Origin: a virus
Direction: 5' to 3' (one strand)
Virus record (IMG/VR): IMGVR_UViG_3300042507_001723
Span: 1 to 38,988 of that record
Length of the DNA: 38,988 nt
Shown here: piece by piece, positions 1 to 38,988 of the stretch
Position numbering within the stretch: position 1 is the first letter of the stretch
Layout: every line of letters starts with the position of its first letter
The notes under the pieces: model-generated
Told to the model about the DNA's origin: nothing
What the model saw: only the letters and a program-made list of their open reading frames with translations
Database searches by the model: none
Translations under genes and position numbers: made by a program

Positions 1-126
1 AGAAGTTGCTGCCAAGTTAGCCACTGAAATAGTTGATACAACTGCTTCTTTAGCAGAAGGTACTGTGTATAGAGTTGTTAGTGTAGTTGCAGATGGGTTT
101 GATTGCCCAAGAACTTTTTTAGCCAT
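1..126 (-). CDS. 5' fragment of small virion protein gene (runs off left edge)
   Basis: This is the N-terminal 42 codons of the gene that is complete at 38645-38971; the nucleotide sequence is identical over these 126 bases. The start is ATG at 126, with AAGGAG upstream. It lies directly downstream of the tail fibre gene ending at 143. In a circular or permuted molecule the late operon therefore continues from that gene into the genes at the right end of the window. It is a partial duplicate created by the window ends, not a second gene. Confidence 0.85.
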   Translation of the reverse strand, partial: MAKKVLGQSNPSATTLTTLYTVPSAKEAVVSTISVANLAATS

Positions 127-142
127 AGTATTTCTCCTTAGG
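1..142. repeat. left copy of terminal direct repeat
   Basis: Bases 1-126 match 38846-38971 exactly, and the match continues to 142 (against 38988) with one substitution and one indel just upstream of the repeated start codon (AGTA here, TTGTA at the right end). The repeat covers the 5' part and ribosome binding site of the 108-residue tail gene. It suggests a circularly permuted or terminally redundant phage molecule, or an assembly overlap built from slightly different templates. Confidence 0.9.
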
Positions 143-1903
143 TTACGCACCCATCAGCATAAATACTGAAGGTGTTGGGTCGGTTACGATTGATGCCCAC
201 GAAGCGGCTGTTCCGTTTGTGGTTAAATATTTTCCTGAGTTACTTGTCTGTGATGGTAGAGCATCTACTGCTCCCCAAGAGGAAACTGTTCCATTGGTAG
301 TCAGGTACTTGCCTGAGTTACCAGTCTGGCTTGGCACTACATAAGTAGTTGAGTCAGTAGCAACCAAAGTCTTAGATGTAGGAATTGTAGTTCCGTTAAT
401 GCTAGTAGCAGTTGCTACACCCAGCACAGGAGTTATAAGTGTTGGAGTATTGTCAACTACGAACTTAGTACCAGTACCAGTCTGAGAAGCAATCGAAGTT
501 GCTGCCCCTACAGAAGTAATTGGACCAGTTAAATTAGACGGAGCAAGAACTGTGTTGTCAATATAGTATTTAGTAGCAGCATCTTGAGCATTGGTTGGGT
601 CACCAAGACCTGTAATCTTGTTAGTTCCCATAGCAAGTGCGCCTGACATTGTGCTGCCAGACTTAAGTACTACTGTGTCAGAGAAGTTTCCTGTGTCAGC
701 AATAGCAGCAGCAATCTCATCAAGAGTATCAAGAGTTGCAGGAGCACCAGCGACTAGGTTAGAAATTGCTGTACCTACATATGCTGTAGTTGCTACCTGA
801 GTAGTATTCGTACCAGCAGTAGCAGTTGGAGCAGTAGGAACACCAGTCAACGCTGGGCTTGCCAGCGGAGCATATGTGCTTGCTGCTGTAGCAGTTGCTA
901 ACTTAGCATCTAACTGAGTCTGTACTGCGCTAGTAACACCGTCTAGGTATCCAAGTTCAGTAGCAGATACTGTTGATGATGGAGCAATCTTTGTCCAAGC
1001 AATAGCAGCAGAAGCATTTACATCAGCATCTACGATGCTGTTAGTTGCGTTAATCTTGCTGTAAGCAATCTGAGCAGATGAGTTAACATCGGCGTTGACG
1101 ATAGCACCAGTACCAATAACTGTGGTCAGGCTTACGTTACCTGTACCATCAAAGGTGACTCCGCTTGCCTCTACATCTCCAGTTAGTTGGAATGTACGAC
1201 CAGTTGCTAGAGCAGTTGCAGTAGCAGCATTACCAGTTGTAGAACCAGATGAGCCAGTTACATTGCCAGTTAAGTTGCCTGTAAAGGTACCAGCAATAGT
1301 TCCCGTGCCAGTAATGGTTGGACTAGCAATTGTTGGGCTAGTGCCAAGAACATTTGCTCCAGAACCAGTTGAGGTTGTTACACCAGTACCACCATTGGCT
1401 ACTGGCAGTGTGCCAGTTACGCCTGTTGTTAAAGGCAATCCAGTAGCATTAGTAAGTGTTCCAGATGCTGGAGTTCCTAGAACTGGCGCTGTCATAGTTG
1501 GGCTAGTTAAAGTCTTATTAGTTAAAGTCTGAGTGTTAGTTGTACCAACTACAGCGCCAGTAGCGCCGTGTCCTGTTGTTGCTTCGATGTGAGTGTTGGC
1601 TTCGCGATAGTCGCGACCAATTGCCATATGGCGTACTATTGCGCCAGCAGAGTGGGCTACACCAGTTGAACCATCAACACCACGAACAATTGTAAGTGTA
1701 TTGCCGCTGGTAGCAGATATATCTACAATTTCTTCAAGGGCTGTATCTGGGTCAATTACAATTGTAAAAAGTTCACCAGCAGAGACGGTTACGCCACCGA
1801 GAAGAGATGAACCTGATACAACAGTTGTTGTTGTTGCGCTAGATGTCAAAGCAGCACTGAGGGTGGTTTGCTGTGAGCGGGACGAGTATTTTCTAGTTGT
1901 CAT
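143..1903 (-). CDS. tail fibre / tail spike-like protein, 586 aa
   Basis: A long, low-complexity protein rich in Thr, Gly, Ala, Ser and Asn. It has repeated short segments of the type [10 protein letters not shown] and [19 protein letters not shown], which are typical of the shaft repeats of trimeric phage tail fibres. The N-terminal part (about 1-110) is less repetitive and probably attaches to the virion; the C-terminus ends in the short motif PSVFMLMGA. The start is ATG with AAGGA upstream, 9 bases after the preceding structural gene. It is the last complete gene of the left arm of the late operon. The receptor-binding role is inferred; no enzymatic domain was seen. Confidence 0.75.
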
Positions 1904-1912
1904 TGCTGGTCC

Positions 1913-2848
1913 TTATCGGCGGGAGTAGTGGACTTTAGGAGGATAATTTTGTTGTTGTGCTTTTGTTTCTTCATTCAAGCGCTGTGAGTAAAGTGCGTAC
2001 AGTTGTTTAGTGGCAGACTGTGATGCGCCATATGGGCGCTTGCTATCTGTCTCATCAGCCTGTGGGCTAACTTGAGCAGCACGTGCTGGGTCTAGGAATG
2101 AAAGTAAACGGTAGGCTGCGCCCAGAATCACTACGTCCCGCGTTGATTCTGGCAAGCCTGTTTGAGTGGCATAGTCTTGAGCATTAGTGGTAAATGCTTC
2201 TGGGTCAGTCGCGTAAGTAACCTTAACTGTACGACCTGAGATGGGAGCCTCACCTAATGTAACTGTCTGAACAATATCAGTTCCAGTTGTATAGCCAAAG
2301 GCTTCTGGATTAGCAGTTGGGTCCCAGTCCCAGCGACGAATTGGACGCCACTCTTTTGATGGGCCAATCTCTTGCCATGATATTGTGATAATGTTCTTGA
2401 TGTTCATGTTGGCAAATGCGTAGGTTGACACTGCCGAATTAAATGTAAAGGTTGTTGTCTTTACAGCAAAGATGTTTGCGCCAAGCGAACGGATAGTATC
2501 ATTGATAGCACGCTTAATGCTATGACGTGGGAAGGTAGGAGAGATAGTTACCTTGGTATCGGCAGCATGTGTTGCCGCTGTTGTGCCTAGGTAGCCACGA
2601 CCATATGGAGCCACAGTTGCTGTATTAGCGATGCGGTCATAGTTATCTACCCACAGTAGTTCTTCTTCAATTTCAACAATACCCTTACCAACTGAATCAG
2701 TTGAGCCTAGAGACATAATCAAAGGAGAAGCACTTGATGACGTTGTGGTTGATATTGCAGTAGCAAGATAGGTTGAACGGTCTTGCTGAAATGTATAACC
2801 TGCTAAATTGATAAGTGTTTCATCAATCATATTAGTTAGAGTAGCCAT
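1913..2848 (-). CDS. virion structural protein, possible head-tail adaptor, 311 aa
   Basis: No firm family recognition. The protein is predicted mainly beta-strand in the first half, with an Ile/Glu-rich segment (GIVEIEEELLWVDNY, about 54-69). A helical part around 107-125 (SIKRAINDTIRSLGANIF) resembles neck or adaptor proteins that pack helices against the portal. The start ATG overlaps the stop of the 84-residue gene (TAATG). Its place between capsid-associated genes and the tail fibre fits an adaptor or tail-tubular-A-like role, which is an inference. Confidence 0.5.
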   Translation of the reverse strand: MATLTNMIDETLINLAGYTFQQDRSTYLATAISTTTSSSASPLIMSLGSTDSVGKGIVEIEEELLWVDNYDRIANTATVAPYGRGYLGTTAATHAADTKVTISPTFPRHSIKRAINDTIRSLGANIFAVKTTTFTFNSAVSTYAFANMNIKNIITISWQEIGPSKEWRPIRRWDWDPTANPEAFGYTTGTDIVQTVTLGEAPISGRTVKVTYATDPEAFTTNAQDYATQTGLPESTRDVVILGAAYRLLSFLDPARAAQVSPQADETDSKRPYGASQSATKQLYALYSQRLNEETKAQQQNYPPKVHYSRR

Positions 2849-3102
2849 TATAGATTTATGCTCCTTAACGCAGCAGGTGCTGCTAACCCAGTTGTTCCAG
2901 CAAGTTCATTACATACACCATCAATATCTTTGAACTGGTCTCTAGTTCTAGAGCCTGATACCTTAATGTTAAGTGCCCCTACTGTAGCCAGACCAGTAGT
3001 GCCAGCGTAGGCATTCGCAGCGCCTTGTTCTTCTAGTCCTGTAGTGCCAGCAAGCCTATTAAGTTCTGCTGCAAGACTGCTTCCTGCTTTGCCTAGTGCC
3101 AT
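2848..3102 (-). CDS. small AGTTGL-repeat protein, 84 aa
   Basis: It contains three copies of the motif AGTTGL (about residues 18-23, 33-38 and 68-73), each next to small-residue helices such as AELNRL or CNELAG. Similar short proteins with LAGTTGL repeats occur, as I recall, in structural regions of other environmental phages, but I know of no assigned function. The ATG has AAGGG upstream, and the stop overlaps the next start. Position in the late operon suggests a minor virion component. Confidence 0.6.
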   Translation of the reverse strand: MALGKAGSSLAAELNRLAGTTGLEEQGAANAYAGTTGLATVGALNIKVSGSRTRDQFKDIDGVCNELAGTTGLAAPAALRSINL

Positions 3103-3105
3103 TGG

Positions 3106-3831
3106 TTAACCCTTCTGATAACGTTTCGGAAGTACTAAGTTAGACTTCTTTTCTTCTTTTCCTGCTCCAAAGAATGCTTTGTAGTAATGTTCATCAAATG
3201 AGAACCGCTTCATATGTGGAACGGTTGCTCCTGTGTGGCACCATACTGGTACATCTGCTTTGTCGCATAGGGCGAAGAAATAAATATCTTCTCCCATAAA
3301 TTGTTTTCCTACGCCAACCTCTGTAAAGATTGGAGCATTTGGTACTGCTTCGATAATCTTAGTAATAACGCTACGGTGCATGAGCACAAAGCCCATACCT
3401 GCTGCGCCAACCTGAATCAGTTGGTTCTCTGGCATTGGATGTAAACGCTTGATTCCAACTGCGCCTTCTTCTTCAACAAACTCGAATACCGTAGGCATTG
3501 GAATCATTAAAGGTTCTTCAGGTGTATCAGTCGTAAAGTATACACCAGTAAGTAAAGGTTTAGTCTCCGCATCGCGGTTATCCCATAATAGTTTGAACTT
3601 CTCTGGGCTAACTACAACATCTGAGTCTAGCCATAATAGCCAGTCAGACTTGTTGTTCTCATACCAATACTTGACGATGGTTTCCCTCTGACGACCAATC
3701 TGGTTACCCTGACTGCGTACTGAGGTTTCAAACTTTAACCCTGAGTGTAGTAGAACATCTATCATACCCTGAGTAAACTTACCATCGACCATACCATTGT
3801 CGCACCAGGCGACCGAAATTGTTTCTTGCAT
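3106..3831 (-). CDS. glycosyltransferase, GT-A fold (GT2-like), 241 aa
   Basis: A DSD metal/nucleotide-sugar motif sits in the context WLLWLDSDVVV (about residues 66-74). Downstream a GEDIYFFALC segment supplies the acidic catalytic-side residues usual in GT-A enzymes. The ATG at 3831 is preferred because AAGGTGGGG lies just upstream. An in-frame GTG at 3855 would add eight residues but overlaps the previous gene. The enzyme probably transfers a sugar from a nucleotide sugar in the host cytoplasm. Being embedded among virion genes suggests it glycosylates a structural protein; the acceptor is unknown. Confidence 0.75.
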   Translation of the reverse strand: MQETISVAWCDNGMVDGKFTQGMIDVLLHSGLKFETSVRSQGNQIGRQRETIVKYWYENNKSDWLLWLDSDVVVSPEKFKLLWDNRDAETKPLLTGVYFTTDTPEEPLMIPMPTVFEFVEEEGAVGIKRLHPMPENQLIQVGAAGMGFVLMHRSVITKIIEAVPNAPIFTEVGVGKQFMGEDIYFFALCDKADVPVWCHTGATVPHMKRFSFDEHYYKAFFGAGKEEKKSNLVLPKRYQKG

Positions 3832-3848
3832 TGTCCCCACCTTTTTAG

Positions 3849-4106
3849 TTACCACTTAACCTTATCTGCCCAATATGCTGCAGACATTTTACCTTTTGCA
3901 ATGTTCTTTGCGTGACGTGCTTTGAATGACGCTTGACGTGCCGTTGGCTTTTTATCGCCAGTGACACCCTGTTGACCAAAGCGAATAGTTTTAACCTGAG
4001 TACCTTCTTTAGCCACAACTACGTGTGACTTCTTTGGGTGGTTGGGTGTACGCTTTGGCTTATTAAAGCCAGATACGCCTGCTCGCTTTAGTCTTGGGTC
4101 GCTCAT
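3849..4106 (-). CDS. conserved phage protein, DUF6321-like, 85 aa
   Basis: A small, very basic protein with the arrangement NKPKRTPNHPKKSHVVVAKEG...KTIRFGQQG...ASFKARHAKNIAKGKMSAAYWADKVKW. This matches, from memory, the DUF6321 family common in phages (the family number was not checked). The conserved RHAKN and final AxYWxxKVKW stand out. The start overlaps the previous stop by ATGA, so it is translationally coupled. Function is unknown; the strong positive charge suggests nucleic acid or capsid contact. Confidence 0.65.
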   Translation of the reverse strand: MSDPRLKRAGVSGFNKPKRTPNHPKKSHVVVAKEGTQVKTIRFGQQGVTGDKKPTARQASFKARHAKNIAKGKMSAAYWADKVKW

Positions 4107-4378
4107 TTTTTAGCAGGAGCCTTTTTTGGCATAGGCATCTTGCCCATGTTACGTGTATTAAGTGGCGTACGCGGACCTACATTTCTTGTAGGAGGTGTAA
4201 CCTGCGTTCCGCTTTCGTTATAACGGCGACCTTGTAGTACTGCTCCCCAGAACTGTCCAGCCTCTTGTGCTTGCTGCTTTTTACCAGCGGTGCTTGGGCC
4301 ACCCATAGTCTTATTCCAGTCTTTGTATTCTTTAACAATGTTTCCAATATATTTGACTGGATTCTTTACGTAACTCAT
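4103..4378 (-). CDS. hypothetical basic protein, 91 aa
   Basis: Not recognised. The N-terminus (NPVKYIGNIVKEYKDWNKTMGG) looks helical. The C-terminal half is Pro/Lys/Arg rich and ends in a lysine-rich tail. Its ATG overlaps the stop of the 53-residue gene (TAATG), and its own stop overlaps the next start (ATGA). It belongs to a tightly coupled set of small basic proteins between the capsid gene and the glycosyltransferase. Confidence 0.6.
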   Translation of the reverse strand: MSYVKNPVKYIGNIVKEYKDWNKTMGGPSTAGKKQQAQEAGQFWGAVLQGRRYNESGTQVTPPTRNVGPRTPLNTRNMGKMPMPKKAPAKK

Positions 4379-4539
4379 TACTTAACCATCTTCTTCTTGG
4401 CAGCCTTCTTCTTCATACCCTTTTTCATTTCCATCATCTTCTCAGACTTGGATTCCATCTTTTCTCCAGCAGCATAAGCCTTAGCAGCTTTCTTGCCCGC
4501 AGGTGTATAAGGAAACTTCTTCATTCCGACTTTTGGCAT
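4378..4539 (-). CDS. lysine/methionine-rich small protein, 53 aa
   Basis: The protein begins MPKVGMKKFPYTPAGKKAAK and becomes almost entirely Lys, Met, Ala and Glu. The start ATG overlaps the stop of the 143-residue gene (TAATG) and its own stop overlaps the next ATG in the same way, with AGGACA upstream. The coupling at both ends makes it a real gene despite its length. Short proteins with a similar KKFPYTPAGK opening recur in aquatic phages; their role is unknown. Confidence 0.65.
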   Translation of the reverse strand: MPKVGMKKFPYTPAGKKAAKAYAAGEKMESKSEKMMEMKKGMKKKAAKKKMVK

Positions 4540-4970
4540 TATATTTGTCCTATCTCTTTCATGACCTCAACGGCCTTAGGGGTGATGTCTTTAGCCTTAG
4601 GCATTGAGTCGGCATCATATGCCTGGCCTAAGTTTTCGGACGCTTTGTGCGCTTGCTCTATGTCGTGCATTCTAGTACCAGCAGGTTGAATTCCTTGGCG
4701 TCTTGCATCGCGGTAAGCACCTAGTTCGGAGTTCCATTTCTTGTCAGGAATGTCTCTGCCTGCATCTCCTGTATTAAGTTGTAACCCTCTTGCCTTGCAT
4801 CCAAAGCAATCTTCATCGCACATGGTGTGGTCAATCGGAATGTCATCTTCATCTTTAAACGGTATATCTGACACTGCGTCACATAGAACGCATCCCCATG
4901 TCTTTGCTATGAAATCATGGTTCTCGTCAAATCCCCAGTCAAGTACCTTACTGATATGACTACAGTTCAT
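4539..4970 (-). CDS. putative zinc-binding phage protein, 143 aa
   Basis: Cysteines lie at 3, 27, 30, 51, 55 and 58 (CVLC followed by CDEDCFGC), with His nearby, suggesting one zinc site. The C-terminal part (about 65-143) is helical and charged, with GDAGRDIPDKKWNSELGAYR then AHKASENLGQAY. The gene follows the 90-residue gene by 7 bases and is coupled to the 53-residue gene. I know of no assigned function; its position implies a capsid- or assembly-associated protein. Confidence 0.6.
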   Translation of the reverse strand: MNCSHISKVLDWGFDENHDFIAKTWGCVLCDAVSDIPFKDEDDIPIDHTMCDEDCFGCKARGLQLNTGDAGRDIPDKKWNSELGAYRDARRQGIQPAGTRMHDIEQAHKASENLGQAYDADSMPKAKDITPKAVEVMKEIGQI

Positions 4971-4977
4971 CTTGTCC

Positions 4978-5250
4978 CTATTCTGCTGTAAAGTTTGCTT
5001 CCGTTACATCTACTCCACCAGCAATTAATGCTGCCTTAGTAGCTTCACTAATGTTTGGGTGCACGTAACCACCACGGTAAATTTCATCGTAATCATCTTG
5101 AGCGTCATCTTGAATATAACGAACTTGTGAATAAGTTCCACCACTTTTAACAATGGTAATACCCTTGCGAAGTTTGGCAAAGTAAAACAAACGATGCCCA
5201 CCTGAAGGTCCCTCTAGGACGTAAGGTGTAGTGAATTTGTATGTTGCCAT
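4978..5250 (-). CDS. hypothetical protein downstream of capsid gene, 90 aa
   Basis: Not recognised. The sequence looks beta-rich (YKFTTPYVLEGPSGGHRLFYF, ITIVKSGGTYSQVRYI) with a short helical end. The size and position just after the major capsid protein would suit a capsid decoration or head-completion protein, but this is only inferred from context. The start has AAGGAG at good spacing. Confidence 0.55.
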   Translation of the reverse strand: MATYKFTTPYVLEGPSGGHRLFYFAKLRKGITIVKSGGTYSQVRYIQDDAQDDYDEIYRGGYVHPNISEATKAALIAGGVDVTEANFTAE

Positions 5251-5276
5251 TAGTTCTCCTTAATGAACTTACTCTA

Positions 5277-5302
5277 TGGCAGAGAGTTTTATCCCTCTGC
5301 CA
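5277..5302 (-). other. intercistronic hairpin after capsid gene
   Basis: TGGCAGAG and CTCTGCCA form a perfect 8-bp stem with a 10-base loop, directly after the major capsid stop codon on the minus strand. No U-run follows, so it looks more like an mRNA 3'-end stabiliser or partial attenuator than an intrinsic terminator. It could help give the capsid gene a higher message level than the genes downstream. Confidence 0.5.
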
Positions 5303-5315
5303 CAGCGTCAATCAA

Positions 5316-6269
5316 CTAAGCGATTGATGAACCTGACTCAATGCGGTACAGGGCTTCTTCGCGATAGCGAGCGAAACCAAGAACTCCGTACCAACCCATT
5401 GGGCGGTGGCGCATTAACTTGTCCACTACTGGACCAATTACTACGTGTGGTTCTTCAGCAACGGCTTCTGCCATTGCTTGCTGTCCTGCGAGGATTGTGC
5501 GATACACCTTTGCAGATGAAGCACCATCAGTTGCTGAGTAAAGGCGTGGTGACTCTACGAAGTAAGCACCTTCGTATGTACCAATTTCGCCAGCCCAGAT
5601 GCGGTCCTGTGCAGAACCGTATTGGTTTGGAAGCAACCAGCCTGCTGAACCTGTCTCTGCACGAAGGTCGTGTGAAACTTCTGGGTGGATACCAGCCCAG
5701 TATAGTGAGCCCTTGCGAGCAGTTGTCTTACCAGCACGAAGCTTAGCAACAGCCTTGCGGATGTTAGCTGAAGATAGTGTTGCAGCAGCAGTAACTGTTG
5801 CTGTAGATGTAGCTGTTGAACCAGAGTAGATTACGTTGGTTCCGCCACGAAGTGTTGTCATTGCAACAGAGTCGATTGAATCGGCTAGGTTGAATGCAAT
5901 AATGTTAGCAATCGCTGGGTCTACATCAGCAAGGCTGAATAGTTCCAAAGCGCGTGTTACAAGAACAGAGTTACCGTACTCGTTAAGAGTAATGGTTACT
6001 GATGTTGGTGTAGACATTGCTACTGCATCTGGGTCTGTTGTTTCAGTCAGTGCTGTAGTTGCTGCAGCTAGGTCAACATAACGTTGTAGAACAACTGTTG
6101 AACCTGGGATTGATTGGTTTGTTGGGCGCTTGTCTGCGACAGAACGAATTAGGGGTTCTGAACGGAGAGCAAACTCAAGAAGACGGTCATACGCCTTCTG
6201 TACTAAACCTGCTGAACCTGCTGTTCCGCCTAAAGAAGCGGAGTCTGAGGATACGTAGGCATTAGCCAT
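5316..6269 (-). CDS. major capsid protein, N4-gp56 family, 317 aa
   Basis: The N-terminal half has the features I associate with the N4-gp56 capsid family: LIRSVADKRPTNQSIPGSTV, then the LTETTDPDA loop, then SVTITLNEYGNSVLVTRALE and a DSIDSVAMTTLRGGTN helix. A later GSLYWAGIHPEVSHDLRAE segment and a GTYEGAYFVESPRL strand follow the same family order. The length suits an HK97-fold capsid subunit. The ribosome binding site is a full GGAGGTGA, the strongest in the late region, consistent with a highly made protein. Scaffold is encoded immediately upstream. Confidence 0.85.
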   Translation of the reverse strand: MANAYVSSDSASLGGTAGSAGLVQKAYDRLLEFALRSEPLIRSVADKRPTNQSIPGSTVVLQRYVDLAAATTALTETTDPDAVAMSTPTSVTITLNEYGNSVLVTRALELFSLADVDPAIANIIAFNLADSIDSVAMTTLRGGTNVIYSGSTATSTATVTAAATLSSANIRKAVAKLRAGKTTARKGSLYWAGIHPEVSHDLRAETGSAGWLLPNQYGSAQDRIWAGEIGTYEGAYFVESPRLYSATDGASSAKVYRTILAGQQAMAEAVAEEPHVVIGPVVDKLMRHRPMGWYGVLGFARYREEALYRIESGSSIA

Positions 6270-6305
6270 GTTGTCACCTCCAAGTGACTAGATACTATGA
6301 ATGAG

Positions 6306-6788
6306 TTATTGTTGTGAACGGAGAATAGATAAGATTTCTTCTGCGGATTCCGCAGCGCCTAATCGTTGTTCTAAGTTCTCTGCTCGGTCAGGTGTTATTG
6401 CACCTTGCATAACGGCATCCTGCTGCCGCAATGCGGCACGGTCATACTCGTTAGCATTTGGTGCGTCCTTAGCAATAGACATTCCGAATAAGTCTCCATT
6501 ATCTTCAAGCCAGGTATTAACTGACTCTTCGCTAACTTCGTCTAAATCTTTCAGAACTAGTCTTGCTGCTTTAGGATTAACACCCTTTTGTTCTAGGATT
6601 TCTTTGACTGTACGCTCACGCTGCACCTTGGAGAATCCCTCAAGTTGCTCAGTGAGTTCTTTGATACGTTTTTCATCGGAACGTTTAGCTTTACGTAACT
6701 TCTTTAAGAGGTCACTTCCGCTTTCGTTACCAGTAATGATATCGGTATCTTGGTCGTCTTCGTCTTCATCCCAGTAGTTGTTGCTCAT
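6306..6788 (-). CDS. capsid scaffolding protein, 160 aa
   Basis: A highly charged protein with an acidic N-terminus (WDEDEDDQDTDII). A long helical/coiled-coil centre (LLKKLRKAKRSDEKRIKELTEQLEGF) and a helical C-terminus follow. This composition, and the position directly upstream of the major capsid gene, are characteristic of phage scaffolds. The ATG at 6788 with GGGTGG upstream is chosen; an upstream TTG at 6824 would add twelve unlikely residues. The protein would be lost or cleaved during head maturation. Confidence 0.75.
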   Translation of the reverse strand: MSNNYWDEDEDDQDTDIITGNESGSDLLKKLRKAKRSDEKRIKELTEQLEGFSKVQRERTVKEILEQKGVNPKAARLVLKDLDEVSEESVNTWLEDNGDLFGMSIAKDAPNANEYDRAALRQQDAVMQGAITPDRAENLEQRLGAAESAEEILSILRSQQ

Positions 6789-6909
6789 AGCAACTGTCCA
6801 CCCTTCTATTCGTTTTAGTCGCAAGCCTCAGATTCCAATCGGGGGATTGGGCTGGCTCTTGCTCTCGGTCTTGTACGCTATGCGGGGCCGATAGGTCCGC
6901 ACAGGATTC
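6789..6909 (-). other. 121-bp gap with GC-rich inverted repeats upstream of scaffold
   Basis: This is the longest gap in the left arm of the late operon. It contains a perfect CCAATC-GGGG-GATTGG hairpin and an imperfect GC-rich repeat (GCGGACC facing GGCCCCGC) within 6880-6900. No T-run terminator, tRNA fold or clear promoter was found. It may be a processing or stabilising site that separates scaffold/capsid message from the internal-protein message. Confidence 0.35.
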
Positions 6910-8712
6910 TTATATTTGTCCCTTATTCTGAGACGTTAGTGATGTCTTATTTGTTCCAGATGAACCTTGGAACTGTGCAATTTCACGTTGGCTTAGAGCT
7001 GTACGTTTTCTTTGCGCTGACGCTAGGCTATTGAATACTTCTTGTTCGCCTTCGGACTGTCCGTACTTATCCATTGTACTGCCATAGATAGAACTTAATT
7101 TTTCAGCAGTTGGAAGAATGTCGGCAATAGTTGCATAACCCTTTTGTGCTTCAGCTTCGCTGATACCCTGTGCTGCAAGTTGCTCAGATACAGCAACGCC
7201 AGACTCAAGACCCTGACGACGAGCAGCAGTACCAATTTCGGCTGCGGATACTTGACGCTGAATCTTTTGTAGTTGTTGGTTAGGGTCAAGAACATATGCT
7301 ACCATGTCAGCATTACTGATACCATAGTAATCACGCAGTGTCTTTGAGATTGCTGGGTCAGCATTCTGTACTCTTTGAACAGCTGTAACTACACGGTCAG
7401 ATAGTTCTGCTGCGGATACATCGTTAGATATAAACTGTTTTACATAAGCATCAGTATCAAACTGCTTTAGTCCGTATGAACGCAATATCTGGCGATAGCC
7501 ATCTTCAAGATTAAGATATTCTGCGGGGCTTAATACTTTAAGACCTTTGTTTAAGCGGTCTGTATTAGCAGAAAAACGAACTTTGTATTCTTCTGTATCT
7601 TGTAAGCCAATTGTAATTGTTGCTTCGGTTGCTCCGTCAATAGCCAAATCTCTAATCTTGGTAGCAAGACTACCTAAACCATATTTATTAAAACGGTCAA
7701 TTAAGATTGTAATAATCGATTGACGATTTTGTTCTTGAGCGTTGGTAGCAGTTACTGTAGGTGTAACAGTTACTGTAGGTGTAGCAGTTACTGTAGGTGT
7801 AGCAGTTACTGTAGGTGTAGCAGTTACTGTAGGTGTAGCAGTTGCTGTAGGTGTAACAGTTGCTGTAGGTGTAACAGTTGCTTCATCAGCGGCTTCATCA
7901 GCATTTTCTTGTGCTGCAACAGCATCTGCTTCCGCAGCATCTGCTGCTTCTTGAGCAGCAACGGCGGCTGTAGTATTTCCAGGAACAGCGGCTGCTGCTT
8001 TAGCAGCGGCCGTAGCGGCATCTGCTGCTTTCCTAGCAGCATCTGCTACTTCTTGAGCATTGGTAGCGGCCGTACTTGCCGCAGTTGCGGCTTCTGCTGC
8101 ACCTGCATCTGCCGAGGCAGCAATTGAAGCAGCCGTAGCGCCACCTATTACCACATCAGCAGCAGCAGCGTTAGCAGCCGCTTCTGCTTCAGCAGCCGCT
8201 GCTACAGCAGCGTCGGCTATTTCTTCAGGTGTCATTCCTGCAGTAAAGATACTTGGCGTAGGTGTTGGCGTAGGTGTTGGCGTAGGTGTTGACGTAGGTG
8301 TTGGCGCAGGAGTTGGCGTAGGTGTTGGCGTAGGTGTTGGCGCAGGAGTAGCAATATCTCTGCGTTGTGGCGCACTTAACTCGTAGGCTTTTCGCGCTTC
8401 ATTAAGCCTTGCCTTTGCTTTATTAACTATTGTGCTAGATTCTTGATTTTCAACAACGGCGGCATAGGCTGCTTCTGCTGCTTTTAATTCATTGGCAATG
8501 GTAGCAAGACGTTCACTTAAGGGAACGGCTGCTTCGGCGGCTCGTTTTTTATCTAGTTCATCCCCTGCGTTGCTAGTTGCGTTGTAATCTTTTAGCGGTG
8601 TAAGAGGTGTAGCAGGCATGCCGTTAGGGTCGTCTGTAATGTAAGTAACAACTCTTGCTTTTTCAAGCGGTACAACAGCCATTTGAGTTGGGTCATATGT
8701 ATACTGAGCCAT
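6910..8712 (-). CDS. internal virion-like protein with TP and Ala-rich repeats, 600 aa
   Basis: The ATG at 8712 overlaps the previous stop (TAATG). In order there are: a short N-terminal helical region; a Pro-Thr repeat tract (about 122-154); a long Ala-rich helical region (about 160-285) probably forming a coiled coil; a second repeat tract of TPTVTA units (about 285-320); and a helical C-terminal domain (about 325-600). No catalytic motif was seen. It is the fourth gene in a row of large, helical, Pro/Thr-linker proteins after the portal/protease genes, so a DNA-ejection or internal core role is inferred. Confidence 0.6.
   Translation of the reverse strand: MAQYTYDPTQMAVVPLEKARVVTYITDDPNGMPATPLTPLKDYNATSNAGDELDKKRAAEAAVPLSERLATIANELKAAEAAYAAVVENQESSTIVNKAKARLNEARKAYELSAPQRRDIATPAPTPTPTPTPTPAPTPTSTPTPTPTPTPTPSIFTAGMTPEEIADAAVAAAAEAEAAANAAAADVVIGGATAASIAASADAGAAEAATAASTAATNAQEVADAARKAADAATAAAKAAAAVPGNTTAAVAAQEAADAAEADAVAAQENADEAADEATVTPTATVTPTATATPTVTATPTVTATPTVTATPTVTVTPTVTATNAQEQNRQSIITILIDRFNKYGLGSLATKIRDLAIDGATEATITIGLQDTEEYKVRFSANTDRLNKGLKVLSPAEYLNLEDGYRQILRSYGLKQFDTDAYVKQFISNDVSAAELSDRVVTAVQRVQNADPAISKTLRDYYGISNADMVAYVLDPNQQLQKIQRQVSAAEIGTAARRQGLESGVAVSEQLAAQGISEAEAQKGYATIADILPTAEKLSSIYGSTMDKYGQSEGEQEVFNSLASAQRKRTALSQREIAQFQGSSGTNKTSLTSQNKGQI
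7745..7881. repeat. 18-bp tandem repeat inside coding sequence
   Basis: Seven full units and a partial eighth of an 18-bp motif (GTAGCAGTTACTGTAGGT on the plus strand, with A/G variants at two positions) run head to tail. On the coding strand each unit encodes six residues of the TPTVTA type. The period is a multiple of three, so copy-number change keeps the frame and only alters linker length. Confidence 0.95.
8255..8350. repeat. 12-bp tandem repeat inside coding sequence
   Basis: Eight units of a 12-bp motif (GGCGTAGGTGTT on the plus strand, with a GGCGCAGGAGTT variant twice) lie in tandem and encode Thr-Pro dipeptides of the 600-residue internal protein. As with the 18-bp array, length changes stay in frame. 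Confidence 0.95.
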
Positions 8713-9824
8713 TATGCTAGTCCCCAATCTCTAAGTACTTTGAGGGATAACGCGTCCATTGTATCACGAGCATTATTTGTATATTCCCACTCAGTAGTGC
8801 TGCGAAGATTCTTTTCAAACTGCCAGATTGGCATAAGAATTGGTTTACCATCTTTGTCTACATTTTGCAAAGCCTTGCGTAAGTTAGGGTCAGTCCATGA
8901 TACTGTATCTGGGTCTTTCTCTAAAATGTTAGCAATTGAACTTTTATATGCTGACGCTAATGAATCTAAAGTTTTGCCAGCATTAATTTGGTCAGCAAAT
9001 ACTGGGAACGCGCTAGCTGAATCCTGACGCATCTTAGCCTTGATATCATCTTCTACCATAGTACCAGCAGCAAGTGACTTAGTCCAGATATCATATGTCA
9101 ATGCGTTATATGACATACCGAAAGCATCAGCATATTGCTTTAGAGTTTGTGTATCGCCAAGGGCTCCGCCAGTAAGTGGTTTAGTTGTTCCACCTAGAGC
9201 ATTTAAATCTAATTGCTTATCTGTCCAACCCGACAGGTAAGCCTTTTCTAAAAAGTCATTAGTTAAAACTTTTTCATCTGTGATACCGATGCCAACTAAA
9301 CGAGCCTTTTGAGCAACTACATATGCTTCAAGTTCTTGTAAATAAACACCATTACGAGTAGCCTTCTTAGTTGCGCGAGACTGAGCAGTGTCAGTCATAT
9401 TCTTGTAATAATTTGTAGCGTAGTAGTCAATCTCGGCTTGAGTATTGTCTCCTGCTATAAATTTATCAAAGATAGGCTTTAACTCAGGGAATGCTGCAAT
9501 CAATGCTGCGGTCAAACCAAATGCTGTTGCTTTTTGTAATCCAGCAGTTTTTCCTTCTGCTTCTAAACGCGCCCAGTTTTGAGCATCGTTAGCAGCGCCA
9601 CCAATTGCAGATGACTCGCTTGTTGTTGCCTCATCCGCTACTGCTGTTGCTGGGTCAGTTGTTCCCGCAACTGCTGCGGAAATATTTACAATTTGACCAA
9701 CTTTAATTACATTAGGGTTAGTAATCTGTGGGTTTAACTTCTTTAATTGAGCAAGAGTCATGTTGTATCGCTTAGCAATAGCACTGAGGGTATCACCTTT
9801 GACAACTTTATATGTAGATGCCAT
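8712..9824 (-). CDS. LysM-domain virion protein, 370 aa
   Basis: Residues about 4-49 form a clear LysM domain: YKVVKGDTLSAIAKRYNMT, then LKKLNPQITNPNVIKVGQIV. LysM binds N-acetylglucosamine-containing glycans such as peptidoglycan. A short linker is followed by a long, mostly helical region with no recognised catalytic site. It is coupled at both ends by TAATG overlaps. The location among internal-virion-like genes suggests it contacts peptidoglycan during DNA entry; a tail-tip location is also possible. Confidence 0.7.
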   Translation of the reverse strand: MASTYKVVKGDTLSAIAKRYNMTLAQLKKLNPQITNPNVIKVGQIVNISAAVAGTTDPATAVADEATTSESSAIGGAANDAQNWARLEAEGKTAGLQKATAFGLTAALIAAFPELKPIFDKFIAGDNTQAEIDYYATNYYKNMTDTAQSRATKKATRNGVYLQELEAYVVAQKARLVGIGITDEKVLTNDFLEKAYLSGWTDKQLDLNALGGTTKPLTGGALGDTQTLKQYADAFGMSYNALTYDIWTKSLAAGTMVEDDIKAKMRQDSASAFPVFADQINAGKTLDSLASAYKSSIANILEKDPDTVSWTDPNLRKALQNVDKDGKPILMPIWQFEKNLRSTTEWEYTNNARDTMDALSLKVLRDWGLA

Positions 9825-10600
9825 TAGATAGATGCTCCGTTCAATCTATTTAGGAAAGTCATGAATTCAAGACTTTGTTTTTCTTTTAAGTCTTGTGCTA
9901 CAGGGCCTTCAGTAGCGCTGTCGATACCAGCAGAAATTTTTGACTGAAGTCTTTCTTGGCTGAATGCTGGCGTATAAGTAGTTTGCGTTTTACCGCCAAC
10001 AACTTTAGTGGTTGCAACCTGACCTTCTTTAATCATCTTTTCAGCAGTTGCAAGGTCTGCTGCTAACTCAGAAGCATACTCATTACGACCTAGCTTATTC
10101 TGATATACGCTACGAATTCCTGCTTTAAGAACTTCTCGGTCAACTTGTACAATCTGTTGTGTTGGAAGCTTAGGTTTATCTCCTTGGTCTCCACTAAAGC
10201 CCATAATTATTTGGTCCTTTAGGGCACCAATAGCACCTTCTATACTTGTTGCTTTATATGCTTCAGGAAAGTATGCTGATATAGTATCTAGCAAATCTGC
10301 TCTACTCTTTACTGGCTTGCCAAGTTTTTTTAGATAACTAGCAAGAGCAGTTAATTCTTTATTATCTAATGTGCTCCAAAAATCGACAGCTTTAGGAGTA
10401 AAGTCTACACTAACTGTTACGCCTTGTGATGCGGCACGCGACACAATATTGGTAGACCAATTAGATGTGGAAGATGAGGTAGAGGCACTGGGAGTGGCAG
10501 TAGGTTTTACTGTGGGTGCTACCGTAGGAGTAGGACGTTGTACTACTTGACCAGCGGTAGGCATTGGTGAAGGAGTGTTAGTTGGTTTAGGACTTACCAT
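9824..10600 (-). CDS. Pro/Thr-linker virion protein, 258 aa
   Basis: The N-terminal 50 residues are a Pro-Thr-Ser linker (KPTNTPSPMPTAG) like the one in the 600-residue protein. The rest is helical and charged. The family is not recognised. The start ATG lies 3 bases after the 1609-residue gene and the stop overlaps the LysM gene start. Shared linker composition and coupling indicate that the four adjacent proteins act together, probably inside the head or at the portal. Confidence 0.55.
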   Translation of the reverse strand: MVSPKPTNTPSPMPTAGQVVQRPTPTVAPTVKPTATPSASTSSSTSNWSTNIVSRAASQGVTVSVDFTPKAVDFWSTLDNKELTALASYLKKLGKPVKSRADLLDTISAYFPEAYKATSIEGAIGALKDQIIMGFSGDQGDKPKLPTQQIVQVDREVLKAGIRSVYQNKLGRNEYASELAADLATAEKMIKEGQVATTKVVGGKTQTTYTPAFSQERLQSKISAGIDSATEGPVAQDLKEKQSLEFMTFLNRLNGASI

Positions 10601-10602
10601 TG

Positions 10603-13600
10603 TTACCCACCATATACATAGTCGAATTTGTCATTATCAAAGTACCTATCATAGAACTTGCCGAAGTTGATGTCGCGCTTACGTAGAAGCAACACATAGT
10701 CAGCAGCATCTTCGCGTAACTTACGGTTACGCATTGATTCAAGTGACGTGCCAGTTCTTGTTAACTCATCATATACTGTATATCTAAAATTTAAATACTC
10801 TACAATTGTGGCCCAACGTGGCTGCTTAGATAGTTCTTTCCACATCTTTGGTGTGTTAGCAGCAATGCTAAGAGCCTTAACTGTAGCAGCCTGACGGCTT
10901 GCAGAGCCACCGCTATACCCAGCTGAGTACTCTTCATACCAGATATTATTCTTTTCTTTTTGACCTTGAATAAAACTATCCATGTATTGGTCATAGATAT
11001 TCTTTCCATAACCACGGTTGGGATTCATCCCACCTTTAGTTAGTTCATCAATAACAATCTCTTTAAGATTGCTAAAGTCACTCCAGCCCTTGGCTACAAT
11101 TGACTTTGTAGTTGCCTCTAAGAAGCCTTTGGTATCTCTAAACTTTTTACCTGGATATCCTGGGATATCAGTAGACTGTAAGTACGCATTTGCTGCTGAA
11201 GAGAACGCATAGTTTTCGTCATTAAATACAGCACCTAAAACATTTAAGTTATCTGGCCCGATGTTAGTAACAATGCGACCTAAAGTATCTTTATTGTCCT
11301 TAAGTAAGGCAACGGCTGTAGCATCAGGACTGATACCAGCGGTTGAATCTGATAACTTACTTGTAAGTAGGAAGTAATCAGGGTATGTCTTTAAGAATGT
11401 TTCCTCGCCATTTATCGGGTCTGCCTGTGTCATTTTCTGAAGTTCATCAGCGTATCCCTGTAGGCCAGTAACATAACGTGGCTGTGCTGGCAGAGAGATA
11501 GACGATAGGAAACGCAACCAAGCAAGTCCAGTTGCTTTTTCTTTTGCCTCAATAGACATAGCAAACACTTCATCGTTACTAGGTTCTTTGTGATTAGCAT
11601 TGATATAATCAAAGCGAATCTGACGCAAGAACATATTGGTGTCAGTGTTAAACTGGTCACCACTTTCAAGTAACTGTGCCTTTGCTGCCTGTGCCAAACG
11701 ACGTGCAGTATTTGGGGTAACCATACCAGTTATTCCAGTTTGAGTACCAAATGGTAGCGCCCACTGTGTAAACTTATTCTCAACATTAAACTGTTTTGAC
11801 CATAGGTTTACGCTTGATGTAAGCAATGGTCCGCCAGATACAAGGCTGTTGCCTGTTGGATTGAACACATTAAACCATTTAGAGTTGATGCGACCCTTGA
11901 TTCCGCCAAGCATAGGCAGTGGAACTTCCACATATGTATTGCCGAATGCGTCTTCTTCTTCCGCCCCTAAGCGTTCTGGAACAGATGAAATCTGTGCTGC
12001 TTTGATAAGGAAATCAGGGTGCTCCATGAAGATACGACCATACGCACGATACTGTTCCACAATAGCAGGGAAGAATGCTAGAACATAGTTAAAGATTCCA
12101 TTGTAATTCATGTCACGATGGAATGAGTTTAACTTGTTCTTATATTCACGAATACCATAAGCGCGTGCTGCTGCTTCAAAGTTTGCCTTATCGGAATCAT
12201 TTAATACACGCTTTTGAAGGTTAGCCACATATACTAAAGATTGAAGTTTCTCTTCGTACTTGACCGCAAAGTAAGGAGAATACATTAACTTACTAGTTGG
12301 CGCAGTTGATAGCCAAGCAACACCATCTTTGTAAAGATTAGTTAACTTTCGGTATGCCCCACTTTGACCTAACATATCATTCACCATGTCACTTAGTACT
12401 GGTGGTCGTTCTTCAATGTTCGGATATAGTTTGCGCAATGTATCAACATCAAGAGTACCGTTAAGAATTGGCTTGTATAGTTCTTTGCTAGGAGCAAAGT
12501 GTTCAACTACAGCAAGAACCTTTTCGTATTGGTTAGGCGCATCAAATGATTCTGCCCCCATACGGCTCATATAGTCTTTGCTTTCAGGACTACGAAGGTA
12601 CTTGATAATCTCTTGACGAGTCTTACCCTCCATAATCATGCGAGCAACAGGGTCGAAACCAATCTTGTCTTGAAGTGCTTGCTGCCAAGATGCTAAGTGT
12701 AATCCCTCATCCTCACCAGGCAAGATGCTTCTAACACCAGTGCGGCTACGGCGTACATTCTCAAGTTCTAACTCACGGATACCTTGTACGGCACGGCGAA
12801 TATCATCCTTCTGAATTAAAGCCTGACGGCTTAAGTCACCAAAACGTCCAGAAAATGCTGCTGGAAAGTCGTATCCATCAATGTTAACTGTCTTGTCGCG
12901 GGCTACAACTCTAGTTTTCTTACCAGCAACTAACGCAGCTTGCTGGCGACGAAGTTCTTTTACTGTTCTGTTAAGATTGTCTAACTGTGCAATATTAAAC
13001 TTTTGTGAATCAGACAATTCCTTAGGTGGTTTCTTAGGATTATAACCTGATTCCTCAAGAACTTTTTGCAGGGCCTCTATTGTAGCCTCACGGTCAGTAA
13101 TGTCTGAATAGATACGCTCAAGATTCTTTTTTGGATTAGCCAAACGAACCGATGTATCTTTGATTTTACTTACAGTTTGTGTACTGTTTGCAAGCGTATT
13201 AATAGTATCTTGAGTTAACTTGGTTAGCAACGGGAACAATGCACCATCACCATAGACACGAACCGCTGAGTCGCGGATAATATTTAATGGATAACCACCA
13301 CGAAGTAATGTACCAGCACGCCATAAAGATTGGAATTCATCTAAGACATACTTGCCTTTAACGGCAAGATTCTCTTTTGTTCCAGGCAGTGCTGCGTGCT
13401 TCTTCGAATAGCGTTCAAACGCTTTGTCCCACATCTTAGGGTCTGGCAAGAATGCACCATTTGCTAACTGAGTTATAAGTTGTGGGTCATGAAGGATGTC
13501 ATCTACTCCACCAGGACCAAACATATATCCAACATTTAAATCTTTAGCATTGCGTGCTTCAGACATCCATGTTCCATGAATATTATCCCATGTCTTGAGA

Positions 13601-15432
13601 ACAAGGTCAATAATATCTGGCGAAACACCATGCTTTTTTCCTACAGTTTGAGCAAGTTCTGCTGTATACTCATTAACAACTTTTAGTTTTTCTAATTCAT
13701 TGGTTGCTGAAACAAAACGATTATAGATATCTGCCGCACGTTCTGGCATTAAGCCAGCCTTTGCTACAGATGCACGAAGATTAGTGCGTAAACGTTCAGG
13801 TGTTTGAACAACGTCATTAAAGTTAATTGTGTTGCGAGGGATATCATCTATACCTCGGTCAATAAAGCGAACAAACATACCTAGCGGACCATTTTGGTAT
13901 ACAGTCTGGAATGCTTTGCCAGCCTTAGTTTCCATCTTACCCATTAAAGGCATTTCAAGTTTACTAGCAATACGTCTTGTAGCAGCATCATTACGAGCAC
14001 GTTCTACCCATGCCCATTTGCCAACAGTTCTATCTGCTAGACGGCTATCTAGGACAAGTGCGTTATCTAACCAAGTAATTTGCTTACGAAGCGCTTCTAC
14101 TTCAGTACGCGCCCAGGCTGTTTCGTCCAAATCACCCATGACTTTACCCAAGTTGCGGGTCTTACCATCATACTTTACGAAGTATAAACCATCTTTTTCG
14201 CCCATGCGAATACCATCATTAAGACGGTTAAAATTATTTGCTATATCAGCACGTGATGCCGCAAGGGTATCTAATGCTTCTAGGTCTCCACGTCCAGCGC
14301 GTAGCGCTAGGGAGATTACTTCATCTGATTGACCAGCAAGTACTTGAGCGGCAAACATCCCGACTTCATTGTCAAAGCCTTTGCGCATAATTAACTCACC
14401 AGGAGTATGACTCTTAAAGAATTCAAACATTGGAGTGTACACGGTTGTTTCGCCAAGGCCAGTACGCTTAAGTAAGTCTACATCCTTGGCTAAGCGGGCT
14501 GCTGTCTGTGCTTCAAATACAGGAGCAAGAAGTTTAGAACTAAACTTTCCGCCAGTCTCTTTGATTGGAGCGACAAATGCTTTACGTCCAGCAGCACCTG
14601 CTACTTTAGCAGCACCAATGTCAGGTGATGTTCCAAGTTCGAAACCAAAGTTTAAGATACCTGATGTAATAGCACCAATACCCTTAGTGGTATCACCAAA
14701 TGTTTCAGCGCCAGTAATCTCAGAGATGGTTGTTACTACATCGCGACCAAAGTTATACTTCTCTTGGCCTGCTTTTGTGGTTGCTATATCGGACGATGTC
14801 TTGAATGCATTGCCAAGAGCACCAGTTTCGGACACTTCTCTACCAATACGTCCAGCAGCAGCTATTCCTAGCGTAGCACCAGCCCATATACCTACAGGTC
14901 CGCCAACAAAAGCACCTAAAATTCCGCCACCTACTCCAGCAGATAGCATTAATAAGCCAGATAGGAGGCCCATGCCTGTAGTTCTATTCTCTAAGTCTCT
15001 AGTAAATGCATAGTTAGAACGAACTTCATTCGTTCCATACATAAGTGCTTTAGAAAGCGCACCACCTGTAGCATTATCGACAGGGCCAATAGTGTTACGA
15101 ATTACTGTACCAATAGTTGCATCTGCAACGTCAACTCCAACTTTTCTTAGAGTTTCAACTTCATTGTTCCAGCCACCTGGGTTAGATGGAAGATTCTTGG
15201 CAGCATCAAAGGTCAAGCCAAATTGATTCTTCCAACCTGGGTCATATGTTGCTGTACCTTGAATGCCCATAGGGGCAGGAGCGGCCGATGGCGTAGGCAT
15301 TGGACGAGCCTGTTGTACATTTGTTGAAACTTGACCCTGGTCACTTACTGAATATTTAGCTGGTGCCTTTGGGGGTGTAGGTTTCTTTTCCAGCTCGCGC
15401 TGAATCTTTCCCATGAACTCCCAAACACTCAC
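10603..15432 (-). CDS. giant internal virion / DNA-ejection-like protein, 1609 aa
   Basis: This is the largest protein of the genome. After a Pro-rich N-terminus there is a strongly hydrophobic Gly-rich stretch (about 155-196: GLLSGLLMLSAGVGGG, then GAFVGGPVGIWAGATLGI) that could insert into a membrane. The remaining about 1400 residues are helical and mixed in charge. The size, the membrane segment and the companions resemble the large ejected core proteins of short-tailed phages such as T7 gp16, but no transglycosylase motif was found. The GTG start overlaps the previous stop (GTGA); an ATG seven codons in is the alternative. Confidence 0.6.
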   Translation of the reverse strand: MSVWEFMGKIQRELEKKPTPPKAPAKYSVSDQGQVSTNVQQARPMPTPSAAPAPMGIQGTATYDPGWKNQFGLTFDAAKNLPSNPGGWNNEVETLRKVGVDVADATIGTVIRNTIGPVDNATGGALSKALMYGTNEVRSNYAFTRDLENRTTGMGLLSGLLMLSAGVGGGILGAFVGGPVGIWAGATLGIAAAGRIGREVSETGALGNAFKTSSDIATTKAGQEKYNFGRDVVTTISEITGAETFGDTTKGIGAITSGILNFGFELGTSPDIGAAKVAGAAGRKAFVAPIKETGGKFSSKLLAPVFEAQTAARLAKDVDLLKRTGLGETTVYTPMFEFFKSHTPGELIMRKGFDNEVGMFAAQVLAGQSDEVISLALRAGRGDLEALDTLAASRADIANNFNRLNDGIRMGEKDGLYFVKYDGKTRNLGKVMGDLDETAWARTEVEALRKQITWLDNALVLDSRLADRTVGKWAWVERARNDAATRRIASKLEMPLMGKMETKAGKAFQTVYQNGPLGMFVRFIDRGIDDIPRNTINFNDVVQTPERLRTNLRASVAKAGLMPERAADIYNRFVSATNELEKLKVVNEYTAELAQTVGKKHGVSPDIIDLVLKTWDNIHGTWMSEARNAKDLNVGYMFGPGGVDDILHDPQLITQLANGAFLPDPKMWDKAFERYSKKHAALPGTKENLAVKGKYVLDEFQSLWRAGTLLRGGYPLNIIRDSAVRVYGDGALFPLLTKLTQDTINTLANSTQTVSKIKDTSVRLANPKKNLERIYSDITDREATIEALQKVLEESGYNPKKPPKELSDSQKFNIAQLDNLNRTVKELRRQQAALVAGKKTRVVARDKTVNIDGYDFPAAFSGRFGDLSRQALIQKDDIRRAVQGIRELELENVRRSRTGVRSILPGEDEGLHLASWQQALQDKIGFDPVARMIMEGKTRQEIIKYLRSPESKDYMSRMGAESFDAPNQYEKVLAVVEHFAPSKELYKPILNGTLDVDTLRKLYPNIEERPPVLSDMVNDMLGQSGAYRKLTNLYKDGVAWLSTAPTSKLMYSPYFAVKYEEKLQSLVYVANLQKRVLNDSDKANFEAAARAYGIREYKNKLNSFHRDMNYNGIFNYVLAFFPAIVEQYRAYGRIFMEHPDFLIKAAQISSVPERLGAEEEDAFGNTYVEVPLPMLGGIKGRINSKWFNVFNPTGNSLVSGGPLLTSSVNLWSKQFNVENKFTQWALPFGTQTGITGMVTPNTARRLAQAAKAQLLESGDQFNTDTNMFLRQIRFDYINANHKEPSNDEVFAMSIEAKEKATGLAWLRFLSSISLPAQPRYVTGLQGYADELQKMTQADPINGEETFLKTYPDYFLLTSKLSDSTAGISPDATAVALLKDNKDTLGRIVTNIGPDNLNVLGAVFNDENYAFSSAANAYLQSTDIPGYPGKKFRDTKGFLEATTKSIVAKGWSDFSNLKEIVIDELTKGGMNPNRGYGKNIYDQYMDSFIQGQKEKNNIWYEEYSAGYSGGSASRQAATVKALSIAANTPKMWKELSKQPRWATIVEYLNFRYTVYDELTRTGTSLESMRNRKLREDAADYVLLLRKRDINFGKFYDRYFDNDKFDYVYGG

Positions 15433-15890
15433 ACAGCACCTCGCAAATACACGACGTAGTCTTTAGTTGCTTGAGATGAACCAGGTTGGCTAGCCCAGAA
15501 CTCCATTGCAGGAAGAAATCGGCGAACCATTTCAATATCAGGGTCTTGGTTTGGCATTTGGTTAGGCATGGTAAGTGCTTCTGAACCAGGGCCTGCACCA
15601 ATATCAATTCCTGCAGTAATAGGTTCTTCTGGACGCATAGTTGGTTCAGTTAATCCTGTTACATTTGGAAGTGTAAGTGCGGATGGGGCGCTTGGACGTG
15701 GTCCAGCAGCCATAGGTGCAGATTTTTGTTGCTGCATTGTTGCTTGTCCTTGGCCATAAGCCATACCTGGGATGTACCGAGCGGCTTGTCCTTGTCCGCT
15801 TTGTCCATTTCCACCAGTTGCTGAGACATTAGCAGGATTATTCTGTGGAGCAGTTGGGCGCATACCGCCACTATTCTGATTTCCAGCCAT
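15429..15890 (-). CDS. Gly/Pro/Gln-rich small virion-region protein, 153 aa
   Basis: Residues 1-115 are low-complexity Gly, Pro, Gln, Asn and Ala and probably disordered. Only the last 35 residues (about 118-150, DIEMVRRFLPAMEFWASQPG then TKDYVVYLRG) look folded. The start has an excellent AGGAGGAA site. The family is unknown. The position between the protease and the giant internal protein suggests an assembly factor or linker protein. Confidence 0.55.
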   Translation of the reverse strand: MAGNQNSGGMRPTAPQNNPANVSATGGNGQSGQGQAARYIPGMAYGQGQATMQQQKSAPMAAGPRPSAPSALTLPNVTGLTEPTMRPEEPITAGIDIGAGPGSEALTMPNQMPNQDPDIEMVRRFLPAMEFWASQPGSSQATKDYVVYLRGAV

Positions 15891-15898
15891 TGTTCCTC

Positions 15899-16444
15899 CT
15901 ACTTAGAATATTGAACCTCTACTTGAAAGGGTCCTTCTGAAAAAATACTTAATTGAGCAGCAATTTCTACTGCTCTTATTGCTTCTGCTCCAGCATATAG
16001 GGCACCTAATGCAATTTGTGCACCAGAACCTACACCATAGAATCCATCAACGTTTCGCATTACTGATAAATCATCACCAATATCAAATAGTTCACCATTA
16101 ACAGCCATTAAGAATTGGAATCTAGAACTAGAATCTTTATCCTGTGGCTCATCAAAGTTATATCCATTGGTCTTTAAACATTCACGAAGCGAAGGCATAG
16201 CTTTTGTAATCATAAAATGATAAACATCTTTTTTATCTTTAACAGTTAAGGCTGGTGGGTCCCAAACATGTTGCGCTATATCACAAGGAGCAACTTCACC
16301 TGCGCCACCAATTAAAAACTCTCCACGTTTATTAATTTTAGTCATCTGTGGATGTGACCAAGTACGACCAGTATCATCACTTACTAGGCTATCAGCGACC
16401 ATAGTGCAACCATCAGTGCTTTGCACGCCGATAATTGTAGTCAT
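15899..16444 (-). CDS. HslV/proteasome-beta-like Ntn-hydrolase protease, 181 aa
   Basis: The protein begins MTTIIGVQSTDGCTMVADS. Removal of Met would leave Thr1 as nucleophile, with Asp17 (ADS) in the position conserved in proteasome beta subunits and HslV, and Lys35 (MTKI) as the Lys33 counterpart. A GGAGE turn follows at about 46-50, and GVGSGAQIALGALYAGA with AVEIAAQ at about 137-164 matches the C-terminal half of the family. The length is near that of HslV. No HslU-type ATPase is encoded here. The gene lies directly after the portal, where phages usually carry the prohead protease, so head maturation is the likely role. AGGAGGGG precedes the ATG. Confidence 0.75.
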   Translation of the reverse strand: MTTIIGVQSTDGCTMVADSLVSDDTGRTWSHPQMTKINKRGEFLIGGAGEVAPCDIAQHVWDPPALTVKDKKDVYHFMITKAMPSLRECLKTNGYNFDEPQDKDSSSRFQFLMAVNGELFDIGDDLSVMRNVDGFYGVGSGAQIALGALYAGAEAIRAVEIAAQLSIFSEGPFQVEVQYSK

Positions 16445-16458
16445 TGTCCCCTCCTAGT

Positions 16459-18225
16459 TTATCTGCGCTGTACTGTACGAACGCTTGCATTTGCTCCCCC
16501 GCCTGAACTTAGGCTAGAGAGTAAACTTTGAATATCTTGTGGTGCTTCCTGCGGTGGAAGAGAAGTGCCTCCTGCTGGGGCACCTTCGGGAGCAGGGGAC
16601 GGTTGCTCAACCGCTTGTGGTACTCCAGCAGGAGGAACTGGTTGCGGTTGTGGGGCAAAGGTTGCTTCTATTGCATCCTCGAGTGCCTGTCCCTTTTGGC
16701 GTGCCTTAATCACAGCCGCAATTTTACGCACTACTTCCGAAGCATCCTGGCCTTGAGTAGCCATCTGTGGAATTGCTTGAGTGTATGCGGTAAGAGACCC
16801 AAGAAGTGCTGAACGCATATCTTCAATCTCAATCTTTTCCAACTCTTGTGTTACGTTAACAGTAAATGGTAGTTCTCTCATCGCCATGTCCTTGGAGATA
16901 AGTTTGCCGCCTAAGGCCTGTAACATAAATATAAGACCTTGTGCAGGATTAAGACCAGCAAGCATACCGTAACGAACATCAGCGGAGTAATCCTTCTTGA
17001 TGTCTTTATTTGGCTTGTAGGTAATTTCGTATGGAGAACCTGAGTCGACACCACGAATGGTTTTTTCTTCAGGATAAATAACTTCATCAACTTCAAAACA
17101 AAGGCCGATTACATCACGAAGGGCAGCAGCAAAGATTGCTTGTGCTGACTTAACTTGTGTATCAAAGGCTCCCATAAGAGCCTGTACGCCTTGACCTGTA
17201 ACAATTGATGCACTAACATTACCTGTACGCGATTCAGGATAACGAGTTCCAACGCGAAGTTCTTGGTTTAAGACTTGTTGTTCAGTAAACGCACCTTGTG
17301 GAATAGATAATTCTACACGACGTACACCTGCTGGGTTAGAGGTACGGATAACCGCATCTCCACCAAGTTGTAGCTCTTGAACATCTTGCGGAAGTACAAT
17401 AGGAGCTTGTACAGATTTTTCTGCTGCTTCCATTGCAAGCAATGCAAAGCGATTGCGAAGCAATTGGATGCCAAGAACATCATCAAACTGTCCACGTAGT
17501 TCACCATCAATGGATGGTTTACGTGCGCAGACAACCATCATTTTTCCTAAAGGATTCTTAGCACGTGAAAGAACTAAGTCTCCCTTTGATGGGATGTAGA
17601 TGAGTGACTGGTCTTTATCATAATAACGAATCATCTCAACCTGGTGATTGAGGTCTTGCTTGTAGCCATAGCCACCTAGCAGTTCTCTTTCATACTCAGG
17701 GAATTGAGTTACTAATTCGCCCAGTGTCATCATGTAACGCTTAGCAAATGCCACACAACGTCCGTAGCGGTCGAACTCAGGGTAAGCACCTATTGGGTTT
17801 TCTACGCGGATACGTGGCAGTTTTGCTTCTTCGTCTAATTCAATAATGAACGGGACGAAACCATATGTGATGTACCAGTCTGCGCCCGAGTACATTTGTA
17901 CAGCCAGGTCAGAGTTCGAAAAATAATTCGAAGCAATACGAGTACGCTTATCAGCGAAAGTGCGGGCACGGTCGCTAACTTGATTCGCTGCCGAACAGTT
18001 GACGGCTGGTAGTGGTGCCATAACCTCGGATAGGTCGCGGGCAACAATGTCAATAAAATTTGCCACGACATTGGCATCTACTCCATCTGGAAAGAAGTCA
18101 GGATAGACTTCAGCAATCTTACCTTTACGTACAGCAAGAACGTCAAGGTTGCGTTGGTCGCGCTCGTTGTTGCGGTAGCGTAGCGCTTGAACGCGTGCTG
18201 CTACCTGCTCCATTGATAATGCCAT
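16459..18225 (-). CDS. portal protein, 588 aa
   Basis: The size, position after terminase and the sequence pattern fit a portal: VANFIDIVARDLSEVMAPLP near 54-73, a YITYGFVPFIIELDEEAKLP segment at about 118-137 followed by RVENPIGAYPEFDRYG, and a helical ISIPQGAFTEQQ...LRVGTRYPESRTG stem/crown region. The last about 80 residues are Pro/Gln/Gly rich and probably disordered. The portal forms the dodecameric DNA channel at one capsid vertex and docks the terminase. AGGACA lies upstream of the start. Confidence 0.8.
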   Translation of the reverse strand: MALSMEQVAARVQALRYRNNERDQRNLDVLAVRKGKIAEVYPDFFPDGVDANVVANFIDIVARDLSEVMAPLPAVNCSAANQVSDRARTFADKRTRIASNYFSNSDLAVQMYSGADWYITYGFVPFIIELDEEAKLPRIRVENPIGAYPEFDRYGRCVAFAKRYMMTLGELVTQFPEYERELLGGYGYKQDLNHQVEMIRYYDKDQSLIYIPSKGDLVLSRAKNPLGKMMVVCARKPSIDGELRGQFDDVLGIQLLRNRFALLAMEAAEKSVQAPIVLPQDVQELQLGGDAVIRTSNPAGVRRVELSIPQGAFTEQQVLNQELRVGTRYPESRTGNVSASIVTGQGVQALMGAFDTQVKSAQAIFAAALRDVIGLCFEVDEVIYPEEKTIRGVDSGSPYEITYKPNKDIKKDYSADVRYGMLAGLNPAQGLIFMLQALGGKLISKDMAMRELPFTVNVTQELEKIEIEDMRSALLGSLTAYTQAIPQMATQGQDASEVVRKIAAVIKARQKGQALEDAIEATFAPQPQPVPPAGVPQAVEQPSPAPEGAPAGGTSLPPQEAPQDIQSLLSSLSSGGGANASVRTVQRR

Positions 18226-18261
18226 TGTTGTCCTAACAGTTAAAGGGAAAAATTATTACGA

Positions 18262-18678
18262 TTAGTAATTTTTACGCATATATTCTTTACGCGCAATTTC
18301 TTCGGCTTTTTTCTGTGCTGCGGCTTTACGCTCTGCTACTGCTGCACGAGCGTCAGCACGAGCCGTTGATTTTACTTCTTTTATTTCAAGTGAATTTTTA
18401 GGGAAAGTATAATTATTTGTTTTAGTATCTGTCTTTGGCTTAACAACGCCAGAAGCCTTTAATGCTTTAGCGTTAACTTTAGCAGTTGCCTTAGATGTTG
18501 GTCTTATTACTTCAGTAATTGACTTAAGACGTGCTACTTCTGCTGGGGTAAATGGTTTTCCACCATAAGGTGCTTTAACTGTTAGACTAGGACTAATTTT
18601 TACTGTTCTAACAGCGCGTGGTGCTCCACCGCCGCCGCCACCGCCAGGTGCTACATTTAGATTGGTATTACGTGCCAT
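18262..18678 (-). CDS. basic Ala/Lys-rich protein between terminase and portal, 138 aa
   Basis: The start is ATG at 18678 with AGGAG upstream, ten bases after the terL stop; a longer reading from 18798 would lie inside terL and is rejected. The N-terminus carries a run of seven Gly, the middle is basic (KISPSLTVKAPYGGKPFT), and the C-terminus is a predicted helix rich in Ala, Lys, Arg and Glu. The family is not recognised. DNA binding or assembly is possible from charge alone. Confidence 0.55.
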   Translation of the reverse strand: MARNTNLNVAPGGGGGGGAPRAVRTVKISPSLTVKAPYGGKPFTPAEVARLKSITEVIRPTSKATAKVNAKALKASGVVKPKTDTKTNNYTFPKNSLEIKEVKSTARADARAAVAERKAAAQKKAEEIARKEYMRKNY

Positions 18679-18688
18679 TTTATTTCTC

Positions 18689-20557
18689 CTATGAGTAGTA
18701 TTCATTCCATTGGTCAGCAAAGGCTTCATCCAATTGGATTGAACCACGCTGTGCTTTTTGTGCTCTTGTTGCCCATCTGTTCTGACCATACTGGCCAATG
18801 CGTGTTGATTGTTGCATCAGTTCACGCACCCGAATGATTGCAAACCATAAGGCCATAACGCAGTCAGTCGGGTTCTTGGTATCTGGCTTCCAGGTAATCA
18901 ACTGTTGAACTAGAGACTTAAGTCCCTCGGAGCCTTCGTTAGAAGGCATCTCAATCAGGTTATTATCTTGGAAACGTCCATCACGGATAGAGCCGAATAG
19001 GCTCGCCATGGATGCAACACCAAAGGAAGTGTCCCATTTGTTCTTGCCAGTGAAGTGTGAGTTTAGCTGACAACCCCACTGAGCTAAATAGTTACGCAGG
19101 TCAGTATCCATAGCGTAGTATTTCTGGTGAGCGTTAATCTCAACTCGAAACTCTTGCGGATGGTACTTCTCTACCCACTCATGAATTAACGCTGTCTCCT
19201 TTTGGGGAGTAGGGTCAACCATGTTAATACAATCTAAAACGTAAACCTTACCGTCAGCGCGGTTGTAAGTAACTGCCACAAATGCTGAACGACCAGATAC
19301 GGCTGGGTCAAAACCAATAACCGTATAGGTAGACTCTAAATGTTTCGGGTGCCCTGGAGTATCTGGTTTAAGCGGTCCGCGCTTTCGCATACCGTTGACA
19401 CATCCTGCAACTGCTGTTGGCGAGAATATGCTGTCTTCTTGGACGTCTTCTTGCTGGTAGACCATAGCCCAGACAGATGGCGCAACTTCAGAGCGGCGCG
19501 TAAAGAGAGAGGGTCCATCCCATTTCGGATAAAGTCCATCATTGTTAACCTCGTCAATATCTCCTTCAGGCCTGTCAGTCCAGGGCCAAAGGGTTTTCCA
19601 GTTCTCAGGCTTCTCGTCAAACTCCAGCACGGCTGGCATTGAGAAATATGTAAAGGGGCTTTTGCCACCAGTCCACTGACCTGGGTCACGAATCATCTTA
19701 TATAAATCTATGGGCGCGACACGGGTTCCAACTACTAGAAGTTTACCGTGCCGCCCCAGGCGGGTGATAACTTCTTTCTGGAGCCACTCAATTTGCTTTT
19801 CCCACTCGTGGGCATTAGAGCCCATCACCACATCGTCTAGAATAATCAAATCGGCACGTGCGCCATAGATTTGAGAGCCAAAGCCTAAGGCTTGGACGGT
19901 TGGGTCCTTTTCGCCCGAATCGCGGCCAGTACCCAAGTATATCATATCAGCTGACCATTGAGTAGCGTCAGCCTTGAATCCACCATTTGGGCCGAAGGCC
20001 GTTTGTAGCTTCATGTAAGCTGGGTGGGAAAGTCTTGTCTTAATAGCCCCAAGAAACTTGCGGGCCATGCCTTGAGTTTTGGAGACAATAATTACTCGGG
20101 CATTAGGGTTTGTTACAATCTTGTAAACTACATAGTTGGTCGTGATGACCGTAGACTTGGCGTGCTCAGGTGGCACGTTAATCAGAATACGGTTCTTGGC
20201 CCCTGGCTCGTAGGTCATAGAAGGATGGAGCCAACGAGGCTCACGTTCTTCAATCATATCAAACCAGTCAAGGTGATGTTCAAAAAGCTGGGTGTCTAGG
20301 AACTGCTGACAGAAGTCAGGAAAGCTTATGTTTTTCAGGTCAGTTAGGTCTGCCTTTACGCCTTTGCCTTCTAGGCGGGCCTTATCGGCCTTCTCCTTGA
20401 ACTCTTCATCAACCATAGACCATTGACGGAAGGTTGTGTCGTTGCGTCCTACAGCAGCCATAGCGGCCGTGATGGTGGCACCGTTAGAGAGTAGCACTAG
20501 AACCTTGGCCTGGGCCTCATCCTTAGGTACCGACTGTACCCCTGGTTTACGTCCCAT
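18689..20557 (-). CDS. terL: terminase large subunit with N-terminal HTH, 622 aa
   Basis: The ATPase domain has a Walker-A-like PPEHAKST (about 129-136), VIIVSKT, and a Walker B LIILDD (about 237-242) with VVGTRVA as coupling motif. The nuclease domain begins at VIGFDPAVSG (about 420), and a NPTDCVMALWFA helix near the end resembles the last RNase H-like element. Residues 14-65 (AQAKVLVLLSNGATITAAMAAVGRND) form a helix-turn-helix like those of small terminases. No separate small-terminase gene was identified, so this domain may take over site recognition. The start has AGGGGA; it is the first gene of the late operon. Confidence 0.9.
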   Translation of the reverse strand: MGRKPGVQSVPKDEAQAKVLVLLSNGATITAAMAAVGRNDTTFRQWSMVDEEFKEKADKARLEGKGVKADLTDLKNISFPDFCQQFLDTQLFEHHLDWFDMIEEREPRWLHPSMTYEPGAKNRILINVPPEHAKSTVITTNYVVYKIVTNPNARVIIVSKTQGMARKFLGAIKTRLSHPAYMKLQTAFGPNGGFKADATQWSADMIYLGTGRDSGEKDPTVQALGFGSQIYGARADLIILDDVVMGSNAHEWEKQIEWLQKEVITRLGRHGKLLVVGTRVAPIDLYKMIRDPGQWTGGKSPFTYFSMPAVLEFDEKPENWKTLWPWTDRPEGDIDEVNNDGLYPKWDGPSLFTRRSEVAPSVWAMVYQQEDVQEDSIFSPTAVAGCVNGMRKRGPLKPDTPGHPKHLESTYTVIGFDPAVSGRSAFVAVTYNRADGKVYVLDCINMVDPTPQKETALIHEWVEKYHPQEFRVEINAHQKYYAMDTDLRNYLAQWGCQLNSHFTGKNKWDTSFGVASMASLFGSIRDGRFQDNNLIEMPSNEGSEGLKSLVQQLITWKPDTKNPTDCVMALWFAIIRVRELMQQSTRIGQYGQNRWATRAQKAQRGSIQLDEAFADQWNEYYS

Positions 20558-20645
20558 AACATCCCCTAAAAACGCCTTATTAACGGTCAGTTAAAACGGG
20601 CATAACTATCCCATTATATATATTATATATACATTATGTTATATA

Positions 20646-20679
20646 GGAGCCGCTCTCCCGAAGGGACGGAGCGAGCTCC
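20646..20679 (-). other. long hairpin in the terL leader
   Basis: GGAGC-CGCTC-TCCC pairs with GGGA-(CG)-GAGCG-(A)-GCTCC, giving 14 base pairs with three bulged bases and a GAA loop (UUC on the terL strand). No U-run follows on either strand. It lies about 90 bases upstream of the terL start, so it would fall in the late leader RNA and could control late message stability or translation. Confidence 0.6.
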
Positions 20680-20681
20680 GA

Positions 20682-20718
20682 ATATGTAATACTTTACATA
20701 TATAGATAACCTGTTCAA
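20682..20718 (-). promoter_or_regulatory. inverted repeat overlapping a weak late-promoter candidate
   Basis: ATATGTAA-TACT-TTACATAT is a perfect 8-bp inverted repeat (20682-20701). On the minus strand TTGAAC (20713-20718) and TAAAGT (20691-20696) are spaced by 16 bases and could be -35 and -10 elements, with the repeat covering the -10. Both elements are poor, so the late promoter may lie elsewhere or use the phage sigma-like factor. An operator role is inferred from geometry only. Confidence 0.3.
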
Positions 20719-20778
20719 ATCGTAAAACCGAACACTTTTTTCTAATATATTTTTATATATATTATATAGCCCCCCTTA

Positions 20779-20804
20779 TATATATAAAAGCCCTGGTCAG
20801 GGCT
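20779..20804 (-). terminator. terminator-like hairpin in leftward orientation
   Basis: AGCCCT-GGTC-AGGGCT (20789-20804) forms a 6-bp GC-rich stem that, read on the minus strand, is followed by TTTTATATATA. No leftward gene ends here. It could stop antisense transcription entering terL from the early side, or act as an attenuator in the terL leader. Confidence 0.5.
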
Positions 20805-20878
20805 GATATAACAGAAATTTTATTGGGGATAGTATATGTGTGTGGCGCGACATAATTTAATAACCCTACCCTCAAATG

Positions 20879-20902
20879 TCGACAAATTGACATATCGACA
20901 AA
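20879..20902. repeat. TCGACAAA direct repeat, 16-bp period
   Basis: TCGACAAA occurs at 20879-20886 and again at 20895-20902 with eight bases between, directly before the 11-bp array. It may be an extra protein-binding site in the origin region. Confidence 0.5.
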
Positions 20903-20915
20903 GAGATTTATCTAC

Positions 20916-21039
20916 CTGAGAATTATCTTAAAGATTCCTGAGAGTTTCCTGAGTATATCCTGTGGATTCTCACCTTAATAAACCCTGAAAGATTCCTGAG
21001 AATAAACTGAGAACTAACTGAGGGTTTGCTGAGGATAGA
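20916..21039. repeat. 11-bp-periodic CTGAG iteron array (probable origin)
   Basis: CTGAG or a one-base variant begins at 20916, 20938, 20949, 20960 (CTGTG), 20985 (CTGAA), 20996, 21007, 21018 and 21029. Steps are 22, 11, 11, 25, 11, 11, 11 and 11, so two blocks are each phased at 11 bp, about one helical turn. The 14-mer AAAGATTCCTGAGA occurs twice (20930 and 20988). Two 7/9 matches to the DnaA box (TTATCTACC at 20908, TGTGGATTC at 20961) lie in the block. This phasing is what replication iterons or a cooperative binding array would show. Confidence 0.8.
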
Positions 21040-21055
21040 ACTATCTCCCCGACCA

Positions 21056-21193
21056 TGTCCGAATTGTACCATTTGCCCCATTAGTTCTATTTGCCCCAGT
21101 ATATTCCTTATGTCTTATTTGTCCGTTATGTCCACTTACTCGGTGTGACCTATCTCACATGGTCAATGTCCGATATGTCCGAATTGTCCTCTT
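21056..21193. repeat. 9-bp-periodic TGTCC array
   Basis: Nine-base units of consensus TGTCCnATT begin at 21056 (TGTCCGAAT), 21065, 21074, 21083 (weak), 21092, 21111, 21120 and 21129. After a 38-bp interruption they resume at 21167, 21176 and 21185. One unit around 21101 is 10 bp and poorly matched. TGTCCGAAT is identical at both ends of the array. The last unit touches the -35 box of the first rightward promoter, so the array could be a multi-site operator as well as part of the origin. Confidence 0.75.
21144..21159. promoter_or_regulatory. perfect Crp/GlxR-type binding site
   Basis: TGTGA-CCTATC-TCACA is an exact match to the Crp consensus TGTGA-N6-TCACA and to the TGTGAnnTAnnTCACA form known for actinobacterial GlxR/Crp. 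It sits in the gap that interrupts the 9-bp array, with its right half 33 bp upstream of the first rightward -35 box. It would let a host cAMP-responsive regulator act on early transcription or on origin use; no phage Crp homologue is encoded. Confidence 0.6.
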
Positions 21194-21220
21194 GACAAGC
21201 GTGGCTTCATGGTGTAGTCT
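21192..21220 (+). promoter_or_regulatory. rightward promoter candidate P1
   Basis: TTGACA (21192-21197), 17-base spacer, TAGTCT (21215-21220). The -35 is perfect and the -10 is weak. The -35 overlaps the end of the 9-bp array, so it may be regulated by whatever binds there. An inverted repeat CTTGTAA/TTACAAG (21225-21231 and 21245-21251) follows in the transcript. Confidence 0.4.
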
Positions 21221-21250
21221 TTCCCTTGTAATCGCGAAAGTGACTTACAA

Positions 21251-21307
21251 GCACGACACGCCGTCAAGCGTGGGTACTTGACAAGGTGGAAAGTATTTTG
21301 GTACTAT
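21251..21307 (+). promoter_or_regulatory. rightward promoter P2 with upstream hairpin block
   Basis: TTGACA (21278-21283), 18-base spacer ending GG, TACTAT (21302-21307). Upstream, the 14-mer GCACGACACGCCGT (21251-21264) is repeated exactly at the same 27-bp distance before promoter P4 and includes half of a stem (CACGC facing GCGTG). The first downstream gene starts at 21530, leaving a long structured leader. Confidence 0.65.
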
Positions 21308-21313
21308 CTGCCA

Positions 21314-21447
21314 GTAAGCGAAAGACCTCGCCTAGTGTGAGAGCGTCACCGCTTACACGATACAATTCCATAAGCGTAAGGTTTAGTTAGGCTAGACTTT
21401 AGTTAGTAGCAGACCCTAGGGGTTGGCTAAACTACCCTACCTAAACC
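21314..21447 (+). ncRNA. candidate structured early leader or small RNA
   Basis: Starting about where P2 transcription would begin, GTAAGCG (21314) pairs with CGCTTAC (21350-21356). Then GGTTTAGTTAGG (21380-21391) pairs with CCTACCTAAACC (21436-21447) with one mismatch, and TTTAGTTAG is repeated inside the second stem. No open reading frame of note is present. The RNA could be a stand-alone small RNA or the leader of the first early message; no match to a known riboswitch was recognised. Confidence 0.4.
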
Positions 21448-21498
21448 GACACGCGGAATTAGCACAACTTGACAAGCACTAAACAAGCATGGTAGTAT
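21447..21498 (+). promoter_or_regulatory. rightward promoter P3 for first early gene
   Basis: TTGACA (21469-21474), 18-base spacer ending GG, TAGTAT (21493-21498). CGACACGC, a part of the block seen before P2 and P4, begins 22 bp upstream of the -35. The start codon at 21530 follows with GAAAGGA as ribosome binding site, so P3 is well placed as its direct promoter. Confidence 0.65.
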
Positions 21499-21529
21499 TC
21501 GCATAACAACTTAACGAAAGGATAGTGAC

Positions 21530-21823
21530 ATGAGTTACAACCCCTACGGGGGGTTAGGTAGCATAGTAGTTACACCACGCAAGCCATTGGCAAGCGAACG
21601 CCGACTAGGCTCTCGCGGTGCTAGGCTTACCGACACCAAGCATGGCAAGGCGATTCGCCGTAGCCGTAATGGCAAGGTGACCTCGAACAAGCGTGTTGAG
21701 CGTATCCTACCTGCCCTAGATGAGGCTACACAAGAACGCCTAGCGCGTGAATTGTTACTAGCCGAACGCGAACGCGAGTTCCGCGCAACCCTGCCTAGCG
21801 TACACATAGACGCTAACGATTAG
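21530..21823 (+). CDS. basic early protein, 97 aa
   Basis: First gene of the rightward early region. The protein is rich in Arg (LASERRLGSRGARL, GKAIRRSRNGKVTSNKR) with a predicted helix of Glu/Arg/Leu (ERLARELLLAEREREF, about 69-84). The family is not recognised. The charge pattern fits a nucleic acid- or RNA polymerase-binding protein of the kind phages make immediately after infection. The start is fixed by GAAAGGA and promoter P3. A tRNA-like element begins 8 bases after the stop. Confidence 0.65.
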   Translation: MSYNPYGGLGSIVVTPRKPLASERRLGSRGARLTDTKHGKAIRRSRNGKVTSNKRVERILPALDEATQERLARELLLAEREREFRATLPSVHIDAND

Positions 21824-21830
21824 TAGTAAC

Positions 21831-21877
21831 GCCACGCCCGAACGCGGGGGTGACTAGGTTCGAGCCCTAGCGTGGCA
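21831..21877 (+). ncRNA. 47-nt tRNA-like element (acceptor + T arm, no D arm)
   Basis: GCCACG pairs with CGTGGC (6-bp acceptor, discriminator A follows). CCCG-AACG-CGGG makes a 4-bp mini-arm, and CTAGG-TTCGAGC-CCTAG is a canonical T arm with the TTCRA loop. A D arm and a normal anticodon arm are absent, so this is not a translating tRNA. The coaxial acceptor/T-arm helix is the substrate form recognised by RNase P and RNase Z. Its place right after a stop codon suggests transcript processing; a decayed tRNA or attachment-site relic is the alternative. Confidence 0.55.
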
Positions 21878-21931
21878 CGACACGCCGTAAGGTGTGCTGG
21901 CTTGACATGGTGTCAAGTCTTATGGTAAGAT
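21875..21931 (+). promoter_or_regulatory. rightward promoter P4 with palindromic operator
   Basis: TTGACA (21902-21907), 18-base spacer ending GG, TAAGAT (21926-21931). The -35 lies in a perfect palindrome CTTGACA-TGG-TGTCAAG (21901-21917). GCACGACACGCCGT (21875-21888) sits 27 bp upstream of the -35, as in P2, and forms a stem with GGTGTG. The start codon at 21943 is only about 5 bases past the expected transcription start, so the message should be nearly leaderless. Confidence 0.65.
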
Positions 21932-21942
21932 AGGGGTACTAA

Positions 21943-22065
21943 ATGGCTCTCGTTAGAGATGTCGTCAAGGTGTCTATCGCGGAACTAGGGTTTAACAAGG
22001 TTGAGCCTACGAGTAACGCCGACTGGCAAATTGTGAACAACTACCTATTAGAGAGGTGCGTGTGA
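21943..22065 (+). CDS. small early protein, 40 aa
   Basis: It reads MALVRDVVKVSIAELGFNKV and ends ...NNYLLERCV. The family is not recognised; it is a short amphipathic protein. It is supported by the strong promoter just upstream and by the next gene starting one base after its stop. The GGGG before the ATG lies close to or before the transcription start, so translation probably begins on a leaderless or near-leaderless message. Confidence 0.5.
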   Translation: MALVRDVVKVSIAELGFNKVEPTSNADWQIVNNYLLERCV

Positions 22066-22066
22066 T

Positions 22067-22207
22067 ATGACACTATCAGCGGGCGACTTGTTCGCCGTAA
22101 TGATAGCACTATCAGGTGCTAACCTAGTTCTAATAATCGCCATGCGTAGAGTCTATGTCTTAGAACGCAGACTACGCCGTTATGAGGGCTACTATGACGC
22201 CCGATAA
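22067..22207 (+). CDS. small membrane protein, 46 aa
   Basis: An N-terminal hydrophobic segment (about 8-26, LFAVMIALSGANLVLIIAM) is followed by an Arg-rich tail (RRVYVLERRLRRYEGYYDAR), the pattern of a single-pass inner membrane protein with its tail in the cytoplasm. The start follows the previous stop after one base, and the 3' end overlaps the next gene. Function is unknown; superinfection exclusion or control of a host membrane complex are possibilities. Confidence 0.5.
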   Translation: MTLSAGDLFAVMIALSGANLVLIIAMRRVYVLERRLRRYEGYYDAR

Positions 22208-22379
22208 CCTACTATTAAACCTCACACCAAGCGAGGTTCAGACTATACGCTTAGCCTTGCGGTTACAGCAAGATAGTCACAAGCGCAACGATTTTAAGGC
22301 GTTAGAGTCTGCCGTAATGAACTTACGGGATAAGATAACCAACGCCATGCTAGAACAACACACCTTGACATTGGCTTAA
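22194..22379 (+). CDS. small early protein, 61 aa
   Basis: ATG at 22194 is preferred because GAGGG lies five bases upstream; an in-frame ATG at 22182 would add four residues. The protein is helical (NLTPSEVQTIRLALRLQQD, then KALESAVMNLRDKITNAM). The family is not recognised. It overlaps the end of the membrane protein gene in another frame, and its 3' end contains the -35 box of the promoter for the amidoligase gene. Confidence 0.55.
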   Translation: MTPDNLLLNLTPSEVQTIRLALRLQQDSHKRNDFKALESAVMNLRDKITNAMLEQHTLTLA

Positions 22380-22393
22380 TGACATGGTACACT
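22365..22393 (+). promoter_or_regulatory. rightward promoter P5 for amidoligase operon
   Basis: TTGACA (22365-22370), 17-base spacer ending ATGG, TACACT (22388-22393). It shares the perfect -35 and the GG just before the -10 with P2-P4. It lies across the stop of the 61-residue gene and 32 bp before the amidoligase ATG, leaving room for the GGGGGTGAAAG ribosome binding site. Confidence 0.55.
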
Positions 22394-22424
22394 ACAACTA
22401 CAAGAACACGAACGGGGGTGAAAG

Positions 22425-23726
22425 ATGAAAGAGAACGAGGTCGAGTGTGTAAGTTGCGACAGTATCCTAGATACTACGAACGATACCTACTTTACCACGC
22501 ATAGTGGCGACTCTTACTGCGGTGATTGTGGCGGTAAGTGTAGTGATTGCGGTGAGGTTGACCACCTAGATGAGTTGCGATACTCTGAGAGTTTGGGAGA
22601 ACACTTATGTACCGATTGCTCGTTTAGTTGCGAGCGTTGTGACGAGTACCACCCTCAACGCAGTATCCACCATGTAGAGAACGACTACTACTGCGAGAGT
22701 TGCTACGAGAATCGCACTTTCTATTGTGAAAGTTGCGACTCAAGTTATCCCGACCACTACGATAGTTATGGTGTCCAAGATACCACCTATTGCGAGAGTT
22801 GCTACGAGAGCGAGTGCTACTATTGTGATGATTGTAGCGAGGCGTATCGTAATGACGATAGATGTGAGTGTGAGCAGGTAGATGATGACCGCACTTGCCG
22901 TTGTCGTAGTAGATTTATCCACGACTACAACTGTAAGCCCGCACCTGAGTTCCATGGTATTAGCAAGCATGGCTTGTTCATGGGCTTTGAGTTAGAGTTA
23001 GAACTACCACGCACAGTTCATGGTGAGGTCGAGCGTGCCAGCGAGTACGCAAGCCAGCAACTAGCAGGTGTTGCCATGCTCAAGCATGACGGCTCACTTC
23101 ATAGTGGCTTCGAGATTGTGACCCAACCTCATACGCACCTAGAGTATCGAGAGAACTCCAAGGTTCTATGGGATACTATCAACGAACTACGCACCAAGCA
23201 CACCGCTAGGTCGTGGGATACAGATACTTGTGGGCTTCATGTCCATGTGAGTAGAGCAGGGTTTAGTAGTGGCGCACACCAGCACCGCTTCATGGCTCTC
23301 ATCTACAAGAACGCACCAGAGATGATGAAGTTCGCTGGTCGCAAGACTAGGTTCGCTAGGTTTAATGATGTCTATTCCTTTGATGAGTACGACCGACCTG
23401 TCTTTAGCCTCAAGCATAAGTTAGAGGGCTATCAGGGTGAGCGTTACTCTGCTATCAACACCAATAATCGTGACACGCTAGAACTTAGGTTCTTTCGTGG
23501 TACTATGAACCCAAGTGGTGTGCTATCCGCACTCGACTTAGTTCAGGCGAGTGTAGAATACACTCGACACCTAACCCTATCTGATGTCAAGATAGGTGCG
23601 CTATCATGGACATGGTTCTATGATTATGTAGAGCAGAACAACGGGCTCTATCCCGACCTATACCAACGCATGAGCAAGGTCGCCAGTATAAATAGTATCA
23701 AACAACTAGAGAGGATAAACGCCTAG
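22425..23726 (+). CDS. zinc-ribbon amidoligase (COOH-NH2 ligase), 433 aa
   Basis: Residues 8-170 hold about ten CxxC pairs (CVSC, CGDC, CSDC, CTDC, CERC, CESC...), a tandem array of zinc ribbons. Residues 187-360 carry the motifs of the putative amidoligase family (glutamine synthetase/GCS fold): GFELELE (187-193), KHDGSL (220-225), GFEIVTQPH (228-236), CGLHVHVS (269-276), RYSAINTN (340-347) and ELRFFRGT (353-360), supplying acidic and His metal/ATP ligands. The enzyme should join a carboxyl and an amine at ATP cost, in the cytoplasm. The substrate is unknown; peptidoglycan peptides or a protein recognised by the ribbons are candidates. The stop overlaps the next start, which encodes an ammonia-releasing partner. 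Confidence 0.8.
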   Translation: MKENEVECVSCDSILDTTNDTYFTTHSGDSYCGDCGGKCSDCGEVDHLDELRYSESLGEHLCTDCSFSCERCDEYHPQRSIHHVENDYYCESCYENRTFYCESCDSSYPDHYDSYGVQDTTYCESCYESECYYCDDCSEAYRNDDRCECEQVDDDRTCRCRSRFIHDYNCKPAPEFHGISKHGLFMGFELELELPRTVHGEVERASEYASQQLAGVAMLKHDGSLHSGFEIVTQPHTHLEYRENSKVLWDTINELRTKHTARSWDTDTCGLHVHVSRAGFSSGAHQHRFMALIYKNAPEMMKFAGRKTRFARFNDVYSFDEYDRPVFSLKHKLEGYQGERYSAINTNNRDTLELRFFRGTMNPSGVLSALDLVQASVEYTRHLTLSDVKIGALSWTWFYDYVEQNNGLYPDLYQRMSKVASINSIKQLERINA

Positions 23727-24544
23727 TGTGTCTGCTCGTAGTGTGCTCGCCCAACTCAACACCTAATCGTGATGAGTTACACGCTGGTGCTTGTAACAAT
23801 CCGCATGGCTTTGGCTTTGCGATTGTCGCAGGTGACAAGATTATATCTGAGCGTGGCATGTCTGCCCGCAAGGTGATAGATAGGTTCTTAGAATTACGCA
23901 AGCAATACCCTGAAGGGTACGCCATGTGGCACGCTCGATACGCCACGCATGGTGTAAAGAACGAGCAGAATTGTCACCCGTTCCAAGTGGGCGGTAGTGA
24001 CTTGACATACCTTGCGCACAATGGTATACTAGATGTACCAATTCCGCATGGTGACAAGCGTTCCGACACTCGCATACTGGCAGAGGACACGCTACCTAGA
24101 ATAGGTGGTGTGTCTGCGCTAGATGATGATGTGGTCTGGACAATGGTATCTAGGTGGGCTAGTGGTAGCAAGATTGCTATCATTACGCTCGACCCTAGTG
24201 CTAAGGAAACTATGTACCTAGTCAATGAGAGTCTAGGTTCATGGGATAATGAGGGTGTGTGGTGGAGTAACCAAAACCACAAGCCCAAACCCGCAGTATC
24301 GTACCATACCACCCATACCTACCACTACCTATCAGATGATACAGTAGAGGAAGTGTATACGCCCACGCTAGATGAGTGTATCTATTGTCACTCGCTAGTA
24401 GATTTCGAGGAGAACCCGTACTATTGTGACTTCTGCCAAACTTGTTACGATTGCGACTCAATCCTCACCGATTGTATGTGTTATGTTCCAAGTAAGTTAC
24501 GCTCCACTCGGAGTCTAGCTGATTTCTATGACTACCAGCACTAA
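23726..24544 (+). CDS. class II glutamine amidotransferase with C-terminal zinc ribbon, 272 aa
   Basis: The GTG start puts Cys at position 2, the nucleophile of class II (Ntn) glutamine amidotransferases after Met removal. Further motifs are NPHGFGFA (25-32), HARYATHG (69-76), NCHPF (82-86), LAHNG (96-100, oxyanion-hole Asn/Gly) and SDTRIL (113-118). The last 60 residues hold eight Cys (218, 221, 234, 237, 240, 243, 250, 252), forming zinc ribbons like those of the neighbouring ligase. It would release ammonia from glutamine for the ligase. The start overlaps the ligase stop (TAGTG), so the two are made together. Confidence 0.85.
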   Translation: MCLLVVCSPNSTPNRDELHAGACNNPHGFGFAIVAGDKIISERGMSARKVIDRFLELRKQYPEGYAMWHARYATHGVKNEQNCHPFQVGGSDLTYLAHNGILDVPIPHGDKRSDTRILAEDTLPRIGGVSALDDDVVWTMVSRWASGSKIAIITLDPSAKETMYLVNESLGSWDNEGVWWSNQNHKPKPAVSYHTTHTYHYLSDDTVEEVYTPTLDECIYCHSLVDFEENPYYCDFCQTCYDCDSILTDCMCYVPSKLRSTRSLADFYDYQH

Positions 24545-24548
24545 GATT

Positions 24549-24578
24549 CTGTAAGTAGATTGCTTACAGTTTATTTAT
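24549..24578 (+). terminator. intrinsic terminator after amidoligase operon
   Basis: CTGTAAG-TAGATTG-CTTACAG forms a perfect 7-bp stem followed by TTTATTTAT, five bases after the amidotransferase stop. It closes the amidoligase/amidotransferase unit and should reduce read-through into the following small genes. Confidence 0.75.
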
Positions 24579-24590
24579 CGAGAGGTATAT

Positions 24591-24863
24591 ATGTCCACCA
24601 ACGCAACTATCCTTGGCTTAGCCGAGGAACTTCGACTCATCGCTGATGAGATTTCTTACAACGCTTTCGATACTACAAGCGAGTATCACAAGCGTGGCAC
24701 TATCATCAAAGCCTTGCCCGAGGAACAGCAAGACCGCTTTAATCCACAGTCACTATGGGTATCGTTGGGCGACGGTACTTACAAGCATCTCAATGGTAAG
24801 AAGGGGTTGGTAACAACTCACTCTCGCCTCGCTGATGTAACCTCGGTAGTATTCGAGGCATAG
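24591..24863 (+). CDS. hypothetical early protein, 90 aa
   Basis: Not recognised. An N-terminal helix (ILGLAEELRLIADEISYNAF, about 7-26) is followed by a mixed region with SLWVSLGDGTYKHLNGKK and a short final strand. GAGAGG precedes the ATG. It lies just after the terminator, so it needs its own promoter or read-through. Confidence 0.5.
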   Translation: MSTNATILGLAEELRLIADEISYNAFDTTSEYHKRGTIIKALPEEQQDRFNPQSLWVSLGDGTYKHLNGKKGLVTTHSRLADVTSVVFEA

Positions 24864-24865
24864 TC

Positions 24866-24901
24866 AAGTGTCCTGAGCATGACAATAAACTGCTCACACT
24901 T
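24866..24901 (+). other. hairpin between two small early genes
   Basis: AAGTGT-CCT-GAGCA pairs with TGCTC-ACACTT around an 11-base loop, giving 11 base pairs with a 3-base bulge. No T-run follows, so it is more likely an RNA processing or stability element than a terminator. Confidence 0.45.
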
Positions 24902-24924
24902 ACACTTAACAGAGAGGGTAGATA

Positions 24925-25116
24925 ATGAGTACAGTAACAGTACAAGGATTTGAGTACACTAATGAACAGCCACCTATTGGATTCGTCACGCTAACTACAG
25001 TAGACAACGACCGCATACTATACGGCGTGTTTACCAGTATTCAGGAAGCAACAGCGTTCGGTAGCAAGTTGGTCAATGCTACTGTCATACCAATCTACAC
25101 ACCAGTACTACACTAA
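24925..25116 (+). CDS. hypothetical early protein, 63 aa
   Basis: Not recognised. It looks beta-rich (VTVQGFEYTNEQ, IGFVTLTTVDNDRILYGVF) with one helix (QEATAFGSKLVNA). GAGAGGG lies upstream of the ATG. It is followed after 11 bases by the WhiB gene and probably shares its message. Confidence 0.5.
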   Translation: MSTVTVQGFEYTNEQPPIGFVTLTTVDNDRILYGVFTSIQEATAFGSKLVNATVIPIYTPVLH

Positions 25117-25127
25117 GGGGAGATGAC

Positions 25128-25460
25128 ATGAGTTATGAACTACAAGGTTTATGTACGGAGCACGACGACCCAGACCTATGGTTCGCTGATGTAGCAGAAC
25201 CCACTAGAGATACAGGTAAGTTTACTATCAAGGAGAAGCAAGCGATAGTCAACAACGCCATTGTTGCGCTATCCATTTGCGGTAAGTGCGATGTCAAGAC
25301 AGAGTGTCTAGCCGAGGGCATGAAGCCTGAGAACCTAGAGCATGGAATTTGGGGTGGTACTATGTCGGGAGAACGAATACTCCTAGCAGGTATCGCAACA
25401 AATAGGGAAGATAGAAAGCAACGGATAGCCTTTGCTCATAGAGTAAGGGTTAGCCAATGA
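25128..25460 (+). CDS. WhiB-family iron-sulfur regulator, 110 aa
   Basis: The four cluster cysteines of WhiB proteins are present in the usual order: Cys9, then Cys51-x2-Cys54-x5-Cys60, followed by the family turn GIWGG (73-77) and a basic C-terminus (REDRKQR...HRVRV). WhiB proteins bind a [4Fe-4S] cluster and interact with the principal sigma factor region 4 and DNA. The family is confined to Actinobacteria and their phages. A phage copy may redirect host transcription or mimic a host WhiB. GGGGAG precedes the ATG; the stop overlaps the next start (ATGA). Confidence 0.85.
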   Translation: MSYELQGLCTEHDDPDLWFADVAEPTRDTGKFTIKEKQAIVNNAIVALSICGKCDVKTECLAEGMKPENLEHGIWGGTMSGERILLAGIATNREDRKQRIAFAHRVRVSQ

Positions 25461-25849
25461 AGCAGGTATACTTCCTAGTCCTTATCTTTATCATGCTAGT
25501 ATTGTTTGCCCCATCTACAGGACAACCACAATCAAACGAAACGATTGTCGCTCGTAGTTGGGTGAAAGCAGACAGTAAAGCATACGCGAGAGATAAGCTA
25601 AGCGACTGGAAAGATAACCAATGGTCATGCCTTAGTAAGTTGTGGGGTAGGGAGTCGGCTTGGGAAGCGACCGCTTACAATCCTGTCAAAGTTATGGGAA
25701 AGAACGCTGGCGGGATACCACAATTACTAGGGCTTGACCCTGCTTTACCTGCTACAATTCAGATAGAGCGAGGTTTAGATTATATTTATTACAGATACTT
25801 GACACCTTGTCAAGCATGGTCACACTTTACTAGGAAGGGTTGGTACTAA
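25457..25849 (+). CDS. exported Rpf/lytic transglycosylase-like muralytic enzyme, 130 aa
   Basis: An N-terminal hydrophobic segment (3-18, QVYFLVLIFIMLVLFA) serves as a signal peptide or membrane anchor. The domain that follows has WSCLSKLWGRESAWEATAYN (probable catalytic Glu66), AGGIPQLLGL, QIERGLDYIYYRY and TPCQAWSHF...KGWY. This is the lysozyme-like fold order seen in actinobacterial transglycosylase/resuscitation factor domains. It should cleave peptidoglycan glycan strands outside the membrane. It is coupled to WhiB (ATGA) rather than placed in the lysis cassette, so wall remodelling early in infection is plausible. Confidence 0.7.
   Translation: MKQVYFLVLIFIMLVLFAPSTGQPQSNETIVARSWVKADSKAYARDKLSDWKDNQWSCLSKLWGRESAWEATAYNPVKVMGKNAGGIPQLLGLDPALPATIQIERGLDYIYYRYLTPCQAWSHFTRKGWY
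25798..25814. promoter_or_regulatory. CTTGACA-N3-TGTCAAG palindrome inside a gene
   Basis: CTTGACA-CCT-TGTCAAG is a perfect palindrome of the same arms and spacing as the one at promoter P4 (21901-21917). Here it lies within the transglycosylase coding region, over codons for a conserved-looking TPCQAW segment, so it may be coincidental. If real it would be a second operator for the same regulator. Confidence 0.3.
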
Positions 25850-26067
25850 TGAACGGCAGAGATACTGAGAGAGATGTAGCAGTACGTTGTAGTAGTTGCT
25901 ACAAGCCTATCAGGGGTAACGCTAAGGCGATTGCTCACAAGTTTAGGTTCAATGCTATACCAAAGTACCTATACTTCCACGATACAGCGAGAGAGTGCGC
26001 TGATGCCGAGGATACGCATATGATTATGACTAAGAACCATGATGTGCGAGGTACTAAACTTGCCTAA
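25849..26067 (+). CDS. small Cys/His protein, 72 aa
   Basis: The ATG at 25849 overlaps the stop of the transglycosylase gene (TAATG). One CSSC pair plus a later REC cysteine and several His could bind zinc. The rest is basic in the middle (AIAHKFRFNAIPKYLYFH). The family is not recognised. Its 3' end overlaps the next gene by 29 bases in another frame. Confidence 0.5.
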   Translation: MNGRDTERDVAVRCSSCYKPIRGNAKAIAHKFRFNAIPKYLYFHDTARECADAEDTHMIMTKNHDVRGTKLA

Positions 26068-26287
26068 AGATATCAACGAACTCAAGCCAGACTATACTAG
26101 GTCAATGGACATACGCGGTACACCTACTAAGTCATGCCCTTGTGGTTGTGACATATGGAACTTGAAGGTTATCTTTGATGATGATGGTGAGATTGGTATG
26201 TACTTCCTCGACATGGAGTGTGCTGAGTGTGGTACACTAGCGACAGCACCAACACCTATCGATACGGAGGAAGAATATTATGACTGA
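26039..26287 (+). CDS. zinc-ribbon protein, 82 aa
   Basis: CPCGC (about 33-37) and CAEC (about 60-63) flank a beta-hairpin region (IWNLKVIFDDDGEIGMYFLDME), the layout of a small zinc ribbon. A double ATG begins inside the end of the previous gene. It could be a nucleic acid- or RNA polymerase-binding adaptor; no closer assignment is possible. Confidence 0.55.
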   Translation: MMCEVLNLPKDINELKPDYTRSMDIRGTPTKSCPCGCDIWNLKVIFDDDGEIGMYFLDMECAECGTLATAPTPIDTEEEYYD

Positions 26288-26441
26288 GTTCTTACATGAA
26301 GTGGTAGCTAAGCGTGATGAGCAAAGCCTCTGGAGTATAATAGAAAGAGTTCGACCAGCACAACCAAGTGAAGAGGCATGTGAAAGATTAGTCCAATGGC
26401 TAATAGACCAAGATAGAGAGGAAGATAATGCCAACGTATGA
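26280..26441 (+). CDS. small acidic helical protein, 53 aa
   Basis: It reads MTEFLHEVVAKRDEQSLWSI with a helical remainder and an acidic end. GGAGG lies eight bases upstream, and the start overlaps the end of the 82-residue gene. The 3' end overlaps the next ATG region in another frame. The family is unknown; support comes from the strong ribosome binding site and tight packing. Confidence 0.5.
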   Translation: MTEFLHEVVAKRDEQSLWSIIERVRPAQPSEEACERLVQWLIDQDREEDNANV

Positions 26442-26598
26442 GTACGAGTGCCCAGGTGAGGGCAAAGTAATCGAGTTGTCCTTACCTTTTGACCATGAGC
26501 GACCCGCATGCGTGACATGTGGTGCGCCTATGGAACGGGTGTATACAGCACCAGCAGTAAAGTTTAATGGTTCAGGTTTCTATTCAACGGGAGGATAA
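26428..26598 (+). CDS. FmdB-like zinc-ribbon protein, 56 aa
   Basis: It opens MPTYEYECPG, has a CVTCGAPMERVYTAPAV centre and ends KFNGSGFYSTGG. This is the order of the FmdB-family regulatory zinc ribbon (MPTYEY..C, CxxC.., V.F.GSGFY). The first CxxC is reduced to a single Cys here. Members are short and their role is poorly defined; regulation by protein or nucleic acid contact is assumed. GAGGAAG precedes the ATG, inside the previous gene. Confidence 0.7.
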   Translation: MPTYEYECPGEGKVIELSLPFDHERPACVTCGAPMERVYTAPAVKFNGSGFYSTGG

Positions 26599-26599
26599 T

Positions 26600-26821
26600 A
26601 TGTGGTTAGAGTTCTATAGATGTATGCTATGTAGCACAGAAGAAACTATCGAGCGTGAAGATGATTGGGATTTCGAAACAAGTAGTGTCGAGTGTTCTAA
26701 TTGTGAGTGGTATATGGACAGGACAGGTGATAATTGGGGTCAACTTGAAGATGAGTTGTTCGCTGATTATCCTGAGGACTTATGGGTTGACCCGATGGAA
26801 GAGGAGATAATCTATGAGTAG
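26600..26821 (+). CDS. acidic CxxC protein, 73 aa
   Basis: The ATG at 26600 is preached by GGGAGG, two bases after the FmdB-like stop; a longer reading from 26567 is not favoured. CMLC (8-11) and CSNC (about 32-35) can form one zinc site. The C-terminal half is very acidic with many Trp and Asp (WGQLEDELFADYPEDLWVDP), a DNA-mimic-like composition. The family is unknown. Confidence 0.55.
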   Translation: MWLEFYRCMLCSTEETIEREDDWDFETSSVECSNCEWYMDRTGDNWGQLEDELFADYPEDLWVDPMEEEIIYE

Positions 26822-26918
26822 AGCTTTACAGATAACACAGTATATCTTTACCATTGTTGCTTTGATATACTGTGCCATCGCCTCTACGATTGCTCTGGTG
26901 TATCTTCTTGGTCACTAA
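26814..26918 (+). CDS. single-pass membrane micropeptide, 34 aa
   Basis: MSRALQITQYIFTIVALIYC followed by AIASTIALVYLLGH is essentially one transmembrane helix. GGAG lies upstream and the ATG overlaps the previous gene's end. Its 3' end overlaps the 3' end of the convergent sigma-like gene by 35 bases. It is the last rightward gene of the early region; the role is unknown. Confidence 0.45.
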   Translation: MSRALQITQYIFTIVALIYCAIASTIALVYLLGH

Positions 26919-27528
26919 CCTTATCAACGTACGGCTTGAAGCCACCAAGTTTGTACACCATGCGTTTGATGGCACGCTTATGACGCATACGAACAGCATC
27001 ATCTGTGCCTAAATCAAGTGCGTTAGCTATCTCCTTGAAATCAAGGGACTCTGCGTGGCGGAGGAATAGTAACCTTCTATCCTCTTTGTTAATCTTCCAA
27101 TACGCAGAGTCTATTTCAAGCATTAACACCTGTAGATTCCCACCTTCTGATGGTGCGCTTGGTCTACCAGTCCTACCCAAGTCTAACTTATGGGTAGCAG
27201 CAAACTCTCCACGCAATACAGCAGGTAGTAAAGCCTCAATTACTTCAGGCTCATAGTAATACAAGTCAGATGTGTCATAGCCGAGTGACTTGGCTTTCCA
27301 TCGCTGACAATAATCCAATGCCTCGTTACGTAACGAACGATACAATAAATTCTTAGTGTCCTTATGCCCGATGGCTTCCCACTCATCTAGTTTATTAGGG
27401 TGGTGTGCGAACCACTCGTATAGTGTTTGCTTTATATCATATAGTTCAACCATGTCAAACTTTTTATGGTACTCACTAGCAACTTTAGTAATTAAATAAT
27501 CCCAAGGTTCAATTCTTGACCAGTCCAC
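26884..27528 (-). CDS. sigma-70-like transcription factor, 214 aa
   Basis: Residues about 146-195 (INKEDRRLLFLRHAESLDFKE, IANALDLGTDDAVRMRHKRAI) form a sigma region 4-type helix-turn-helix. The N-terminal 90 residues are helical (VELYDIKQTLYEWFAHHPN) and could be a diverged region 2, without a clear -10-binding motif. The start is GTG, with AAGAAGG upstream. It is the last gene of the leftward replication unit, so it would accumulate after early genes and could direct late transcription from terL. Confidence 0.65.
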   Translation of the reverse strand: MDWSRIEPWDYLITKVASEYHKKFDMVELYDIKQTLYEWFAHHPNKLDEWEAIGHKDTKNLLYRSLRNEALDYCQRWKAKSLGYDTSDLYYYEPEVIEALLPAVLRGEFAATHKLDLGRTGRPSAPSEGGNLQVLMLEIDSAYWKINKEDRRLLFLRHAESLDFKEIANALDLGTDDAVRMRHKRAIKRMVYKLGGFKPYVDKVSDQEDTPEQS

Positions 27529-27916
27529 TTGTCGCCTTCTTATATAGTCGGGTCGCTGACATTAAATCATCTACTGTAATTAGATAACCTTTAGAAATAT
27601 TAGGTGGAATATTACAGGTAATCTCTCGACCAAACTCAGTAACACACCAACGCAATGCGTCAGTTGGTACGATGAGTGTTGACTCTTCAAGTACGAACGC
27701 CCAGTACGCAGCCTCAGTTACGCCTAGCCCTGATGGGCCCCAGCCCTCAATCTTCTTGAAGTAGCATTCGGTTTCGATGTAAAGGTTGTTAGTCTTAGCC
27801 CACTTGCGGTCACGCTTTACTTCAACAGTACGCCCACCAGTAAGCAACTCATCTACTAACTGCTCACCTTTACGTCCGAAGCCGAAGTCTAAGTCGAAGC
27901 TTGATTTGTTAGTCAT
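27509..27916 (-). CDS. PD-(D/E)xK nuclease-like protein, 135 aa
   Basis: GRKGEQLVDELLTGGRTVEVKRDRKWAK gives the order Glu18, then the Glu32-x-Lys34 active-site strand, and NNLYIETE continues the fold. This is a compact restriction-endonuclease-like core, as in VRR or resolvase-like phage nucleases. It probably cuts or trims DNA during replication or recombination. It overlaps the sigma-like gene by 20 bases and the upstream gene by 8. Confidence 0.6.
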   Translation of the reverse strand: MTNKSSFDLDFGFGRKGEQLVDELLTGGRTVEVKRDRKWAKTNNLYIETECYFKKIEGWGPSGLGVTEAAYWAFVLEESTLIVPTDALRWCVTEFGREITCNIPPNISKGYLITVDDLMSATRLYKKATSGLVKN

Positions 27917-28283
27917 TGTCCCAATGCTTTCGTAGTACTAGCAATCCTATGATTGCGTAGTTAGCCATATCCTTGAAGGAATCCTCAAGGCTTTCATACT
28001 GAGGCGTGTCACCTGTATCAACGAGGTTATTAACACGCGCCAACTTATCGTGCATTCGCACACGCAATCCATTCAACGCACCACCTGGCGCATCTGCTAT
28101 GTTCTTAGGACCATAGTCCTTATGCTTCTTGAGAAGCAATGACATTAACTCATCATATACAATTCTTACTTCGTCTTCGAAGTCAAGAGAGGGACGCTGA
28201 GTTGTATTATCAGGTGTTCGTTCTCCTTGTGGAAACTGGTCACCTTTAATCCTTGATGCACCAAATGATTTATAATCTGCCAT
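27909..28283 (-). CDS. DUF1599/Nmad1-like protein, 124 aa
   Basis: KHKDYGPKN (53-61), GLRVRMHDKLARVNNL (72-87) and ESLEDSFKDMANYAIIGLL (97-115) match, from memory, the nucleotide-modification-associated domain 1 / DUF1599 pattern, an all-helical fold related to MazG-type nucleotide pyrophosphohydrolases. It is probably involved in nucleotide handling during replication; exact reaction unknown. The overlap with the next gene indicates co-translation. Confidence 0.65.
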   Translation of the reverse strand: MADYKSFGASRIKGDQFPQGERTPDNTTQRPSLDFEDEVRIVYDELMSLLLKKHKDYGPKNIADAPGGALNGLRVRMHDKLARVNNLVDTGDTPQYESLEDSFKDMANYAIIGLLVLRKHWDND

Positions 28284-28289
28284 ATCTCT

Positions 28290-28628
28290 TCACGCTCCAT
28301 CTGCCAGTAGGTTTTTGAGTTCATCGTCCAAGTCCATCATGCTAGAATCAACAATCATATCTTCAACAACATCTTTCATGACACTAGGTTGTGTCTCTGC
28401 TGTAAATAAAGTTAAGAACGTTGACTGTGTTATCTTTCGTATCTGTTCAGGTTCATCTGCGTACCGATACATACAGCGTAACAACGACCCAATCATCAAA
28501 CGATATCCATTGGGTAAAATTAATGCTGGGTCAAAGTCTTCATCGTCCTCAAGTATGTGGTCGATTGCTTCGAAGGCATTGTCAAAGTGTTCACCACACT
28601 CAGGACACTTCTCAGTATCATCAGACAT
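28290..28628 (-). CDS. zinc-finger-like acidic protein, 112 aa
   Basis: CPECGEHFDNAFEAIDHILE (8-27) is a C2H2-like finger in which the second His is not obvious. The remainder is acidic and helical (DPALILPNGYRLMIGSLLR; VVEDMIVDSSMMDLDDELKN). The family is unknown. It overlaps the Toprim primase gene by 8 bases, so a replication accessory role is inferred. Confidence 0.5.
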   Translation of the reverse strand: MSDDTEKCPECGEHFDNAFEAIDHILEDDEDFDPALILPNGYRLMIGSLLRCMYRYADEPEQIRKITQSTFLTLFTAETQPSVMKDVVEDMIVDSSMMDLDDELKNLLADGA

Positions 28629-29247
28629 CTACTATCCCTGCTTTCTCTCTAATGAATTCTGCCCCGTATTTAGTATAAGCTGAGTTAACATCTTCCCCGT
28701 CTGGGAATCCAATGATTGTAACTGGTAGTTCCTTGGCAAGACTATTGGCAAACTCCCTGCCTGGCGCGTCTCCGTCAGCGAAGATAAATACTCTCTCGAA
28801 ATCGGCAAGTAATCTTGTGTAATGTTTCTTCCAAGAGTTTGCGCCTGGGACTCCAACACAGGGAATTCCAACGCACTTAGAAAGAGTAAGCGTGTCCAGT
28901 TCTCCTTCACAGACTCCAATCCAATCGCCAGCACGTTCAATGTCCAGTACATTATACATGCGAGTATCAGACCCAACCATGCCCATATACTTCGGTTCAA
29001 CAGCAGGGTTAAGTGAGCGAAAACGTAGGTCAACGACGCCAGTCTTAGTGAGATACGGAATAGCAAGCCGTCCCGCGTAAGCTTCATGTCCTGCTTCGGG
29101 TTCACTAACGACGCCTAATCTTGCTAGTCGCGCTACTTCCATTGTAATTCCCCGACTTCTGAGGTAATCTTCTGCCTGATAAATGCTTTCCGCGTACTTC
29201 CGCGTAGCTAACCCCAGTAATTCCTTCTGCGAATCTCTTTGCACCAC
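28621..29247 (-). CDS. DnaG-like primase, Toprim part, 208 aa
   Basis: GRLAIPYLTKTGVVDLRFRSL (59-79) followed by VCEGELDTLTLSK (112-124) with the catalytic Glu, FIFADGDAPGREF (154-166) with the Asp pair, and FPDGEDVNSA is the Toprim core of bacterial primases. The zinc-binding part is encoded by the overlapping gene 29105-29470. The start is GTG at 29247, seven or so bases after GGAAGGGGTGG inside that gene. Together they would make RNA primers on the lagging strand. Confidence 0.75.
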   Translation of the reverse strand: MVQRDSQKELLGLATRKYAESIYQAEDYLRSRGITMEVARLARLGVVSEPEAGHEAYAGRLAIPYLTKTGVVDLRFRSLNPAVEPKYMGMVGSDTRMYNVLDIERAGDWIGVCEGELDTLTLSKCVGIPCVGVPGANSWKKHYTRLLADFERVFIFADGDAPGREFANSLAKELPVTIIGFPDGEDVNSAYTKYGAEFIREKAGIVDV

Positions 29248-29470
29248 GTATATCCACCCCTTCCTGCTTTGATATTAATTGTAAACTGTTACCACCTATG
29301 CCACAAGCAAAGCAATAGAATACATTGTCATCTAAGTTTGCTGTACCTGATTGGTGTGTGTCCCCATGAAAGGGACACTTAAGATTGACCTGCCCATGGT
29401 CACGTCGTATCTCTGCACCGTAGTGCTCAAGCACCGACTTAACCGAAGGCATATCATTTTCCAAAGACAT
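29105..29470 (-). CDS. DnaG-type primase zinc-binding domain (CHC2-like), 121 aa
   Basis: LKCPFHGDTHQSGTANLDD (30-48) and FYCFACGIGGNSLQLI (51-66) give the Cys32, His35, Cys53, Cys56 zinc site of DnaG zinc domains. The last about 45 residues (VRGKHLSGRRLPQKSGNYNG) are basic and low in structure. They are read from the same DNA as the start of the Toprim gene, in another frame (143-base overlap). The two parts are normally one protein. Confidence 0.75.
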   Translation of the reverse strand: MSLENDMPSVKSVLEHYGAEIRRDHGQVNLKCPFHGDTHQSGTANLDDNVFYCFACGIGGNSLQLISKQEGVDIRGAKRFAEGITGVSYAEVRGKHLSGRRLPQKSGNYNGSSATSKIRRR

Positions 29471-29822
29471 CGCCCAATCTAAATACTAAGTACGAATCTT
29501 CCATCGATTTGCCTCTAGCTTTGATGATGACTGCTGGCAACACTGCTTCTCTGTCAATGCCTCTTGCTTCCGCATAATGAGTTGCTTCAATCTGAGCTTC
29601 TTTCGTCCAACCAGAGAGGTCAATGCGACCTGATTGACCTGGAGCTTTGGCTTCGATGACCCCAACTGAGCCAAGGAAGTCAGCTCTGATTGCAACATCG
29701 CCTTCATCTCGCTTGCCTGTTCTTGCAAGTCTCTCAGCGTCATATCCATTTCGTCTAAAATAATCTCGTAGTTGTGTTTCATATGTTGCTCCCCTAGCCT
29801 TGTGTGATTTTCGTGTTGTCAT
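29454..29822 (-). CDS. Holliday junction resolvase-like PD-(D/E)xK nuclease, 122 aa
   Basis: RGATYETQLRDYFRRNGYDAERLARTG (10-36), GDV with Asp42, and GVIEAK with Glu57 and Lys59 form the active site of Hjc-type resolvases; the tail VIIKARGKSMEDSYLVFRLGDV continues the fold. The enzyme resolves four-way junctions in replicating concatemers. It overlaps the zinc-domain gene and the small gene upstream. Confidence 0.75.
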   Translation of the reverse strand: MTTRKSHKARGATYETQLRDYFRRNGYDAERLARTGKRDEGDVAIRADFLGSVGVIEAKAPGQSGRIDLSGWTKEAQIEATHYAEARGIDREAVLPAVIIKARGKSMEDSYLVFRLGDVFGK

Positions 29823-29916
29823 TCTTTGCCTTCAATTCATTAGTAGCAGCTTGGTATCCATCTTGATAACCTTCAACATAAGCTTCTTGTTTCATAATCT
29901 TAATTGTCTTTTCCAT
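29794..29916 (-). CDS. small hypothetical protein, 40 aa
   Basis: MEKTIKIMKQEAYVEGYQDG continues QAATNELKAKNDNTKITQG. It fills the only gap between the helicase and resolvase genes, starts 4 bases after the helicase gene ends and overlaps the resolvase start. A helical, mildly charged peptide of unknown role; the ribosome binding site is weak. Confidence 0.4.
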   Translation of the reverse strand: MEKTIKIMKQEAYVEGYQDGYQAATNELKAKNDNTKITQG

Positions 29917-29920
29917 ATCC

Positions 29921-30703
29921 TCACACATTCTCTGGTATATCATCTATGAACATGTACTCAGGGTTGAAAGCAACCCAAGTCATTAAGCCACCACCTGCAT
30001 CAGCTTTACCGTAGCGGTTCTTCACGGGTGCGACACCCATACTAGTACCCACAACACCAAGAGTACAGATAAGCGCAGGAAGCTGAGCAACCTTACCCTG
30101 AATGGCACTGCGTGGTTGACAAGGACTACCCATGACAGCCTCACTTGTATGATGGAGAACAACAACAGCAGCATTAGTAGCACGGGCAAGATACTTCAAC
30201 TCCTTCATGATGGCTCGCATTGATGCGAACTCTTCACCACCATCGGTGGCCACATCCATTAGATTATCTACTACGATTAGGGTTGGTGGGCAACCCCATA
30301 GTTCTTCGAACGCTTCTACTTCTTCATCAATATCTTGTAGTGTTGGTGCTGATTCAAATGACCAAACAATATGTGAACCTTTAGCTAGTGTAGCCTTAGT
30401 CCAACCGATATCAGTTGATAGCATTCCCTCTACATCTGACTGCGACTTACCTGAAATCATTGATGCTAATCGCATAGCCATAGTGTGTGCGTTAGTATCT
30501 GCTGATATGTACAGCGTTGGTACTTTCATCTTTAGTGCTAGTGCTAATGCTAGTGTGGATTTTCCAACCCCTGGTGCTGCTGCGAACATTGAAACTTCAG
30601 AGCGTCTAATGATAATCTTGTTGTTCTCGAACGCCTTAAAGCAACTAGGCAACGGCTCTCCACCAATACTGGCACGACCAATAGAGCGGACAAGTGTACG
30701 CAT
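29921..30703 (-). CDS. DnaB/RecA-like replicative ATPase, 260 aa
   Basis: Walker A is APGVGKST (43-50), LYISADTN (64-71) follows, Walker B is LIVVDN (142-147), and NAAVVVLHHTSEA (177-189) is the sensor-like strand with His. This is a RecA-fold ATPase of the RepA/DnaB group used by phages as a replicative helicase. The length is short for full DnaB because the primase-binding N-domain is missing. It sits between OB-fold and primase genes. Confidence 0.75.
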   Translation of the reverse strand: MRTLVRSIGRASIGGEPLPSCFKAFENNKIIIRRSEVSMFAAAPGVGKSTLALALALKMKVPTLYISADTNAHTMAMRLASMISGKSQSDVEGMLSTDIGWTKATLAKGSHIVWSFESAPTLQDIDEEVEAFEELWGCPPTLIVVDNLMDVATDGGEEFASMRAIMKELKYLARATNAAVVVLHHTSEAVMGSPCQPRSAIQGKVAQLPALICTLGVVGTSMGVAPVKNRYGKADAGGGLMTWVAFNPEYMFIDDIPENV

Positions 30704-30718
30704 TTGTTATTCCCCCCT

Positions 30719-30766
30719 CTAGAAAGAGACCATAGCCACCCTGACGGTGTGACTTGATGGCTATGG
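30719..30766 (-). terminator. hairpin with pyrimidine run after OB-fold gene
   Basis: CCATAGCCA (30730-30738) pairs with TGGCTATGG (30758-30766), a perfect 9-bp stem. On the minus strand it is followed by TCTCTTTCTAG. This could be a partial terminator lowering helicase/primase expression relative to the OB-fold protein. The 19-base loop is long for a strong terminator. Confidence 0.5.
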
Positions 30767-30782
30767 CCTGTCATCTACTTAA

Positions 30783-31127
30783 TTAAAATGGTGCAGTTGT
30801 CATTGCTTTACGGACAGCTACATCGAAGTGCTTAAGTGTCTTACCACCGCCACGGTCTTCGATGGATACAAACTTAACAGCAAGATAGTCACCCTGTTCA
30901 GGTCGCTTCTCTGCTAGTCCCATCTTCAATCGAACTTGACCAGCGGTCAATGTTCGTTCACCTTCAGCAGTATGAAGTATAATCTTCGGTGCTACAGTTC
31001 CATCGTCCCATGTCTGTAGTCCTACACTTAGTACTGTTCCTTCTACTGAGTCACCAATGTTTTTAAAGTTAACATAGGTGCTACTTGTTCCTTCACTCTT
31101 GAACTCAGGATTGTCCCAGATGCTCAT
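30783..31127 (-). CDS. OB-fold-like single-stranded DNA-binding protein, 114 aa
   Basis: Short strands with Gly-rich turns (SVEGTVLSVGLQTWDDGTVAPKIIL; GDYLAVKFVSIEDRGGGKTLKHFDV) suggest an OB fold. Position upstream of the helicase gene and followed by a hairpin fits a single-strand-binding protein. There is no acidic DnaB/DnaG-interaction tail as in cellular SSB. Confidence in function is moderate. Confidence 0.55.
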   Translation of the reverse strand: MSIWDNPEFKSEGTSSTYVNFKNIGDSVEGTVLSVGLQTWDDGTVAPKIILHTAEGERTLTAGQVRLKMGLAEKRPEQGDYLAVKFVSIEDRGGGKTLKHFDVAVRKAMTTAPF

Positions 31128-31140
31128 GATGTTCCTCTCG

Positions 31141-31557
31141 TTAGTTTACTGGCTTGCATTGGTCAGGTGTGCCTTGCGGTGTCGGACATGCCCAGAAAGC
31201 GTAAGGCTTCCCAGTCGTCTTGCTTATCCCCTGTCGGAAGATTCTTGCTCCGTGTATACAGGTCGGGCTCGCTGTTCCCTGTGGCGTGATTGCGCTTGGA
31301 GGAGGTGTAAACGACGGACCCTGAGCCTGGGGTGGAGCGGAGTAAGTGGATGGCGGAGTGCTTGGCATTGAAGCTTGCGTCCCCAAAGGGGCCGTGTTGT
31401 AAGCACCAACAACCAATCGTTGCACTGCTGCTACCTGTACTGAGTAATCACCAATACCTTCAAGCAGCACGCTGAGTTCATCAGCTGTGTTCGCTCTGAT
31501 ATTAATCATGTCACCAGCAGGTGTCTTATATGATACTTGTAGTTTCCAGTCTTCCAT
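31141..31557 (-). CDS. Pro-rich linker protein with C-terminal zinc motif, 138 aa
   Basis: The N-terminal 55 residues look folded (MEDWKLQVSYKTPAGDMINI). A Pro/Ser/Thr-rich linker (about 58-98) follows, then a short domain CIHGARIFRQGISKTTGKPY, FWACP, ...DQC. Cys100, His102, Cys123 and Cys133 could hold zinc. The combination resembles phage recombination accessory proteins that bind single-stranded DNA, but it is not firmly recognised. Confidence 0.5.
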   Translation of the reverse strand: MEDWKLQVSYKTPAGDMINIRANTADELSVLLEGIGDYSVQVAAVQRLVVGAYNTAPLGTQASMPSTPPSTYSAPPQAQGPSFTPPPSAITPQGTASPTCIHGARIFRQGISKTTGKPYAFWACPTPQGTPDQCKPVN

Positions 31558-31560
31558 TTG

Positions 31561-32172
31561 TTATCCTATCTTTGTTGAGAACTGACAGTGTGCTGTCAGT
31601 CCACATCTGTATTGGCAGTTGTTTGTGTTGGGCAAGAAGATGCCAGCTTTGCGTGCCTTATCGAATCCTTCCACAAGGTACTCGATTCTATCTTCAGTGT
31701 ATTGGGATAGGTCAACTAGCGGTGAGATACCTGACTGGCGTGCCATCCAATATGTCCCCCACTTAACATCAATTCCAAAGGTCTTCTTAAGACCGACCTT
31801 ATAGAATCCAAGTTGTAGTGTATTGGAAGGTGTTACTCGAGAGGTTTTCAAGTCAGCGATGACCAACTCACCATTGACTTCGAACACTCTGTCAAGAATC
31901 ATCTTGACTGGCACACCAGCGAACTCAGGTATCATAGCCAACTCTATAGCAGGAGCCCCTTGTGGGGTAGTCCAGATTTTCCAAGTTGGATTAGCGTCGC
32001 GCCATTCGATGTATGATTGTACCCAGCGTGGGCCACTATCATTCCACCATGACACGTCTTCTTTGTTAGGTCTTGCTTTGGTAGCAGTACCTGCGACTCG
32101 AGCATTGGTTAGGTCAAGGCTTCCCTTGGATTCAACCCATGCTTGTTCCCATAGTTGTTTAGAATCTATCAT
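31561..32172 (-). CDS. RecB/Cas4-like exonuclease, C-terminal part, 203 aa
   Basis: KMILDRVF with Asp94, then ELVIADLKTSR with Asp107-x-Lys109 and QLGFYKVGL with Gln120, is the RecB-family PD-(D/E)xK active site. CQYRCGLTAHC near the end (Cys186, 190, 196) gives three of the four ligands of an AddB/Cas4-type Fe-S cluster. The fourth Cys and the upstream active-site His lie in the separately encoded 63-residue protein upstream. The start overlaps that gene by ATGA. Confidence 0.75.
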   Translation of the reverse strand: MIDSKQLWEQAWVESKGSLDLTNARVAGTATKARPNKEDVSWWNDSGPRWVQSYIEWRDANPTWKIWTTPQGAPAIELAMIPEFAGVPVKMILDRVFEVNGELVIADLKTSRVTPSNTLQLGFYKVGLKKTFGIDVKWGTYWMARQSGISPLVDLSQYTEDRIEYLVEGFDKARKAGIFLPNTNNCQYRCGLTAHCQFSTKIG

Positions 32173-32360
32173 ACCAACCCCTTGTCATAGTTCTCACACG
32201 CGAGGTGGAAGGCTGAACCACCTACCGACCAGACGGAAGGAGCTTCCTCCTTCATGAGCAGTCGGCCTAGGTAATACATGTACCCACAGTCTATATAGGT
32301 TGAGAATGCGGAGTACGATACGTGCTCTGGTAATGTATATTCATCAAGTTGTATGCTCAT
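32169..32360 (-). CDS. RecB/Cas4-like exonuclease, N-terminal part, 63 aa
   Basis: LPEHVSYSAFSTYIDCGYMYYL (10-31) and VWSVGGSAFHLACE (43-56) are the N-terminal motifs of RecB-family nucleases: Cys25 as first Fe-S ligand and His52 as metal ligand. The protein stops after 63 residues, and the rest of the nuclease follows as a coupled gene. The ATG at 32360 is 6 bases after a TATACT -10 box, so the message is expected to be leaderless. A frameshift in one ancestral gene, natural or from sequencing, would also explain the split. Confidence 0.65.
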   Translation of the reverse strand: MSIQLDEYTLPEHVSYSAFSTYIDCGYMYYLGRLLMKEEAPSVWSVGGSAFHLACENYDKGLV

Positions 32361-32366
32361 ATCTTG

Positions 32367-32395
32367 AGTATAACATACTATCCCAGTCACGTCAA
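32367..32395 (-). promoter_or_regulatory. leftward promoter PL for replication genes
   Basis: On the minus strand TTGACG (32390-32395), 17-base spacer, TATACT (32367-32372), then 6 bases to the ATG. The -10 matches 5 of 6 consensus bases. ACTATCCC (32377-32384), also found upstream of terL, sits in the spacer and may be an operator half-site. Confidence 0.7.
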
Positions 32396-32420
32396 GTGTA
32401 GCTAGCCTGTCAGATTACAG

Positions 32421-32450
32421 TTGACAAAGGTCAGTTCGTATGGTTATACT
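32421..32450 (+). promoter_or_regulatory. rightward promoter PR, divergent from PL
   Basis: TTGACA (32421-32426), 18-base spacer, TATACT (32445-32450), with TGG in the last part of the spacer as in P3-P5. It is the best-matched promoter in the window. Its only gene is the 58-residue membrane protein; the leader carries the hairpin AACCCC-GAA-GGGGTT (32476-32490). Confidence 0.75.
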
Positions 32451-32531
32451 TAGAATATATAGTAAATAATATATAAACCCCGAAGGGGTTATATGTACTA
32501 TATAAATAATATATATATTATAGGGAGAATA

Positions 32532-32708
32532 ATGTCAAATATATTCTATGGAGTGCTTGCAGCACTCATAGTAAAAGAGATACTGAATCAAATCTATATC
32601 TATCTTGAGACTTATTACATCAGACTAAAGGGCAGGAAAGCACTTAGGGATTTGAAGGTGTTCCGTGAGCACATCGAAGACCTGGAAGCTGACGACCTAG
32701 ACAATTAG
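32532..32708 (+). CDS. small membrane protein from divergent promoter, 58 aa
   Basis: ATG at 32532 with GGGAG upstream is chosen over an in-frame ATG at 32493, which has no ribosome binding site. A hydrophobic N-terminus (IFYGVLAALIVKEIL) is followed by a Tyr-rich amphipathic segment (NQIYIYLETYYIRLKG) and an acidic end. Single-pass membrane topology is likely. It is a monocistronic gene between a strong promoter and a strong terminator, so it should be highly expressed early. Function is unknown; an exclusion or membrane-anchoring role is possible. Confidence 0.6.
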   Translation: MSNIFYGVLAALIVKEILNQIYIYLETYYIRLKGRKALRDLKVFREHIEDLEADDLDN

Positions 32709-32726
32709 TTTTAGGGACGACAAAAG

Positions 32727-32772
32727 ACCCCCTCGCCCTAGGATAATACCTAAGGTAAGGGGGTTTCTTGTC
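32727..32772. terminator. bidirectional terminator
   Basis: ACCCCCT (32727-32733) pairs with AGGGGGT (32758-32764), with an inner CCTAGG/CCTAAGG helix. TTTCTTGTCT follows on the plus strand and TCTTTTGTCG on the minus strand. It lies between the convergent ends of the 58-residue gene and the holin-like gene, so it can stop both the PR transcript and the 26-kb late operon. Confidence 0.85.
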
Positions 32773-32803
32773 TCTACGGGGCTGCTAGAGCCCTATATGA
32801 GTA

Positions 32804-32995
32804 CTACTTTGTCTTCTTGCCGAACTCTGTTGCCTTTGGGTCTAGTGCCTTAAGGACTGGACCAGCTACCGCAGCCAACGCTGCTGATGCTAGGGCCTTA
32901 GGGTCTGTCACTCCTGCTAGATAGAGGGCAATGACAGATGCTACGGCTGCTCTGAGATATGTCGCTACGATTGCTTGTGCTTTTGCTTTATTCAT
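32804..32995 (-). CDS. holin-like membrane protein, 63 aa
   Basis: Two hydrophobic helices (IVATYLRAAVASVIALYLAGV; ALASAALAAVAGPVLKAL) are separated by TDPK, and the end is charged (DPKATEFGKKTK). The layout and length fit r1t-type phage holins, which form inner-membrane lesions that release the endolysin. The ATGA overlap with the endolysin gene and the position at the end of the late operon support this. Confidence 0.7.
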   Translation of the reverse strand: MNKAKAQAIVATYLRAAVASVIALYLAGVTDPKALASAALAAVAGPVLKALDPKATEFGKKTK

Positions 32996-33447
32996 TTTGT
33001 CTCTTTCTTAGGTAGTGGCTTAGGGAGTTTAGCCTTTACTTTGTTTATTACTGTTGGCTCGCCCAACCAAGGAAACCAAGGGGAAGTGTCATTCCCAAAG
33101 CCGTCCTTGATTGAGATATGTAAATGTTTCATATGCTTGTTACTGCCAGTATAAGCATGGTCGCCTTGTTCTTTAGACCAGATACGACCCTTGAAGATTA
33201 GATACTTGACACGCTTGTCAGCCTGTAATCTTTCAAAGGCTTCAGCACAGTCAATACCAAACTTAGGGTCATGCGTGATATCAGCAGCGAAGCCACTGTT
33301 GTGGTCAGAGTTGGGATTCTGTGTTTGATGAGCAGCCGAAGGAAGGAGTCCATCGCTGGCTTTCATACGCTTGGGCTTCAGTGCCGTTGCTTGGCGTAAT
33401 ACTGCTATTGCAGCAGGTGTTGCTTTCTTTACAAGTTTTACCGTCAT
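32992..33447 (-). CDS. endolysin, M15-type peptidase, 151 aa
   Basis: SDHNSGFAADI (His49, Asp56) and HMKHLHISIK (His105-110) are the zinc-binding and catalytic motifs of M15/VanY-like D-Ala-D-Ala or L-Ala-D-Glu peptidases. SPWFPWLG follows, as in related endolysins. The last about 25 residues are Lys/Pro rich and may bind the wall. No signal peptide is present, so release needs the holin. It cleaves peptidoglycan peptide stems. Confidence 0.8.
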   Translation of the reverse strand: MTVKLVKKATPAAIAVLRQATALKPKRMKASDGLLPSAAHQTQNPNSDHNSGFAADITHDPKFGIDCAEAFERLQADKRVKYLIFKGRIWSKEQGDHAYTGSNKHMKHLHISIKDGFGNDTSPWFPWLGEPTVINKVKAKLPKPLPKKETK

Positions 33448-33453
33448 CGTTAC

Positions 33454-33648
33454 TCATCTTTCTGCTATTAGTTTATACAAATCGTCAATGCGTTGTTCCA
33501 TGCGAACCATAGAATCTTTCATTGAACTGCCACCATTTGGCTTAAGTTCATTAAGATAATGTTTGACCATCCACCTGATGCCACCAGCAAATGCTGAGAA
33601 GATTGCTATGACGGCAACTGCCACTGTTAGATAGTCTTTCAATTCCAT
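33454..33648 (-). CDS. membrane + coiled-coil lysis-region protein, 64 aa
   Basis: A single transmembrane helix (LTVAVAVIAIFSAFAGGI, about 7-24) is followed by a basic patch and a coiled-coil end (MVRMEQRIDDLYKLIAER). In actinophages such proteins next to the endolysin are often called second holins. A holin partner or antiholin is most likely. The start overlaps the 660-residue gene stop (TAATG). Confidence 0.55.
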   Translation of the reverse strand: MELKDYLTVAVAVIAIFSAFAGGIRWMVKHYLNELKPNGGSSMKDSMVRMEQRIDDLYKLIAER

Positions 33649-35630
33649 TATACTGTCCTAATTGTTATTTCAAGGACGCCACCAAAACCGTCGAAACGCT
33701 TATCAGGTGGAGTCATGCGGGTGAATGTAACTTGCTCTACAATTGCTTGACGAGATTCGCCAGTTGATAAATCCTGCCAAGTTAGAACGTCACCGTTCTC
33801 CTCAACATCTTCTAGTCTCTGAATTCTTTCAAAGGCTCTTCCTTCGTATCCAACTACAGTATTGAAACGGTCAGTCTCGACATCGAAACAGTATACAGGA
33901 AACTTCATTACACGCTGACGCGGGGTAGCAATAGTTGCCTTGGCTTGATAACCCTTAAAGATTGGACCAAGACTTGTGGTAGTTGTATCACGATATAGGA
34001 TAAACTTATAGGCTACATACTCTTGAGCAGTTGCTGGATTAGAAGTGGTTATTTCGATAGGTCCAATGGCTGAGTCGTATGTAATATGGTCATACTCTGT
34101 GCCATCTTTGTCTACAGTTTCAAGAACCATAGAACCTTTGCTGAAATCACCACGACCTAGTAGGCGCTTGAAGTTCTTAGGTTCAAGAGTTCCATAACGA
34201 ATGTTGCCTGTAGTTAGATATCCAGAAGTACGAAGAGTTGTAGCATCTTCTACATATATAGCACCATCACCAGAGGCGTAGGCAGTAGCAAACATAAGGC
34301 GGTCAGTTGTGGTCGGGTCAGTATTGCCATCGAAACAGACGGCAGTTGTGACGTGACCAGTAACGCCTTCATAGTAAACATCATTAGCATAAGCAAAGCG
34401 TAATGTTTCTAATTCATTACCAAGGTCTATGCGAGTTAACCCTGGCTCACCAGCGACAGACGTAGTAGCCCATATAAAACGGTCACGGGCAGCAAAGTCA
34501 TAAACAGGTTGAATGGTTTCCACAATTAGTGGACCATAGTTAAGCGAACCATCTTGGTCGGATACGGCAGCAGCACGAACACCCTTGTTGGTACCAATCA
34601 TCATATATCCGAGATAGTAATAAATTTTATGTACGATTTCACCAACTGGAAGTTCTGCTGCTGTAATAGCAGAAGTCAAAGTTGGCATTACACCTGACGT
34701 ATTGAGAGTAAACTTTTGAATAGTTGACTGGCTACCATTGTAACCAGCAATATAAATTGCAGGACCTGATGCAGCAATAGATGTGTATACGTGAGTTGTA
34801 GTTGGATTAGTGTATACAGCAGCTGGCATTGCTGTTGCTGATGTAGCAAATTCATATACTTTATTATCAGCACATAAAACAATTCTATCTTTTACATACT
34901 CCATAACAGCATTTGATATTGTGCCAATTTCATCAAACATTTTTGTATCAGCATCTGATGAAGTTAAAGTTAATGCTTTTTTATACACGGTCTTTTTAGT
35001 AGAAGTATTGGTAATCCAATAAGCAAAGGTACCGTCATCACAGATGGCATACACGGGTGAATCAGTGCCAGAATTGTAATCAATAAAATGAACTGGATTA
35101 CTTGGGTCTGTTACTTTAATCTTATCTACATCATACTCATCATGTAGTAAAGCACCAGTAAAGGTGCTCCACTTAATAGAACGCATATGCTGTTGAGTTA
35201 CACCATTAGATGCGATAGGACCAGTTGTTACGTGACCTGATGTACAAGACTTTAGTAGCGTTACCTGCCCCTTAGTCCAGACATTGACACCTTTACTGTC
35301 GGAAAATCGGTAGTGTCCAATTTCATCTGTCTGTGCTGGGTCATAGAACTTGATGCCAGTACCTGAATGGAATGATGCTTGTGAACGAATCCACCAGCCA
35401 GTTAGCGATTGCTCACCTGGCTCTTGTCCATTATCAAACTGGTCTTTGCGAAAGGGTGCAGTCTGACGGATATAAGGACGTGCGTCATTAATAGCATAGA
35501 TGAATGGAAGTCCACCTATTGCTACGTCATAGGCAATGTCAGTATTCTGCCATACAGCAGAGGTAGATACAACACCTACGTCAACCGCAATGGCACGTTC
35601 GGCTCTACCTTCGGTAATGTCTCTTGCCAC
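33648..35630 (-). CDS. large tail protein, beta-propeller-like, 660 aa
   Basis: There are repeated beta-strand segments each with a GxxYxxG/aromatic pattern (SPVYAICDDGTFAYWI, ASGPAIYIAGYN, IHKIYYYLGYMMIGTN, VYDFAARDRFIWATTS), spaced like blades of a propeller. The N-terminus (TEGRAERAIAVDVG, LPFIYAINDARPYIRQ) and C-terminus (RVMKFPVYCFDVETDR) are tail-like. It is probably a tail hub, nozzle or tubular-B-type protein. No catalytic motif was seen. Confidence 0.6.
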   Translation of the reverse strand: MARDITEGRAERAIAVDVGVVSTSAVWQNTDIAYDVAIGGLPFIYAINDARPYIRQTAPFRKDQFDNGQEPGEQSLTGWWIRSQASFHSGTGIKFYDPAQTDEIGHYRFSDSKGVNVWTKGQVTLLKSCTSGHVTTGPIASNGVTQQHMRSIKWSTFTGALLHDEYDVDKIKVTDPSNPVHFIDYNSGTDSPVYAICDDGTFAYWITNTSTKKTVYKKALTLTSSDADTKMFDEIGTISNAVMEYVKDRIVLCADNKVYEFATSATAMPAAVYTNPTTTHVYTSIAASGPAIYIAGYNGSQSTIQKFTLNTSGVMPTLTSAITAAELPVGEIVHKIYYYLGYMMIGTNKGVRAAAVSDQDGSLNYGPLIVETIQPVYDFAARDRFIWATTSVAGEPGLTRIDLGNELETLRFAYANDVYYEGVTGHVTTAVCFDGNTDPTTTDRLMFATAYASGDGAIYVEDATTLRTSGYLTTGNIRYGTLEPKNFKRLLGRGDFSKGSMVLETVDKDGTEYDHITYDSAIGPIEITTSNPATAQEYVAYKFILYRDTTTTSLGPIFKGYQAKATIATPRQRVMKFPVYCFDVETDRFNTVVGYEGRAFERIQRLEDVEENGDVLTWQDLSTGESRQAIVEQVTFTRMTPPDKRFDGFGGVLEITIRTV

Positions 35631-35643
35631 TATGACTCCTTAA

Positions 35644-36015
35644 TTATTCGGTTGGTAGTACTAATTCATCCCAAGATAATGTTTCTTCATTCCAAACATA
35701 TCCATTACCATCTACTGGCATTGCTGTAGGTGCTTGCCACTTAGCATCAGCGTCTAATGTCCAAGATGGATAAGGCTGGGGTGCAAAGAAATGGTCAGCA
35801 ACTGAGTCATATGTGTAATCAATGCCAGCATAATTCTTGCGGAATGTTGCGTTGTAAGATGTTTGTACCCAGCGAGTATCCTCGCCTAACAAAGACTTAC
35901 AGAAAGCAATTCCTTTATCTTCATTTTCTACTCCATCAAGAAGTAGTTCTTCATTAGCCACAACAATTACTCTTGTGACTATATTGTTTCCATTTAGTTG
36001 TGCGAAATGTGCCAT
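35644..36015 (-). CDS. conserved tail-fibre-associated protein, 123 aa
   Basis: FAQLNGNNIVTRVIVVANEE (4-23), WVQTSYNATFRKNYAGIDYTYD (49-70), then FFAPQPYPSWTLD and YVWNEETLSWDEL, is a pattern that I recall from many cyanophage and marine phage proteins near tail fibre genes. A function in fibre attachment or assembly is likely but not proven. It has a good ribosome binding site and lies between the large tail gene and the glycine-rich genes. Confidence 0.65.
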   Translation of the reverse strand: MAHFAQLNGNNIVTRVIVVANEELLLDGVENEDKGIAFCKSLLGEDTRWVQTSYNATFRKNYAGIDYTYDSVADHFFAPQPYPSWTLDADAKWQAPTAMPVDGNGYVWNEETLSWDELVLPTE

Positions 36016-36026
36016 TTATATCTCCC

Positions 36027-36929
36027 TTATGCCTTTGTGTATCTAACAATAACTAAACCTGAACCACCTGCACCAGAAATGTTGTAACCAGCAGTTTGAC
36101 TACCAGCACCACCACCGCCAGAACCTGTATTAATTGTTCCAGCAGTTGGGCCACCAGTATTCCAGTTACCTTCTTGTCCACCACCACCAAGACCACCAGC
36201 GCGACCTGAACCAGCAGAACCGCCACCGCCAGCAATATAACCACTAACACCTAAGCCAGCAGCAGACAACCAAGATGACCAGGTATTAAGACCATTACCA
36301 GCAAGACCGCTAACGCCTGGTGCAGCATTTGCTCCAGCCGCACCAGCACCACCTCCACCACCCATTGCGGAGTAACCACTGTTGCCACCACCTGCGTTAC
36401 CGTACCCAGTACCACCAGTTCCTGTTTGAGTTGCAGCGGCGCCTGGTGTATTGCTACCAGCACCACCAGCGCCGCCGCCAGAACCACCAGTTCCGCCAGT
36501 GCCGTATCCAGCACCACCGCCATAACCGCCACCAAGAGCGACAGTCAATGAACCAAATGTAGTGTCAAAACCTTGATTACCATTTGCGGAAGTTCCAGCA
36601 GAACCATTAACTAAGGCGCCACCAGCGCCAATGGTTACTGTCTGGGCAGCGGATATTGTTTGAGATGTAGCATAAAAAACACCACCTGCTCCACCTCCAC
36701 CTCCACCGTTCCACCAACCAGTTCCACCAGAGGCTCCGCCTCCAATTACTAATACGTCACAAGATTTTGTTCTTAAAGGAGTAAAAGTTCCTGATGAAGT
36801 AAATGCGTGATAGTAATAAGTAGCATCAGAAGATACAGTTCCACCTGTTGCATAAGGACCAGTAAAGGCAGTATTGCCAATAAGTAATGAACCACTTTTA
36901 GTTTTATTTTTAATGCTTACAACAGACAT
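36027..36929 (-). CDS. glycine-rich tail protein, paralogue 1, 300 aa
   Basis: The N-terminal domain (about 1-68) ends in TFTPLRTKSCDVLVIGGGASGG. A long Gly-rich region with GGGG and GGAGG runs (about 69-285) follows, and the C-terminal strand is SGLVIVRYTKA. This matches the layout of glycine-rich phage adhesins, whose PG-II helices expose variable loops for receptor binding. Two more copies lie upstream in tandem. Confidence 0.7.
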   Translation of the reverse strand: MSVVSIKNKTKSGSLLIGNTAFTGPYATGGTVSSDATYYYHAFTSSGTFTPLRTKSCDVLVIGGGASGGTGWWNGGGGGGAGGVFYATSQTISAAQTVTIGAGGALVNGSAGTSANGNQGFDTTFGSLTVALGGGYGGGAGYGTGGTGGSGGGAGGAGSNTPGAAATQTGTGGTGYGNAGGGNSGYSAMGGGGGAGAAGANAAPGVSGLAGNGLNTWSSWLSAAGLGVSGYIAGGGGSAGSGRAGGLGGGGQEGNWNTGGPTAGTINTGSGGGGAGSQTAGYNISGAGGSGLVIVRYTKA

Positions 36930-36940
36930 TAGTTGTTCCT

Positions 36941-37786
36941 TTACTTTGGATAACGAATAATAATAATTCCTGAGCCACCAGCGGCATCTCCGCCACCGCC
37001 TCCACCAAGATTGGCAGTTCCTGCAGTTCCTGCAGTAGCACCCTTACCACCTGCGCCACCACCACCAGAGCCACCAGAACTTTGAGCGCCAGGTGAGTTG
37101 CTATTTGTAAATCCACCACCACCGCCAGCGTAAGTTACTGCTGAACCAGAATATGAATTAGATGTACCTGCTCCACCATTACCGCCACTGCTATAAGAAG
37201 GAGTTCCACCTACAGCGGAAGAACCTCCGCCACCGCCGCCATTACGACCATCTTGTCCACCAGCCTGAGCGTTACCAGATGCACCCGCATAACCTTGAAC
37301 AGGAGATGTACTTGGCGTATTACCAGCACCACCTGCTTTTGTGGTGTCGCCACCACCGCCACCGCCACCTGAACCGCCAGCAAAACCTACTGCGTAAGAT
37401 GCTCCGCCTGTTCCGCCACCAGTAGAAATTGTGCCATTTATTGAACTATCATTTCCTTTTGCTCTAGCAGTAGCACCAGCACCAACAACTACAGCATAAC
37501 CAGTTGCTGTAAAAGATTGTGAAGTAGCAGTTCTAAAACCACCAGCACCGCCTCCGCCACTACCACCAACCCAGTTATCGTTACCTCCACCTCCACCTGC
37601 AACTACTAAATAGTCACAAGATAAAGTTCTTTGAGGTGTAAACATTCCTGATGAAGTAAAAGTATGAATCCAATATGTTGCATCTGAAGTTATAGTGCCA
37701 CCAGTTGCTGAGGCTGCATTAAAAGGTCCATTACCAACAAGAAGTTTGCGACTAAATTCGCCAGTTTTAAGACTTCTAATAGCCAT
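36941..37786 (-). CDS. glycine-rich tail protein, paralogue 2, 281 aa
   Basis: It has the same plan as its neighbours: an N-terminal domain ending FTPQRTLSCDYLVVAGGGGG, a Gly-rich middle, and a C-terminal SGIIIIRYPK. The middle differs from the others in loop residues such as TATGYAVVVGAGATARA. The differences lie mainly in the presumed surface loops, so this copy may recognise another host surface form. Confidence 0.7.
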   Translation of the reverse strand: MAIRSLKTGEFSRKLLVGNGPFNAASATGGTITSDATYWIHTFTSSGMFTPQRTLSCDYLVVAGGGGGNDNWVGGSGGGGAGGFRTATSQSFTATGYAVVVGAGATARAKGNDSSINGTISTGGGTGGASYAVGFAGGSGGGGGGGDTTKAGGAGNTPSTSPVQGYAGASGNAQAGGQDGRNGGGGGGSSAVGGTPSYSSGGNGGAGTSNSYSGSAVTYAGGGGGFTNSNSPGAQSSGGSGGGGAGGKGATAGTAGTANLGGGGGGDAAGGSGIIIIRYPK

Positions 37787-37799
37787 TACTATTCTCCCT

Positions 37800-38645
37800 T
37801 TATGTTAAATAACGAACAATTACAATACCTGAACCGCCAGTTTGTCCAGGATTATCTCCACCGCAACCAGCACCAGTATTGGCTGCACCGCCTACACCAT
37901 TAGCTGTTCCACCAGGACCAGGTGTTGCTGCGCCACCAGTTCCAGCGCCTGAGCCACCGCCAGCATAATAATAAACTCCACCTACATTTGTGCCAGTGCT
38001 AGTAGCAGAACCCCAAGCCGAAAACGCACTTGTTCCTGCGCCACCTGCGCCACCTTGATTAGAAAGAATATGGAATCCAGCATCGCCTCCTGCACCACCA
38101 CCACCACCAGCAGCAGTTGTACTTGAAGTACCACCAGCAAAACCATAACCAGTTCCACCTGTGGTTGTTTGAGTAGAGGTGCCACCAGCCCGAGCATTTA
38201 ACCCACCACCACCACCACCAGAACCACCATTGCTTCCTACGGTTGAGTTACACCCACCCGAGCCACCACCTTTGGCAGCAGTTAGTGAACCAAAAGTTGA
38301 ATCAGTTCCATTGGCAGCGTTAGGACCAACCGAAGGAGTTATTCCACCAGCACCAATGGTTACTGTCTGAGCAGTGGATAATGATTGTGAAACAGCGTGG
38401 AATACACCACCTGCACCACCACCTGCACCATAAGAAACTCCACCCGCACCGCCGCCGCCAATAACTAATACCTCGCAAGATAAAGTTATGTTAGGTGTAA
38501 AGGTGCTTGAAGATAAAAATGTATGATAAGTAAAGCCATCACTAGCAACAGTTTTAGTGCCACCAGTTGCTTTGTTAGAAATAGAATTACCAGCAAGAAC
38601 ACTTGATGGTGATACGACTCCAGTCTTAAAACTTGAGATAGCCAT
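37800..38645 (-). CDS. glycine-rich tail protein, paralogue 3, 281 aa
   Basis: The N-terminal domain ends TFTPNITLSCEVLVIGGGGAGG and the C-terminus is SGIVIVRYLT. The segment VFHAVSQSLSTAQTVTIGAG is nearly the same as in paralogue 1, making those two closest. The start codon overlaps the stop of the 108-residue gene. The equal length with paralogue 2 supports origin by gene duplication. Confidence 0.7.
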   Translation of the reverse strand: MAISSFKTGVVSPSSVLAGNSISNKATGGTKTVASDGFTYHTFLSSSTFTPNITLSCEVLVIGGGGAGGVSYGAGGGAGGVFHAVSQSLSTAQTVTIGAGGITPSVGPNAANGTDSTFGSLTAAKGGGSGGCNSTVGSNGGSGGGGGGLNARAGGTSTQTTTGGTGYGFAGGTSSTTAAGGGGGAGGDAGFHILSNQGGAGGAGTSAFSAWGSATSTGTNVGGVYYYAGGGSGAGTGGAATPGPGGTANGVGGAANTGAGCGGDNPGQTGGSGIVIVRYLT

Positions 38646-38971
38646 TAGACTGAAGCCTCATCTCCAAACGCTGAGAATGCTACGTTTGCGGTTGATGCGT
38701 ATACTGAAATCACATCCGTAGTTGCTAGTGTTAAACCAACTGTAATAAGAGTTGAGTCGGATGCTCCGACTGTAATGTCATAACCAATGTAATGTTGGTT
38801 AGCAATAGTTGCGCCCGCAGGGCGTACAGCAAGACGGAATGTAGCAGAAGTTGCTGCCAAGTTAGCCACTGAAATAGTTGATACAACTGCTTCTTTAGCA
38901 GAAGGTACTGTGTATAGAGTTGTTAGTGTAGTTGCAGATGGGTTTGATTGCCCAAGAACTTTTTTAGCCAT
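38645..38971 (-). CDS. small tail/virion protein, 108 aa
   Basis: The protein is rich in Thr, Ala, Val and Ser, with predicted beta strands (TTLTTLYTVPSAKEAVVSTI, ATFRLAVRPAGATI, STLITVGLTLATTDVISVYA). It could form a small beta-sandwich attached to the tail. The family is not recognised. AAGGAG lies before the ATG. The first 126 bases are duplicated at the left end of the window, which places it directly after the tail fibre gene in a circular map. Confidence 0.65.
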   Translation of the reverse strand: MAKKVLGQSNPSATTLTTLYTVPSAKEAVVSTISVANLAATSATFRLAVRPAGATIANQHYIGYDITVGASDSTLITVGLTLATTDVISVYASTANVAFSAFGDEASV

Positions 38972-38988
38972 TTGTATTTCTCCTTAGG
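38846..38988. repeat. right copy of terminal direct repeat
   Basis: This is the same sequence as bases 1-142 apart from one substitution and one inserted base just upstream of the start codon. Removing one copy would give a unit of about 38,845 bp and join the two arms of the late operon without interruption. Confidence 0.9.

Follow-up and report, generated by a model that had tools for sequence, protein, structure and literature searches.

The window, i.e., the whole 38988-base stretch of DNA analysed here (virus record IMGVR_UViG_3300042507_001723), carries an amidoligase gene and, directly downstream, a class II glutamine amidotransferase gene. The pair is situated between the terminase gene and a WhiB transcription factor gene, on the strand opposite to the structural genes (Table 1). 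The two genes overlap by a single base, the G common to the TAG stop of the amidoligase and the GTG start of the amidotransferase, which confirms the TAGTG coupling described in the initial annotation.

Table 1. Coordinates of the amidoligase–amidotransferase pair, its predicted elements and neighbouring genes in the window.
Feature	Position	Strand	Basis or remark
Terminase gene (TerL)	18689-20557	-	Plus-strand gene run comes next
Promoter-like TTGACA-N17-TACACT, TG ahead of -10	22365..22393	+	10/12 matches
GGGGGTG ribosome-binding-like sequence	22414..22420	+	Motif recurs ahead of homologous starts
Amidoligase gene, 433 aa, ATG start, stop codon included	22425..23726	+	ORF, PF12224, fold
LIM-like zinc array at the N-terminus, made of CxxC modules, aa 8-149	22446..22871	+	Regular spacing; weak LIM matches
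Catalytic GCS/GS-like domain, about aa 168-420	22926..23684	+	Invariant residues, YbdK structural match
Class II glutamine amidotransferase gene, 272 aa, GTG start, MCLLV...	23726..24544	+	ORF, profiles, GlmS fold
Ntn glutaminase domain, Cys2 to about aa 183	23729..24274	+	C2, HxR, HNG invariant; SDT near-invariant; GlmS alignment
Amidotransferase C-terminal Cys cluster, C218-C252	24377..24481	+	Cys conservation
Terminator-like hairpin, then T-rich tail	24549..24569	+	Window and nearest relatives only
WhiB transcription factor gene	25128-25460	+	PF02467, 38.9 bits
Transglycosylase-like gene	25457-25849	+	PHROGs match; next after WhiB
Sigma-factor-like gene	26884-27528	-	phrog_354, 2.7e-12; also in cultured Planktophila phages

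WhiB is a hallmark of actinophages, and the window is taken to come from a freshwater actinobacterial phage. The nearest cultured relatives found are the Planktophila phages LanE43AprE7 and LanE43AprF5 (PMC10202952), and this relatedness, together with the WhiB gene, suggests that the host belongs to the Nanopelagicales or a similar group and is probably a relative of Planktophila. The amidoligase–amidotransferase pair was searched for in both cultured phages and is absent from them, so it is an accessory component. The slot between the terminase and WhiB genes (20557-25128) is hypervariable among related phages, and in the pair-less relatives L267, L268, L282, L307, L308 and L332 it is filled by other small ORFs. 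In L307 and L308, this slot contains a SprT-like ORF, below threshold. A small plus-strand ORF of the window (26567-26821) resembles Lar restriction alleviation proteins, with a score below threshold.

A promoter and a terminator belonging to the pair itself had been proposed. The promoter finds support in the homologous loci, as 48 of 111 of them have a TTGACA-N17-TATACT-type site at most 130 bp ahead of the ligase gene, compared with a background of 5.5%. The terminator is more tentative: the hairpin is present in the window, but its conservation does not extend beyond the nearest relatives, with 3 of 105 homologous loci carrying one against a background of 1.9%. The region also contains a series of plus-strand promoter-like TTGACA-N17/18-TAnnnT sites with TG before the -10 element (21278, 21469, 21902 and 22365), several of which stand just ahead of small ORFs; in total, 22 promoter-like sites were observed versus 11.3 expected.

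In a Pfam profile search, the amidoligase matched PF12224 (Amidoligase_2) with 27.1 bits (cut-off 22), and the same family was matched by 32 of 33 amidoligase homologues. Residues G187, E189, E191, D222, S224, G228, E230, H272, H274 and R306 are invariant among the homologues. An AlphaFold model built on an alignment of 28 phage homologues (mean pLDDT 82.4) and compared over residues 180-433 matched YbdK (Z 12.7, 224 residues, rmsd 4.0), plant glutamate-cysteine ligase (Z 12.1), glutamine synthetases (Z about 11-12) and Dop (Z 10.8). The prediction of a YbdK/GCS/glutamine-synthetase fold is supported by these results; the GCS-type amidoligase initially proposed from sequence motifs is thus recovered by profile, invariant residues and structure prediction alike.

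The N-terminal part of the ligase, ahead of the catalytic domain, contains ten CxxC motifs when overlapping ones are counted, as the initial annotation had estimated, or about five non-overlapping two-pair modules. Their spacing, CxxC-(16..20)-CxxC-(3..7)-CxxC over about 145 residues, is regular across homologues; the cysteines are mostly invariant in the freshwater clade, and the number of modules varies. The spacing is similar to that of the LIM consensus CxxC-x16..23-HxxC-x2-CxxC-x16..21-Cxx(C/H/D), but with Cys in place of His and linkers of 3-7 residues. Among solved structures, the best profile matches of the array are tandem LIM domains, although the match is weak (PINCH LIM, E 4e-4); Foldseek likewise gave weak matches to the LIM domains of LMO2 and Isl1, and none of the 33 amidoligase homologues matched a LIM family in Pfam. 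The array appears to resemble tandem LIM domains more closely than plain zinc ribbons, and we describe it as LIM-like rather than as a proven LIM array. Of the earlier label "zinc ribbon", zinc-binding-type CxxC modules remain, while the ribbon type gives way to the LIM-like description. In more distant comparisons, the array shows a dN about 1.2-2 times as high as the catalytic domain does, with the cysteines kept. Such fast change with retained cysteines may be expected of a part that reads a target, or may reflect relaxed constraint; by analogy, the array could serve in docking.

The downstream protein scored 25.2 bits against GATase_6, just under the cut-off of 27, with the related L177 protein reaching 51.4; it matched phrog_25883 over residues 1-255 (4.8e-42), and its profile matches also include GATase_4 and GlmS/PurF. 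The N-terminal Cys and the HARYATHG and LAHNG motifs pointed out previously are all present. Within 29 amidotransferase homologues, C2, H69, R71, T74, G76, H98, N99, G100 and S181 are invariant, and Cys directly follows the start Met (MC) in every one; HMM alignment placed HxRxATHG and HNG onto the corresponding motifs of GlmS 1xff (E 2e-10). The AlphaFold model, based on an alignment of 22 phage homologues (mean pLDDT 76.8), matched the GlmS glutaminase domain (Z 14.3, 176 residues, rmsd 3.7), EgtC (Z 13.8) and PurF (Z 13.4), which supports a predicted GlmS-type class II Ntn glutaminase fold. Judged from their conserved residues, both the ligase and the amidotransferase look catalytically intact. 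The C-terminal zinc ribbons ascribed to the amidotransferase correspond to a cluster of seven cysteines (C218, C221, C234, C237, C240, C243 and C252) that is invariant in 22 freshwater homologues; among the homologues examined, the cluster is seen in the actinophage branch, and several distant ones lack it.

To assess the coupling of the two genes, 160 loci (80 viral and 80 from bacterial genomes) were located by the amidoligase alone, and the amidotransferase was detected in 156 of them. It lies nearly always directly downstream, mostly with a small overlap or a gap of up to about 35 bp; large negative intergenic distances are an artefact of mechanically extended ORF starts. Among the remaining four loci, inspection by eye revealed an amidotransferase in L222 and none in L203 and L250, and L243 stops at the contig edge. 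A C. difficile phage ligase that lacks the zinc modules also lacks an amidotransferase partner. In a TerL survey independent of the pair, in which contigs with at least 6 kb visible on the right flank (upstream) were counted, both genes were present in 17 of 23 contigs, neither in 6, and a single one in none. Pairwise distances of the ligase and the amidotransferase correlate with r = 0.92 over 85 pairs (permutation maximum 0.11), although any two linked genes would be expected to show such a correlation. Both genes are under purifying selection, with median dN/dS values of 0.20 (ligase) and 0.11 (amidotransferase), and homologues down to about 20-30% identity retain the motif residues and their order; the motifs are therefore not a chance resemblance. 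Taken together, the locus counts, the TerL survey, the distances and the dN/dS values identify the pair, at the sequence level, as a single heritable, selected unit, and the genes are conserved together in related phages; their transcription as one unit is supported as well.

Carriers include actinophages, phages of Methylophilales, one Acinetobacter phage and bacterial contigs that also contain recombinases. Serine recombinases are located nearby in 36 of 77 bacterial loci, and some genomes contain several copies of the pair; in Oscillospiraceae and relatives (L215, L226 and similar loci), DUF3846 or DUF960 genes are often found upstream. These associations point to mobility, not to the target. 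Neighbouring genes were also considered as a clue to the target in viral loci and discarded, since WhiB, the transglycosylase-like gene and TerL merely track phage-family synteny. Two apparent ligase–amidotransferase fusions were likewise rejected as evidence of a complex, since they are products of deletion or frameshift: in L070 2446-4026, both the Cys of the amidotransferase and the C-terminus of the ligase are missing and the zinc modules are out of frame, and L244 5173-7218 is frameshifted when compared with L240, a near-identical relative. Neither protein matched the PADLOC profiles of known anti-phage defence systems at E 0.01.

The pairing itself has precedents. In Marvin-group mycobacteriophages, which infect M. 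smegmatis, gp105 and gp106 (annotated as glutamine amidotransferase domain proteins) are adjacent and in the same order as in the window, with about 30% and 36% identity and Cys clusters on both proteins; the Marvin-group ligase has fewer CxxC motifs and a longer C-terminal tail. A BFVD structure search retrieved A0A6J7X5D3, an "Amidoligase enzyme" of an uncultured Caudovirales phage known as a deposited predicted protein (49% identity over 408 aligned columns). The OM43 phages MEP401 and MEP402 carry an amidoligase (PF12224) and a GATase (PF13522) as an overlapping two-gene unit like that of the window, but their host is Gram-negative, their ligase has only two CxxC motifs, and their amidotransferase has none. 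The putative peptidoglycan modification module of LUZ24-like phages and phiEco32 shares the Amidoligase_2 and class II GATase and is extended by ATP-grasp, COOH-NH2 ligase and GGCT genes, which were not recognised around the window pair. For phiEco32, Iyer et al. 2009 published the pairing and proposed wall modification against superinfection, and the 2012 Marvin paper adopted this idea (both as cited in PMC10580990); the peptidoglycan-modification prediction is also cited for the larger module of LUZ24-like phages (PMC11945000). The pair and the wall/superinfection proposal are thus already published, and the window adds a well-supported further member. No identified target of such a pair was found in the literature accessible to our search.

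We give about an even chance to the following reading: the pair forms one glutamine-dependent amidating complex that is driven by its own promoter from a hypervariable slot and that docks a macromolecule, probably a protein, to amidate one of its carboxylates. On family knowledge, the amidotransferase would split glutamine with its Cys2 nucleophile and hand the ammonia to the ligase, whose GCS/GS-fold domain would activate the carboxylate with ATP and yield a primary amide, the product that follows from this chemistry. The LIM-like array and the Cys cluster of actinophage amidotransferases might dock the target, join the subunits, or both. A macromolecule appears the most likely target, and a host (or phage) protein likelier than the wall. 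The promoter, the orientation opposite to the structural genes and the variable accessory slot would be most consistent with a role in host takeover or counter-defence.

The cell wall is nevertheless the published candidate. Peptidoglycan stem peptides or precursors would then be amidated by the pair at a free carboxylate, and the cell would be protected from lysins of competing phages or closed to superinfection. Such a function has been predicted for phiEco32 (as cited in PMC10580990) and for LUZ24-like modules (PMC11945000). Glutamine-dependent amidation of wall carboxylates is established biochemistry, performed by MurT-GatD and AsnB. If the wall is the target, MurT-GatD, in which a ligase and a glutaminase together produce a primary amide, offers a functional likeness; MurT is of the Mur-ligase type and GatD is a class I amidotransferase, so their folds are unrelated to the class II Ntn and GS-like subunits of the window pair. 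The ATP-grasp and GGCT/AIG2 partners of the LUZ24 module were sought among ten ORFs at 21530-27528 with Pfam and PHROGs, and neither was seen. Three considerations, none of them decisive, favour a protein over the wall. Firstly, the Marvin-group carriers infect M. smegmatis, in whose wall D-Glu is already amidated by the essential MurT-GatD, and AsnB amidation is also described for mycobacteria (PMC10484409). Secondly, carriers extend from actinophages to phages of Gram-negatives and bacterial contigs with site-specific recombinases. Thirdly, a multi-module zinc array is unusual for a small, soluble wall precursor, which has no obvious need of it. Overall, we regard wall amidation as unlikely, though ahead of the other alternatives.

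Less probable still is a cycle of conjugation and trimming, in which the ligase adds an amino acid or amine (e.g., gamma-glutamyl) and the amidotransferase-like protein removes it as an amidohydrolase. EgtA and EgtC act in this manner in ergothioneine synthesis, where ligation is followed by removal. The ligase resembles the gamma-glutamyl ligases YbdK and GCL, and the top structural matches of the amidotransferase include EgtC (Z 13.8, tied with GlmS), but by profile the amidotransferase matches GATase_6/GATase_4 and GlmS/PurF. The sequence data are compatible with either activity. Auxiliary metabolism, i.e., amidation of a small metabolite or assistance to nitrogen assimilation during infection, is slightly less credible again. 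A metabolic role was proposed for Phage-ZRK32, which carries amidoligase, GATase, glutathione synthase-like and GGCT genes (PMC10945688); against it, the zinc array of the ligase suggests a large partner, and no further metabolic gene was recognised with Pfam and PHROGs in the ten ORFs around the window pair. Modification of nucleic acid, with the array binding DNA or RNA and the pair amidating a carboxylated base, seems very improbable: zinc modules are often nucleic-acid binders, and in MEP401 genes for primase, helicase and polymerase follow a short way downstream of the pair, but the window pair is away from replication genes, and no base-carboxylating enzyme was recognised beside it.

Within the preferred reading of a protein-amidating complex, a bolder version can be proposed, which we put forward as speculation and hold to be rather unlikely: the pair may be a retargetable machine whose fast-evolving LIM-like array picks host defence or regulatory proteins, so that their Glu/Asp side chains or C-termini would be amidated and the proteins disabled.

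Phages and mobile elements commonly carry amidoligase–amidotransferase pairs. The branch represented by the window combines a compact two-gene unit and all-or-nothing inheritance with an unusual zinc array that is usable as bait for the target, and both the array and this mode of inheritance make it well suited to the search for that target. Its identification would put a phage-function prediction of 2009 to the test and could uncover a new modification that serves counter-defence or host takeover.
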